This document shows, piece by piece, positions 1 to 48,045 of a DNA stretch of 48,045 nt (positions are counted from its first letter, which is position 1; each line of letters begins with the position of its first letter). Under the pieces are notes generated by a model. It had not been told where the DNA came from. It was given only the letters and a program-made list of their open reading frames with translations, and searched no databases. The translations under genes and the position numbers were made by a program. This DNA is from Lachnospiraceae bacterium MC2017 (GTDB lineage: Bacteria > Bacillota > Clostridia > Lachnospirales > Lachnospiraceae), in contig JNJK01000034.1 in NCBI GenBank assembly GCA_000701625.1, forward strand, positions 1-48,045, in the 5' to 3' direction.

Positions 1-73
1 TAGCTCGTATCGGAATCGAACCGGTGTTTTCGCCGTGAGAGGGCGACGTCTTAGCCTCTTGACCAACGAGCCA
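1..73 (-). tRNA. tRNA-Glu (anticodon CUC)
   Basis: Read on the minus strand, this folds into a cloverleaf. A 7-bp acceptor stem pairs positions 67-73 with 1-7 (one G-U pair). The anticodon stem TCGCC/GGCGA carries loop CTCTCAC, giving anticodon CTC, which reads GAG (Glu). The T arm contains GGTTCGATTCC. The discriminator base lies just outside the window, so the 3' end is cut by one base. A promoter lies upstream at 125-153. Confidence 0.93.
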
Positions 74-124
74 TAACGTTCTGCGCTTTTTCAAGTTTTT
101 TGTTCCGCGTCAGACGCAAGAAAG

Positions 125-153
125 ATAATACCTCGTATTTGAAATTAATGCAA
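125..153 (-). promoter_or_regulatory. Promoter of tRNA-Glu
   Basis: The minus strand reads TTGCAT, 17 bp, TATTAT, a close sigma-A match. It ends about 50 bp before the tRNA 5' end. Its position and direction fit tRNA-Glu. Confidence 0.7.
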
Positions 154-289
154 GCGTTTTTTTCAATTTTTTTAAAAATTTCTCCAATTTAATTTTTATT
201 ATATTCCAAAGCCCAGTAATTACAAGGCTTTGCGGCATTTTTATTTAGGATAGTTTTTTCATTAATTACTGTTATCATAAACAATTTTT

Positions 290-320
290 ATATGAGGGAG
301 AATATCCCACTCCCTCATAT
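290..320. terminator. Inverted repeat downstream of polC
   Basis: An 11-bp perfect stem (ATATGAGGGAG / CTCCCTCATAT) has a 9-base loop and lies 23 bp past the polC stop. It could end polC transcription. The run of T is better on the plus strand (ATATTTTAATTT) than on the minus strand, so it is a hairpin with probable but unproven terminator function. The rest of 154-342 is AT-rich, with nothing else recognised. Confidence 0.5.
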
Positions 321-342
321 ATTTTAATTTACATCTGTCTTC

Positions 343-3300
343 TCATCCTATAAGGTCAAACAAACTTAGCTGGTTGCTGTCCGGAATATTTCCGAGAAGT
401 CCCAGTTCTTTTAACTTATCTGCTTTGTTTCTCGAGCATCCCGTACGGATACAGAAATCATCAACTGACAGAAATTCTCCCTTATCCGCAGCATTTGTGA
501 TAGCGTTTACGAGATCATCCGCATCTTTTCCACCCATTCCGGGCACGGTATTAAGTGCCGGCATGATGCGCTTATCATCCACCTGACGGAAATATTTCGC
601 GTCGACCGTATTTAGATCGATCGGTGCAAAATCAAATCCACGGGCATACATTTCAAGAACCAGATTCATGTTTCGGATCGTATCGAGCTCAGTAGCGGTC
701 ATTTTATTTTTACCAACTTCCTTCTGCTTATCCGTCAACTTTTTCAGTTCTTCCTCAAGTCGTCCCCGCCCACGGCACATGGTCTCATAGTTAAGTCCGC
801 CTCCGCCCTTTACGGCACGGATAGAGAAAAACGCCGAGTAATACGCGAGAGGCCTGTACACCTTAAACCACGCAACACGCCACGCCATCATAACGTATGC
901 CGCCGCATGAGCCTTAGGGAACATGTACTTTATCTTAAGACAGGACTCGATATACCAGTCCGGTACATCATGCTCAACCATAGCTTCTTTCATCTCAGGC
1001 TTCAGTCCTTTACCCTTTCGAACAGACTCCATGGTCTTAAATGAAAGCGCAGGATCCATACCCTTTGCGATGAGATAGATCATGATATCATCTCGACAAC
1101 ATATACATTCCGCGAGCTTAAGCCCCTTTTCTTTAATGAGCAGCTCCGCATTTCCAGCATACACGTCTGTACCATGAGACAGACCCGAAATACGGATAAG
1201 GTCGGAAAACGACACGGGTTTCGTATCCAAAAGCATCTGTATGGCAAAGTCAGTACCATACTCAGGAACTCCAAGTGTTCCGGTCTTTACGCCGCCTATA
1301 TCTTCAGGCTGGATTCCGAGCGCCTCTGTATTTGAGAAAAGCGACATTACTTTTTTATCATCAAGCGGTATCTCCAACGGATCAACTCCAGTCGCATCCT
1401 GAAGGAAACGTATCATCGTAGGATCATCGTGTCCGAGGATATCGAGCTTCAGAAGGTTATGGTCGATGGAATGGTATTCAAAATGAGTTGTGATGATATT
1501 TGTTGACATATCGTTAGCCGGTTTCTGAATAGGAGTAAAGGAGTAGATCTGCTCTCCTCTCGGCATTACCACGATTCCACCCGGGTGCTGTCCGGTCGTT
1601 CGGAGTACACCCTCGCATCCATGCGCTATCCTCTCTATCTCCGCACGGCGTTTATGCTCATTATGGCGTTCATCTTCATAGTACTTAAGCACATATCCAT
1701 ACGCTGTTTTTTCCGCAAGAGTACCGATCGTTCCCGCACGGAAAGTCTGTCCGGCTCCGAAGATTACTTCCGTGTATTTATGCGCCTTTGACTGATAATC
1801 TCCCGAGAAGTTCAGATCGATATCAGGCTCTTTGTCTCCGGAGAATCCAAGGAAAGTTTCAAACGGGATATCAAATCCCATTTTCATGAGCTTCGCCCCA
1901 CATTTCGGACATACGGCATCCGGCATATCACATCCCGACATACCTCTCATCTGGAAGTCTTTTACAACTTCTGATTCAAAGTCATAGTAATGACATTCCG
2001 GACAGAGATAATGCGCTGCAAGCGAATTAACCTCAGTGATGCCGGCCATATTTGCGACAAAGGATGATCCTACAGATCCTCGGGATCCTACCAGATATCC
2101 ATCCTCTACAGATTTCCAAACGAGCTTCTGCGCGATAACGTACATAACAGCGTATCCGTTACCGATAATAGATTTCAACTCGACCTCCAGTCGGTCAGAA
2201 ACCTGATGCGGAAGATCATCTCCATAGAGCTCACGCGCCTTGTTATAACAGATGTCTCTAAGCATCTGATCCGAGTTTTCGATTACAGGAGGCGCTTTAT
2301 CAGGTCGCACAGGAGAAATATGATCGATCATATCGGCGATCATATTTGTGTTTGTAAGCACGACTTCACGAGCTTTATCTTCTCCGAGATACATAAACTC
2401 CTGAAGCATCTCATCCGTAGTCCTTAGGTACAAAGGTGCCTGATTATCCGCATCATCAAAGCCCTTACCAAACTGTATGATACGCCTGTATATCTCATCC
2501 TGAGGATCAAGAAAATGTACATCGCAGGTAGCCACCACCGGCTTCTTAAATTCTTCTCCGAGTTTTACTATCCTGCGGTTTATATCCTGCAGGTCTTCTA
2601 CTGTATCAAAGCCCGAATCCTCTTTTTCTAAAAGGAATTGGTTATTTCCTATGGGCTGGATTTCGAGATAATCGTAAAAATCCACTACTCGCGCGAGATT
2701 TTCTTCCGGTATCTCTCTTTCGATCGCACGGAACACCTCTCCTGCTTCACATGCAGAACCGACGATTATTCCCTCACGATACTCCTGCAGTTTGGACTTG
2801 GGTATCCTGGGACGGCGTTTCCAGTAATTTATATGCGCCATAGAAACCAGTCTGTACAGATTTACACGACCGATCTCATTTTTCGCAAGAAGGATGATGT
2901 GAAAAGTCGGAAGCTTACGAATACCCTCAGGCGTAACTATCATATTTTCCTGAAGTTCTTCCATTGTGCCTATGTTTTTTTCCTCAGTCATTTTTTGACA
3001 TAGACGCAAAAATATTTCCGCCGTACATTCCGCATCATCTACCGCACGATGATGATTTTCAAGTGATACTTTCAGTTCATCCGCTACTGTATCAAGTTTG
3101 TAATTTTTTAAATCAGGTAACAGAAAACGCGCCATCTCAACCGTATCTACCACTGCTTTATTAAATGGCAGATTAAGTCTTTCGGCATTTTTTGAAATAA
3201 AACTCGTATCAAACTTTGCATTATGAGCCACCATGATCGCATCCTTGGAAAACTCAAGGAATCCCGGCAACACAGCTTCCACATTTCCCACATCACTGAC

Positions 3301-4926
3301 CATATTGTCATTTATGCTCGTAAGTTCCTGTATCCGGAACGGGATTGGAATCTCAGGATTAATAAATTCGTCATAATGATCTACGATAACACCATTTTCT
3401 ACACGCACTGCACCGATTTCTATAATCTTGTCCTTGTTTGGTGAAAAACCGGTAGTCTCAATATCAAATACTACATAGGTGTCCTTCAGTGTGTGTGCTG
3501 TCTTTCCATCATCTTTTCCAATCTTAAAGAACGCCTCTCTCATATCGTCTACGAGATAGCCCTCACAGCCGTAGATTACCTTAAAATCAGGGTTTGACAG
3601 ATCTGCCTTTACATGATTTGCTACCGGGAAAACCTGCACATTTCCATGATCTGTTATAGCGCAGGCATTCCATCCCCATTTATCAGCACGTTTCAGGATA
3701 TCGGACACATCACTTACTCCATCCATTTCCGAATACTTGGTATGACAATGAAGCTCCACTCGTTTCTCGGGAGCCGTATCCATCCTCGGCCGTATGAATG
3801 AACCTATTTTCTTTATTCCACGTATGCTTCCGATAACAACATCATGATCAAAATTATCCATCTGGGCAAAACCATGGACCTTTACGAACTGGCCAGGTTT
3901 TCCCTTCTCAAGTCCTCCTGCACCGACAGCTTCCCTGAATTCCGGTATTTCTTCATTTTTCAGAAAGAGCTTCATCGTTATAGAATCTGTATAATCAGTG
4001 ATATCGATTGAAACTATCGTTCTTTCATTTCTGATTTCATGCTCTTCATAAAAAATCAACTGTCCCTTAATGACAACTTCTCCGATTTCACCAACTATTT
4101 CCTTGATCGGGATCGGCTCATCATCAAAATCAGCGCCACGGATGACATCAGGATTATTGGACCTCTTCTGAAATCCTCCGCCTCTTGAAAATCTTCCGTT
4201 TCGTTTTCCACCAAAGTTTCCGCCGCTTCCTGAAGAAGTACTTCCCGATTTTTTTTCGGGTGCTGTCTTTTGGTCTGCAGCTTTCTCTGCCTTTTCGTCT
4301 TTCTTTTCTTCCTGCTTTTCCGCCTTTTGTCCGGCAGCTTCCAGAGCTCTCCGGGTTATCTCCGCGATCTGCTGTTGAACACGTATCTCTGCTTCGCGTG
4401 TTCCCTCCGGCTTTTCTTCTGCTTTATATGAGATTCGTATATCCGCATGAAGACCACAACGAACATTCATCACATGAGCCAGATAATCCGCAAGTTTTTC
4501 GCCTTCCTGATGAGATATCAGATTATCCGGTATCGTGAGCGTCACGAGGCCATTCTGTCCGTAGGAAATATTTGCATGACGGTACATCTGATTCAGGATA
4601 GGCTCTTCCTCTCTAAGCTCCATGGAAACTGATTCTTTATAAGCATCCATAAGGCTTTCAGGCGTATACTGATCCGAAAGCAGAAATGATTCATGCAGTC
4701 TGAAAGAGACTCTGGCTCGGGGAAAGAGCTGCTTTGCGAGCTCTCTTTCAGCTCTATGCACCTGATCTTTTGATATGAGATTAGGGCTTTCTATATAGAC
4801 ATGAAACACATCACGGCTAGTAGTTGTTCTTATCTTTTTTACTCCTACGTACTGAAAGAGCTGTCCGGTTTCTCCGGACAGCTTCAATGTAGGAAATACT
4901 TCGTAAAATGATTTGGCAGTACTCAT
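343..4926 (-). CDS. polC: DNA polymerase III alpha subunit, PolC type
   Basis: PolC is the replicative DNA polymerase of low-GC Gram-positives, with its own 3'-5' proofreading exonuclease. The 1527-residue protein shows, in order: an N-terminal domain; a Lys/Glu-rich then Gly/Arg-rich linker (about residues 195-260); an OB-fold; a PHP domain starting at VELHCHTKYSEMDG; a DnaQ-type exonuclease inserted in the PHP (VFDIETTGFS); the rest of the PHP; a zinc-binding segment (CPEC...CPKC); the catalytic palm with EPDIDLNFSG; and helix-hairpin-helix motifs near the C-terminus. It is somewhat longer than the Bacillus protein (about 1437), mainly because of the linker. AGGAG precedes the ATG by a normal spacing. 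It lies 21 bp after ispG, probably in the same transcript. Confidence 0.98.
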   Translation of the reverse strand: MSTAKSFYEVFPTLKLSGETGQLFQYVGVKKIRTTTSRDVFHVYIESPNLISKDQVHRAERELAKQLFPRARVSFRLHESFLLSDQYTPESLMDAYKESVSMELREEEPILNQMYRHANISYGQNGLVTLTIPDNLISHQEGEKLADYLAHVMNVRCGLHADIRISYKAEEKPEGTREAEIRVQQQIAEITRRALEAAGQKAEKQEEKKDEKAEKAADQKTAPEKKSGSTSSGSGGNFGGKRNGRFSRGGGFQKRSNNPDVIRGADFDDEPIPIKEIVGEIGEVVIKGQLIFYEEHEIRNERTIVSIDITDYTDSITMKLFLKNEEIPEFREAVGAGGLEKGKPGQFVKVHGFAQMDNFDHDVVIGSIRGIKKIGSFIRPRMDTAPEKRVELHCHTKYSEMDGVSDVSDILKRADKWGWNACAITDHGNVQVFPVANHVKADLSNPDFKVIYGCEGYLVDDMREAFFKIGKDDGKTAHTLKDTYVVFDIETTGFSPNKDKIIEIGAVRVENGVIVDHYDEFINPEIPIPFRIQELTSINDNMVSDVGNVEAVLPGFLEFSKDAIMVAHNAKFDTSFISKNAERLNLPFNKAVVDTVEMARFLLPDLKNYKLDTVADELKVSLENHHRAVDDAECTAEIFLRLCQKMTEEKNIGTMEELQENMIVTPEGIRKLPTFHIILLAKNEIGRVNLYRLVSMAHINYWKRRPRIPKSKLQEYREGIIVGSACEAGEVFRAIEREIPEENLARVVDFYDYLEIQPIGNNQFLLEKEDSGFDTVEDLQDINRRIVKLGEEFKKPVVATCDVHFLDPQDEIYRRIIQFGKGFDDADNQAPLYLRTTDEMLQEFMYLGEDKAREVVLTNTNMIADMIDHISPVRPDKAPPVIENSDQMLRDICYNKARELYGDDLPHQVSDRLEVELKSIIGNGYAVMYVIAQKLVWKSVEDGYLVGSRGSVGSSFVANMAGITEVNSLAAHYLCPECHYYDFESEVVKDFQMRGMSGCDMPDAVCPKCGAKLMKMGFDIPFETFLGFSGDKEPDIDLNFSGDYQSKAHKYTEVIFGAGQTFRAGTIGTLAEKTAYGYVLKYYEDERHNEHKRRAEIERIAHGCEGVLRTTGQHPGGIVVMPRGEQIYSFTPIQKPANDMSTNIITTHFEYHSIDHNLLKLDILGHDDPTMIRFLQDATGVDPLEIPLDDKKVMSLFSNTEALGIQPEDIGGVKTGTLGVPEYGTDFAIQMLLDTKPVSFSDLIRISGLSHGTDVYAGNAELLIKEKGLKLAECICCRDDIMIYLIAKGMDPALSFKTMESVRKGKGLKPEMKEAMVEHDVPDWYIESCLKIKYMFPKAHAAAYVMMAWRVAWFKVYRPLAYYSAFFSIRAVKGGGGLNYETMCRGRGRLEEELKKLTDKQKEVGKNKMTATELDTIRNMNLVLEMYARGFDFAPIDLNTVDAKYFRQVDDKRIMPALNTVPGMGGKDADDLVNAITNAADKGEFLSVDDFCIRTGCSRNKADKLKELGLLGNIPDSNQLSLFDLIG

Positions 4927-4947
4927 TTATGCTCCTATGAATATCGA

Positions 4948-6006
4948 TTAAAGATTCTCTGCCTTATCGAGTTCTTCTTTCAGCGCGCCTAAAAGCTCCG
5001 CTTCTGGAACCTTACGTAAAATAACGCCCTTGCTGAAAATAAGGCCCTCTCCATCGCCTCCTGCGACACCAAAATCAGCTTCTCTTGCTTCTCCGGGTCC
5101 GTTTACCACACATCCCATTACAGCTACCTTGAAATTTTTGTGGTATCCCTGAACGAGATTTTCTACTTTGTTTGCAAGATCGATAAGATTAATCCTGGTG
5201 CGCCCGCAGGTCGGGCAGGAAACAACTTCCACCCCGCCTTCTCTGAGCCCGAGAGATCTGAGTATAATTCGCGCACTCTTTATTTCTTCTACCGGATCAC
5301 CTGTTAGGGATACACGGATCGTGTCACCTATGCCCTGATATAAAATTATTCCAAGTCCTACTCCGGATTTAATGTTTCCGCTGATAACAGTTCCGGACTC
5401 AGTAATACCTACATGAAGCGGATACCGGGTCTTCTTTGCTATCTGCTCATAGGCATGAGCACACATCATTACATTTGATGACTTTATGCTGATCACGATA
5501 TTGTCATAGTCATGATCTTCTATCATCCTGACTTTATCTAACGCACTCTCTACCAGACCATCAGCTGTTACTCCGTTATATTTTTCAATGAGAGGCTTTT
5601 CAAGTGATCCCGAATTAACACCGACACGTATCGGAACATTTCTTTCTTTGCATGCAGCTACAACCTTTGCAAGTTTCTCTTCGCCGCCGATATTTCCGGG
5701 ATTTATACGAATCTTATCTGCACCGTTTTCAAGAGCAGCGAGTGCCATGCGATAATCAAAGTGAATATCTGCGACAAGCGGAATATGTATCCTCTTCTTT
5801 ATTTCCTTAATAGCTTCTGCACATTCGATCGTAGGAACAGTACAGCGGATTATCTCACAGCCAGCTTCTTCAAGCTTTAATATCTGTGCCACCGTTGCTT
5901 CTACATCATCCGTCCTTGTGTTTGTCATGGACTGTATAGCAACAGGGGAACCACCTCCGATAACCGTATTTCCAATGTATATTTTCTTTGTATTATCTCT
6001 GTACAT
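4948..6006 (-). CDS. ispG: 4-hydroxy-3-methylbut-2-en-1-yl diphosphate synthase (flavodoxin-type)
   Basis: IspG converts MEcPP to HMBPP, the penultimate step of the MEP isoprenoid pathway, using a [4Fe-4S] cluster. The sequence has the N-terminal barrel (GNTVIGGGSPVAIQSMTNT, RINPGNIGG) and the C-terminal cluster-binding part with CPTCGRTRINL and MGCVVNGPGEAREADFG. I place the start at 6006 (MYRDNTKK...), where AGGAGA lies 6-9 bp upstream and where the family usually begins. The open frame extends 13 codons further without a good ribosome site, to 6045. At 352 residues it matches the short bacterial form. dxr of the same pathway is nearby at 9836-10975. Confidence 0.97.
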   Translation of the reverse strand: MYRDNTKKIYIGNTVIGGGSPVAIQSMTNTRTDDVEATVAQILKLEEAGCEIIRCTVPTIECAEAIKEIKKRIHIPLVADIHFDYRMALAALENGADKIRINPGNIGGEEKLAKVVAACKERNVPIRVGVNSGSLEKPLIEKYNGVTADGLVESALDKVRMIEDHDYDNIVISIKSSNVMMCAHAYEQIAKKTRYPLHVGITESGTVISGNIKSGVGLGIILYQGIGDTIRVSLTGDPVEEIKSARIILRSLGLREGGVEVVSCPTCGRTRINLIDLANKVENLVQGYHKNFKVAVMGCVVNGPGEAREADFGVAGGDGEGLIFSKGVILRKVPEAELLGALKEELDKAENL

Positions 6007-6135
6007 TCTCTTAATCTCCTGAAAACAAAATGTTACTGTAATCAATATGATGTCACAAATTGCTTCGCCTCCAAAGAAGCTTTCACAATCCTAATTCGCA
6101 TGTATCATATCACGATTCGTTTTGTTTATCCATGG

Positions 6136-8538
6136 TCAATAATTTGACGCCCTGTCCTTAATGATTATAAATTCCGCTTTTTCTTCTGTCCTATGACCTG
6201 CTTCATCAACCGCTGTCATTTTCAGAATATAATGCCCGGGCTTAGTAACCTTACTTCCATCATAATCTTTCCCACTAAGAGTCAGCGAGCATGTCACAAA
6301 TGAATAGTCCCGTATAAAATTTCGCGGATCATCCGTTAACGAAATGCTGGAGAAGGTCTTTTTATCAAGGGCAGAAAAATCCATAACTACAGGTTTGTTT
6401 TTATCGATCGTAAAATATCCGTTTTTCTCAGATATATTTCCGGAATAGTCTTCTCCATGCAATGTCACCTTGTAATTACCTTCTTCACGTATCGTTATGC
6501 TTCCCGGACTTGTGGTCATTTCCTGAAGCACTTTACCTTCCATTCCACGTCTTTCGATCTTCAGTGCTGTTTTTTCCAGATTGAGATCCATACCCGAAAC
6601 ATAACTCAGGATCGTTACACTTCCTTCATACACCTTAAAATCATCAAAACCTTTTATTCCTATTTCCAACGAATCATTTGTTAACACTGTCTTACTGTGC
6701 TTTTCGGTATTTGCATTTATCACAGCTTCGATTTTTCTAAATTCCGAATTTTCATGTATTCCGTTTATAGAAAGAGCCTGCTTATAGATTTTTATGGCAG
6801 TATCATTATCCGTGTTATTGGTCAAACAATACTTTAGACGAAGAACATACGCTTCAGCAGCTATTTTACCGCCATATTTTTCTGCCATTCCGCAATATTT
6901 TTCCGCTTTTGTGATCTTACCTATTTCAAACATCATTTTTGCTGCGGCCAGCGCCTTCTGGCCATCTATCCCATGACAATTATTTTCCATATAAAAAATG
7001 GCTTCCTCATAATATTTCTCTCTAAGATCAGGATCGATTTCACCTCTTTTTTTGCATATCACAGACATTTTCTCTTCAGCATCGGCTTTCAGATCTTCAT
7101 AAATATCATCATCCATTTGATATTCCTTTTTTTGCAGAACCCTACAGGCATCTCTCACGCGATCTTCTGCTTCTTCGAGAAACTCTGCGCTTGCATCTGT
7201 GTCGTCTTTTTCAAGAAACGTAAGGCAGATAGAACTGATCAAAAGGTCACTTTTTACTCTTTCGATCCTGTTTGTCCGCGCTTCTGCAAACTGGCCAAAA
7301 CCACGTATAATCGCTAACATTTCATTTTTATCTATTTCAAAGGAACTTAATACCGTTGACATACGTATAAGATATGTTATATGAGGATATGTTTTTTCAC
7401 TGACTGATCTAAGATATATTTCTGCTTTTTTATAATCACCAAGATCATAAAATGCTGCGAGACCGCATTCATAAAGAAGTTCATCCATTTTTTCAATCTC
7501 GCCGTAGTTTTCCTTTATAAATCCATCAATACGCTCGAGCCCTTCTTCCGTCTTTCCTCGCTTTCTATATAGCGATAGTATGGCAAGATACCCTTCCGGA
7601 CGTGTTCCGTCTATTTCCATTATCGCATCTGTAAACATTTTGTCTGCTTCACCAAATTCTTCCCTAAGAAGCGCATTATTTCCAGCTTCAATGGCTTTTC
7701 TGTATGCATCAGCCGTAACTACCTTTTGATCGCCGGCAATTACTCCCATATATATCCCTGCAAGTAGTGAAACCAAAACCGTTACCGCAAGAATAGTCCT
7801 GATAATCTTCTTTCTAAATCCGGTGAACTTTAAAACAGCTTTCTTGAATTCTGACGCAGATTGAAACCGCCTTTCCGGATCATCTGCTGTGGCTTTTCTG
7901 AGTATTTTTTTCCATAATATATTTCTGCATGGTATTACTTCTAAGGTGCGTCCCAGCGAATAAATATCAGATCTTTCATCTGAATAACCTTCAAATTGCT
8001 CAGGTGCTGCAAACGTCCTTGTTCCTAAAGCTACCTTGTCGACTCCATTATTATCAAGTCGTTCTTTTGCCGTGCCAAAGTCGATGAGACACAAAGAACC
8101 ATCCGCTCTGACCATGATATTTTCCGGTTTCATGTCCCTGTAGATTATCGGTGGCTTTCTGCTGTGAAGTTCCTCAAGCACTCCCAATAATTCAAGCGTC
8201 CATTGCTGAGCCTTTGATTTTGCATATTCCGGATCATGTTTTATGACCGTGCCGAGATTTTTCCCTTCCACATACTCCATGACCAGATACAGCAATTCTT
8301 CTTCCCGAAATATATCTACGATCCTTACCAGATTTTTATGTTTAACCTTTCGAAGTATAGTAGCTTCCGCAATAATACTGTCTGCCAGATACGGATGCTC
8401 CGGATCATTGCATCGTATGCGCTTAAGTGCCCATTTCATACTGAGATGCGTATCTACTGCCAAATAGACATCACTCATTCCACCACTGCCAAGTTGCCGC
8501 CGGATATCATACTTTCCTCCGACAATCAGAGTGATCAC
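6136..8538 (-). CDS. Transmembrane Ser/Thr protein kinase with extracellular repeats
   Basis: This is a PknB-like (Hanks-type) kinase. The glycine-rich loop is LGSGGMSDV (16-24), the ATP lysine is in ALKRI (K39), and the catalytic loop is YRDMKPEN (133-140), with Tyr in place of the usual His. DFG is at 153-155 and APE at 178-180. A single transmembrane helix spans about 247-267. The outside part (270-800) is helical and TPR-like, followed by beta-rich Ig-like segments near 650-790. There are no PASTA repeats, so it is not the standard cell-wall-sensing PrkC. The start is unsure: the listed GTG at 8538 lies inside AGGGGGTGATC, which is itself a near-perfect ribosome-binding sequence, so translation may begin a few codons later at a rare start. 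It has its own promoter (8658-8687) and separates rseP from ispG. Substrate unknown. Confidence 0.88.
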   Translation of the reverse strand: MITLIVGGKYDIRRQLGSGGMSDVYLAVDTHLSMKWALKRIRCNDPEHPYLADSIIAEATILRKVKHKNLVRIVDIFREEELLYLVMEYVEGKNLGTVIKHDPEYAKSKAQQWTLELLGVLEELHSRKPPIIYRDMKPENIMVRADGSLCLIDFGTAKERLDNNGVDKVALGTRTFAAPEQFEGYSDERSDIYSLGRTLEVIPCRNILWKKILRKATADDPERRFQSASEFKKAVLKFTGFRKKIIRTILAVTVLVSLLAGIYMGVIAGDQKVVTADAYRKAIEAGNNALLREEFGEADKMFTDAIMEIDGTRPEGYLAILSLYRKRGKTEEGLERIDGFIKENYGEIEKMDELLYECGLAAFYDLGDYKKAEIYLRSVSEKTYPHITYLIRMSTVLSSFEIDKNEMLAIIRGFGQFAEARTNRIERVKSDLLISSICLTFLEKDDTDASAEFLEEAEDRVRDACRVLQKKEYQMDDDIYEDLKADAEEKMSVICKKRGEIDPDLREKYYEEAIFYMENNCHGIDGQKALAAAKMMFEIGKITKAEKYCGMAEKYGGKIAAEAYVLRLKYCLTNNTDNDTAIKIYKQALSINGIHENSEFRKIEAVINANTEKHSKTVLTNDSLEIGIKGFDDFKVYEGSVTILSYVSGMDLNLEKTALKIERRGMEGKVLQEMTTSPGSITIREEGNYKVTLHGEDYSGNISEKNGYFTIDKNKPVVMDFSALDKKTFSSISLTDDPRNFIRDYSFVTCSLTLSGKDYDGSKVTKPGHYILKMTAVDEAGHRTEEKAEFIIIKDRASNY

Positions 8539-8657
8539 CCCCTGTTATTTTTTTTCAAAAATTGATCGTTGATGGGAAATCCATCTAAGAAAAGACCCTG
8601 TCGATCTTTACAAAAGAATTGTGCAATATGAACTGTTATCTATACGCGAACTTGTTC

Positions 8658-8687
8658 AGTATAAACGTGTATCATATATACTGTCAA
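8658..8687 (-). promoter_or_regulatory. Promoter of the Ser/Thr kinase gene
   Basis: The minus strand reads TTGACA, 18 bp, TATACT, with a perfect -35. Transcription would start near 8651 and leave a leader of about 110 nt before the kinase gene. The same transcript could run on into ispG and polC, since no terminator is seen between them. Confidence 0.72.
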
Positions 8688-8697
8688 TAAAGAACAA

Positions 8698-8720
8698 AGA
8701 ATCCGACTTTGTCGGATTCT
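8698..8720. repeat. Small perfect hairpin
   Basis: AGAATCCGAC / GTCGGATTCT is a 10-bp stem with a TTT loop, between the kinase promoter and the rseP terminator. There is no proper T run on either strand. It could be a back-up terminator for rseP transcripts. Confidence 0.45.
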
Positions 8721-8730
8721 CTGCGCAAGC

Positions 8731-8780
8731 AAAAAGCCATTAGGATTATTCTCTTTACGCGTTACCCCTAATGACTTTTT
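8731..8780 (-). terminator. Terminator of the bactofilin-to-rseP operon
   Basis: On the minus strand, just after the rseP stop, AAAAGTCATTAGG pairs with CCTAATGGCTTTT around an AT-rich loop and is followed by CTTTTTG. It is a strong Rho-independent terminator and separates this operon from the kinase gene. Confidence 0.85.
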
Positions 8781-8784
8781 ATAA

Positions 8785-9822
8785 TTAATGAAAAAATCTC
8801 GAAATATCGTTAAAACATACCAAAAACATCAACACCAGTAAAACTACCATTCCGATGAAATGAACAAACGCTTCTGCTTTCCGATTTACCGGACGCCCCA
8901 GGACTGCCTCCAGAATCAAAAATACAAGTCTGCCTCCATCCAGAGCCGGTATCGGCAAGAGATTCATTACTCCTAAGTTAGCAGTAAGCAGTATTGTGAG
9001 CATCATCATATTTATCCATATGTAAAAAATACCACTAGTCTTTGACTGCTCATAGACATCACCAACAACCTGCGCTACACCTACCGGTCCAGCCACATCA
9101 TCCTTGGTAACTTTTCCCTTGAAGATCATACCCAGACTCTTCCAGGTAACCTCAATCCAATATCTGACTTCCGCCAGGCTGTAACGGATCGTTTGAAAGA
9201 CATTTCCTTTGACTCGTGCTCCGCCCATGATACCAAAAAGATATCGTCCTGCTTCGGCATTGTATTCAGGTTCCAAAATAGTCTTGTATAACTGTCCGTC
9301 TCTTCGGTACGTTATTTCTCTTGCTTCCCCTTCATTCAGCATTAGGTTAAGGCTGATGTCACGGTAGATTTCGATATGATCAGTACCGACCTTCACTATC
9401 TCGTCACCGGCTTTTAATCCTGCTTTTTCTGCAGGATACCCTTCCATGACATCAGATACTACCGGAGCATCATAACCGATACTTCCTACCACAAAAAGCG
9501 AGAGAAAAAATGCCAGCACGAAATTCATAAAAGGACCCGCAAAAACAGTAGCGATCCTCGCCATCACAGGAGCATTCATAAAAGATGTCGGACTGCTGTC
9601 CAACTCATCTCCGTCAAAACCCTCAAACTGACAGGCTCCGCCAAAAGGGAGTGCTTTTATGGAATACTTAGTCCCTCCCCTGGTGAACCCCCATATGGTG
9701 GGACCCAGTCCAAGTGAAAACTCTACGACACCTATCCCGCTTTTCTTGCCTATTATGAAGTGGCCACCCTCGTGTACCAGTATTATTACTGTAAATATAA
9801 GTATAAATAAGATTATCTGCAC
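8785..9822 (-). CDS. rseP: RIP metalloprotease RseP (site-2 protease)
   Basis: This is a membrane-embedded zinc protease that cuts anti-sigma factors or signal-peptide remnants inside the membrane. The zinc motif HEGGH is at residues 17-21 in the first transmembrane helix. A central PDZ domain follows (about 110-190, with GYPAEKAGLKAGDEIVKV). The second active-site motif, NLLPIPALDGGRL, lies in a C-terminal helix. At 345 residues it is normal for Firmicutes. It sits 13 bp after dxr as the last gene of the operon. Confidence 0.96.
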   Translation of the reverse strand: MQIILFILIFTVIILVHEGGHFIIGKKSGIGVVEFSLGLGPTIWGFTRGGTKYSIKALPFGGACQFEGFDGDELDSSPTSFMNAPVMARIATVFAGPFMNFVLAFFLSLFVVGSIGYDAPVVSDVMEGYPAEKAGLKAGDEIVKVGTDHIEIYRDISLNLMLNEGEAREITYRRDGQLYKTILEPEYNAEAGRYLFGIMGGARVKGNVFQTIRYSLAEVRYWIEVTWKSLGMIFKGKVTKDDVAGPVGVAQVVGDVYEQSKTSGIFYIWINMMMLTILLTANLGVMNLLPIPALDGGRLVFLILEAVLGRPVNRKAEAFVHFIGMVVLLVLMFLVCFNDISRFFH

Positions 9823-9835
9823 TTATTCACTCCGG

Positions 9836-10975
9836 TTATGCTAAAAATCCCTCTCGGGCTTCTCTTTCTGCGTCAAAAATCTGATCCAGAGTCGGTTTCT
9901 CAATTACATGGTGCTTCTGCATAGCGCCTTCTATAGTCTCAGGAATCTCCAGATAACGGATTTTTCCCTTAAGAAAAAGCTTTACAGCTTCTTCATTTGC
10001 TGCATTAAATACAGTCGGCATAGTTCCGCCGGTTCTTGCCGCTCTGAACGCCAGAGACAGGCCACGGAAGGTGTTTGTATCAGGCTTCTCAAAGGTCAGA
10101 TCTCTGATAGCAAAGAGATCAAGTCTCTTTCTTTTAAGCGGCATTCTGTGTGGATAAAAAAGTGCATACTGGATTGGCAGATGCATATCCGGCACTCCCA
10201 TCTGTCCTATCACTGCACCATCCGTAAACTGAACTGCTGAATGAAGGATACTCTGAGGGTGCACGACAACCTCTATGTCATCATAGGATACATCAAAGAG
10301 CCAGTGTGCTTCCATTACTTCAAGTCCCTTATTTACAAGCGTCGAGGAATCAATGGTAACCTTTGGTCCCATATCCCAGTTCGGATGTTTCAACGCCTCT
10401 GCAGCGGTCATCATTTCAAGATCAGATCTTTCACGTCCTCGAAAAGGTCCGCCTGAGGCTGTGAGAAGGATTTTTTCAATCTTCTCATGCTCTTCGCCCT
10501 GCAGTGACTGGAAGATTGCAGAATGTTCAGAGTCTACCGGCAGTAGTCTGACGTTATTCTTTCTAACAGCATCTGTAATGATATGACCTGCTGTTACCAG
10601 GGTCTCCTTATTTGCAAGTGCTACGTCTTTTCCCGCTTCTATTGCCGCCAGTGTCGGACGGATACCGATCATTCCTACGATAGCACCTACGACTATATCT
10701 GCCTCAGCAAGCGTAGCAGCCTTTATAAGACCGTCCATTCCGGACAAAACTTCTGTATTGGTATCTTTAACACGTTCTTTCAGATCTGAGGCCGCTTTCT
10801 CATCATAAAGAACCGCCACCTTCGGCTCATACTTTCTGATCTGAGATTCCATCATAACTACATTTCGTCCTGCAGCCAATGCGATAATCTTCAGAGAATC
10901 AGAATAAGCATCTACTATATCAAGTGTCTGTGTTCCGATCGATCCGGTTGAACCAAGTAAAGCAATATTTTTCAC
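9836..10975 (-). CDS. dxr: 1-deoxy-D-xylulose 5-phosphate reductoisomerase
   Basis: Dxr turns DXP into MEP with NADPH, the first committed step of the MEP pathway. The NADPH-binding GSTGSIGTQTLDI is at the N-terminus. The metal-binding region has PVDSEHSAIFQ, and the flexible loop contains the usual SGGPF motif (LTASGGPFRG). At 379 residues it is full length. It lies between cdsA and rseP, the standard uppS-cdsA-dxr-rseP order in Firmicutes. Its partner ispG is downstream beyond the kinase gene. Confidence 0.98.
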   Translation of the reverse strand: MKNIALLGSTGSIGTQTLDIVDAYSDSLKIIALAAGRNVVMMESQIRKYEPKVAVLYDEKAASDLKERVKDTNTEVLSGMDGLIKAATLAEADIVVGAIVGMIGIRPTLAAIEAGKDVALANKETLVTAGHIITDAVRKNNVRLLPVDSEHSAIFQSLQGEEHEKIEKILLTASGGPFRGRERSDLEMMTAAEALKHPNWDMGPKVTIDSSTLVNKGLEVMEAHWLFDVSYDDIEVVVHPQSILHSAVQFTDGAVIGQMGVPDMHLPIQYALFYPHRMPLKRKRLDLFAIRDLTFEKPDTNTFRGLSLAFRAARTGGTMPTVFNAANEEAVKLFLKGKIRYLEIPETIEGAMQKHHVIEKPTLDQIFDAEREAREGFLA

Positions 10976-11030
10976 CTTAACCTCCTCTAAATAAATTTTT
11001 TAACTTATATGAATTACTATAAGCTAAAAA

Positions 11031-11837
11031 TCATGCAACTAAGAGATCTACCATGATGAATACAACAGGAGCCGTTATCAATACGGAATCAAATCTGTCA
11101 AGTATTCCTCCATGTCCAGGAATAAGATTGCCATAATCTTTGATACCGCGATTTCGCTTGATACCTGATGCAAACAGATCTCCGATCTGAGATATGATGG
11201 CACCCGCGCCACAAACTGCACCATAGACCACCTGGTTTCCATTTGCTGCATATGCGAGCAGAACAGCTACAAGAACTGCGCCAAGCACTCCACCAACTGA
11301 ACCTTCTATCGATTTTTTCGGTGAAAGTACAGGTGCGAGCTTATGTTTTCCAAAAGTTTTTCCTGCAAGATAAGCACATGTATCGCAAACCCAGGAACTA
11401 ATGAATACCATAAGTATCTCAACTATTCCTCTTTCGCGAATACGTATCATATAGAGGCAGCCAAGAAGTACCACTACATAAAGTATTCCGAAACAGATCT
11501 GCATGATATACGCAGAATCAAATTTCGGAAAGGTCAGTACATAGGTCAGCATAAACAATATCATCGAACCTATTACTACATAAAATAAATTTTTAGGGCT
11601 CTCAGTAAAGTACATCACAACTTCATAGCATACGATGCTTAAACAGCCCATTATTTCCGGTATATCCGGTCTGTATTTCTCTCCTAACGGTATCTGTCTT
11701 ATGGCACGACAAAACTCGTGATAACCGACCAATGAAACAAGAAACAGGAGGGTCCAAAAAACGAACCCTCCCATATATATAGCTGCTCCAAGGATCAGCA
11801 CGAGACAAATTCCGCTTAACAGTCTGGTCTTAAACAT
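11031..11837 (-). CDS. cdsA: Phosphatidate cytidylyltransferase (CDP-diglyceride synthase)
   Basis: CdsA makes CDP-diacylglycerol from phosphatidic acid and CTP for phospholipid synthesis. It is a polytopic membrane protein of 268 residues. The C-terminal signature is present: LSPKKSIEGSVGG, then RNRGIKDYGNLIPGHGGILDR with the catalytic acidic residues. The start overlaps the end of uppS by 8 bp and has AGAGGAAA just upstream, which suggests translational coupling. Confidence 0.96.
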   Translation of the reverse strand: MFKTRLLSGICLVLILGAAIYMGGFVFWTLLFLVSLVGYHEFCRAIRQIPLGEKYRPDIPEIMGCLSIVCYEVVMYFTESPKNLFYVVIGSMILFMLTYVLTFPKFDSAYIMQICFGILYVVVLLGCLYMIRIRERGIVEILMVFISSWVCDTCAYLAGKTFGKHKLAPVLSPKKSIEGSVGGVLGAVLVAVLLAYAANGNQVVYGAVCGAGAIISQIGDLFASGIKRNRGIKDYGNLIPGHGGILDRFDSVLITAPVVFIMVDLLVA

Positions 11838-12564
11838 TTTTTTCCTCTGATTCTACCTGTTCTCCCGTTTTACCAAAGCGACGGCTGCGGCCGGAATAAT
11901 TCTCAACTGCCTTCTTTAATTCATCGACCGAAAAAGCAGGCCAATGAATATCCGTAAAGTAAAATTCCGTATATGCGCATTGCCAAAGCAAATAGTTTGA
12001 CAAACGCACTTCTCCGCTAGTACGGATTAACAGATCCGGATCGGGAATACCCGCTGTATCCAGATGCTCAGAAATCATCTCTTCTGTGACCGGTGCATCG
12101 GCAGGAATCTTTCCCTCAGCTTTTTCAGCCAGGATCTTATTCACTGCACGAGTTATCTCATCTCTGCTTCCATAATTCAGCGCAATCTGAAAATGAAGAC
12201 CGTCAAAATCTTTGGTATATTCTTCCAGATCAGCGATACTCTGCTGTATATCCGGTGCAAGAGCACTCTTATCACCGATAACACGAACACACATATGATT
12301 CTGTTTTGCAGTTTTCTGACAAGTTTTCAGATAGTTACGAAGCAGGTTCATGATCGCGGAAACCTCATCTGAAGGCCTTGACCAGTTTTCTGTAGAAAAC
12401 GCATAAACCGTCAGATAATGAATTCCCATATTCCAGGCTTCACGACAGATAGTTTCTACATTTTTCGCTCCCATAGTATGACCGTAGGTTCTCGGCATGC
12501 CCTTGGATTTAGCCCATCTACCGTTTCCATCCAGAATTATTGCGATATGATTTGGTACATTCAT
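11830..12564 (-). CDS. uppS: Undecaprenyl diphosphate synthase (cis-prenyltransferase)
   Basis: UppS builds the C55 lipid carrier for peptidoglycan and other wall polymers. The N-terminal substrate motif is IAIILDGNGRWAKSKG with the catalytic Asp. The middle has the conserved TVYAFSTENWSRP, and the C-terminus has DLLIRTSGEVRLSNYLLWQ and a YTEFYFTD segment. It is 244 residues, with GGAG upstream of the ATG. It follows frr with a 31-bp gap. Confidence 0.97.
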   Translation of the reverse strand: MNVPNHIAIILDGNGRWAKSKGMPRTYGHTMGAKNVETICREAWNMGIHYLTVYAFSTENWSRPSDEVSAIMNLLRNYLKTCQKTAKQNHMCVRVIGDKSALAPDIQQSIADLEEYTKDFDGLHFQIALNYGSRDEITRAVNKILAEKAEGKIPADAPVTEEMISEHLDTAGIPDPDLLIRTSGEVRLSNYLLWQCAYTEFYFTDIHWPAFSVDELKKAVENYSGRSRRFGKTGEQVESEEKNV

Positions 12565-12595
12565 TTTGCTGCTATTCTCCGATCTGCTGATAAAA

Positions 12596-13150
12596 TCAAA
12601 CAGTCATTATTTCCTTTTCTTTATCTGCTGCTACCGCATCCACTTTCTTGATGAACTTATCTGTAACCTTCTGCAGGCTATCCTCAAGATCATGGATCTC
12701 GTCTTCTGATACTTCTTCTGTCTTTGCGAGCTTCTTAAATGCATCGTTACCATCACGACGAATGTTACGGATAGCTACTTTACATTCTTCACCCTTCTTC
12801 TTAACGTCCTTGCAGAGCTGCTTTCTTCTATCCTCTGTAAGTTCAGGGAAGATAAGACGAACCATCGCACCATCACTATTAGGATTGATGCCGATATCAG
12901 AAGTCTCTATTGCCTTGATGATCTCCTTGAGCATGGATTTATCATAAGGCTTGATCGTGATAACACGTGCCTCCGGTACTGCAATATTAGCCACTGACTG
13001 AAGTGGAGACGGTGTTCCGTAATAATCTACACGGATACGATCCAGAATATGCGGATTTGCTCTTCCTGCACGGATTGCTGCATATTCGCTATCCAGATTG
13101 TCAAGTGACTTCTGCATTTTTGTTTCGTACTTAGCTATTCTCTCGTCCAT
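12596..13150 (-). CDS. frr: Ribosome recycling factor
   Basis: Frr splits the post-termination ribosome together with EF-G. The 184-residue protein has the usual three-helix-bundle sequence with RAGRANPHILDRIRVDYYGTPSPL near the N-terminus and RRDGNDAFKKL in the C-terminal half. AGAGGTAT lies upstream of the ATG. It is 14 bp after pyrH, the standard pyrH-frr pair. Confidence 0.98.
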   Translation of the reverse strand: MDERIAKYETKMQKSLDNLDSEYAAIRAGRANPHILDRIRVDYYGTPSPLQSVANIAVPEARVITIKPYDKSMLKEIIKAIETSDIGINPNSDGAMVRLIFPELTEDRRKQLCKDVKKKGEECKVAIRNIRRDGNDAFKKLAKTEEVSEDEIHDLEDSLQKVTDKFIKKVDAVAADKEKEIMTV

Positions 13151-13164
13151 AAGGGATACCTCTC

Positions 13165-13866
13165 TTATACTGTAATTTCGGTGCCGTTAAAATCACCGCT
13201 TGCGGCATTAAGAATACTGTTCTTTTCATTCAGTCCAAAAACACGCATAGGCATTTTGTTTTCCATTGCAAGAATAGATGCTGCCAGATCCATAACCTGA
13301 AGCTTCTGTGCAACTACTTCCTCTATAGAAAGCTTATCATACTTCTTTGCGTTCGGATTGATCTTCGGATCAGAATCATAAACGCCATCGATAGCCTTCG
13401 CAAGAAGGATCGCATCTGCCTCAACTTCGATCGCACGGAGAACTACTCCAGTATCGGTTGAGAAATACGGATGTCCCGTTCCACCTGCAAAGAAAACAAC
13501 CTGTCCCTTTGAGAAATACTTATTTGCACGATCTTTTGAAAAAAGCTTTGTAAATGAACCACACTCAAAAGGTGTAAGGATGCTGGTCATCATACCAACG
13601 GATCTGAAGATCTCAGACACATAGATACAATTCATAATAGTTGCCAGCATGCCGATCTGATCCGCTTTTGTACGGTCAATATTCTCAGAGGTACGACCTC
13701 TCCAGAAATTGCCGCCGCCGATAACGATACCTACCTCGATACCCTTATCGACAAGCTGCTTAACTTCCATTGCTACACCGCGTACGGTGGGCTCATCAAA
13801 GCCTGTTTTCTTTTCGCCGGCGAGTGCTTCGCCGGACAGTTTCAGAAGAACACGTTTCATACTCAT
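13165..13866 (-). CDS. pyrH: UMP kinase
   Basis: PyrH phosphorylates UMP to UDP and is a hexameric amino-acid-kinase-fold enzyme. It begins RVLLKLSGEALAG, then has GIVIGGGNFWRG and the UMP-binding GTGHPYFSTDTGVVLRA. It has 233 residues. It lies 6 bp after the bactofilin gene, so the two are probably cotranscribed. Confidence 0.98.
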   Translation of the reverse strand: MSMKRVLLKLSGEALAGEKKTGFDEPTVRGVAMEVKQLVDKGIEVGIVIGGGNFWRGRTSENIDRTKADQIGMLATIMNCIYVSEIFRSVGMMTSILTPFECGSFTKLFSKDRANKYFSKGQVVFFAGGTGHPYFSTDTGVVLRAIEVEADAILLAKAIDGVYDSDPKINPNAKKYDKLSIEEVVAQKLQVMDLAASILAMENKMPMRVFGLNEKNSILNAASGDFNGTEITV

Positions 13867-13872
13867 TACTAA

Positions 13873-15372
13873 TTACTTCTTTCTCTCCCCAATGGAGCTC
13901 TTCAGATCATCAAAGAAAGATGTCGGGCTGACTTCTGCGTAGCACTGTGAGCAGTGACCCTCGATGACAGCACCATTATTGATCTGAACGGATTTACTCT
14001 TGATATCGCCCATAACGATAGCTGATGTATCAAGGATAACAGGACCATGTACATCGATATCGCCCTTTACAGCGCCTGCGATAACTGCGCTGGATGCTGT
14101 AATGTTGCCAAGGATAACAGATTCCTGACCAACCTTTACAGCGCCGGTAGAAATAACCTCGCCGGTAATCTTTGCAGAATCGGCAAAGATCTCAGAAGCC
14201 TTTGAATTACCTGTAACACTTCCGGAAATATTAAGCTTTCCACGGATGTGAATATTTCCTCTTACTACTCCGAGTACATCAAGATTTCCCTCGGATGTAA
14301 TGTCACCATTGATGCACATTCCAAGAGTGATCGCACCTGTCTCATCGGCAACTTCGCCCTCTTCCAATTCCGGAATCTGAAGGTTCTTCAGCTGATCATC
14401 ACTCATATCTATACTCTCCTCTGCATTAACAATATTTTCAACTGCAGCCTCTTCAGGCTCAGATGCAAAACTCAGATCAACCCCATCTGTAACGATTTCC
14501 TCTTCAAGTACTTCTGCTGTCTCACCCATATCTAATTCATCCTCTCCTGCAATTGTATTTTCTGATGACTGCATAAACTCATCTGCTGTCACCTCGCTCA
14601 CCAGATCATCTCCGGTAAACGCATCTTCCTCAACAATTGTTGAGTCATCTGCCGGCTCAGTCTCAACTACTACTTCACCTGCAGTGAGTTCCTCTTTTTC
14701 CTCAGTGCCGTCTTCAGTAAGCACCTGTTCGATTGAAACCTCACCCTCTGTAAGCACTTCTGCCGGAGCATCGGCATAAATCTGCTCTACAGTGATATCA
14801 TCTGCCACCTCTTCCTCAACAGATGTTTCATTTGTTCCAAAAGAAAAATCTACATCAGTCACTTCATCAGCTGCTTTATCAGCTACTTCATCAGCTTTTT
14901 CCTCAACTGTCTCTTCAACAGCCTCGAATGTCATATTAGCTGTACTGATCTCCGGATCGATGTCAATCGTTTCCAATTTCTTTTCCGGCTCGAATACAGG
15001 TTCCTGAACCTCTGAAACTGCTTCCTCATTCTGCTCTGCACTCTCAACTTCTTCGTCCTTAACAGGTACTCCGACACTTGATAAAAGTGAACTCAGATTG
15101 AAATCAAAAGCTTCTGTCTCCGGTTCATCCATTGCCTCTTCATTCTGATCCGCCATAAGACTGTCAGACAAAGGCACATCCATAGCCGACTCATTCATAT
15201 CGACAACCGGACTGCCAAATTCATCATCTTTAACTGTGTCCTCTGCAATACCTTTTTCGGACCCCTCAGACAACTGATCCAGCAAGCCGTCTTTTACTTT
15301 CCCCGGCCGTTTCTCGGAAAATCCATCGACAGCCTGAGTCAGATCTTCCTTGAAATCACTGAAAAAGCCCAT
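13873..15372 (-). CDS. Bactofilin-domain protein with long acidic N-terminal region
   Basis: Residues about 344-470 form a bactofilin beta-helix (repeats such as GDITSEGNLDVLGVVRGNIHIRGKLNISGSVTGN), the cytoskeletal fold that polymerises without nucleotide. The first 340 residues are very rich in Glu, Asp, Ala and Val with no visible fold, so they are probably disordered. Short amphipathic stretches sit at both ends (MGFFSDFKEDLTQAV and TSFFDDLKSSI) and could touch the membrane. Two cysteines (CSQC) follow the helix. Typical bactofilins are 100-200 residues, so 499 is long. AAGGAGG precedes the ATG. It heads the pyrH-frr-uppS-cdsA-dxr-rseP run and follows two envelope genes. The cell-shape or scaffold role is inferred from the family. 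Confidence 0.88.
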   Translation of the reverse strand: MGFFSDFKEDLTQAVDGFSEKRPGKVKDGLLDQLSEGSEKGIAEDTVKDDEFGSPVVDMNESAMDVPLSDSLMADQNEEAMDEPETEAFDFNLSSLLSSVGVPVKDEEVESAEQNEEAVSEVQEPVFEPEKKLETIDIDPEISTANMTFEAVEETVEEKADEVADKAADEVTDVDFSFGTNETSVEEEVADDITVEQIYADAPAEVLTEGEVSIEQVLTEDGTEEKEELTAGEVVVETEPADDSTIVEEDAFTGDDLVSEVTADEFMQSSENTIAGEDELDMGETAEVLEEEIVTDGVDLSFASEPEEAAVENIVNAEESIDMSDDQLKNLQIPELEEGEVADETGAITLGMCINGDITSEGNLDVLGVVRGNIHIRGKLNISGSVTGNSKASEIFADSAKITGEVISTGAVKVGQESVILGNITASSAVIAGAVKGDIDVHGPVILDTSAIVMGDIKSKSVQINNGAVIEGHCSQCYAEVSPTSFFDDLKSSIGERKK

Positions 15373-15435
15373 ATCCTATTCCTCCTTGCAAGGCCGCTGT
15401 AAAGCGCGCCGTTTTTATCACATGGCAGACGATTA

Positions 15436-16458
15436 TTACTCTTCTGGCTGTGTTTTATATTGGTGTAGGGGTGGTGTATCCTGATCGATCGGAAGGATTT
15501 CAAGGCCGCGTGCTTTCAGCCCTTTCAGAATCGCCGGTAGTGCATCAACAGTACTTTTCTTCCCCCCTGTATCATGTAGCAGGACTACTGAAGATTTCCA
15601 CTTATCTACGCCCCTCAGCGTATTCTGAACTATTTCTCCCGACGAAAGCGCCCTTCCGGAAGAATCCCCGCAATAGACATTCCAGTCATAATATTCCATA
15701 TTCTGACTGTAAAGTACTGAAATGTAACGGTCCATTGGCAAACCGGCCACTGTATTTCCGCTGCCCCCCGGGAACCGGTAGAATTTCGGCGCTATACCTG
15801 TTTCATTATAAATTAGATTACGTATTTTATCAAGGTCATACTGGAAGCTGTCCAGATCCCTGTAAACCTCGGAATATACATGAGAATATGAATGCATTCC
15901 GATGGTATGACCCTCATCAACTATCCGCTTGTAGGTATGTCTCAGCCGCTCATCTCTGTCACCTGTACCACACACAAAGAAAGTTGCATGAACACCGTTT
16001 TCACTAAGGATGTCCAAAATTTTGTCTGTGTATATTGACGGTCCATCATCAAAGGTGAGATATACCCTCTCTGCATTCTCAGCCTCCGACTGCATCTGCT
16101 CAGCAACAGCAGAATGACTATCCTGGTCTGAGTCATCCTGAATTCCCTCCGGAAGCATAACCGCATCAGCCGGATCTGTGTCATCAGACGCATCCGCTTC
16201 TTTTTCTGCACTGTCCTGACTTACAACAGCTGTATAATCTGTACTGTCTGCAAGCGTTTGTATCCCATTTTTATCATTCGGTGTAACTTCAACAGTTTCT
16301 ACTGAAACTGCTGCTGACACCTCTTTTTTCCCTGTGTTCAAAATCCCTGATCTGTATATAAAGATCGCAAACACGAGAAAAACCGCAGCGAGGGCAAAAA
16401 TGCCCGCTGCGGTGATCATCTGCAATTTCAATTTTCTCAAGCGCTTAGAACGAACCAT
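15436..16458 (-). CDS. Membrane-anchored polysaccharide deacetylase (NodB domain)
   Basis: An N-terminal transmembrane helix (about 14-36) is followed by an acidic linker (50-130) and a NodB-type carbohydrate esterase 4 domain. The first catalytic motif is TFDDGPS (D137, D138) and the metal histidines are in HSYSHVY (H189 and H193). FRFPGG and LLHDT motifs follow. It probably deacetylates peptidoglycan or another surface glycan outside the cell. At 340 residues with all metal ligands it looks active. It lies 3 bp after the lipoprotein gene upstream. Confidence 0.92.
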   Translation of the reverse strand: MVRSKRLRKLKLQMITAAGIFALAAVFLVFAIFIYRSGILNTGKKEVSAAVSVETVEVTPNDKNGIQTLADSTDYTAVVSQDSAEKEADASDDTDPADAVMLPEGIQDDSDQDSHSAVAEQMQSEAENAERVYLTFDDGPSIYTDKILDILSENGVHATFFVCGTGDRDERLRHTYKRIVDEGHTIGMHSYSHVYSEVYRDLDSFQYDLDKIRNLIYNETGIAPKFYRFPGGSGNTVAGLPMDRYISVLYSQNMEYYDWNVYCGDSSGRALSSGEIVQNTLRGVDKWKSSVVLLHDTGGKKSTVDALPAILKGLKARGLEILPIDQDTPPLHQYKTQPEE

Positions 16459-16461
16459 GGA

Positions 16462-18021
16462 TCACTCGAAAAATATATCCTTTCCTACATCGAAATAATA
16501 ATTATTTACAGGGCGTATCTCAGAGCCATTTATATCAAATACCTCCCAGACAACACCGGCATGTCCTGCCGGAACCTGAAACGATGCAACTATTCCGTTC
16601 TTATTATACACTTTTACCATCGCTCCGGAAAGAGACATTTCATAAGACATCTTGTTATCATTCCTTCCGCCCTTCTGATCAGTAAGGAAATATCTGTATT
16701 CCTTATCCGAACCAACCGTTATAACCTGTGTAACAGAGTTTTCATATTTTCCGTTGCCAAGATTCAGCGTAAATGGCTTAAGATCCGCTTTAGAAGTGTC
16801 ATATGTCAGGACAACTTCATACTGATTATCCTTTAATTTATCCGGAGACTGCTTTGTAACATCCATAAGATAAGTGGCTGTATCATGCTTCGTCTGTCCG
16901 CTCGGCGCCATAAAAGCCACTCCTGCACAGTAATCGATAGTATACGGTCTGATATAGATGTCATCGATCTCCACCGGCACATAATCACCATATGTAAAAT
17001 TCAGATTGTACCAGTCAGCATCATTGATCGGTACATAAAATTCATAGTACCCGTCTCCATCTGTCGCAGAGTCTGCCTGATAGGAATATGCACCGGTTTT
17101 GATAGTAACCTTGACATCTTTAAGCATACCGCCTTCTTCATCAGATACATATCCGTAAACTTTTGCATATGCCGGTATCTCCTTAACCTCATCATATGTG
17201 ATATATGCACGGTTAATGAGTTCCTGCTCCAGATCATCATATTCTTTCTGAAGATTATGATTTACAGAATCATAATCCCCCATTTTTACAGAGTCATTTT
17301 TACCATTAGTAGTCTTATAACACTCTGTCATGAAATCATTAACAAAATAACATCTCTGACCGCCATTCTGTCTTGCCTGTGAGACATTTGTACCATACAG
17401 ATTACAGGTATAACGATATACATAAGCAAGCTTCGCTTCGTTAAAGTAATATCCGGTGACTTCCCGGCCACTGCTGCCATACTCCGTCGTTACGATCTTA
17501 TCTATAAGACCGGAATCACCATTTGTATAAACCATGGCATCAACAGTAGCACCATTATCACTTCGTTCAAGCCTCAGTTTCTTTTTCTGGTCAGATTTTG
17601 CTCTTTCCTGTATTTTGTCAATCAGATCATGATCCGCCTTTTTACTGAGATCACGCTTATTTGCCTTGTAATGTTTTTCTCCATAGGCAACTATATGCTT
17701 TTCACCTGCATGTTCATTAATGTAATCAACTGTTCCCTCAAAGCTATCAAGAACCGCCTTTACACCTTCATGAACAGCTTCTTCTGTAAACGCGCTCTCA
17801 CTTTCTGATGCAGATGTGGCCGACTCTGCTGATTCGGAAGATACCGCCTCTGTTTCATCCTTTATTGTTTCAACTTCTTCCGCGTTCTCCTCTGCGCTTT
17901 CAGTTTCCACTCTGTTGCTTACTATGCTTTCTTCCTTACTTCCGCATGCTGAAAGCATAACGCCGAGAAGTGCCGAAACAGCAATAACACTAATTAGTTT
18001 TCTGATCTTTCCAAACTTCAT
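16462..18021 (-). CDS. Lipoprotein of unknown function with a carboxypeptidase-like beta domain
   Basis: The N-terminus is a lipoprotein signal peptide with lipobox LSAC (MKFGKIRKLISVIAVSALLG...LSACG). A Ser/Glu-rich linker runs to about residue 75. A segment near 285-350 (YGYVSDEEGGMLKDVKVTI...TDGDGYYEFYV) resembles carboxypeptidase-regulatory-like Ig folds found in surface proteins. The rest I do not recognise, and there is no catalytic motif. It is 519 residues and directly upstream of the NodB deacetylase, which hints at a shared envelope role. The ribosome site is weak. Confidence 0.78.
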   Translation of the reverse strand: MKFGKIRKLISVIAVSALLGVMLSACGSKEESIVSNRVETESAEENAEEVETIKDETEAVSSESAESATSASESESAFTEEAVHEGVKAVLDSFEGTVDYINEHAGEKHIVAYGEKHYKANKRDLSKKADHDLIDKIQERAKSDQKKKLRLERSDNGATVDAMVYTNGDSGLIDKIVTTEYGSSGREVTGYYFNEAKLAYVYRYTCNLYGTNVSQARQNGGQRCYFVNDFMTECYKTTNGKNDSVKMGDYDSVNHNLQKEYDDLEQELINRAYITYDEVKEIPAYAKVYGYVSDEEGGMLKDVKVTIKTGAYSYQADSATDGDGYYEFYVPINDADWYNLNFTYGDYVPVEIDDIYIRPYTIDYCAGVAFMAPSGQTKHDTATYLMDVTKQSPDKLKDNQYEVVLTYDTSKADLKPFTLNLGNGKYENSVTQVITVGSDKEYRYFLTDQKGGRNDNKMSYEMSLSGAMVKVYNKNGIVASFQVPAGHAGVVWEVFDINGSEIRPVNNYYFDVGKDIFFE

Positions 18022-18215
18022 TAAATCTACAAGAAAACCTCACGGTCTTCTCCCTCCATAAAATGACGGCATTTATCCGCTGCCAATGTTGTACTGATTT
18101 GAAAAAACGTTTATTCATAACGGATTTTCTATAATAAAAGAATATCACAGATTTATGCAGCAACCGCCATTTTAAGTAAATCCTAAGAAAAAATTAAAAA
18201 GTTTTCCATTCAATT

Positions 18216-19142
18216 TTATCCGGTTATAAGCGAAATTACGCATCCTGTTGCTACGCTTGCAGTATAAAGCAATCCCATTATCGCAAGATTTTTCTTCCAT
18301 CCGGAATTAACCCTGAATAAAACCATGAGTCCTACCCCCGCTCCGACAAGAAGACCGCTCATAAGAGCACCAAATCCGATGATCCCATCCATATAGAGTT
18401 GTGTGATCACTACTGACGAAGCACAATTAGGTATAAGACCGACAATACCTGCAGCAAACTCACCAAGGAATCCATTTCCTGTCATGAAGTTTTTAAGCGC
18501 ATCCTCTCCAAGCCATTCGATAAGTACATTTAACAGAATAGAGAACAGTAGGATAAACGCAAAGATCTGCAATGTATGACGAATCGCCGGTCTCAGGATA
18601 CTGGCATGTTCGTGCCCCTTTCCATGATGATGATGTTCTTTTCCCTGATCAAGTATGTGAGGATTTGTTCTCTCGACTTCTCCCTCACAGTGACACTTCT
18701 CTCTTGCACAAAAAAGAGCGATATTCATATGTTCCGGCAATGTATGCAGCACAGCTGTCATAAAGAAATCGATAACAAAGCCCCATGCCATACCTATAAC
18801 CATCTTAAGTATCAGTATCTTGATTATAAGTACAGGCTCCACATGATTTGAAATAAATAACGGTAGCATCTCATCAGATGTCGACATATAGATGGCAATA
18901 AGTGCTCCTACCGTTATTACCCTTCCCGCATACAGATTAGTTGCCGCCGCAGAAAAACCACACTGTGGAAAAGCACCGGCTATGCCTCCGAATAAGGGGC
19001 CAAGTTTTCCTGCTTTTTCAACAGTCTGTACCACTTTTTTACCGGCTCTGGATTCCAGATATTCCATAAATAAGTATGTCAGAAACAGAAACGGGAGAAG
19101 TTTCACGGAATCAAGAAGTCCGTCCATAATAGCATCAAACAT
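18216..19142 (-). CDS. Putative manganese/heavy-metal exporter (10-TM ArsP_2-like family)
   Basis: This 308-residue polytopic protein has two similar halves, each with a Pro-Cys motif in a membrane segment (GAFPQCGFSAAATNLYAGR and GLIPNCASSVVITQLYMDG). That pattern fits the 'putative 10TM heavy-metal exporter' family often annotated as manganese transporter in Clostridia. A central cytoplasmic loop is rich in Cys and His (REKCHCEGE, then EHHHHGKGHEH), likely metal-binding. AGGAAAG precedes the ATG. The gene has its own promoter, a hairpin and an inverted repeat upstream (19178-19298), so metal-dependent control is plausible. The metal is not shown by the sequence. Confidence 0.83.
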   Translation of the reverse strand: MFDAIMDGLLDSVKLLPFLFLTYLFMEYLESRAGKKVVQTVEKAGKLGPLFGGIAGAFPQCGFSAAATNLYAGRVITVGALIAIYMSTSDEMLPLFISNHVEPVLIIKILILKMVIGMAWGFVIDFFMTAVLHTLPEHMNIALFCAREKCHCEGEVERTNPHILDQGKEHHHHGKGHEHASILRPAIRHTLQIFAFILLFSILLNVLIEWLGEDALKNFMTGNGFLGEFAAGIVGLIPNCASSVVITQLYMDGIIGFGALMSGLLVGAGVGLMVLFRVNSGWKKNLAIMGLLYTASVATGCVISLITG

Positions 19143-19177
19143 TTATCTTTCCTTTCGATCAAACAGTCTTTCATATG

Positions 19178-19191
19178 TTCAAACATTTGAA
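19178..19191. promoter_or_regulatory. Inverted repeat, possible metal-regulator operator
   Basis: TTCAAA-CA-TTTGAA is a 6-2-6 inverted repeat 36 bp ahead of the exporter start. Such AT-rich repeats resemble ArsR/SmtB-family operators, but it lies downstream of the predicted start of transcription. The function is inferred. Confidence 0.4.
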
Positions 19192-19210
19192 TGTTGCCAA
19201 AAAACATAAA

Positions 19211-19241
19211 AGACCCTTAGGAAACCCCCAAGAGTCTATTT
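19211..19241 (-). terminator. Terminator-like hairpin in the exporter leader
   Basis: On the minus strand AGACTCTTGGG pairs with CCTAAGGGTCT (two G-U pairs) and is followed by TTTTATGTTTTTTGG. It lies between the promoter (19270-19298) and the exporter gene, so it could be an attenuator rather than an end-of-operon terminator. Confidence 0.55.
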
Positions 19242-19269
19242 CACACATTCATTTTATCGCTAATTTTGC

Positions 19270-19298
19270 ATTGTATACGATTATTTACCATAAATCAA
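19270..19298 (-). promoter_or_regulatory. Promoter of the putative manganese exporter
   Basis: The minus strand reads TTGATT, 17 bp, TACAAT. Transcription would begin near 19262, giving a leader of about 120 nt that contains the hairpin and the inverted repeat. Confidence 0.68.
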
Positions 19299-19312
19299 CC
19301 ATAAATTGAAAC

Positions 19313-19380
19313 GACTTTATGTCCTCCGAGATCTGAACCCGTCGCCGCAGGCGAACTGAGTTCAAGTTACACTTCCTCGT
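19313..19380 (-). repeat. Truncated three-hairpin element (partial copy next to copy 1)
   Basis: This contains hairpin 1 and part of hairpin 2 of the element described at 19384-19506, ending inside hairpin 2 where the exporter promoter region begins. It lies directly next to the full copy, joined by TTCGTGCGGAAG / CACTTCCTCG ends, so the element can occur in tandem. Confidence 0.8.
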
Positions 19381-19383
19381 TCG

Positions 19384-19506
19384 TGCGGAAGATGGGGCGC
19401 TGGACGTCCTGTGGACGTCCGCTTAGCGCCGACCGAAGGGGACTTTATGTCCCCTGAGATCTGAACCCGTCGCCGCAGGCGACTGGGGGCAAGTCACACT
19501 TCCTCG
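19384..19506 (-). repeat. Three-hairpin element, full copy 1
   Basis: A 123-bp element found downstream of each tRNA-Leu. In minus-strand order it holds a long hairpin (TGAACCC-A-GTCGCC / GGCGAC-GGGTTCA), a second (AGGGGACA / GTCCCCT type around TAA), and a third (GGCGCT with inner GGACGTCC / GGACGTCC, then AGCGCC). The ends GGAAGTG...CATCTTCCGCA copy the tRNA-Leu acceptor ends, and the first hairpin contains sense and antisense T-arm sequence. I see no reading frame worth calling. Confidence 0.88.
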
Positions 19507-19512
19507 CAAACG

Positions 19513-19545
19513 AAAAAAGCAGATGCTCTCGCATCTGCCTTTTTT
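19513..19545 (-). terminator. Terminator after tRNA-Leu copy 1
   Basis: GCAGATGC-GAGA-GCATCTGC is flanked by A and T runs (minus: ...GCATCTGCTTTTTT). It is a classic Rho-independent terminator 6 bp past the tRNA 3' end and can act on both strands. Confidence 0.88.
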
Positions 19546-19550
19546 GTTCG

Positions 19551-19634
19551 TGCGGAAGATGGGACTTGAACCCACACAACGTTGCCGTCACAAGATCCTT
19601 AGTCTTGCTCGTCTGCCAATTCCGACACTTCCGC
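19551..19634 (-). tRNA. tRNA-Leu (anticodon AAG), copy 1
   Basis: An 84-base class II tRNA. Acceptor GCGGAAG/CTTCCGC, D-arm GAATTGGCAGA, anticodon stem CAAGA/TCTTG with loop CTAAGGA (anticodon AAG, reads CUU), a long variable arm (GACGGCAACGTT), T-loop TTCAAGT and discriminator A. CCA is not encoded. Three more identical copies lie at 23055, 25254 and 26789. A34 would need deamination to inosine by TadA to read other codons. Confidence 0.95.
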
Positions 19635-19679
19635 GTTCATTATATTGTTTCTCGACGCTTGTGCGCCGCAACGAAATGT

Positions 19680-19709
19680 ATAATACTACATATCGTATTT
19701 TTATGTCAA
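19680..19709 (-). promoter_or_regulatory. Promoter of tRNA-Leu copy 1
   Basis: The minus strand reads TTGACA, 18 bp, TATTAT. The same promoter and 5' leader (with a small GGCGC/GCGTC hairpin) are repeated before copies 2 and 3. Confidence 0.82.
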
Positions 19710-19744
19710 CACCTTTTTTAATATTTCACTCAAAAAATTTCCAA

Positions 19745-20347
19745 TCACTTAATTATATAGTTGTGGTGCTTAAACAGAATACATGAGATATCACCCTTAA
19801 CTTTCTCTTTGAGCATCAAATATCTTTTTCCACCCCAGTATGAAACGTCTTTCTTAGGGAAACACGAAATAATACCGTATGTTTCAGTCTCTTTTCTTCG
19901 GCGGATAAAAATATAATACTCCTCATCAGATTCTATTCGTTTGCACGTAATGAGATAATTAGCACGAATAACTGATTGATCATGATACTTCAACTTATAT
20001 ATTGATACTGTGAAATCATCCGAATCCAAATATTGTTCAAGATAACAAGCCTTTTCTATTCTCTGCCTTATATTATATCCAAGTGATTCATTATTGTAAT
20101 TTTCACTCTTAGAAATATATTCTTCAGTTATGTTACCATTTCTAATTTTACCTATAAGTAATTTCTTACTCTTTGGCAAATCTATATCCGTCAGATGTTG
20201 TAACCCTAAGATGTGAAATAAATCTTCTTCGCAAAATGTTATCGTAATATATGTTAGCGGCTTACTTTGCCCCGATGATAATACCAATCTATATTTATAA
20301 GCACTTATTTCAACAAAAGATTGTAATGCGTTTCTTAATAAATCCAT
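19745..20347 (-). CDS. PBECR4-like nuclease-domain protein (orphan)
   Basis: A 200-residue, Lys/Asn/Tyr/Ile-rich protein, more AT-rich than its neighbours. The segment DLFHILGLQHLTDI (about 42-55) and the general layout resemble the PBECR4 family (phage-encoded BECR-fold nuclease, related to barnase/EndoU/colicin E5/RelE). The enzyme class is inferred from that resemblance, and I cannot name catalytic residues. The gene lies directly behind a structured RNA and terminator (20353-20545). Its ribosome site (GGTGAAG) is squeezed between the terminator T run and the ATG. No protein antitoxin is adjacent. It could be a solitary phage-derived cargo gene. Confidence 0.6.
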   Translation of the reverse strand: MDLLRNALQSFVEISAYKYRLVLSSGQSKPLTYITITFCEEDLFHILGLQHLTDIDLPKSKKLLIGKIRNGNITEEYISKSENYNNESLGYNIRQRIEKACYLEQYLDSDDFTVSIYKLKYHDQSVIRANYLITCKRIESDEEYYIFIRRRKETETYGIISCFPKKDVSYWGGKRYLMLKEKVKGDISCILFKHHNYIIK

Positions 20348-20352
20348 TCTTC

Positions 20353-20545
20353 ACCACAAAAATGCCTTGCATCACTGCAAGGCATTTCATATCATAAATA
20401 TGTAACTTTCTTTCGCATAATGCTAGGCGCGCTATGGTAAGTTACCACCTTTATAGTCCTCCACGTTCACCACTTCGCACCGCGGCTTACGCTTCATAGG
20501 AGCATCCTCTTTAACCTCGGGACCAAGGGAGAAGCTTTCTTCTCA
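20353..20545 (-). ncRNA. Structured RNA of unknown family, promoter to terminator
   Basis: This about 190-nt unit is bounded by a good promoter (20551-20579) and a strong terminator, and has no credible reading frame. It begins GGTGAGAAG-AAA-GCTTCTCCC (a stable hairpin). GGTCC then pairs with GGACT around a branched domain containing GAGGATGCTCC and CCGCGGTGCGAAGTGG. A GTAACTT / AAGTTAC helix competes with TGGTAA / TTACCA. I could not match it to T-box, M-box, yybP, SAM, FMN, TPP, cobalamin, c-di-GMP, SRP, tmRNA or RNase P sequences. It could be a known Firmicutes RNA (6S-like or raiA-like) or a leader of the downstream nuclease-like gene. Confidence 0.6.
20358..20387 (-). terminator. Terminator between the structured RNA and the PBECR4-like gene
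   Basis: AAATGCCTTGCA-GTGA-TGCAAGGCATTT is a 12-bp perfect stem followed by TTTTT on the minus strand. It ends 11 bp before the start codon of the downstream gene, so expression of that gene needs read-through or regulation here. Confidence 0.9.
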
Positions 20546-20550
20546 CCTGT

Positions 20551-20579
20551 ATAATATCATGGTCTTATAAGAAATTCAA
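20551..20579 (-). promoter_or_regulatory. Promoter of the structured RNA
   Basis: The minus strand reads TTGAAT, 17 bp, TATTAT. The predicted start near 20545 falls at the first base pairs of the RNA's 5' hairpin. Confidence 0.75.
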
Positions 20580-20620
20580 TACATCTCCTATATTTTATAC
20601 CAGTATTTTCTCATGAAAAG

Positions 20621-20820
20621 TTACTGTTCACTCGCTTCCAGCTCGCTCACGTAACGGATTTTGCCAATTAAATCGCCTCCGGCGATGGGCAAAATCTAAT
20701 GGCTTTTCATCTTTCGTGGTCGTAAACAGCTAACGCATACACTCTCACTAAGCTCACATGCGTTCGCTAAGTGTTCGTAGCATCCGCAGCGTAGTGCTCC
20801 GTTTACGTGTGAACTGTTAC
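20621..20820. repeat. Foldback (MITE-like) intergenic element
   Basis: An approximately 200-bp non-coding block with imperfect terminal inverted repeats (GTTACTGTTCAC and GTGAACTGTTAC). Inside, GATTTTGCC/GGCAAAATC encloses ATCGCC/GGCGAT, and CGTAAAC/GTTTACG encloses AACGCAT/ATGCGTT. Part of its left end recurs at 22341-22390, and a similar GTAACAGTTCACA motif lies at 39942-39960. It ends 1 bp from the stop codon of the YbaK-type gene. It has no transposase and could be a MITE-like or small structured repeat. Confidence 0.7.
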
Positions 20821-20821
20821 C

Positions 20822-21259
20822 TCATGAAAACATCCCTATGATGTTATTCACTTTCATCAAGCTTTCAGGCGCTATTTTAAGAGTCAGATACTCATCTCCC
20901 GTTCCACCATAAACAAAGTCATGCTTCATTAATTTCTCATCAAAAAGACACGGCAAACCCAAACCAACCAGCGGAACCGAGCCAACTTCAAATCCCGTTT
21001 CTTCTTTTATCTTCTTCGGAGAAGCCATCTTTAACTTACTATATCCAAATTCTTCTTTTAATCTATCAAAATCAAGCCGCCCATTCTGTAAAGAAACCAT
21101 ACATCCTATCAAACCGTTTTCTGTTTCCAGAACAAACGTAGGCGCCGACTTCTCAACCGGATAATACCCCTCCGCATCCATCGCCGACCTGATCGGCTTG
21201 TCCTGCTTTATAAGCTCATATTCCACACCATATTTCTGAAGAATCTCTTCAACAAACAT
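20822..21259 (-). CDS. YbaK/ProX-type aminoacyl-tRNA deacylase domain protein
   Basis: The 145-residue protein matches the YbaK fold family, which hydrolyses mischarged tRNAs such as Cys- or Ala-tRNA(Pro). Typical features are APTFVLETENG, the Lys of the substrate pocket in YSKLKMASPKKIKEETGFEVGSVPLVGLGLP, and the C-terminal EYLTLKIAPESLMKVN. I chose the ATG at 21259, with AAAGGGGAAAG upstream. An in-frame ATG at 21304 behind GGGGGG is possible. The frame stays open further to 21439, but that part translates the tRNA-repeat remnant and is not real. It is island cargo, flanked by repeat elements. The substrate is unknown. Confidence 0.85.
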   Translation of the reverse strand: MFVEEILQKYGVEYELIKQDKPIRSAMDAEGYYPVEKSAPTFVLETENGLIGCMVSLQNGRLDFDRLKEEFGYSKLKMASPKKIKEETGFEVGSVPLVGLGLPCLFDEKLMKHDFVYGGTGDEYLTLKIAPESLMKVNNIIGMFS

Positions 21260-21344
21260 CTCTCTTTCCCCTTTATCCTTTACCCTTTTCCCAAAATTGT
21301 ACATTAAATAACCCCCCAGAGCAACCTCTCTCTGGGCAAAAGAA

Positions 21345-21475
21345 GACATAATGTCCCCTAAAATTCGAACACGTTTGCCGCAGGCGACTGGGGTCAAGTC
21401 ACACTTCCTCGCGAACAAAAAGAGCAGATGCTTTCGCATCTGCTCTTTTTGTTCGTGCGGAAGATGGGACTTGAA
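21345..21475 (-). pseudogene. Decayed fifth tRNA-Leu unit
   Basis: Only the last 20 bases of the tRNA-Leu remain (21456-21475, TGCGGAAGATGGGACTTGAA on plus). They are followed by an intact terminator (21413-21454, a 19-bp stem with TTTC loop) and a truncated three-hairpin element (21351-21410: hairpin 1 with a weakened stem and part of hairpin 2). The order and orientation are the same as in the four full units. It lies upstream of the YbaK-type gene. Confidence 0.85.
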
Positions 21476-21529
21476 GTCTAGAAAAAAATCATAATCCCAG
21501 TAAGAAAGGAGGTTCTGACACTGTCCCCC

Positions 21530-21557
21530 GCAAGGGAACCCCTTAGAGAACCCTTGC
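21530..21557 (-). terminator. Hairpin after the acetyltransferase gene
   Basis: GCAAGGG pairs with CCCTTGC around a 14-base loop, 36 bp past the GNAT stop. It lacks a clear T run, so terminator function is only possible. Confidence 0.4.
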
Positions 21558-21593
21558 TTCTTTTCTCCAAATCATTTTTTCAACTACTAAGGA

Positions 21594-22076
21594 TTATTTA
21601 GCAGTTTCATCGTTTTTTAACCTCGGTTCATTAGGAATTGTCATAGATAACTCGATTTCATTATCGTCTACTGCACCAGTCTCCTGAAATCCAAAGCTGT
21701 GATACAGCGCTAACGCTACTTCATTGTCCTTATTACAAGTAAGAGTAACTCGATTGGAGTCACCAAAAGGTTTGCTCCCAATATAAGACAATACTATCTT
21801 CAGAGCTGCTTTCCCGAAACCTTTTCCCTGATGCTTCACATCAATCATCATGTGCCATATGTCATATTCCGGAATATCATAATCGTAAATGACCATAACA
21901 TACCCAACCATTTCATCATCATTGTAGATTCCAAAAGGCTGACACTGATTCCGATACACATATGCCTGTGCAAGACTTCGAACGGGATGGGAAACAAACG
22001 CATCCTGTCCCGCGCCCAGCTTCAGATCAAATGCATCAATAAAATTGTTTTCTGTGATTTTTCTAAGATTAATCAT
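21594..22076 (-). CDS. GNAT-family N-acetyltransferase (diamine/spermidine acetyltransferase-like)
   Basis: A 160-residue GNAT enzyme that transfers acetyl from acetyl-CoA to an amine. The acetyl-CoA motif is VKHQGKGFGKAAL. The preceding strand YDIWHMMID and the C-terminal LYHSFGFQETGAVDDNEIELSM are typical of BltD/PaiA-like polyamine acetyltransferases. GGAGG lies 6 bp upstream of the ATG. It is preceded by a promoter, a 21-codon leader ORF and a terminator hairpin (22142-22316), the layout of attenuated antibiotic-resistance genes, so it may act on a drug or toxic amine. The substrate is inferred only. Confidence 0.88.
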   Translation of the reverse strand: MINLRKITENNFIDAFDLKLGAGQDAFVSHPVRSLAQAYVYRNQCQPFGIYNDDEMVGYVMVIYDYDIPEYDIWHMMIDVKHQGKGFGKAALKIVLSYIGSKPFGDSNRVTLTCNKDNEVALALYHSFGFQETGAVDDNEIELSMTIPNEPRLKNDETAK

Positions 22077-22141
22077 AGGATTCCTCCATAAATATTCGTT
22101 TGATAAGCAACAAAGGTCTTGTATGAATATCTATGAAGGAT

Positions 22142-22171
22142 AAAAAATACCGTGGTTAAAAAACCACGGTA
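22142..22171 (-). terminator. Attenuator hairpin ahead of the GNAT gene
   Basis: TACCGTGGTT / AACCACGGTA is a 10-bp perfect stem with a TTTT loop, followed by six T on the minus strand. It lies 14 bp after the leader ORF stop and 65 bp before the acetyltransferase start. An earlier stretch, ACCTCGG (22200-22206), can pair with CCGTGGT of its 5' arm (6 of 7 pairs) as an antiterminator. Confidence 0.82.
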
Positions 22172-22185
22172 CTATAGAAATCTAA

Positions 22186-22251
22186 TTAGAATGTAAAAGC
22201 CGAGGTCTTCAATAGATATTCAGATGTTATGTTTTTCTTGTTATTCATCAT
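22186..22251 (-). CDS. Leader peptide, 21 residues
   Basis: A short ORF, MMNNKKNITS...LLKTSAFTF, with GAGGTG 7 bp upstream of the ATG, a strong promoter (22288-22316) and a terminator 14 bp downstream. It lies ahead of the GNAT gene. The ribosome site (TGAGGT) can pair with ACCTCG inside the ORF, and that same region can instead pair with the terminator 5' arm. This is the three-part arrangement of a ribosome-controlled attenuator. It could also be a secreted or signalling peptide, but no export signal is seen. Confidence 0.62.
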   Translation of the reverse strand: MMNNKKNITSEYLLKTSAFTF

Positions 22252-22287
22252 AATTGAGCACCTCACTTTCTTTGGAATTTAGTTATT

Positions 22288-22316
22288 ATCATACAGGTTA
22301 GCCAGCGTTTATGCAA
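22288..22316 (-). promoter_or_regulatory. Promoter of the leader peptide / GNAT unit
   Basis: The minus strand reads TTGCAT, 17 bp, TATGAT. Transcription would begin near 22281, about 30 nt ahead of the leader ATG. Confidence 0.75.
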
Positions 22317-22340
22317 TAACTTTCGCATGCAAAAACTATA

Positions 22341-22390
22341 GCAGTTACAGTTCACTCGCTTACAGCTCGCTCACGTAACGGATTTTGCCA
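22341..22390. repeat. Partial copy of the foldback element
   Basis: About 47 bp match the left end of the 20621-20820 element with two or three differences (GTTAC-GTTCACTCGCTT, CAGCTCGCTCACGTAACGG, ATTTTGCCA). The stop codon of the acetyltransferase fragment lies within it, so the element end interrupted that gene. Confidence 0.75.
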
Positions 22391-22508
22391 TGACGACATC
22401 TTCATTCTGATACTCAATCTCAAATCCATTTTTTAGAAACAACTGATATGATGGATTATCAGCCGCAATATCACCATGTAAAACAGAAATGCAATTCTCC
22501 TTTGCTCC
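22371..22508 (-). pseudogene. C-terminal fragment of a second GNAT acetyltransferase
   Basis: The minus strand reads GIGAKENCISVLHGD...NPSYQLFLKNGFE...NEDVVMAKSVT, ending at a TGA at 22371. The NPSYQLFLKNGFE segment is typical of the last part of GNAT enzymes. There is no start and no acetyl-CoA motif. Its frame is closed upstream by a TAA at about 22509. It is a remnant. Confidence 0.65.
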
Positions 22509-22514
22509 AATACC

Positions 22515-22700
22515 TTATTTACTATTTTCCGCCAGTTGATAGCGTCTGCCTTTCGTTGCGCCATTATCGACAAGTTTTCCCATATCCACCAAGCGTCTTA
22601 GCAATTCTTTAGTTCGAGTTTCTTTAACATCAAGTATTTCTATGAAATCGCTACTACGATACCATTCTCCAGATTCCATAGATGCAAGGATAACATCCAT
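22515..22700 (-). pseudogene. C-terminal winged-helix fragment of an AAA/Fic-type regulator
   Basis: The 61 residues (MDVILASMESGEWYRSSDF...TRTKELLRRLVDMGKLVDNG...GRRYQL) resemble the C-terminal winged helix of large 'AlbA_2/ATP-binding' or Fic-family proteins. The frame extends upstream to about 22766 (DEKKRRKKITPKTQQQ) and then meets a stop, so the main part of the gene is missing. There is no convincing ribosome site at the ATG. It could be a small DNA-binding protein, but a truncated remnant is more likely. Confidence 0.55.
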
Positions 22701-22830
22701 CTGCTGTTGTGTTTTTGGTGTAATTTTTTTCCGTCGCTTTTTTTCGTCACTATGTCAGAGAATTACTGGATTCGCAGTACAAAACTAGCCAAGGAACTCT
22801 TAGGGGTCCCAAAAACGTTATCCATTTTTC

Positions 22831-22876
22831 CAAAAAAGAAAGCCCAGAATTGTTGATTTCTCAACAGTTCTGAGCC
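22831..22876 (-). terminator. Terminator-like hairpin after three-hairpin element copy 2
   Basis: CAGAACTGTTGA pairs with TCAACAATTCTG (one G-U) around GAAA, followed by GGCTTTCTTTTTT on the minus strand. It lies 12 bp beyond the end of element copy 2, so any transcript of that element would stop here. The neighbouring stretch 22767-22830 shows no gene. Confidence 0.75.
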
Positions 22877-22887
22877 TCTCATCTGCG

Positions 22888-23010
22888 TGCGGAAGATGGG
22901 GCGCTGGACGTCCTGTGGACGTCCGCTTAGCGCCGACCGAAGGGGACTTTATGTCCCCTGAGATCTGAACCCGTCGCCGCAGGCGACTGGGTTCAAGTCA
23001 CACTTCCTCG
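22888..23010 (-). repeat. Three-hairpin element, full copy 2
   Basis: A 123-bp copy almost identical to copy 1 (19384-19506), with the same three hairpins and the same tRNA-like ends. Here it is followed on the minus strand by its own terminator-like hairpin (22831-22876). Confidence 0.88.
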
Positions 23011-23011
23011 C

Positions 23012-23049
23012 GAACAAAAAGAGCAGATGCTCTCGCATCTGCCCTTTTT
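23012..23049 (-). terminator. Terminator after tRNA-Leu copy 2
   Basis: AGCAGATGC / GCATCTGC hairpin flanked by AACAAAAAG and CTTTTTGTT, 6 bp from the tRNA 3' end. Confidence 0.86.
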
Positions 23050-23054
23050 GTTCG

Positions 23055-23138
23055 TGCGGAAGATGGGACTTGAACCCACACAACGTTGCCGTCACAAGAT
23101 CCTTAGTCTTGCTCGTCTGCCAATTCCGACACTTCCGC
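23055..23138 (-). tRNA. tRNA-Leu (anticodon AAG), copy 2
   Basis: 84 bases, identical to copy 1 (19551-19634). It has the same cloverleaf and loop CTAAGGA, with no encoded CCA. Confidence 0.95.
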
Positions 23139-23183
23139 GTTTATTTTGTTGTTTCTCGACGCTTGTGCGCCGCAACGAAATGT

Positions 23184-23213
23184 ATAATACTACACATTGT
23201 ATTTTTATGTCAA
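23184..23213 (-). promoter_or_regulatory. Promoter of tRNA-Leu copy 2
   Basis: TTGACA, 18 bp, TATTAT on the minus strand. It differs from copy 1 by a few spacer bases. Confidence 0.82.
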
Positions 23214-23406
23214 CAATTTTTTCAAAAAAATTTCCGTAAATTATCCTTTACCTTTCTAAAGCGGCAATTATACGCAATCGAGTACCATTTTTTACAAAAA
23301 ATTGTATGATAAAAATAGAATATGTCGATAATAATAATGACGTAAAAAACTAACATACTTTTGACCATGTCATAACATTGCTATCTTAGAAGAAAACGGA
23401 GAAAAT

Positions 23407-23955
23407 ATGATCTTATTTGTAAATGCCTGCGTACGATCAGAATCAAGGACAAAGAAAATCGCTGATGCGCTTTTGAAGAAATTAGGTGAGAACTATATTG
23501 AAGTGAAACTCGAAGATATTGAGTTTCCGAAAACAACCGAAGATTTTTTGCATTATAGAGATACCTGCATAGAGAGTAGGGATTTTTCCGACAGCTATTT
23601 TGACTATGCCCAAGATTTCGCTCGGGCAGACACGATAGTTATCGCTGCGCCTTATTGGGATCTGTCTTTTCCTGCTGTTCTGAAACAATATATTGAGCAT
23701 ATAAATGTCCTCGGGATCACCTTCGAATATACAGCCGAAGGCTTTCCAAGAGGACTTTGCAATGCCAAAAAACTCTATTATGTGATGACTGCTGGTGGCA
23801 ATTATGTTCCCGGCAAATTCGGATTTGGGTATATCAAGACGCTTGCCGAAAGCTTCTACGGTATCGAAGACGTCGAACTCATAAAAGCTGTAGGTTTAGA
23901 TATTTACGGCACAGATGCAGATGCCATAGTCCGCGAGTGCATTGAAAAAATATAG
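23407..23955 (+). CDS. NAD(P)H-dependent FMN reductase / flavodoxin-fold quinone reductase
   Basis: This 182-residue protein has the Flavodoxin_2 fold (AcpD/azoreductase or NQO type). The N-terminal strand and phosphate loop are MILFVNACVRSESRTKKIA, the flavin-facing motif is IVIAAPYWDLSFPAVLKQYIEH, and TAGGNYVPG is typical of the family. It probably reduces quinones or azo compounds with NAD(P)H. GGAGAAA lies before the ATG. It is the only confident plus-strand gene in the window. It ends 2 bp from the stop of the C39-like peptidase gene, tail to tail. It is island cargo between tRNA-Leu copies 2 and 3. Confidence 0.9.
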   Translation: MILFVNACVRSESRTKKIADALLKKLGENYIEVKLEDIEFPKTTEDFLHYRDTCIESRDFSDSYFDYAQDFARADTIVIAAPYWDLSFPAVLKQYIEHINVLGITFEYTAEGFPRGLCNAKKLYYVMTAGGNYVPGKFGFGYIKTLAESFYGIEDVELIKAVGLDIYGTDADAIVRECIEKI

Positions 23956-23957
23956 CT

Positions 23958-24998
23958 TTAGGCACAATATCGCCAAATTCTTTTCGTCTGGGATGCCAAT
24001 TTGTCTGCATCCCAGTGTTTTTTGCTGTTTTTTCGACTATTCGGATCGTTTACAATGATCTTTCCATTTGAATCTACCCCTGTAAGTACAATAAAATGTC
24101 CCGATGTCGTAAAATCTCCGGGAGTCATTGAACATATCATAGGCGTAGAACTCGACAGATTATCTATTATATATTCCGGAGAAATGGTACCCTCAGAAAC
24201 ATTCAGTCCATAATGCCGCGCTCCTTCCGTCATCAGACTCCACGACGTTCCCTCTCCATATATGTAAAAATTTGAATCTGCCGAATACTTAGATACTTCA
24301 TAAGGATTGATGGCAGGATCGTTCTTTAATCCACACACTATCATGGCAAGGCACGTCGGACCACAACCTGCAACGCCTACATAGTTTCCGCCATAATCCT
24401 TATATCCCCATCTTTTATCCCATTGGATAAATAGTGGAATGTCCTGTTCTCTCATTTCAGATGTAACATCCATATCAAAGTCGGTATCTTTATATTTATT
24501 GAAATTTCTCACATATTCTTTTGCCTCAGGATATTTCTCTCCAAATTCACGCACATTCTCCGGAATGTCCGCTTCCTTTTCGCCCGGCAAAACGATTATG
24601 CTTTCCGAAATTTCCTCGATGGTTTCCCTCGACAAAAATTTGTACTCAGCGTTCAGCCCTGCAAGCACGACTAGTTCGACCAAAATAACAGCTATGATAA
24701 CTTTACCATACCCTGGTCTTTTTACATTCTGTTTATCTTTTCGTTTACCCAGCTTCGTTTTCTTAACAATCTTTAATACACTTATCGCACAGTAAGCAAA
24801 CAACACAGCTGCCAAAATCCCCACAGCTGATTTATCCGTGAGCCAACCAATGTCAATTTTATAAGATACCAAAAGCAACACTGCAAAAGTAAGAACTAAC
24901 AGCATCAACCCCTTTAATATCCATACTAAAACTCGTAAAAACCTCAAAACAATCTCCACAGTAATATTTTTTTTACTCAACGTCACACTTTCCAACAT
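23958..24998 (-). CDS. Membrane protein with C39-like papain-fold peptidase domain
   Basis: Three transmembrane helices (about 25-46, 55-77, 100-118) precede an extracellular Peptidase_C39_2-type domain (185-346). The active site appears intact: Cys in AGCGPTC (C212), His in SGHFIVLTG (H301), and the Asn/Asp of VNDPN (317-318). Such proteins are found as surface cysteine peptidases, and their substrates are usually unknown. The start is uncertain: the ATG at 24998 has no good ribosome site, and an internal GTG near codon 14 is an alternative. It has no transporter neighbour, so a bacteriocin-processing role is not supported. Confidence 0.82.
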   Translation of the reverse strand: MLESVTLSKKNITVEIVLRFLRVLVWILKGLMLLVLTFAVLLLVSYKIDIGWLTDKSAVGILAAVLFAYCAISVLKIVKKTKLGKRKDKQNVKRPGYGKVIIAVILVELVVLAGLNAEYKFLSRETIEEISESIIVLPGEKEADIPENVREFGEKYPEAKEYVRNFNKYKDTDFDMDVTSEMREQDIPLFIQWDKRWGYKDYGGNYVGVAGCGPTCLAMIVCGLKNDPAINPYEVSKYSADSNFYIYGEGTSWSLMTEGARHYGLNVSEGTISPEYIIDNLSSSTPMICSMTPGDFTTSGHFIVLTGVDSNGKIIVNDPNSRKNSKKHWDADKLASQTKRIWRYCA

Positions 24999-25058
24999 CC
25001 AATATACTCAAACACACCCTTTCCCGCAACCTTCCACACGCTGAAGATAGGTGCCAGA

Positions 25059-25085
25059 TGACTGGGTTCAATTCACACTTCCTCG
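25059..25085 (-). repeat. Truncated three-hairpin element next to copy 3
   Basis: TGACTGGGTTCAATTCACAC and TTCCTCG match the start of the element (minus orientation). The rest is replaced by unrelated sequence with faint similarity near 25042 (GAAGATAGG). It lies directly next to full copy 3. Confidence 0.65.
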
Positions 25086-25089
25086 TTCG

Positions 25090-25212
25090 TGCGGAAGATG
25101 GGGCGCTGGACGTCCTGTGGACGTCCGCTTAGCGCCGACCGAGGAGGACTTTATGTCCTCCGAGATCTGAACCCGTCGCCGCAGGCGACTGGGTTCAAGT
25201 CACACTTCCTCG
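25090..25212 (-). repeat. Three-hairpin element, full copy 3
   Basis: A 123-bp copy of the element. Hairpin 2 here is GGAGGAC / GTCCTCC, whereas copies 1 and 2 have AGGGGAC / GTCCCCT. Both sides changed together, so pairing is kept. Confidence 0.88.
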
Positions 25213-25213
25213 C

Positions 25214-25250
25214 GAAAAAAGAGCAGATGCTTTCGCATCTGCTCTTTTTT
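25214..25250 (-). terminator. Terminator after tRNA-Leu copy 3
   Basis: AAAAAAGAGCAGATGC-TTTC-GCATCTGCTCTTTTTT is a long stem with flanking A/T runs, right behind the tRNA 3' end. Confidence 0.87.
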
Positions 25251-25253
25251 TCG

Positions 25254-25337
25254 TGCGGAAGATGGGACTTGAACCCACACAACGTTGCCGTCACAAGATC
25301 CTTAGTCTTGCTCGTCTGCCAATTCCGACACTTCCGC
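25254..25337 (-). tRNA. tRNA-Leu (anticodon AAG), copy 3
   Basis: 84 bases, identical to copies 1 and 2. Confidence 0.95.
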
Positions 25338-25382
25338 GTTCATTATATTGTTTCTCGACGCTTGTGCGCCGCAACGAAATGT

Positions 25383-25412
25383 ATAATACTACACATTGTA
25401 TTTTTATGTCAA
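25383..25412 (-). promoter_or_regulatory. Promoter of tRNA-Leu copy 3
   Basis: TTGACA, 18 bp, TATTAT on the minus strand, nearly identical to that of copy 2. Confidence 0.82.
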
Positions 25413-25450
25413 CACTTTTTTATAATATTTTACCAAAAAATAAATCCGTA

Positions 25451-26554
25451 TCACACTGTTATATTTTTTGACTTCAGAAAGCTCTGTATATTCTCATAAC
25501 GTTTACATATAGCTTTGTGAGCAGGATCCGGTATCCAGCTTCCATTATGGTGATGCACTGTATAACTTAGCTCTGTATTATAAATGATCCCTGTATCAAA
25601 GCTTTTACCTGTCAGCACTTCAAAAGGATAAACCGTTATATCCCCTACAAACTGAAAACTTCCATTTTTCTCAAGTCCATGCTTCTCAATAACACTGGTA
25701 TAACGAACAGGACAGGTGGAATTATCCCAGGTTCCATCAGACTTTAAGTACGGTCTGTTTTCATAACTCTCACAGATTTCCTGAAAAATCGGGTGTCCGG
25801 GCCTTGATCCCATCCCGGAACCACATTCGATCCGATCAAGTGATTCAAAACTCATATATGCATCGTTATATAACAGGTCATCTATAGGACGAAGCATCTC
25901 AACATCAAGATCCATATAAATGCCGCCATACCTGCGAAGCAGATCTGCTCTCACATAATCCGATGCAAACGCCCAGTTCCTGTGCTCGACAGCCTGCTCA
26001 TAAAACAGGCAATAGTCCGGTTTGTACATTTCCCGATTCCAGATCATAATCTCATAATCCGGAGCATATTTTTTCCAGGATTCCAGGCATCTCTGATATA
26101 ACTCAGGCATCGGTTCTCCAGAAAGCCAGATTCCATGGATAACTTTTGGGATACGCATTGTATCATGCTTTCGGAAATTTGCTTTTGGCTTAATACCTGA
26201 TAAAAGCAACATATCCTCATACAAAAATTCCAAAAATATAGACGGAACAGCCTCGAACATCATAAACATTACGTCCGATCTCAGCTGTCCGATAATCTCC
26301 TCGTAGCCGGCAACAGTGACCAATATCATTGTACTGCTGCTATCCATCTCTGTAAGTTGTTCTTTCTCTATACCGAAATACTGTCTACCATCAATTTCAA
26401 CAGCTGTCCCGGAATCTCCTATAACCCCCTTAAAATTTTCAATCAACCCACTTTTTTGCAAAAAAGGAACTGTGCCATTTCGAAAATGCTTCCCACTCCC
26501 CCAGCATATAATATCCTTTGACTTTAGCTCCTCAAAATATTCACTAATTTTCAT
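25451..26554 (-). CDS. Glycosyltransferase with DXD motif (GT32/capsular polysaccharide type)
   Basis: A 367-residue cytoplasmic protein. Residues 1-115 form an unassigned, Rossmann-like N-terminal part (IICWGSGKHFRNG, TMILVTVAGYEEI). From 134 on it is a glycosyltransferase of the OCH1/GT32 sort: IPKVIHGIWLSGEPMPE, then FASDYVRADLLRRYGGIYMDLDVEM with the metal-binding DLD at 215-217, and VHHHNGSW near the end. It probably adds a sugar to a surface polysaccharide. It is alone between tRNA-Leu copies 3 and 4, without other capsule genes, so its acceptor is unknown. Confidence 0.87.
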   Translation of the reverse strand: MKISEYFEELKSKDIICWGSGKHFRNGTVPFLQKSGLIENFKGVIGDSGTAVEIDGRQYFGIEKEQLTEMDSSSTMILVTVAGYEEIIGQLRSDVMFMMFEAVPSIFLEFLYEDMLLLSGIKPKANFRKHDTMRIPKVIHGIWLSGEPMPELYQRCLESWKKYAPDYEIMIWNREMYKPDYCLFYEQAVEHRNWAFASDYVRADLLRRYGGIYMDLDVEMLRPIDDLLYNDAYMSFESLDRIECGSGMGSRPGHPIFQEICESYENRPYLKSDGTWDNSTCPVRYTSVIEKHGLEKNGSFQFVGDITVYPFEVLTGKSFDTGIIYNTELSYTVHHHNGSWIPDPAHKAICKRYENIQSFLKSKNITV

Positions 26555-26593
26555 CTTTTGTAGTCAAACTCCCGAAATCTGCCCCAGCCGCCA

Positions 26594-26622
26594 GCCGACT
26601 AGGGTTCACGTCACACTTCCAC
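26594..26622 (-). repeat. Truncated three-hairpin element next to copy 4
   Basis: GCCGACTAGGGTTCACGTCA and CACTTCCACG match, with several changes, the beginning of the element in minus orientation. It sits directly beside full copy 4, as at copies 1 and 3. Confidence 0.6.
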
Positions 26623-26627
26623 GTTCG

Positions 26628-26745
26628 TGCGGAAGATGGGGCGCTGGACGTCCAGTGGACGTCCGCTTAGCGCCGATCTCGGGGGACTTTATGTCCCCCG
26701 AGATCGGAACCGTCGCCGCAGGCGACTGGGTTCAAGTCACACTTC
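26628..26745 (-). repeat. Three-hairpin element, copy 4 (diverged)
   Basis: An approximately 118-bp copy. Hairpin 2 is extended to a 13-bp perfect stem (GATCTCGGGGGAC / GTCCCCCGAGATC), and hairpin 3 has one loop change. The tRNA-like left end is present. The right end is changed to CACTTCTGCATGC, where it meets a different terminator. Confidence 0.85.
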
Positions 26746-26752
26746 TGCATGC

Positions 26753-26786
26753 AAAAATAGCAGGTGCTCATGCACCTGCTATTTTT
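26753..26786 (-). terminator. Terminator after tRNA-Leu copy 4
   Basis: AAAAATAGCAGGTGC / GCACCTGCTATTTTT is a 15-bp stem with a 4-base loop. The stem sequence differs from that of copies 1-3, but pairing is complete, so changes on both sides compensate. Confidence 0.88.
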
Positions 26787-26788
26787 CA

Positions 26789-26872
26789 TGCGGAAGATGG
26801 GACTTGAACCCACACAACGTTGCCGTCACAAGATCCTTAGTCTTGCTCGTCTGCCAATTCCGACACTTCCGC
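26789..26872 (-). tRNA. tRNA-Leu (anticodon AAG), copy 4
   Basis: 84 bases, identical to the other three copies, although its promoter, 5' leader and terminator have diverged. Confidence 0.95.
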
Positions 26873-26916
26873 GTTCATATATATTATCGAAACGAACTCG
26901 TTTCGCAACGAAAAGT

Positions 26917-26945
26917 ATCATACCGCACCTCGTCCCATCTGTCAA
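26917..26945 (-). promoter_or_regulatory. Promoter of tRNA-Leu copy 4
   Basis: TTGACA, 17 bp, TATGAT on the minus strand. The spacer and 5' leader (with a CGAAACGA / TCGTTTCG hairpin) differ from copies 1-3. Confidence 0.82.
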
Positions 26946-26972
26946 CACAAAAATATTATTTTTTATTAAACT

Positions 26973-27332
26973 GGCAAATTCAGGATTAGATCCTACCGCT
27001 GTCATAGCTGTACCTGTCTTTGTATGCAAAAATGCCCACATCGCAAAGGCAAGCACTATAAAGAAAAGGATCGCTCCTGTAGGAATCATCAGATTTCCAA
27101 TATTTATCTGAAGTATCTTTGCAAGAGCCTGTGTGTAATACCCTTCAAGAGAAATCGTTGTTCTAAGACCCTTTCCTGCCATCCCCCATACCATGTTTGG
27201 ACTGTGATACGGAAGCAGCAGCCACATCATACACATCAGGGATACCGATGAGAAGCCAACATAAGTCGCTATCATCATCTCTCCACCCTTTATCTTGTTC
27301 AGGACTGTCATGATACTGACCCACCTTCTCAT
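26973..27332 (-). pseudogene. Fragment of a BMP/simple-sugar-type ABC transporter permease
   Basis: From 27332 (ATG after AAAGGAGG) the frame reads LNKIKGGEMMIATYVGF..., SLEGYYTQALAKI, FFIVLAFAMWAFLHTKTG and TAMTAVGSNPEFA. These are recognisable parts of the permeases that import nucleosides or sugars with BMP-type lipoproteins. The conserved part ends at about 26973, just where the promoter of tRNA-Leu copy 4 begins. Only about 120 of some 350 residues remain, and the normal N-terminal helices also seem missing. The frame continues through the tRNA to 26826, but that is not meaningful. Confidence 0.72.
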
Positions 27333-27423
27333 AATTACTTTCCTCCTTTGACGTTTTAAAGTACCGATAAATAAAGTATATCGACAATACAAAACATCAA
27401 ATTAAGCAAGAAAGACTAACAAA

Positions 27424-28791
27424 TTAATGTACAACCTTGTTCCTTTTCATGAAGTAATGATAGTACACAAAAAAGGCGATCGAGGAGATGACCCATGTTA
27501 TCGGATAACATGACATCAAAACCTGTATAAAATGCGCAAACGGCAACACGCATAAAATCCATACCACACGGACAAGGCATACTCCAACGCAGGTAATTAT
27601 CATAGGTGTGACCGAATTACCCATACCTCTAAGTGCTCCGGAATAAACTTCTACAAATAGGTACGTTGCATATGTAGGCGTCAAAAATTTGATCATCATA
27701 GTGCCTATTTCAATTACCTTTTCATCAACCGTAAATATCGTCAGCACATTTCCACCAAAGAAATAGATCAACGAACTGATGAAAACAGTAGAAACTGCCG
27801 TCATGACTATGCAAATATTTACGCCTTTTAATATCCTATCCTTTTTACCGGCTCCATAATTCTGTCCGACAAAAGTCATTATCGACGTTCCAAAGGAATT
27901 CATTATCATCCAGAATATCAGATCTACTTTTTCATATGCTGACCATGCTGCCACAGTATTTGTGCCAAAGCTGTTGATCGATGTCTGAACAAGCACATTT
28001 GAGCTCGTATACATAAGAGACTGCATGCCACTCGGCAGACCAATACGGATAATTTTTGCTAATACATTTTTATCAATTCTAAGTTCTGAAATAATAAGTT
28101 TGCATGGTCCCTCCATGCGATAGAGCGTTGCTATGACCATTCCGGCACTTATCATCTGACAGAGTACCGTCGCAAAAGCCGCACCTGCTATGCCCATCCT
28201 AAAAACAATAACAAACAAAGCATCTAAAACTATATTGGAACCGCAGGAAATAATGAGAAAAAGTAACGGCTTTTTAGAATCTCCTAACGCTCTCAATATA
28301 GATGCGCCCATGTTGTAGATAAAATTGGGGATCATTCCCATAAAAAAGATACGCATATATATTTCAGAACTTTTATACACATCAGACGGTGTCCCCATCG
28401 CCTGCAGCATAATGGGAGTAAAAATGATCCCGATGATCATTATTACCAATCCTGAACACGCTGAAAAAACCAGTGCTGTATGAACCGCTTTCTTCACCTC
28501 ACGGTGATTCTTTGCACCATAATACTGAGATATTATTACAGCTGCACCATTTGACACACCTATAAAAAAGTTTATGAAAACAGCCAGGATTGTTCCTGTA
28601 GAACCTCCGACAGCAGAGAGCGCCACTTTTCCAAGTGTTCGTCCGACAATTATCGCATCAGCTGTATTATATAACTGTTGAAAAAAGGTACCAAACAGCA
28701 AGGGAAAGAAAAACATCAGAAGCTGACTTGATATCCTGCCCTCTGTTAACGCAAGGCTTCTATTACTTTTACGTGTCTCAGAAACAACCAT
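27424..28791 (-). CDS. MATE-family multidrug/sodium antiporter
   Basis: A 455-residue protein with 12 membrane segments in two related halves. The N-terminal half has MFFFPLLFGTFFQQLYNTADAIIVGRTLG, the classic MATE opening, and the second half has IGLPSGMQSLMYTSSNVLVQT. It would export drugs or metabolites using Na+ or H+. I use the ATG at 28791 (MVVSETRK), with GGAGG 8 bp upstream. The upstream ATGs are too close to, or lack, a ribosome site. Palindromic sequence 28808-28852 lies just upstream and could bind a regulator. Confidence 0.93.
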   Translation of the reverse strand: MVVSETRKSNRSLALTEGRISSQLLMFFFPLLFGTFFQQLYNTADAIIVGRTLGKVALSAVGGSTGTILAVFINFFIGVSNGAAVIISQYYGAKNHREVKKAVHTALVFSACSGLVIMIIGIIFTPIMLQAMGTPSDVYKSSEIYMRIFFMGMIPNFIYNMGASILRALGDSKKPLLFLIISCGSNIVLDALFVIVFRMGIAGAAFATVLCQMISAGMVIATLYRMEGPCKLIISELRIDKNVLAKIIRIGLPSGMQSLMYTSSNVLVQTSINSFGTNTVAAWSAYEKVDLIFWMIMNSFGTSIMTFVGQNYGAGKKDRILKGVNICIVMTAVSTVFISSLIYFFGGNVLTIFTVDEKVIEIGTMMIKFLTPTYATYLFVEVYSGALRGMGNSVTPMIITCVGVCLVRVVWILCVLPFAHFIQVLMSCYPITWVISSIAFFVYYHYFMKRNKVVH

Positions 28792-28807
28792 TTTCATATC
28801 CTCCAAA

Positions 28808-28821
28808 TTTCTTATAAGAAA
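28808..28821. promoter_or_regulatory. 14-bp palindrome upstream of the MATE gene
   Basis: TTTCTTATAAGAAA is a perfect palindrome 17 bp ahead of the MATE start. The core TTCTTATAAG recurs at 28841-28850. Two copies in a short leader suggest a repressor or activator site. The protein that binds it is unknown. Confidence 0.45.
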
Positions 28822-28852
28822 GAATCGGCTTAAATATATTTTCTTATAAGCC

Positions 28853-28912
28853 AAAAGAGGACTGCTGTCCGAATGAATGATAAATATCATCCGGATCAAC
28901 AGTCCTCTTTTC
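28853..28912 (-). terminator. Long hairpin after gdhA
   Basis: AAAAGAGGACTG pairs with CAGTCCTCTTTT, and further inner pairing (TCCG/CGGA, ATGAT/ATCAT) extends the stem. It lies 55 bp past the gdhA stop and has T runs on both strands. It is probably the gdhA terminator and may insulate the MATE gene. Confidence 0.75.
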
Positions 28913-28966
28913 TGTGGAAGAACTATATCACTATCTCTGATTTAATTCAAGAGTATTTTTAACTTA

Positions 28967-30385
<1,419 letters not shown>

Positions 30386-30418
30386 CTACATTTACCGTCG
30401 GCGCCATTGCCAATTAGA

Positions 30419-30447
30419 ATAATACAACCTGATGCGAAAAAACTCAA
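30419..30447 (-). promoter_or_regulatory. Promoter of gdhA
   Basis: TTGAGT, 17 bp, TATTAT on the minus strand. The leader is about 110 nt and contains a short GTAGA/TCTAC hairpin followed by GTTTTTG, whose role is unknown. Confidence 0.72.
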
Positions 30448-30533
30448 GTACTTTTTTAAATTAAAATATTAACTAACTAAAGTAATGGCTAATGCCAGGA
30501 AGTAAACTGTGACAAAGTAATTTGTTTTAACAT

Positions 30534-30566
30534 AAGACCCCACGGCAGTTAATGCCGTAGGGTCTT
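30534..30566 (-). terminator. Terminator of the SH3-domain protein gene
   Basis: AAGACCCTACGGCA-TTAA with CTGCCGTGGGGTCTT gives a 14-bp stem with two G-U pairs, 6 bp past the stop codon. The T run is short, but the stem is strong. Confidence 0.75.
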
Positions 30567-30571
30567 CATCA

Positions 30572-31822
30572 TCAATTCTTTGTGCAGTAATCGCTCTTTA
30601 TATAAGCAGTCTTTCCATCATAGCTAATCTTATACCAGCCACTCTCTTCGCCGAGAAGACTATAAGTAGCTCCCTTATATGCACTTCCGATCTTCTCTGC
30701 ATCAGTGCTTGCAGCAGCTCTTACTGATACAGCCTCATTGACTGTGATCTTTCCGCTTGCTGAAGAAGATGTTTCTGTCTTTGTCTCAGTAGTTGTCGCA
30801 GTTTCTTCAGGCTTTGTCTCTGTTGTTTCCTGGCTCTGAACTTCACCACCAACAACAGTATCACCTTCTGCAGTAGTCAGGAACTCAGACTTGATGTAAG
30901 CCTCGCCATCCTTGTACTGAATCTTACTCCACTCACCATCATCACTGATACGTACAAATGTATCTCCCTTAGATGCCTGACCAATTACAGAATCATCATT
31001 CTGATTTGCTGCGTTACGGATTCTGACTGCATCTGTTGTTCTTACCCTCACCTGTGCTCCGTCTGTATCTGTTGAATCTTCTGAGGAAGCATCCTCTGAG
31101 GATGACTCATCACCGCTCTGCGCTACAGCCGCGTCTGACTTTGTCTGAAGCGAAGTCATAAATGCTGCAAGTGTCGCATCATTCTCTGTATTCGTCTGAT
31201 AAAGCTTATCAACCTGAGTCAGGAGATCCTGAACATCACTCTGGTTTGCAATAGCCTTTATATAATCTTTCATATTCTGCGGAAGAGAACTGATATCCTT
31301 CATATAAAGACTTCCGTCATCATTTGTGCAAACATAGAAGGTCGAGAGACCTGGCGCAAGAGTATTAATATTCTTGAACTTTATCTCATAATATACAAAT
31401 ACGATATATGAATTATCTTCCGGACCGGGCTTTGTATAGCAGGACATATTCTCATAATCTTCTGTATATCCAGCCTTGAGTGTAACCCTTGCACGGTCTT
31501 TCTCATCTAAAGTCATTCCCATATCAGACATAGCATCGACATCTCCTGCCGCAACCGCCTGATAGTATTCAGTAAAGAAGGAATTAACATCATTATATTC
31601 ATTTTGCTTAAGCTGAGCATTCTCAGGAACTTCTATAGGTTCTGTTCCAATCGAATCGGAAGAAACCTCTGTCGCCTCCGCGACATTAGTATTTTTTCCT
31701 TTCTTCATACCACTGAACACCAATAGGACGATGACCAGCACTACAAAAAGTACACCTACTGCAAAATACTGATAATGCTCGATAACAAAACTCTTATAAT
31801 CCTTGATATCCTGATTTTTCAT
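30572..31822 (-). CDS. Membrane-anchored protein with two bacterial SH3 domains
   Basis: A 416-residue protein with one transmembrane helix (about 18-38) and an extracellular part. Residues about 75-215 form an NTF2-like or otherwise unassigned domain (NDVNSFFTEYYQAVAAGDVDAM). Two SH3b domains follow, near 262-320 (VRIRNAANQNDDSVIGQ...GEAYIKSEFL) and 357-416 (VSVRAAASTDAEKIGS...TAYIKSDYC), joined by a Thr/Glu-rich linker. SH3b domains usually bind peptidoglycan, so it is likely attached to the wall. No enzyme domain is seen. Its start overlaps the stop of a possible 35-codon ORF by 3 bases (ATGA). Confidence 0.88.
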   Translation of the reverse strand: MKNQDIKDYKSFVIEHYQYFAVGVLFVVLVIVLLVFSGMKKGKNTNVAEATEVSSDSIGTEPIEVPENAQLKQNEYNDVNSFFTEYYQAVAAGDVDAMSDMGMTLDEKDRARVTLKAGYTEDYENMSCYTKPGPEDNSYIVFVYYEIKFKNINTLAPGLSTFYVCTNDDGSLYMKDISSLPQNMKDYIKAIANQSDVQDLLTQVDKLYQTNTENDATLAAFMTSLQTKSDAAVAQSGDESSSEDASSEDSTDTDGAQVRVRTTDAVRIRNAANQNDDSVIGQASKGDTFVRISDDGEWSKIQYKDGEAYIKSEFLTTAEGDTVVGGEVQSQETTETKPEETATTTETKTETSSSASGKITVNEAVSVRAAASTDAEKIGSAYKGATYSLLGEESGWYKISYDGKTAYIKSDYCTKN

Positions 31823-31926
31823 TGACTTCTCTTTTCCTTTTTCATCACTGAACTTAAAGCATAATAAATGGCATGCCGCTCTTCCGGACCATTAGCCCAT
31901 GTAACACTGATTTGCAGCATACCCAT
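31819..31926 (-). CDS. Possible small protein coupled to the SH3-domain gene (35 aa)
   Basis: ATG at 31926 behind GGGGG gives MGMLQISVTWANGPEERHAI and a tail ...SSVMKKEKRSQ. The stop overlaps the start codon of the next gene (ATGA), as in coupled genes. It may be translated, or it may be a chance frame that helps couple initiation. I do not recognise a family. Confidence 0.4.
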   Translation of the reverse strand: MGMLQISVTWANGPEERHAIYYALSSVMKKEKRSQ

Positions 31927-31958
31927 ATAAACCCCCGAACCGCTATTCTCCTAAAAAA

Positions 31959-32032
31959 TGCGTTTGGAGGGATTCGAACCCTTGACACCAGGCGTCGGAG
32001 GCCTGTGCTCTATCCAGCTGAGCTACAAACGC
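31959..32032 (-). tRNA. tRNA-Arg (anticodon CCG)
   Basis: A 74-base cloverleaf. Acceptor GCGTTTG/CAAACGC, D-arm AGCTCAGCTGGATAGAGC, anticodon stem CAGGC/GCCTG with loop CTCCGAC (CCG, reads CGG), T-loop TTCGAAT and discriminator A. It has its own promoter at 32074-32102. T runs behind it (GCATTTTTTAGG) give only weak termination, so read-through into the SH3-domain gene is possible. Confidence 0.95.
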
Positions 32033-32073
32033 GTGTACTCAGATAGATACATTCTCGTCTGACGTACTTGAGT

Positions 32074-32102
32074 ATAATACCATAATCTCCTTTTTTTAGC
32101 AA
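32074..32102 (-). promoter_or_regulatory. Promoter of tRNA-Arg
   Basis: TTGCTA, 17 bp, TATTAT on the minus strand. Confidence 0.72.
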
Positions 32103-32200
32103 CGGAATTGTTACGAAAATATTACATAAAATCATGGACATTCAGTTTTAAAACTCCCAAGTACAGTTTGCTATTTTCTCTCAAATTGATCATATCGATC

Positions 32201-33127
32201 TTATCGAACCACAGAAATCATATCATTTTTCAAGTCATATCGATAAACTTCATCTGACAGATAGTCCTCATCATGAACGACAGATCTATTGACGCTCAAA
32301 ACCATACCACGAAGTTCATTTATATCCATTTCTTCGTATTCCGGGAGAATGATCATTTCATGTACGGATGACGGCAACAGTATCAGATTAACCGCTCTCT
32401 CCTCTGCAAATTCACGTAGGATATCCGGTGACAAAATCCCTGCCGCGGCGTAACAACCACTCCGATTAGTAAGTACATACATAGGCAAAACATCATATCC
32501 AAAAATATCTTTCTCAATGATATCCGTTATGCCACATATCCGGGGATTAACGAGTTCATTCATATTCTCCATTGCTGTCGCATAGAGTTCTTCTTCACCC
32601 ACTCCCCATACCTTTATATGCTCATTTTTAACAGTAACGCTTCCAAAAGATTCCTTCTCTCCAACATACACGACATATATTACAGCAAGATCCAAAAAGT
32701 CTCTGTGCGGAATACCCGACAGCATTTTCTCATTTCGAGCTTTATTAACAAGTCTGAACCCTATCTTATTTTGAACAGACTCAAAATTCATAAATTCATC
32801 GATACCGAAAAATCCCGGATTCCTGTTACTACTATAGACTTTAAGAATACCATTAACTATCTCCTGTATATTTTTATCGCCCTCCATATACTCTTTATAA
32901 AATGATTCCAGATAAATAGTAGGAGCTATCTTACTTTCAACTTCAGAAATAGATACACCACACATCTTCACCGCATTATTTTTCATCACTTCCGTCTTTT
33001 TTATGCGAAATTCAAGTCCACATATCTCCTTAAGTTCATCAACGACACGATCACAAAATATACCAAATTCCATCTTCTCCGACTCCGATGTGTCTCTCAC
33101 TTCAAAATCAATTTTAAAATTATCCAT
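32201..33127 (-). CDS. DUF5688-like protein, function unknown
   Basis: This 308-residue protein has VSISEVESKIAPTIYLESFYKEYMEGDKNIQEIVNGILKVY, a pattern I associate with DUF5688, a family abundant in Lachnospiraceae and of unknown function. The second half (HRDFLDLAVIYVVYVG, VLPMYVLTNRSGCYAAAGILS, LLPSSVHEMIILPE) fits the same family. No signal peptide or membrane segment is seen. The start at 33127 has GGAAAGGAG upstream. The longer open frame to 33268 is not supported. It is monocistronic between efp and tRNA-Arg. Confidence 0.8.
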   Translation of the reverse strand: MDNFKIDFEVRDTSESEKMEFGIFCDRVVDELKEICGLEFRIKKTEVMKNNAVKMCGVSISEVESKIAPTIYLESFYKEYMEGDKNIQEIVNGILKVYSSNRNPGFFGIDEFMNFESVQNKIGFRLVNKARNEKMLSGIPHRDFLDLAVIYVVYVGEKESFGSVTVKNEHIKVWGVGEEELYATAMENMNELVNPRICGITDIIEKDIFGYDVLPMYVLTNRSGCYAAAGILSPDILREFAEERAVNLILLPSSVHEMIILPEYEEMDINELRGMVLSVNRSVVHDEDYLSDEVYRYDLKNDMISVVR

Positions 33128-33523
33128 AAAACTCCTTTCCAGCTGTCGCCGGCGTGCGTGGCACGTAAAACATAAATTTTTCTGATCTTGACTGAGATGT
33201 TTGAATAGCAGAAGTTGATAAAGCAAAAGAACAGACTCCCGCGCAGAGAAAAAGGCAGAAAAATCCATGTATGATGTAAATCAATTAAATTAAACAATGA
33301 AATATCGATCCGAACCGGATCATGAACTCCCTAAAAAAGAGAATAAAAGAATAAATATATCAGAATGATATATTTGAATAATATGCTTGAACAAACGGAA
33401 TATCAATCCAATGGTCATAAATCGATCGATTTATGACCATCAGTATGATAATGTACCCAGAAATAATGTTACTGCTCTCTCTGGTAAATACTTCGTTTAC
33501 GTATAAACAATAACGAAATAACC
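33128..33523. other. Intergenic region between efp and the DUF5688-like gene
   Basis: About 400 bp without a convincing gene. It is AT-rich, with a perfect 30-bp palindrome at 33411-33440 and a small GATCCG/CGGATC inverted repeat near 33309-33323. The palindrome may form the efp terminator as a hairpin, but no T run follows on the minus strand. Confidence 0.6.
33411..33440. repeat. Perfect 30-bp palindrome
   Basis: Fifteen bases, ATGGTCATAAATCGA, are followed directly by their reverse complement. There is no spacer. It lies 84 bp after the efp stop. Perfect zero-loop palindromes of this length are uncommon in chromosomes. Confidence 0.85.
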
Positions 33524-34081
33524 TCAGACACGAGAGAGATACTCACCTGTACGAGTATCGATCTTGATCTTATCGCCCTGGTTAACGAACAGAGGTACAT
33601 TTACCTGTGCTCCGGTCTCAACGATTGCCGGCTTACTTGCACCTGTAGCTGTATCGCCCTTAAATCCAGGCTCAGTCTCAGTAATCTCAAGCTCAACAAA
33701 AAGAGGAGGCTCAACTGCAAATACAGAACCATTGTAAGAGTTGATCTTGCAGTTCTCGTTCTCCTTAACGAACTTCATTGCATCGCCAACTACATCCTGC
33801 GCGATAGAAATCTGCTCATAAGACTCAGGATCCATGAAATTGTAAAGATCACCATCATTGTAAAGATACTGCATATCTCTACGATCTATGTGAGCTGTCG
33901 GGAATTTTTCCGTAGGGCGGAAGGTCTTCTCAACAACACCACCGTTGATGATATTCTTCAGCTTTGTTCTTACGAAAGCAGCACCTTTACCGGGCTTAAC
34001 ATGCTGAAACTCAATTATCTGAAATACGTTGCCTTCGATCTCAACGGTCAGGCCATTCCGAAAATCACCTGCAGAAACCAT
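33524..34081 (-). CDS. efp: Elongation factor P
   Basis: EF-P rescues ribosomes stalled at polyproline stretches. It is 185 residues in three beta-barrel domains. The tip loop is [15 protein letters not shown], with the lysine that is modified in some bacteria. Domain III ends [17 protein letters not shown]. It is downstream of yqeG with a 76-bp gap. Confidence 0.98.
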
Positions 34082-34157
34082 AAAAATAATCCTCCTATTA
34101 GAACAATCCAGTCAAAATACTAAAATATTTTACACTAGATGAATGATCTTTTCAACC

Positions 34158-34667
34158 TCATTTTGAATTGTGTGAAAAATAACGCTTTAAAACGACTGCC
34201 TCAAGACGACGTTTCAGAACGATCTGAATTTCTTCTTTCGGATTTATAGGGTGAACCAGTATGTTTCTGATACCGGCTCTGTGAGCTCCCCAGACATCTG
34301 TAAAAAGCTGGTCTCCTACAAACAGAGTAGTTCCGGAATTTGTTCCCATCTTTTTCATTGCCGCAAAATACCCACTCCGTGAGGGCTTATTTGCCTTAAA
34401 TATATATGATGCATATTTTACATCTTCCGCAAAATGCTTTACCCTCGGCTCTTTATTATTAGATAAAAGCAACGCCTTAAATCCTATATCATGAAGCCGT
34501 TTAAATAATTCTCTGGCTCTATCATCAGCAGGAGCATCATGCGGAACCAGTGTATTGTCCACATCAAAGATCACTCCCCGATAACCCTGATCATAAAGCG
34601 ACTCAAAATCTATTTCATATGTGGATCTCACATATTCATCCGGATAGAAATTTTCAAAAAACCCCAT
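34158..34667 (-). CDS. yqeG: YqeG-family HAD phosphatase (subfamily IIIA)
   Basis: A 169-residue HAD-superfamily phosphatase. Motif I is GVIFDVDNTLVPHD, motif II is ALLLSNN, and motif IV is TLFVGDQLFTDVWGAHRAGI. The physiological substrate is not known to me; the family resembles phosphatidylglycerophosphate phosphatases. AAGGAGAA precedes the ATG. It lies behind the nrdR terminator and ahead of efp. Confidence 0.92.
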   Translation of the reverse strand: MGFFENFYPDEYVRSTYEIDFESLYDQGYRGVIFDVDNTLVPHDAPADDRARELFKRLHDIGFKALLLSNNKEPRVKHFAEDVKYASYIFKANKPSRSGYFAAMKKMGTNSGTTLFVGDQLFTDVWGAHRAGIRNILVHPINPKEEIQIVLKRRLEAVVLKRYFSHNSK

Positions 34668-34691
34668 CTTTTCCGGTTCTCCTTTTCATAT

Positions 34692-34723
34692 AAAAAGGTG
34701 CCGCATCACTGCAGCACCTTTTT
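34692..34723 (-). terminator. Terminator overlapping the end of nrdR
   Basis: AAAAAGGTGCTGCA-GTGA-TGCGGCACCTTTTT is a 14-bp stem. Its left arm encodes the last residues of NrdR, and the stop codon TGA lies in the loop. It ends the ftsZ-nrdR transcript. Confidence 0.88.
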
Positions 34724-35155
34724 AAGCTCATCCATAAAAGAATTTACATCCTTAAACTCACGATAGACAGAAGCAAAACGAACGTAAGCAACCGCTTCCA
34801 GATCCTTCAGCTTCTCCATGACCATTTCTCCGATCACCGATGATGGAATCTCCCGCTCTCCAATATTGAAAATCTCGGTTTCAACCTCATCAAGCAACTT
34901 TGTGATCTTTTCTGCCGGAATCGGACGCTTGTGACATGCAAGAAGCACACCGCGTTCGATCTTTCGCCTGTCATAAGCTTCCCTGTTACTGTCTTTCTTT
35001 ATGACCATAAGCGGAATCGTCTCAACTTTTTCATAAGTTGTGAATCTCTTTCCGCATTCGTCACACACTCTTCGCCTCCTAATGGCATTATTTTCCTCAG
35101 AAGGACGTGAATCGATGACTCTTGTATTATCATGACCGCAATATGGACATCTCAT
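34706..35155 (-). CDS. nrdR: Transcriptional repressor NrdR
   Basis: NrdR represses ribonucleotide reductase genes, sensing ATP/dATP through an ATP-cone. The 149-residue protein opens with a zinc ribbon (MRCPYCGHDNTRVIDSR, then CDECGKRFTTYE) followed by the ATP-cone (VIKKDSNREAYDRRKIERGVLLAC). GAGAGGAAG lies before the ATG. It is 57 bp after ftsZ. Confidence 0.97.
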   Translation of the reverse strand: MRCPYCGHDNTRVIDSRPSEENNAIRRRRVCDECGKRFTTYEKVETIPLMVIKKDSNREAYDRRKIERGVLLACHKRPIPAEKITKLLDEVETEIFNIGEREIPSSVIGEMVMEKLKDLEAVAYVRFASVYREFKDVNSFMDELKKVLQ

Positions 35156-35212
35156 TTGTCAGGCTTCCTCTCAGCTATTCTATTCACTCAACCAGGCTCC
35201 TCTTATATGATT

Positions 35213-36406
35213 TCAGTTTCTCTTAAGGAAATCCGGAACCTTGATACTTCTGGGCTGAAGTCTGGGTGTGCTAGGCGCACTTACCTGTCCTGACGGTGTA
35301 CTCTGTGATGTCGGTGTCGGAGTGCTGCTTCCAAGATTACCTGCATTATATGCGCCGGGATTAAACGGAGCAGTTCCATGCACACCTGTTGAAAGACCCG
35401 GATTCGGATACTTTATGCCACCAAGCATACCTGTACTCTTTGCCTGCTGACTATCATTCTCTTCGAGTCCCGTTGCAATAACAGTGATCTTGACGAAATC
35501 AGCCTCAGACTTATCCTCTTTCGCACCAAAGATAACATTTGTATCTTCGCCTGTAAGCGACTCAACATAGTCACTCGCTTCTGATGCTTCGAACAAGGTG
35601 ATATCACCTGAAATATTGATGATGGTATTAGCAGCTCCACTAATAGTAGTCTCAAGAAGAGGACTCTCTACCGCAAGCTTAACTGCCTCAAGCGCCTTAT
35701 TCTCTCCCTTTGCCATACCTATTCCGATATGTGCAATACCCTTATCCTTCATAACTGTACGTACATCCGCAAAGTCAAGGTTGATAAGAGCCGGAACGTT
35801 AATAAGGTCTGTGATTCCCTGTACAGCCTGCTGAAGCACTTCATCAGCTTTCTTAAGTGAATCGGAGAATGAAGTCTTTCTATCAACAATCTCCAGAAGC
35901 TTATCATTAGGAATAACGATCAATGTATCTACTGCATTCTTAAGTTTTTCAATACCTGATTTCGCATTGTTCATACGGGTTCTTGCTTCAAACTTAAACG
36001 GTTTTGTAACAACACCAACAGTAAGAATACCCATATCTTTAGCGATACGCGCAATGACCGGAGCCGCACCTGTTCCAGTACCGCCGCCCATTCCACAGGT
36101 AACGAAGACCATATCATATCCCTTTACGGTATTTGTGATCTCATCCTGGCTTTCCTCTGCCGCTTTCTCACCGACCTCCGGATTTGCACCGGCGCCAAGT
36201 CCCTTTGTCAGCTTTTCGCCGATCTGTAAGAGCTTCGGAGACTTACACAGCTGCAGAGCCTGCTTATCAGTATTTACACCGAGGAAATCTACACCCTCGA
36301 TCTTTTCATCTATCATTCTGTTGACAGCATTATTTCCTGCTCCACCTACTCCAATTACGAGTATCTTGCAGCCATTTACTGCCTCATCTTCCTTAATTTC
36401 CAGCAC
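35213..36406 (-). CDS. ftsZ: Cell division protein FtsZ
   Basis: The tubulin-like GTPase that forms the Z ring. The nucleotide-binding parts are [13 protein letters not shown] and the tubulin signature [16 protein letters not shown]. The T7 loop is [12 protein letters not shown] Ser/Thr/Pro-rich linker leads to the conserved tail PDFLKRN, which binds partner proteins. The 397 residues are typical. The start codon is GTG, with AAAGGAGG about 10 bp upstream. It has its own promoter (36489-36517). No ftsA is nearby, as in many Clostridia. Confidence 0.98.
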
Positions 36407-36488
36407 GGAATAACTCCTCCTTTACACCCTTCATTCGGCTCTCCTAGAGAGATTGTACCTAAAATAATCCCTTTTAAACCTATTTATA

Positions 36489-36517
36489 ATAATATATATT
36501 CCGATACAATAAATCAA
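36489..36517 (-). promoter_or_regulatory. Promoter of ftsZ
   Basis: TTGATT, 17 bp, TATTAT on the minus strand. The leader is about 75 nt. Confidence 0.68.
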
Positions 36518-36560
36518 CCTCTAATTCATGCCGAACTGTGATTTTGTTATTGTAAACCAT

Positions 36561-36589
36561 CTGAAATTCGCTCTGGTAACGAATTTCAG
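36561..36589. terminator. Hairpin between ftsQ and ftsZ
   Basis: CTGAAATTCG / CGAATTTCAG is a 10-bp stem with a 9-base loop, 32 bp past the ftsQ stop. No T run follows, so it may only weaken read-through into ftsZ. Confidence 0.45.
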
Positions 36590-36621
36590 CGGTCAGGTCA
36601 GAAAATCAGATTTTTTTCCCA

Positions 36622-37368
36622 TCACTCATCTTCTTCAAACGTTATGTATCCGTCCGAATTTTCTTCACTGTAGTTTTCCATCCGGAGCACACCTTTTAAC
36701 CCTTTGAGAGATGGTACTATATACCGCAGGCGTATCATCTTCTCATCGATATTATCCATGGTTCCAAGCGCAACCCTTGCTTCACCAAAAAACAATGTTA
36801 TGGTGTCATCCCTGCTGAAATAGATCGAGTCTGTAACAATATCATATTTTGTAAGAAGCTGCGTTATCGAAAGAATATCATTAAATATTTCCGGATCCTT
36901 TACAGGAAGCTGTTCTCCGACAACACAATGATCAAAATCAAGTCCCGTTACATACGGAATGCCTTCAAGCTGTCTTGCGGAACTCTCAACAATGATACCA
37001 TCTCTGTCAAAATACATATAGTGATCTAAAAATCCAACATAACCGGCAACAGCCTTCTCATACACCTCTATGGTGATAGAATGAGAAGAATTGATATTCA
37101 CATCCATTCTCTCGATGAACGGAATATTCGTCACCGGACGATTTCTGTATCTAAACAACAGATACAGTGAATTATTTCCCATTGGACCGGTCATGATCAT
37201 ATCCTGCACTTCCTGATCGGTATAATGAGAACTTCCTGTCACTGTCACTTCCGTAACCATGAAAAATGACCTGACAAAGAAGACTGCTCCCAGCAATAAT
37301 GCGATTACCGCAAGAACCAGGATCAGATTTTTCAAAGATTTCAGTTGTATTCCCCTCCGCCATCGCAT
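36622..37368 (-). CDS. ftsQ: Cell division protein FtsQ/DivIB
   Basis: A 248-residue single-pass membrane protein of the divisome, regulating septal wall synthesis with FtsL. Basic N-terminus, a membrane helix at about 13-32 (LILVLAVIALLLGAVFFVRS), then a POTRA domain (VTEVTVTGSSHYTDQEVQDMI) and a beta domain (RQLEGIPYVTGLDFDH). The start overlaps the ftsW stop by one base (TGATG), so translation is coupled. Confidence 0.93.
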   Translation of the reverse strand: MRWRRGIQLKSLKNLILVLAVIALLLGAVFFVRSFFMVTEVTVTGSSHYTDQEVQDMIMTGPMGNNSLYLLFRYRNRPVTNIPFIERMDVNINSSHSITIEVYEKAVAGYVGFLDHYMYFDRDGIIVESSARQLEGIPYVTGLDFDHCVVGEQLPVKDPEIFNDILSITQLLTKYDIVTDSIYFSRDDTITLFFGEARVALGTMDNIDEKMIRLRYIVPSLKGLKGVLRMENYSEENSDGYITFEEDE

Positions 37369-38504
37369 CAGACTTGAATACTCCTTGAAACATTGAGTGC
37401 AATGCCTATTTCAGTTAACAGAAACAATACCGATGTTCCTCCAAAGGATATGAACGGAAGAGTGATACCGGTATTTGGTATCGAATTTGTTACAACGGCT
37501 ATATTCAGGATCACCTGAATAGAAATATGCCCCATAACTCCAACTACCAAAAGCGCTCCAAATTTATCCGGCGCATTATTCGCCACAACCATAAAACGCC
37601 ATATGAGGATCAAAAACAAGATTAAAATAGCTGTAGCACCAAACAAGCCAAGTTCTTCGCAGATGATTGAAAAGATCATATCATTTTGGGCTTCCGGAAC
37701 AAATCCCAGTTTCTGTGTACTCTGTCCCAGCCCCTTGCCAAATATGCCTCCAGCACCTATTGAATATAACGACTGAAGCGTCTGATATCCGGTTCCGGAC
37801 GCATATGCCTCCGGATTAAGCCACGCTCTGATACGTGATAATCTGAATCCTGCATCCGGCGGAAGCTCTCCGCTGGCAATAACCCAGACCCCAAGACCGG
37901 CAAGTCCGATCACAAGCACTGCTCCAAGAACAAAATACCAATATTTCGGGGTAGCTACAAAAAACATCAACGCAACTATGCCAAAAACGATAATAGCCGA
38001 ACTCAGGTTATCCGTAAGCTTATAAAGCATCAATGACGGGATTCCTCCTATGACTGCTATGGCCATTATGTTTTTTCTCATATTTGCATTTATCTTTGGC
38101 CCCTCTCTTCCACACAGAAGTGCTGCAACAAAGAGAATGACTGCGATCTTAGCTGCCTCTGCCGGCTGAAAAGAAAAACTTCCGACTCCAAGCCACCGTC
38201 TGGCACCATTCCTGGTAATACCGAGCGGCGTCCTGACCAAAATGATCAAAAATAGTGAAATCACATATGACGCCAACGCAAATCGTCTCCAAAAATGATA
38301 ATCGATCCTGGAAACAATAAGCATACAAACAACCCCCAAGGCAGTTGCTCGGGCCTGACTCCTAAGATAAAAGGTCGGATCATTAAATTTCAAGCTTGCT
38401 TCATACGAACTTGCGGAATAAACCATGATCAATCCAAATACCAGAAGCACGACTACAGCCAGAAGCAGATTTACATCCATGGCTGATTTTCCGGACTTAG
38501 CCAT
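37368..38504 (-). CDS. ftsW: SEDS-family peptidoglycan glycosyltransferase FtsW
   Basis: FtsW polymerises lipid II at the septum together with the class B PBP encoded upstream. It is 378 residues with about ten membrane helices. Family motifs: RRWLGVGSFSFQPAEAAKIA, YQTLQSLYSIGAGGIFGKGLGQS, and FVPEAQNDMIFSIICEELG. The C-terminal GITLPFISFGGTSVL is also present. RodA or SpoVE are relatives, and the cluster position favours FtsW. Confidence 0.95.
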   Translation of the reverse strand: MAKSGKSAMDVNLLLAVVVLLVFGLIMVYSASSYEASLKFNDPTFYLRSQARATALGVVCMLIVSRIDYHFWRRFALASYVISLFLIILVRTPLGITRNGARRWLGVGSFSFQPAEAAKIAVILFVAALLCGREGPKINANMRKNIMAIAVIGGIPSLMLYKLTDNLSSAIIVFGIVALMFFVATPKYWYFVLGAVLVIGLAGLGVWVIASGELPPDAGFRLSRIRAWLNPEAYASGTGYQTLQSLYSIGAGGIFGKGLGQSTQKLGFVPEAQNDMIFSIICEELGLFGATAILILFLILIWRFMVVANNAPDKFGALLVVGVMGHISIQVILNIAVVTNSIPNTGITLPFISFGGTSVLFLLTEIGIALNVSRSIQV

Positions 38505-38528
38505 TTTATATCCTCATTTTACTTACTC

Positions 38529-39914
38529 TCACGCTTTAAGATACTCTCTTACGTACTGCTTAAAGAGATCTCCACGCTCTTCATAACTCTTAAACATATC
38601 CCAGCTTGCACATGCAGGGGAAAGCAATACTGCATCACCCTTTTCCGCATGATCATGGCAGACCTGCACTGCCTCTTTCAGATCACCGACCATAACTATG
38701 TCCGTAAAGCCGTGTTTCTCTGCACACTTCTTTATATCACCTGCTGTTTCACCCATAAGCACCAGAAGTTTGACCTTATCACCAAAAGACTTGATCCAGT
38801 CATCATACGGAAGCTTCTTATCATATCCGCCGCCAATAAGAAGAGTTGGCTTTGACATCGCTTCTATCGCCTTAATAGCAGCGTCTGTATTAGTTCCCTT
38901 GGAATCGTTATAGTAAACTACATCATTGATAGTCTCTACATACTCGATCCTGTGCTCTACTGCCTTAAACTTGCGGATAACATCAGCTATCAGTTCTACC
39001 GGTACTCCATAGCTAAAAGCCATTCCCACCGCAGCCATCACATTCTCATAGTTATGACTTCCGATAAGATTCATGTCATGAATATTTATTACTTTTGTTC
39101 CGTTATAATAAATATCATCTTTCTGAAGATGGACAAAATCTACATTCGGAAGATCCTTTTCAAAGTCTGCATTTCTTGTAAAATACACAACCTTTGCATT
39201 TGTCCGCTCGCCAAATTCACGAGTATAAGGGTCATCATAATTAAGAACTATCGTGTCATCAGCAGTCTGCTTCTCAGCTATACGTTCTTTAACAGCCACA
39301 TAATTTTCCATAGTATGATGTCTGTTGAGATGATCCGGAGTTATATTCAGGATTGCTGAGACATGCGGATGGAACTCATGAATAGTCTCCAGCTGGAATG
39401 AACTTATCTCTGCTACAACTATAGAATTCTCGTCAGTCGCTGTTGCAGCATCTGTATACGGATTTCCGATATTTCCAACTACAAAAACCTTTCTGCCTTC
39501 CTCTGTTTCAGCGAAAGCCTTCATGATCTCTCCAACAAGTGATGTTGTAGTTGTCTTTCCATTCGTACCGGTAATAGCGAGCAGATCACCCTTTGAGGAC
39601 TGGTATGCCAGTTCCACCTCACCGTAAACGGGAATTCTATGCATTTTAAGGTCCTCAACCATAGGACTGTCTATCGGTACTCCCGGGCTTATCACTGCAC
39701 AATCAACACTCTGCCATACGTCATCAGGCATGTCCTTAAGGACGAGACGTACTTCTGCATCTTCTTGAAAGTTTTTCATAATAGCGACGCGATCAACAGT
39801 ATCTTTTGCGTCATAAAGAATGACATTCGCGCCAATTTTCAGTAAAAGCCGTGTTGCGCCGATGCCGCTTTTTCCTGTACCGATTACCAGAACATTGAGA
39901 CCCTTGAAATTCAT
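38529..39914 (-). CDS. murD: UDP-N-acetylmuramoylalanine--D-glutamate ligase
   Basis: MurD adds D-Glu to UDP-MurNAc-L-Ala using ATP. The UDP-binding domain starts NVLVIGTGKSGIGATRLLLK. The ATP loop is AITGTNGKTTTTSLVGEI, and the C-terminal domain has EHRIEYVETINDVVYYNDSKGTN and LLSPACASWDMFKSYEERG. The start at 39914 has AAAGGTG upstream; a 12-codon extension to 39950 is less likely. It has 461 residues. The 220-bp gap before it (39915-40134) has only a GTAACAGTTCACA motif resembling the foldback repeat. Confidence 0.97.
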   Translation of the reverse strand: MNFKGLNVLVIGTGKSGIGATRLLLKIGANVILYDAKDTVDRVAIMKNFQEDAEVRLVLKDMPDDVWQSVDCAVISPGVPIDSPMVEDLKMHRIPVYGEVELAYQSSKGDLLAITGTNGKTTTTSLVGEIMKAFAETEEGRKVFVVGNIGNPYTDAATATDENSIVVAEISSFQLETIHEFHPHVSAILNITPDHLNRHHTMENYVAVKERIAEKQTADDTIVLNYDDPYTREFGERTNAKVVYFTRNADFEKDLPNVDFVHLQKDDIYYNGTKVINIHDMNLIGSHNYENVMAAVGMAFSYGVPVELIADVIRKFKAVEHRIEYVETINDVVYYNDSKGTNTDAAIKAIEAMSKPTLLIGGGYDKKLPYDDWIKSFGDKVKLLVLMGETAGDIKKCAEKHGFTDIVMVGDLKEAVQVCHDHAEKGDAVLLSPACASWDMFKSYEERGDLFKQYVREYLKA

Positions 39915-39941
39915 TTCTGCACCTTTCTTGTAGCTGTCGTA

Positions 39942-39983
39942 ACAGTTCACATTTCTTTAAGCTCTGAACCGTTACGGTAACCC
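39942..39983. repeat. Possible remnant of the GTTAC/GTTCAC repeat
   Basis: GTAACAGTTCACA, then AACCGTTACGGTAACC, resemble the ends of the foldback element at 20621-20820. Similarity is limited to about 12 bases, so relation is uncertain. No gene lies in 39915-40134. Confidence 0.35.
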
Positions 39984-40134
39984 GCAATTAAAGATTTAGT
40001 TCGCAAATTGCTGATTACCATTGTGTTATTACACTATCATTCGCCCTCAGCAGCAAGTGCTTCCGGCTGTTCTGAATAGTTAACCACTGTCTTACTATGA
40101 AGCAGACAGACTAATGTATATTGCTTCTGTGACA

Positions 40135-41112
40135 TCAGATCATAAAAAATGATACGAGGCACAGAAATGCAGTCAGTGCTGTAAAAGCCCAAACAACCTT
40201 TACTTCACTCCAACCACCCAGTTCAAAATGATGATGTATCGGCGCCATCCGGAAAAATCTTTTTCCGTGAGTTGCCTTAAAATACAACACCTGAATAATA
40301 ACTGAAACCACCTCAGCGAGGTAGATGAACGCTACAAAAATGATAAATATCGGCATCTTCATAAGGATCATGCATGCTGCAACAAAACCACCAAGCGCAA
40401 GAGAACCTGTGTCTCCCATAAACACCTTGGCAGGATGCCAGTTATAGACGAGAAATCCGAAAAGACTTCCCATCATCGCAGCAGCCGAATAATTGATCGT
40501 AAGTCCCAGACGAACAGAAACCAGTGCAATAAACGCACAGATCACGATCGTAACAGAACTAAGCAGACCATCCAGACCATCCGTGAAATTAGATCCATTA
40601 ACTGTTCCTAAGATCACTACAAATAAAAAGGGTATTGTAAATATGCCGAGATTCAGATATATCGGATTTGCATCTGCCGAAAACAGTCCGGAAAAAGGAA
40701 CCATCATTTCAAACGACACACTCGTAAAATGATATATATAAAAAAGCAGAATACCGGCAACAGCTGCCTGTCCTATCATTTTCTGTATCGGGGTGAGTCC
40801 GAGAGATCTCTTCATAACTACCTTTATATAGTCATCAGTAAAACCAACCAGACCAAATCCTATAGTAGAAATGGCTATCGGTATAGCCTGACGATATTTA
40901 ACGGAAAGCACCACCGAAAACACCAGAAAAACCAGCAGGAACATTATACCGCCCATTGTCGGTGTTCCCGTTTTCTGAAGATGTGATGCTGGTCCGTTTT
41001 CTCTCTCCGTCTGGCTGGCTTTTAACCGTCTGAGCCATGGCAGGATGACAAGTCCTGACAGTGCAGTCAAACCAAACGAAAGTAACATTATTATTAAAAA
41101 ACCGAAAAACAT
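40135..41112 (-). CDS. mraY: Phospho-N-acetylmuramoyl-pentapeptide-transferase
   Basis: MraY makes lipid I by joining the MurNAc-pentapeptide to undecaprenyl phosphate. It is a polytopic membrane enzyme of 325 residues. Signature regions: GTPTMGGIMFL, the aspartate pair in GFGLVGFTDDYIKV, NFTDGLDGL, VFMGDTGSLALGG, and the C-terminal APIHHHFEL. AGAGGAAA lies before the ATG. Confidence 0.98.
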   Translation of the reverse strand: MFFGFLIIMLLSFGLTALSGLVILPWLRRLKASQTERENGPASHLQKTGTPTMGGIMFLLVFLVFSVVLSVKYRQAIPIAISTIGFGLVGFTDDYIKVVMKRSLGLTPIQKMIGQAAVAGILLFYIYHFTSVSFEMMVPFSGLFSADANPIYLNLGIFTIPFLFVVILGTVNGSNFTDGLDGLLSSVTIVICAFIALVSVRLGLTINYSAAAMMGSLFGFLVYNWHPAKVFMGDTGSLALGGFVAACMILMKMPIFIIFVAFIYLAEVVSVIIQVLYFKATHGKRFFRMAPIHHHFELGGWSEVKVVWAFTALTAFLCLVSFFMI

Positions 41113-41192
41113 ATTTTTTCCTCTGATTTAATTAGTTACAACGATTTTCAATTATAAATCATTCTTGCATACATTTCAATGCAATAGCGGCG

Positions 41193-43457
41193 TTAATAGT
41201 CAGGAAGATCCGAAGATCCTCCGTTTATAGGCTGATGTGTAACAGGGTCAAGAACCTCTCCTGTAACCGGATCCAGCGGATATCCCGTTTCAGGATCATA
41301 TCTTATCTGATTAACAGAAATAGGATTTCCAGCGCTGTCGAGTTTTACTTCCTCCTCAGTAGGAATCACTATTGTTCCGTCTTCGTTAAGTCCCGCTTCT
41401 TCCCCGTCTCCTTCACTGCCTTCAGGCACCTCATTTTCACTCACAAGGTTTGATCCGATAGAAAAATCACCTGTTGCTTCTGCAAGAGCCTGCTGTTCTT
41501 CCTCTGTAAGAGGTTCTGTAGGGAAGATATTCAGATACGGCAGTACTTCTGTCATTATATCTTTATTGAGCACTGTAGCGAGTCGTGTGGACTCAGACTG
41601 ATTAGGAGTATTTGGTCTGTCTATGACCACATAGCAAAGAACCTGTGGATCATCAGCAGGCACATATCCCATGAAAGAAATAAGATAGTTCCTCTCAGCA
41701 CGGGGATATTTCTGTGCAGTTCCTGTTTTTCCACCTTCTGTATAACCTGCCGGTCTTGCCGACCATCCCGTACATTCTCCGGGTTCACTCATAACTACTG
41801 CACTAAGATAATCCCTCATCCTTGCAGATGTTTCTTCACTGATGACCTGCTTCAGAACTCTCGGAGACTTTTCCTCTACGACAGCGCCCTCTGAATTCAC
41901 TATCTGGCTCACCACATGCGGCTGATAATAATAACCGCCGTTAACCAGTGCCGAAAAACCGGCAGCCATCTGTATCATCGTTACGTTAAAGCCCTGTCCG
42001 AAAGATGCTACCGCAAGATCTGTAAGACCCATATTTTCATTAAACGTAAGCTCACTCGCATTTGCCTCTCCGGCGAGGTCAATATTTGTTTTTAATCCAA
42101 AATTGAAGACCTTGTTGTAACGCAGCCACTCTTCTTTGCCCATAGCAAATGCCACATCCATGAGCACAACGTTACAGGACTTTGCAATACCCTGTTTAAT
42201 GGTAAGAAGACCGTCTCCAAGACGATTATGACAGTGAATATCAAAGCCACCAACCGGAAGATAACCATTACACTGATATGTCTCATCTCCGGTGATCTTT
42301 CCGGAATCAAGTGCACTCGCTATCGTGAACGGCTTCATAACCGATCCGGGCTCGTAAGAATCAGAAACACAGAAATTTCTCCAGATATTGTTCATAGCTT
42401 TCATTTCAGGAGTGTCTTCCGGTTTTACTTCTGCGTTATTATCGCTAACTTCCGCAGCTATGTTTGCCGATACCGATGCCGGCATATAATATTGCAGATC
42501 TATCCCATCCATGTTTCGCGGATTATTCAGATCAAAAACAGGATAACCGGCCATGCCATAAATTTCGCCATTATTAGGATTCATAACTATAACACCGATA
42601 TTATCAGCCGCAGGTCCTTCTCGATATTCATCCTTATGAGCCTGCATAAACATAGCTATATGTTTTTCGATTATAGATTGAATATTGGTATCCAGCGTAC
42701 TTACTATGGTGTTTCCATCCTGTGCCGGTCTGATAGATGACTCCATGACAGCATCTTCATTCATATAGCCGTATTGTCTGCCATCAACGCCATTCAGCGT
42801 ACTGTTATAATACTCTTCCAGTCCAAAAAATCCGGCATTATTACCCTGTACAAACCCTATTACATCACAGGCTAACGAATTATAAGGGTACCGTCTTTGA
42901 TAATCTTCCTCAAACCAGACTCCGGCAAGCTTTCCGGCGCCTTTTTTGTCATCATCATCTTTATCTTTAGACGCAGAATTTACCGACACCCCCGTCTTCA
43001 TCAATTCTTCAAAAGGTTCAACTTCATCGTACGGAAGTTTCTTCGCAAAGATCTTGTATCTGGACGCAGGATTTTCCGAAACATATTTCCTGATCGCCTG
43101 CACGTCAACTTCCGGGAAGTATTTCTGCAAAGAATCAAGCGTAACCGCAAGATGAACGCCATCATCACTATTCATCAACTTAGCATCGATTACCAGATTG
43201 TAAACTTTTTCGGAATATGCAAGCTTACTTCCTTTTCTATCAATGATGTCTCCTCGTCTAAAAGGAAGTACCTTCGAATCCGTCTGTTGCTGGGAAAGAA
43301 CCTGCTTTTTATAGTCATTTCCCTTGCTTTTATATATCTGTACCAGTCTCCATGATAAAGCAATAAAAGCCAGCAGTACGAAAATGAACAGCACTACCAG
43401 CTTTTTTTGCATCTTTATGGTAAATTTCTGAAACCTTTTCTTTCTTCTCTTTTTCAA
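41193..43457 (-). CDS. Class B penicillin-binding protein (PBP2/FtsI-SpoVD type)
   Basis: A septal transpeptidase of 754 residues. Basic N-terminus and a membrane helix (about 18-38), then a dimerisation domain (RRGDIIDRKGSKLAYS). The catalytic domain has SVMK (in YEPGSVMKPFTIAS), SCN and KTG (GGKTGTAQKYP). The last 100 or so residues are acidic and repetitive (YDPETGYPLDPVTGEVLDPVT), not PASTA domains. The start codon is TTG at 43457, with GGAG about 9 bp upstream. In this position it should pair with FtsW. Confidence 0.95.
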   Translation of the reverse strand: MKKRRKKRFQKFTIKMQKKLVVLFIFVLLAFIALSWRLVQIYKSKGNDYKKQVLSQQQTDSKVLPFRRGDIIDRKGSKLAYSEKVYNLVIDAKLMNSDDGVHLAVTLDSLQKYFPEVDVQAIRKYVSENPASRYKIFAKKLPYDEVEPFEELMKTGVSVNSASKDKDDDDKKGAGKLAGVWFEEDYQRRYPYNSLACDVIGFVQGNNAGFFGLEEYYNSTLNGVDGRQYGYMNEDAVMESSIRPAQDGNTIVSTLDTNIQSIIEKHIAMFMQAHKDEYREGPAADNIGVIVMNPNNGEIYGMAGYPVFDLNNPRNMDGIDLQYYMPASVSANIAAEVSDNNAEVKPEDTPEMKAMNNIWRNFCVSDSYEPGSVMKPFTIASALDSGKITGDETYQCNGYLPVGGFDIHCHNRLGDGLLTIKQGIAKSCNVVLMDVAFAMGKEEWLRYNKVFNFGLKTNIDLAGEANASELTFNENMGLTDLAVASFGQGFNVTMIQMAAGFSALVNGGYYYQPHVVSQIVNSEGAVVEEKSPRVLKQVISEETSARMRDYLSAVVMSEPGECTGWSARPAGYTEGGKTGTAQKYPRAERNYLISFMGYVPADDPQVLCYVVIDRPNTPNQSESTRLATVLNKDIMTEVLPYLNIFPTEPLTEEEQQALAEATGDFSIGSNLVSENEVPEGSEGDGEEAGLNEDGTIVIPTEEEVKLDSAGNPISVNQIRYDPETGYPLDPVTGEVLDPVTHQPINGGSSDLPDY

Positions 43458-43486
43458 TGGTCCGCACTCCGTTTTTCAAAATCAGT

Positions 43487-43999
43487 TCATTTCTCCGGTA
43501 TCTTTCCATACTGACGAACATAGTCGTCACCTTCACCGGAAATATTGACAACCTGACTCTGATCCGGATATTTCATTCCAAGCTCTGTCATTGCTATTCT
43601 CTTTATTTCCTCGAGATCAACAGAACCCATTATCCGTTCATATTCCTCATCGTTACTAAGCTTAAGCTCATTAAGCTGACTTTCAAGTCTGGACACCTGT
43701 CGCTGACTTGTGGTTATCTTTGAACGGATATCCACGTACCATATACATACAGCTGCAGTAATAAGTATCGCAAGCACTACAAACATATAGTATGCTGGGC
43801 TCACCTGTGTTACCGGTTCTGCGTCTACCTTAACTGACGTTCTTTTAACAGAGCTGCGTTTTCTGCTTCTTACCGGAAGATCTTCTTTTTCATCGAGCCT
43901 TGGCAGTATCGTTCTTACTGTATTTCCATCGACATATACGCTACCGACAGAACGGCCATACGCCTGCGCTCTCCTTCTGTTTTTATTTATTCTAGCCAT
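43487..43999 (-). CDS. ftsL: FtsL-like septum formation protein
   Basis: A 170-residue single-pass protein. The first 75 residues are very basic and cytoplasmic. A membrane helix (about 77-96, YYMFVVLAILITAAVCIWYV) is followed by a coiled coil (RSKITTSQRQVSRLESQLNELK) and a short tail (IKRIAMTELGMKYPDQSQVV) typical of FtsL/DivIC. It would bridge the PBP and FtsQ in the divisome. GGGGAG lies before the ATG. The symbol is given by position and layout, as sequence conservation is low. Confidence 0.85.
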   Translation of the reverse strand: MARINKNRRRAQAYGRSVGSVYVDGNTVRTILPRLDEKEDLPVRSRKRSSVKRTSVKVDAEPVTQVSPAYYMFVVLAILITAAVCIWYVDIRSKITTSQRQVSRLESQLNELKLSNDEEYERIMGSVDLEEIKRIAMTELGMKYPDQSQVVNISGEGDDYVRQYGKIPEK

Positions 44000-44069
44000 A
44001 GCCGGTCTCCCCTAAAAATCCTGATTTCCCCTCGTTTTTTCTCTTTTCGCATCCCTGCGATCATGTGAG

Positions 44070-45029
44070 TTATTCCCCGTCACTCACTTTCTGAAATACT
44101 CTAAGCTTTGCACTCTTTGATCTTGAATTCTCTTCTAATTCTTCCTCTGACGGCAAGATCGGTTTTCTCGTAACTACGCGTCCCTTTGACTTCTTTCCGC
44201 AGACACATACCGGAAATTCCGGAGGGCATATGCACGGGTTTTCATTTCTCTTAAAGTTTACCTTAACAATCCTGTCTTCCAACGAATGGAAAGTTATGAT
44301 CGCCAGCCTTCCCCCCGGTGCCAGAAGGTCGATCATTGTATCGAGTGTTCCCTCTAACACGTCCAGTTCATGGTTTACTTCTATGCGGATAGCCTGAAAG
44401 GTTCTCTTCGCCGGATGACTACCATTCTTTCTTATCTTCATCGGTATCGATGCTTTGATGATCTCAGATAATTCCAAAGTAGTCTGAACCGGTTTTTTGG
44501 CTCTTTCAATGCAAATATGTTTTGCAATGTTTTTAGCGAACTTATCTTCACCGTAATCACGGATCAGTCTGAATAATTCCTGCTCTGAATAACTGTTTAC
44601 TATGTCATATGCGCTAAGCGGACTTCTCTGATCCATTCGCATATCGAGCGGTGCATCTTCCATATATGAGAAACCTCTTTCAGCTGTATCGAGCTGATAT
44701 GAGGAAACTCCAAGGTCCAGCATGATACCGTCAACCTTTTCTATCCCAAGTTCCTGCAGTACACCTTTTATATTACTATAATTACTGCGAACAACGGTAA
44801 CTATATCCTTATATGGTTCTAATCTTTCTGATGCAGCTTTTATCGCTGCTTCATCCTGATCCAATCCGATCAGGCGTCCTCCTTCTGAAGGATCAAGTTT
44901 TGAAGCGATAAGTGACGAATGTCCTGCACCTCCGAGAGTCCCATCTACGTATATTCCTCCGGGTCTCACATTTAATCCATCTACTGTCTCATGCAGCAGG
45001 ACTGATTTATGACGAAATTCATGTTCCAA
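44070..45029 (-). CDS. rsmH: 16S rRNA (cytosine-1402-N4)-methyltransferase
   Basis: RsmH (MraW) methylates C1402 of 16S rRNA using SAM. The 319-residue protein begins [32 protein letters not shown], then [11 protein letters not shown] and [15 protein letters not shown]. The C-terminal part has [10 protein letters not shown] and CVCGKKSKG. The start is TTG at 45029 behind GGGAGGAAG. It is 26 bp after mraZ. Confidence 0.97.
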
Positions 45030-45055
45030 TTATTACTTCCTCCCGGTTCTTCCGT

Positions 45056-45484
45056 TTAGAGACTAAAACCCATATCTCCAAGTGATTCTGCAAGTTCTTC
45101 AATGTCATCCGGCTCTTCTGCTGCCCACTTCTCTGCATCCCAGATCTCTACTCTCGATCCGGCACCTACCAATACGGCATCTTTCTTTAGCCCGGCATAT
45201 TCACGAAGTTTTAACGGAAGAAGGATACGGCCCTGTTTATCATATTCCTCCTCAGAAGCGCCTGCAAGGAAGAAATGTATAATTTTCCTTGATTCTTTCT
45301 TAAATTGAGGAAGAGCCTTCAACTTTTCCTCGATCTCACTCCATGTAGCAGGATCATAGGCATACAGACATCCATCAAAACCCTTGGACACAACAAATTT
45401 CTCGCCAAGTCCCTCACGGAATTTGGCCGGAATTATAAGTCTGCCCTTGGCATCGATTGTATGACTGTACTCCCCCATGAACAT
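45056..45484 (-). CDS. mraZ: Transcriptional regulator MraZ
   Basis: MraZ is the ring-forming DNA-binding regulator at the head of the division cluster. It is 142 residues, with two SpoVT/AbrB-like halves: MGEYSHTIDAKGRLIIPAKFRE and EEYDKQGRILLPLKLREYA. It should bind direct repeats in its own promoter region, and such repeats are visible at 45533-45568. A second ATG two codons in is an alternative start. Confidence 0.97.
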   Translation of the reverse strand: MFMGEYSHTIDAKGRLIIPAKFREGLGEKFVVSKGFDGCLYAYDPATWSEIEEKLKALPQFKKESRKIIHFFLAGASEEEYDKQGRILLPLKLREYAGLKKDAVLVGAGSRVEIWDAEKWAAEEPDDIEELAESLGDMGFSL

Positions 45485-45532
45485 AAAATCAACCGCGCCT
45501 TCCGGGATTGGCGACTTTATCCATCACCTCTC

Positions 45533-45568
45533 CACCATCCACCACTTTGTGACACTTTCTACCACTTC
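45533..45568 (-). promoter_or_regulatory. MraZ operator: direct repeats with 10-bp period
   Basis: On the minus strand AAGTGG, AAAGTGT, AAAGTGG and TGGTGG follow each other every 10 bp (cores at 45563, 45553, 45543 and 45533). Three or four AAAGTG-type repeats with this period are the known MraZ binding pattern. They lie just downstream of the promoter (45575-45603), which fits autorepression. Confidence 0.82.
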
Positions 45569-45574
45569 AGTACA

Positions 45575-45603
45575 ATTTTAGCTCAATTAAGGTTCGTCCG
45601 CAA
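45575..45603 (-). promoter_or_regulatory. Promoter of mraZ and the division cluster
   Basis: TTGCGG, 17 bp, TAAAAT on the minus strand. The start would fall near 45567, immediately ahead of the MraZ repeats. Confidence 0.7.
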
Positions 45604-45645
45604 GGCGATATTTACAGCACAAACGTTGAAAAATCGCCTTTTTTA
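45602..45645 (+). terminator. Hairpin overlapping the mraZ -35 box
   Basis: AAGGCGAT / ATCGCCTT is an 8-bp stem followed by TTTTTT on the plus strand, with a 23-base loop. It would stop plus-strand transcripts, or serve as a second stop for lgt transcripts. Confidence 0.5.
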
Positions 45646-45681
45646 GGTGCTTTTAAACGTTTTCTTTCTATATGTAGTATC

Positions 45682-45720
45682 AAAAAACAGGCAGTGCCAC
45701 CACATATGGCACTACCCGCC
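45682..45720 (-). terminator. Terminator of lgt
   Basis: GGTAGTGCCA / TGGCACTGCC (one G-U) with a 7-base loop, followed by TGTTTTTTG on the minus strand, 25 bp past the lgt stop. Confidence 0.85.
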
Positions 45721-45744
45721 TTTTATATCAATCTGTATTATTTT

Positions 45745-46641
45745 TTATACTTTTTTATTTTTTGAATCGATCGATTCACCACTTCTCTCCACCATTTTCA
45801 TTCCAAAATGATTTCTGAGAAGAGATGCCCCCGCAAAAAGCATACACAAAGCAGCAACTACCTGACTGATCGGCACGCCCAAAACAGGCACTACCAGCTG
45901 ATCCGTTCTGAGTCCCTCGATCCAAAAACGACCAAGGCCGTAGAAAAACAGGTAAAGGCAAAAGATCTCGCCTCTGAATTTCTTATGCTTTCTAAAACAG
46001 AATAAACACAGGAACAATACAATATTCCACATCGACTCATACAAAAATGTCGGATGGACCTGTATATAATCCATACCTGCCACGAGGTGCTCTGCGATAC
46101 CTGCCGATATATCCGACTCCCTGACTGCGCCTATAGGAAGCCTCATGGCAAACAATCCGTCTGACCAGCCGCCAAACGCCTCTCTGTTAAAGAAGTTTCC
46201 CCATCGACCCATAGCCTGTCCAAGCGGAAATACCAGTGCAACACTATCTGCAAGCTCCAAAAAACTCTGCTTCTTTAGCCTGCAATAAACCCAGGCCGTA
46301 AGAAATCCGGCAATGATACCGCCGTAGATTCCCAATCCGCCCTGTCTGAGATTAAGGATGCTCATGAGATCATTTTTATAATTATCCCACTGAAATATCA
46401 CATAATATGCACGCGCTCCCAAAATACCAAATACAATACCGTAAAGCGCCGCATCCCAAATCGTATCTTCGTCCAGTCCCCTGCTCTTTCTGTCATATCC
46501 GGCAATCAATACACAAAGAAGCATTCCAAAACCGATCACGCAGCCGTAAAGTGCGATTGAAAATCCAAATACAGAAAAGTTCTTTGGCACGTCTTTCAGA
46601 TATATATGGAGATTTGGAAACTCAATATCCGTAACATTCAT
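45745..46641 (-). CDS. lgt: Prolipoprotein diacylglyceryl transferase
   Basis: Lgt attaches diacylglycerol from phosphatidylglycerol to the lipobox cysteine of lipoproteins. It is a 298-residue membrane enzyme with seven helices. The signature is GQAMGRWGNFFNREAFGG, and GARAYYVIFQ, GLGIYGGIIAG and QVHPTFLYESMWN are also typical. A possible client is the lipoprotein at 16462-18021. The ribosome site is weak. It follows ychF by 14 bp, so coupling to that gene is likely. Confidence 0.97.
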   Translation of the reverse strand: MNVTDIEFPNLHIYLKDVPKNFSVFGFSIALYGCVIGFGMLLCVLIAGYDRKSRGLDEDTIWDAALYGIVFGILGARAYYVIFQWDNYKNDLMSILNLRQGGLGIYGGIIAGFLTAWVYCRLKKQSFLELADSVALVFPLGQAMGRWGNFFNREAFGGWSDGLFAMRLPIGAVRESDISAGIAEHLVAGMDYIQVHPTFLYESMWNIVLFLCLFCFRKHKKFRGEIFCLYLFFYGLGRFWIEGLRTDQLVVPVLGVPISQVVAALCMLFAGASLLRNHFGMKMVERSGESIDSKNKKV

Positions 46642-46655
46642 ATTTTAACTTACTT

Positions 46656-47753
46656 TTATACATTGAAACGGAAAACAATTACATCTCCGTCCTGAACAAC
46701 GTATTCCTTTCCTTCCATACGAACAAGACCCTTTTCACGAGCTGCCGGCAGAGAACCCTCACGAATGAGATCTTCCCAATTGATAACCTCAGCCTTAATG
46801 AAACCTCTTTCAAAATCAGTATGGATCTTACCCGCTGCCTGCGGAGCCTTTGTACCGATCTTAATGGTCCATGCTCTTGTCTCATCCTCTCCGGATGTAA
46901 GGAAGCTCATAAGTCCAAGTGTTCTATAACTTGCAGCAATAAGCTTATCAAGTCCTGACTCAGTAAGTCCAAGGCTCTCCAGGAATTCTGCCTTCTCATC
47001 TTCATCAAGTTCTGAAATCTCTGCCTCTATCTGTGCGCTGATCACAAATACTTCGCTACCGGTCTTTGCAGCAAGATCTCTTACCGCTGCCACATACTGA
47101 TTTGATGCACCATCATCAGCAAGATCGTCATCCTTTACGTTTGCAGCATAGATAACAGGCTTCCATGTGAGAAGATCGTAGCCATTCATAAGAGCCATCT
47201 CATCTTCATCATCGATTTCCATCTCTCTCGCCATTTTGCCGCCTTCGAGCACTTCCTTGATTCTTTTAAGGAACTCAAGCTCTTTAGCTGCTGTCTTGTC
47301 CATTCTTGCAGTTTTTGTAACTTTTGCGATCCTTCTCTCAAGAACTTCGAGATCCGCAAATACAAGTTCCAGATTGATGGTCTCAATATCTCTTGCAGGA
47401 TCAACACTTCCGTCAACATGAACTACATTTGTATCTTCAAAACATCTGACAACGTGAACGATCGCATCTGTCTCACGGATATTTGCAAGGAACTGGTTTC
47501 CGAGTCCTTCACCCTTTGATGCACCCTTTACTAATCCTGCAATATCAACAAATTCGATTGTTGCAGGAGTTACTTTCTTTGAATTATAAAGATTGCCGAG
47601 AGCCTTCAGACGCTTATCCGGAACTGCCACCACACCAACATTAGGATCGATCGTAGCAAACGGATAGTTCGCAGCAAGTGCTCCTGCATTTGTAAGTGAA
47701 TTAAAAAGTGTTGACTTACCTACATTCGGTAAACCTACTATGCCTAGTTTCAT
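46656..47753 (-). CDS. ychF: Redox-regulated ATPase/GTPase YchF (Obg-like)
   Basis: YchF is an Obg-family P-loop ATPase linked to ribosome and stress physiology. It is 365 residues. The G1 motif is GIVGLPNVGKSTLFN; the switch region PFATIDPNVGVV and DIAGLVKGASKGEGLGNQFLANIRE follow, with a coiled-coil insert in the middle. The C-terminal TGS domain has TIKIGTKAPQAAGKIHTDFERGFIKAEV. AAGGAG lies upstream of the ATG. Confidence 0.97.
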   Translation of the reverse strand: MKLGIVGLPNVGKSTLFNSLTNAGALAANYPFATIDPNVGVVAVPDKRLKALGNLYNSKKVTPATIEFVDIAGLVKGASKGEGLGNQFLANIRETDAIVHVVRCFEDTNVVHVDGSVDPARDIETINLELVFADLEVLERRIAKVTKTARMDKTAAKELEFLKRIKEVLEGGKMAREMEIDDEDEMALMNGYDLLTWKPVIYAANVKDDDLADDGASNQYVAAVRDLAAKTGSEVFVISAQIEAEISELDEDEKAEFLESLGLTESGLDKLIAASYRTLGLMSFLTSGEDETRAWTIKIGTKAPQAAGKIHTDFERGFIKAEVINWEDLIREGSLPAAREKGLVRMEGKEYVVQDGDVIVFRFNV

Positions 47754-47813
47754 TTTCTATATATCTCCTTTAAAAGTATTGATTTTACAAGGTTTTCCAA
47801 GCTTTCCAATTAT

Positions 47814-47837
47814 TTGGTGTTACAATTGGTGTTACAT
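47814..47837. repeat. Tandem 12-bp repeat near an integrase end
   Basis: TTGGTGTTACAA is followed by TTGGTGTTACAT. It lies between the ychF start and the 3' end of a tyrosine recombinase gene. Such short repeats often belong to recombinase arm sites or to the attachment site of an integrated element. That role is inferred. Confidence 0.5.
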
Positions 47838-47868
47838 TGTTTTGATAATTATAAGGATTTATATAAAT

Positions 47869-48045
47869 TTACATAACCATCAATGCATCTGCAACAAGCT
47901 CGATTTCTTTTTGCTTTTCATCCTCTGTAGTTGTAACGTACAAATTCATTGTTATCCCAATGTTTGAATGACCCAGAATCTTTTGAAGTGTCTTAGGCTT
48001 CATTCCTGCTTCAATGCAGCGCGTAGCAAACGTATGCCTCAAAAT
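47869..48045 (-). CDS. Tyrosine recombinase/integrase, C-terminal part (cut by window edge)
   Basis: The 58 visible residues (ILRHTFATRCIEAGMKPKTL, QKILGHSNIGITMNLYV...) contain the conserved H-x-x-R region, the LGHS histidine and the tyrosine nucleophile of phage-type tyrosine recombinases, resembling Tn916/phage integrases of Firmicutes. The rest of the gene lies beyond position 48045. It suggests an integrative element or prophage inserted upstream of ychF, with its integrase gene at this end. Confidence 0.88.
   Translation of the reverse strand: MLRHTFATRCIEAGMKPKTLQKILGHSNIGITMNLYVTTTEDEKQKEIELVADALMVM

Follow-up and report, generated by a model that had tools for sequence, protein, structure and literature searches.

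Organization of the tRNA-Leu array

The window analyzed is a stretch of 48,045 nucleotides from Lachnospiraceae bacterium MC2017 (contig JNJK01000034.1). Its minus strand carries, at 19382-26947, an array of four units of approximately 330 bp with unrelated genes in between. From high to low coordinates, each unit consists of a promoter, a tRNA-Leu(AAG) gene, a terminator, and a hairpin element of 120 to 128 bp. The features are the following, with the protein genes named from a Pfam scan.

19382-19711, minus strand: unit 1, with a cassette-type promoter, tRNA-Leu(AAG) at 19550-19634, a terminator, and the element at 19382-19507; a partial second element lies at 19313-19379
19745-20347, minus strand: PBECR4 nuclease-like protein, 200 aa
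20822-21439, minus strand: aminoacyl-tRNA editing domain protein, listed length 205 aa, overlapping a partial element at its upstream end
21455-21475, minus strand: putative attR-like copy of the tRNA-Leu 3' end, beginning exactly at the T-loop TTCAAG, with a terminator and a partial element (21345-21413) behind it
21476-21542, minus strand: conserved right end of the putatively integrated segment, approximately 44 nt and then 23 nt to the cut, with a 37-nt pattern at 21504-21540
21594-22076, minus strand: GNAT acetyltransferase, 160 aa, the cargo of the putatively integrated segment
22852-22886, minus strand: candidate left end, a terminator-like CTCAGAACTGTTGAGAAATCAAC stretch behind the unit 2 element, common to genome G012
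22885-23215, minus strand: unit 2, with a cassette-type promoter, tRNA-Leu(AAG) at 23054-23138, a terminator, and the element at 22885-23012
23407-23955, plus strand: flavodoxin-fold reductase, 182 aa
23958-24998, minus strand: C39-like peptidase, 346 aa
25088-25414, minus strand: unit 3, with a cassette-type promoter, tRNA-Leu(AAG) at 25253-25337, a terminator, and the element at 25088-25214; a partial second element lies at 25060-25085
25451-26554, minus strand: glycosyltransferase with a DXD-type sugar-binding region, 367 aa
26626-26947, minus strand: unit 4, resident-like, with its own promoter type, tRNA-Leu(AAG) at 26789-26872, a terminator, and the element at 26626-26745; a partial second element lies at 26571-26623

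The tRNA gene calls and the matches of the unit to its own genome agree with the preliminary description, which had reported four promoter/tRNA-Leu/terminator/element units in one orientation and had overlooked the partial second elements behind units 1, 3, and 4. All four tRNA genes are intact and identical over their first 84 bases. Over the whole unit, units 1 to 3 are 95 to 97% identical to one another, and unit 4 is 84 to 85% identical to the others. When unit 2 was used as the query, 20 matches were obtained in the genome, and the bulk of the unit was matched at the four array positions only; the other tRNA-Leu genes matched (in C21, C26, and, twice, C5) have the anticodons CAA, TAG, and CAG. 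In unit 2, other DNA begins directly after the copy of the tRNA 3' end in the element. The G+C content of the cargo is 37.3 to 40.1%, versus 41.7 to 42.5% in the flanks.

The corresponding locus in related genomes

The locus was compared with its counterparts in relatives using ArsP_2 as the anchor, with the genome under study designated G000. Next to ArsP_2 and its 519-aa neighbor, there is one copy of tRNA-Leu(AAG) in G036, two in G065, three in G014 (which has an additional tRNA-less unit), and four in both G066 and G000. The single tRNA-Leu of G036 is without the hairpin element, and a run of N separates the two tRNAs of G065. MatE lies on the opposite side of the array in G000, G014, and G066; in G036 and G065, the neighbors are only 42 to 50% identical, and MatE was not found in the stretch examined. 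A scan of 17 long relative loci gave multiple tRNA-Leu(AAG) copies only in the G014 and G066 arrays and in the G065 pair. The cargo beside the conserved tRNA locus varies between relatives, and the reductase and the editing protein, which are common to G000 and G014, occur in reversed order. This comparison, which the preliminary description had called for, therefore gives a changing number of units with cargo that differs or is reordered. Since copy number and gene content at this position differ between related species, the locus has the appearance of a tRNA-based gene island that grows and exchanges its genes. An artifact of this single assembly, a possibility raised at the outset, is unlikely because comparable arrays sit inside 382- and 397-kb contigs of the independent assemblies G014 and G066.

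All four combinations of promoter type and terminator type are present among 11 units, which supports an exchange of halves between units at the tRNA. Since the copies of the tRNA do not differ in sequence, no breakpoint inside them can be placed.

A T-loop junction beside one cargo segment

The remnant at 21345-21475, which is 91% identical to positions 147 to 276 of unit 2, had been described as a decayed fifth unit. The remnant is real, but it is a precise junction cut at the T-loop TTCAAG rather than a decayed unit. In the window, such a junction borders one cargo segment only, and the other segments extend from an element up to a complete promoter-tRNA. Among the T-loop-to-acceptor matches listed for the genus, 29 in all, four are truncated, and each of these is cut at the same base. 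The 37-nt end pattern was found in 3 of 48 genus genomes, with one copy in each and always against the T-loop cut, and the reversed control was found in none of the 48. A junction pattern of fixed spacing retrieved 2 of the 48 genomes and missed G007, where the spacing is one base shorter. Parallels to the displaced tRNA-Leu 3' fragment at 21455-21475 were observed in G012, G007, and G010; the complete example of G012 measures 5.5 kb and is without a tyrosine recombinase. The candidate left end occurs in two genomes only among the loci compared. Judged by its sequence, this junction is a scar, resembling attR, left by T-loop-specific integration and, since the junction with its conserved end is found in this genome and two others, at least one cargo segment looks site-specifically integrated.

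In keeping with the earlier statement that the island has no recombinase gene, none was found by Pfam among its 10 ORFs, and the 13 matches of a six-frame Phage_integrase search of the genome all lie outside it, the nearest at 47926-48042. An integrase was also looked for and not found in the G012 element and beside the tRNA-Leu elements, and a helper integrase adjoining the latter was thus rejected. The conserved element end at the T-loop, with no integrase nearby, suggests that cassettes may be moved in trans. In the tRNA-Gly islands of G028, the same cut is seen twice. One tRNA-Gly 3' end there has a tyrosine recombinase gene at a distance of 118 bp, and another has an integrase fragment at approximately 185 bp; the G028 integrase is a marginal Pfam match (27.6 bits, cutoff 27.1).

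A phage or plasmid origin of the unit was discarded, given that none of the matching records, 23 from phages and 97 from plasmids, matches it over 80% of its length; the best ten matches of each kind cover roughly the tRNA part only. In IMG/VR, the exact 58-nt tRNA-Leu pattern gave no match. The pattern of the hairpin core matched 3 contigs there, and no tRNA was called in the examined stretch of any of them.

The hairpin element and its core

In the element, the tRNA 3' end is present twice, once inverted and once direct, and a genus-wide hairpin is lodged in its T-loop. Its predicted fold, a four-way junction with an acceptor-like closing stem, is more stable than every one of 200 dinucleotide-shuffled sequences (z of −7.3), as is the fold of tRNA and element together (z of −9.8). 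The preliminary description had presented a 123-bp structured element; the structure stands, but the element is not specific to this one tRNA, as its core also occurs at other tRNAs, with many copies in T-loops, and away from tRNAs.

The core shows strong covariation (777 Watson-Crick versus 7 G-U among 798 pair cells), for which the remaining inner stem is the only unbiased test, the search patterns having preset the loop-adjacent CC/GG and much of the outer stem. The alignment used 57 of 71 distinct 40-mers, leaving out 11 opposite-strand reads of included matches, 2 copies whose spacing differs, and 1 copy that is truncated. A less extreme result came from one of the five covariation measures, that of further pair types, with 11 of 500 shuffles. 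Strong covariation with few G-U pairs suggests that the core hairpin is a DNA rather than an RNA structure.

REP and REPIN repeats are short, dispersed, palindromic, noncoding sequences with many copies per genome. The core resembles them in being a short, dispersed, palindromic, noncoding, and covarying hairpin, which some species carry in many copies per genome. It differs in that many of its copies sit in tRNA T-loops and that no cognate transposase was identified for it. Y1-transposase ends were considered as its source; at the four loci inspected by eye among the 14 Y1_Tnp matches of the genome, no core was noticed alongside. For 47 distinct hairpin insertions, mean flank pairing was −9.8 kcal/mol versus −8.9 (standard deviation, 0.42) after reshuffling, with 5 of 500 shuffles as low; this effect is weak and may reflect G+C bias, and a general rule that the hairpin sits inside palindromes is not claimed. 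Present in T-loop copies from several tRNAs, the covarying hairpin makes up a DNA repeat family for which no name was found in Rfam, where no family matched the element, or among the open-licence papers listed, where no description of this hairpin family or of whole-tRNA cassettes was recognized.

Origin of the array

Genomic islands often land at tRNA genes, and normally a 3' scrap of the tRNA alone is copied. On sequence grounds, the array belongs with the tandem tRNA-targeted genomic islands, and its novelty is the duplication of whole tRNA genes. It is probably a tandem (additive) island at tRNA-Leu(AAG), with the T-loop as the breakpoint and whole tRNA units as cargo separators. Cargo in the form of a circular element would be joined to the T-loop by an integrase supplied in trans; the 3' end carried by the element would restore the upstream tRNA, with another 3'-end copy staying behind as attR. 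Homologous recombination, or T-loop recombination between two intact tRNAs, could later move blocks of cargo, promoter, complete tRNA, terminator, and hairpin element, breaking no tRNA, which is possible because the units have approximately 330 bp in common. Within the hairpin element, a palindromic DNA module sits in the T-loop of the copied tRNA 3' end. The cassette array initially proposed for this region is supported in part: the turnover of unit number and cargo and the exchange between units are borne out, whereas the reading of the remnant as a decayed unit is not.

Homologous recombination by itself, with the unit duplicated, RecA-dependent exchange among the copies and with DNA of relatives, and the T-loop junction as an old and otherwise irrelevant island scar, is a possible but rather unlikely account. 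Units 84 to 97% identical across approximately 330 bp are suited to it, promoter/terminator chimeras require no recombinase, the island has no recombinase match, and the segments running from element to complete promoter-tRNA could arise in this way; it leaves unexplained why the truncated tRNA-Leu ends, among the matches listed, are all cut at one base and why a conserved end meets the T-loop cut in three genomes. More doubtful is a gene-cassette system in the full sense, in which the recombination site would be the complete, working tRNA gene and a trans-acting integrase would insert and remove cassettes (cargo, promoter, tRNA, terminator, and hairpin element) at the T-loop, beside whichever copy, keeping every tRNA intact. 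If this were true, an essential gene would cost nothing as an attachment site, so cassettes could accumulate.

Two further accounts are very improbable. The element might be a functional tRNA-like RNA made by read-through from the tRNA, with the units kept for this RNA and the cargo incidental; the four-way junction with its acceptor-like stem and the conserved core stem are compatible with this, but a terminator hairpin separates tRNA from element, an RNA helix would be expected to hold more G-U pairs, the core is also found away from tRNAs, and Rfam has no matching family. The terminator and the few G-U pairs led us to disfavor an RNA function. Slightly less probable still is selection for tRNA dosage, whereby extra tRNA-Leu(AAG) copies would aid translation and genes would have gathered between them by chance. 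Four intact copies identical across 84 bases fit this account, yet multiple copies are confined to G014, G066, and G065 among the relative loci scanned, and neither the cargo turnover nor the T-loop junctions are accounted for. In the tandem island that we favor, whole tRNA genes and promoters are copied along with the cargo, and states of one to four copies can be compared between species at one locus, which makes it testable how islands accumulate at a gene that the cell cannot lose.

Relation to known systems

Integrons and integrase-less attC arrays (CALIN) hold cargo between structured repeats in one orientation, with the integrase not nearby. The array shares the structured separators in one orientation and the lack of a nearby integrase, but its separator includes an intact tRNA gene. 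Neither attC box (RYYYAAC or GTTRRRY) was found on either strand of the four elements and unit 2, and integron membership was rejected on this ground. Compared with typical tandem tRNA islands, the array has no integrase gene that we could find, such as that seen in the G028 tRNA-Gly islands, and repeats whole promoter-tRNA-terminator units instead of the 3' part of the tRNA alone.

The ssrA islands of Dehalococcoides (PMC3146451) lie in tandem beside one essential RNA gene, with 3'-end direct repeats as boundaries, T-loop insertion, and a conserved motif immediately preceding the repeat; some of them are without an integration module. The array is alike in its tandem islands, 3'-end repeats, T-loop cut, and conserved adjoining end. 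It differs in that the ssrA islands repeat a 20-bp 3' end only, whereas here whole tRNA genes, promoters, and hairpin element are repeated, and in that many ssrA islands carry a serine recombinase as integrase, whereas no integrase was found in this island (PMC3146451). The additive flexible genomic islands at tRNA-Lys of Methylophilaceae are likewise gene islands separated by tRNA 3'-end repeats; each of these repeats comprises the final 20 bp of the tRNA, with no mention of whole tRNA units or a hairpin element noted for them (PMC10872708). Mycobacteriophage Ms6, a phage with its own integrase and a single insertion, unlike the array, integrates at tRNA-Ala by a crossover in the T-loop, as is seen here (PMC1762012).

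Organization of the tRNA-Leu array

The source genome assembly (4.26 Mb in 56 contigs), in which the window forms bases 1-48045 of contig C29, belongs to a genus set of 48 genomes used here for comparison. Four tRNA-Leu(aag) genes were called in the window by ARAGORN, all on the minus strand and identical over their first 84 bases. Each belongs to a unit that comprises, in transcription order, a TTGACA promoter, the tRNA, a terminator and an element of 120-128 bp; a second, partial element lies behind units 1, 3 and 4.

19382..19711, minus strand, unit 1
22885..23215, minus strand, unit 2
25088..25414, minus strand, unit 3
26626..26947, minus strand, unit 4

Units 1 to 3 share 95-97% identity in pairwise comparison; unit 4 shares 84-85% with them and has a different promoter. 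The four cargo segments have a G+C content of 37.3-40.1%, and the flanks one of 42.5% and 41.7%; this difference agrees with the cargo being foreign, though on its own it is weak evidence.

Other features were noted in the window. A 48-nt direct repeat (20619-20666 and 22343-22390) is 96% identical. The stretch that begins with the first copy runs to about 20820, where its start recurs in inverted form; this stretch may be a miniature palindromic element. An ORF fragment at 26971-27392 matches, over 111 aa at 99% identity, a permease-like protein of the relative G014 (364 aa at full length), and the remainder of that protein's transporter operon seems to be absent here. At the contig edge, 47926-48042 encodes a C-terminal piece of a phage-type integrase with an equal-scoring piece at positions 4-120 of contig C33 of the source genome, which probably reflects a repeated integrase where the assembly breaks off. 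The Pfam content, which includes a PolC-type DNA polymerase and DUF5688, and the named genomes that share the hairpin (see below) suggest a Lachnospiraceae relative as the source.

The locus in related genomes

G014 and G066 keep the array flanks, with ArsP_2 and a 519-aa neighbor gene at one end and MatE at the opposite end; GDH is also found at the G066 locus. Copy number differs between the genomes and the cargo has turned over. In G014, three units contain a tRNA and one lacks it, and the genes that separate the units are HEAT-repeat, reductase, editing-domain and C39 genes. An MCP gene sets this array apart from ArsP_2, and DUF6672, permease and ABC-transporter genes occupy the space from the last unit to MatE. 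The four-unit array of G066 carries flippase, polysaccharide deacetylase, AMP-binding and MerR/GyrI genes and one unassigned gene. The reductase and editing protein are common to the source genome and G014, in reversed order. G036 has a single tRNA-Leu(AAG) adjoining ArsP_2 and no match to the hairpin module anywhere in its genome, and G065 has two copies beside ArsP_2 separated by an N run; the neighbor genes of both are 42-50% identical. The changing unit number with differing cargo that the preliminary description proposed as a check is found here as a growth series of one (G036), two (G065), three (G014) and four (G066 and the source genome) tRNA copies.

Units have also exchanged parts. 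The unit nearest MatE has a resident-like promoter in all three multi-unit genomes, and resident-type terminators occur in source unit 4 and in G014 units 3 and 1. G014 unit 1 joins a cassette-type promoter to its resident-type terminator, and G066 unit 4 shows the reverse. All four promoter and terminator combinations, with types called by eye from the alignment, are found among 11 units, which indicates exchange between promoter and terminator, i.e., at the tRNA. Since the tRNA is identical throughout the units, the breakpoint cannot be placed, and RecA and a T-loop recombinase are indistinguishable in these data.

A conserved junction in the T-loop

The remnant at 21345-21475, previously described as a decayed unit, is present, but it starts exactly at the T-loop TTCAAG (21475) and is a junction. 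The 20-nt T-loop-to-acceptor sequence occurs at 29 places in 18 of the 48 genomes; four are cut short (source genome, G012, G007 and G010), at the same base in each. A conserved end of ~44 nt, located 22-23 nt from the cut, is common to the first three and absent before the G010 cut. A 37-nt pattern drawn from this end (≤3 mismatches) had a single match in each of three genomes out of the 48, at the three cuts in question, and the control gave no matches. A terminator-like left end is common, among the loci compared, to the source genome (after the element of unit 2) and G012 (after the junction).

The source segment at the junction carries a GNAT gene. The G012 element spans 5.5 kb from tRNA to junction and carries TrkH, TrkA, a histidine kinase and a response regulator; its five scanned ORFs contained no integrase domain, and the three Phage_integrase matches of that genome all lie off its contig. 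The G007 element extends for only about 170 bp before the contig end.

The locus is best read as a tandem island like those described at ssrA in Dehalococcoides. The published description (PMC3146451) reports T-loop insertion, as at the present locus, some islands without an integration module, and a serine recombinase as the integrase. The integrase type at the tRNA-Leu locus may therefore be either tyrosine or serine. Such an enzyme would act in trans through circular intermediates, and the system may be active today. The new feature here is the repetition of whole tRNA genes and of a hairpin element along with the cargo. These findings are also compatible with the boldest reading, of low probability, in which a complete tRNA gene would serve a cassette system as its recombination site.

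Structure of the hairpin element

In its 5' part the element repeats the tRNA 3' end, inverted and imperfectly; a forward T-arm half, the hairpin module and the remaining tRNA 3' end follow. The predicted fold is a four-way junction. The module reads CGGTCGGCGCTAARC, stem, CCACNGG, stem, AGCGCC, and was matched in 34 of the 48 genomes (≤3 mismatches), with no match to the backward control pattern in any of the 48. In an alignment of 57 distinct copies (798 pair cells), 98.2% of cells held standard pairs and 133 were changed on both sides, versus a shuffle mean of 32.6 (0 of 500 shuffles as high). All covariation measures dropped once partners were slid. With 777 Watson-Crick cells versus 7 G-U, the hairpin looks more like a palindrome in DNA than like an RNA structure.

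Elements form a tandem array with a 128-bp period in G014 (7796-8263 of its array locus, L050), and contig C88 of G009 terminates within a similar array. In G014 unit 2 (L050:11771-12140) and G066 unit 1 (L122:3605-3876), the layout is kept with an almost wholly different hairpin sequence.

Distribution of the hairpin and the tRNA-Gly parallel

Among the 29 loci scanned of 30 returned by the genus search, ARAGORN called a tRNA within 400 bp of the hairpin at 14; at 3 more, without such a tRNA, the hairpin lies between T-arm halves, and 12 have neither. These tRNAs belong to the Leu, Lys, Arg, Gly and Met types, with Met oriented the opposite way. Flanks at the Leu(AAG), Lys, Arg and Gly sites are usually T-arm halves of the adjoining tRNA; L084, L090 and, at L089, the first copy are exceptions, with a flank that lacks a clean fit; in G026, two tandem copies lie inside a tRNA-Arg T-loop. 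A pattern scan of genome contigs also found the hairpin in 11 stretches of Lachnospiraceae bacterium FE2018, Eubacterium sp. RGIG4369 and Clostridiales bacterium U_127004, only one of which has a called tRNA, >6 kb away. The hairpin-tRNA link is strong within the genus and not universal.

A tRNA cluster elsewhere in the source genome (contig C8, 85000-92000; L123) has a His-Arg pair twice, with a tRNA-Lys 3' end and hairpin element between the pairs, and may be another instance, on a smaller scale, of tRNAs duplicated at this element. G021 has about 30 hairpin matches over many contigs, many ≤100 bases from contig ends; they probably sit in larger repeats that break the assembly.

On contig C8 of G028, six tRNA-Gly 3' ends are spread among other genes within 31 kb: four have the hairpin module, and the other two are cut at TTCGAA. 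The stretches scanned contained no called tRNA-Gly gene. One of these 3' ends has an integrase fragment about 185 bp away, and a tyrosine recombinase-like gene (27.6 bits, cut-off 27.1) ends 118 bp from another. In G019, a tRNA-Gly is followed in a row by the element and by a frame with 43% identity to that recombinase-like gene.
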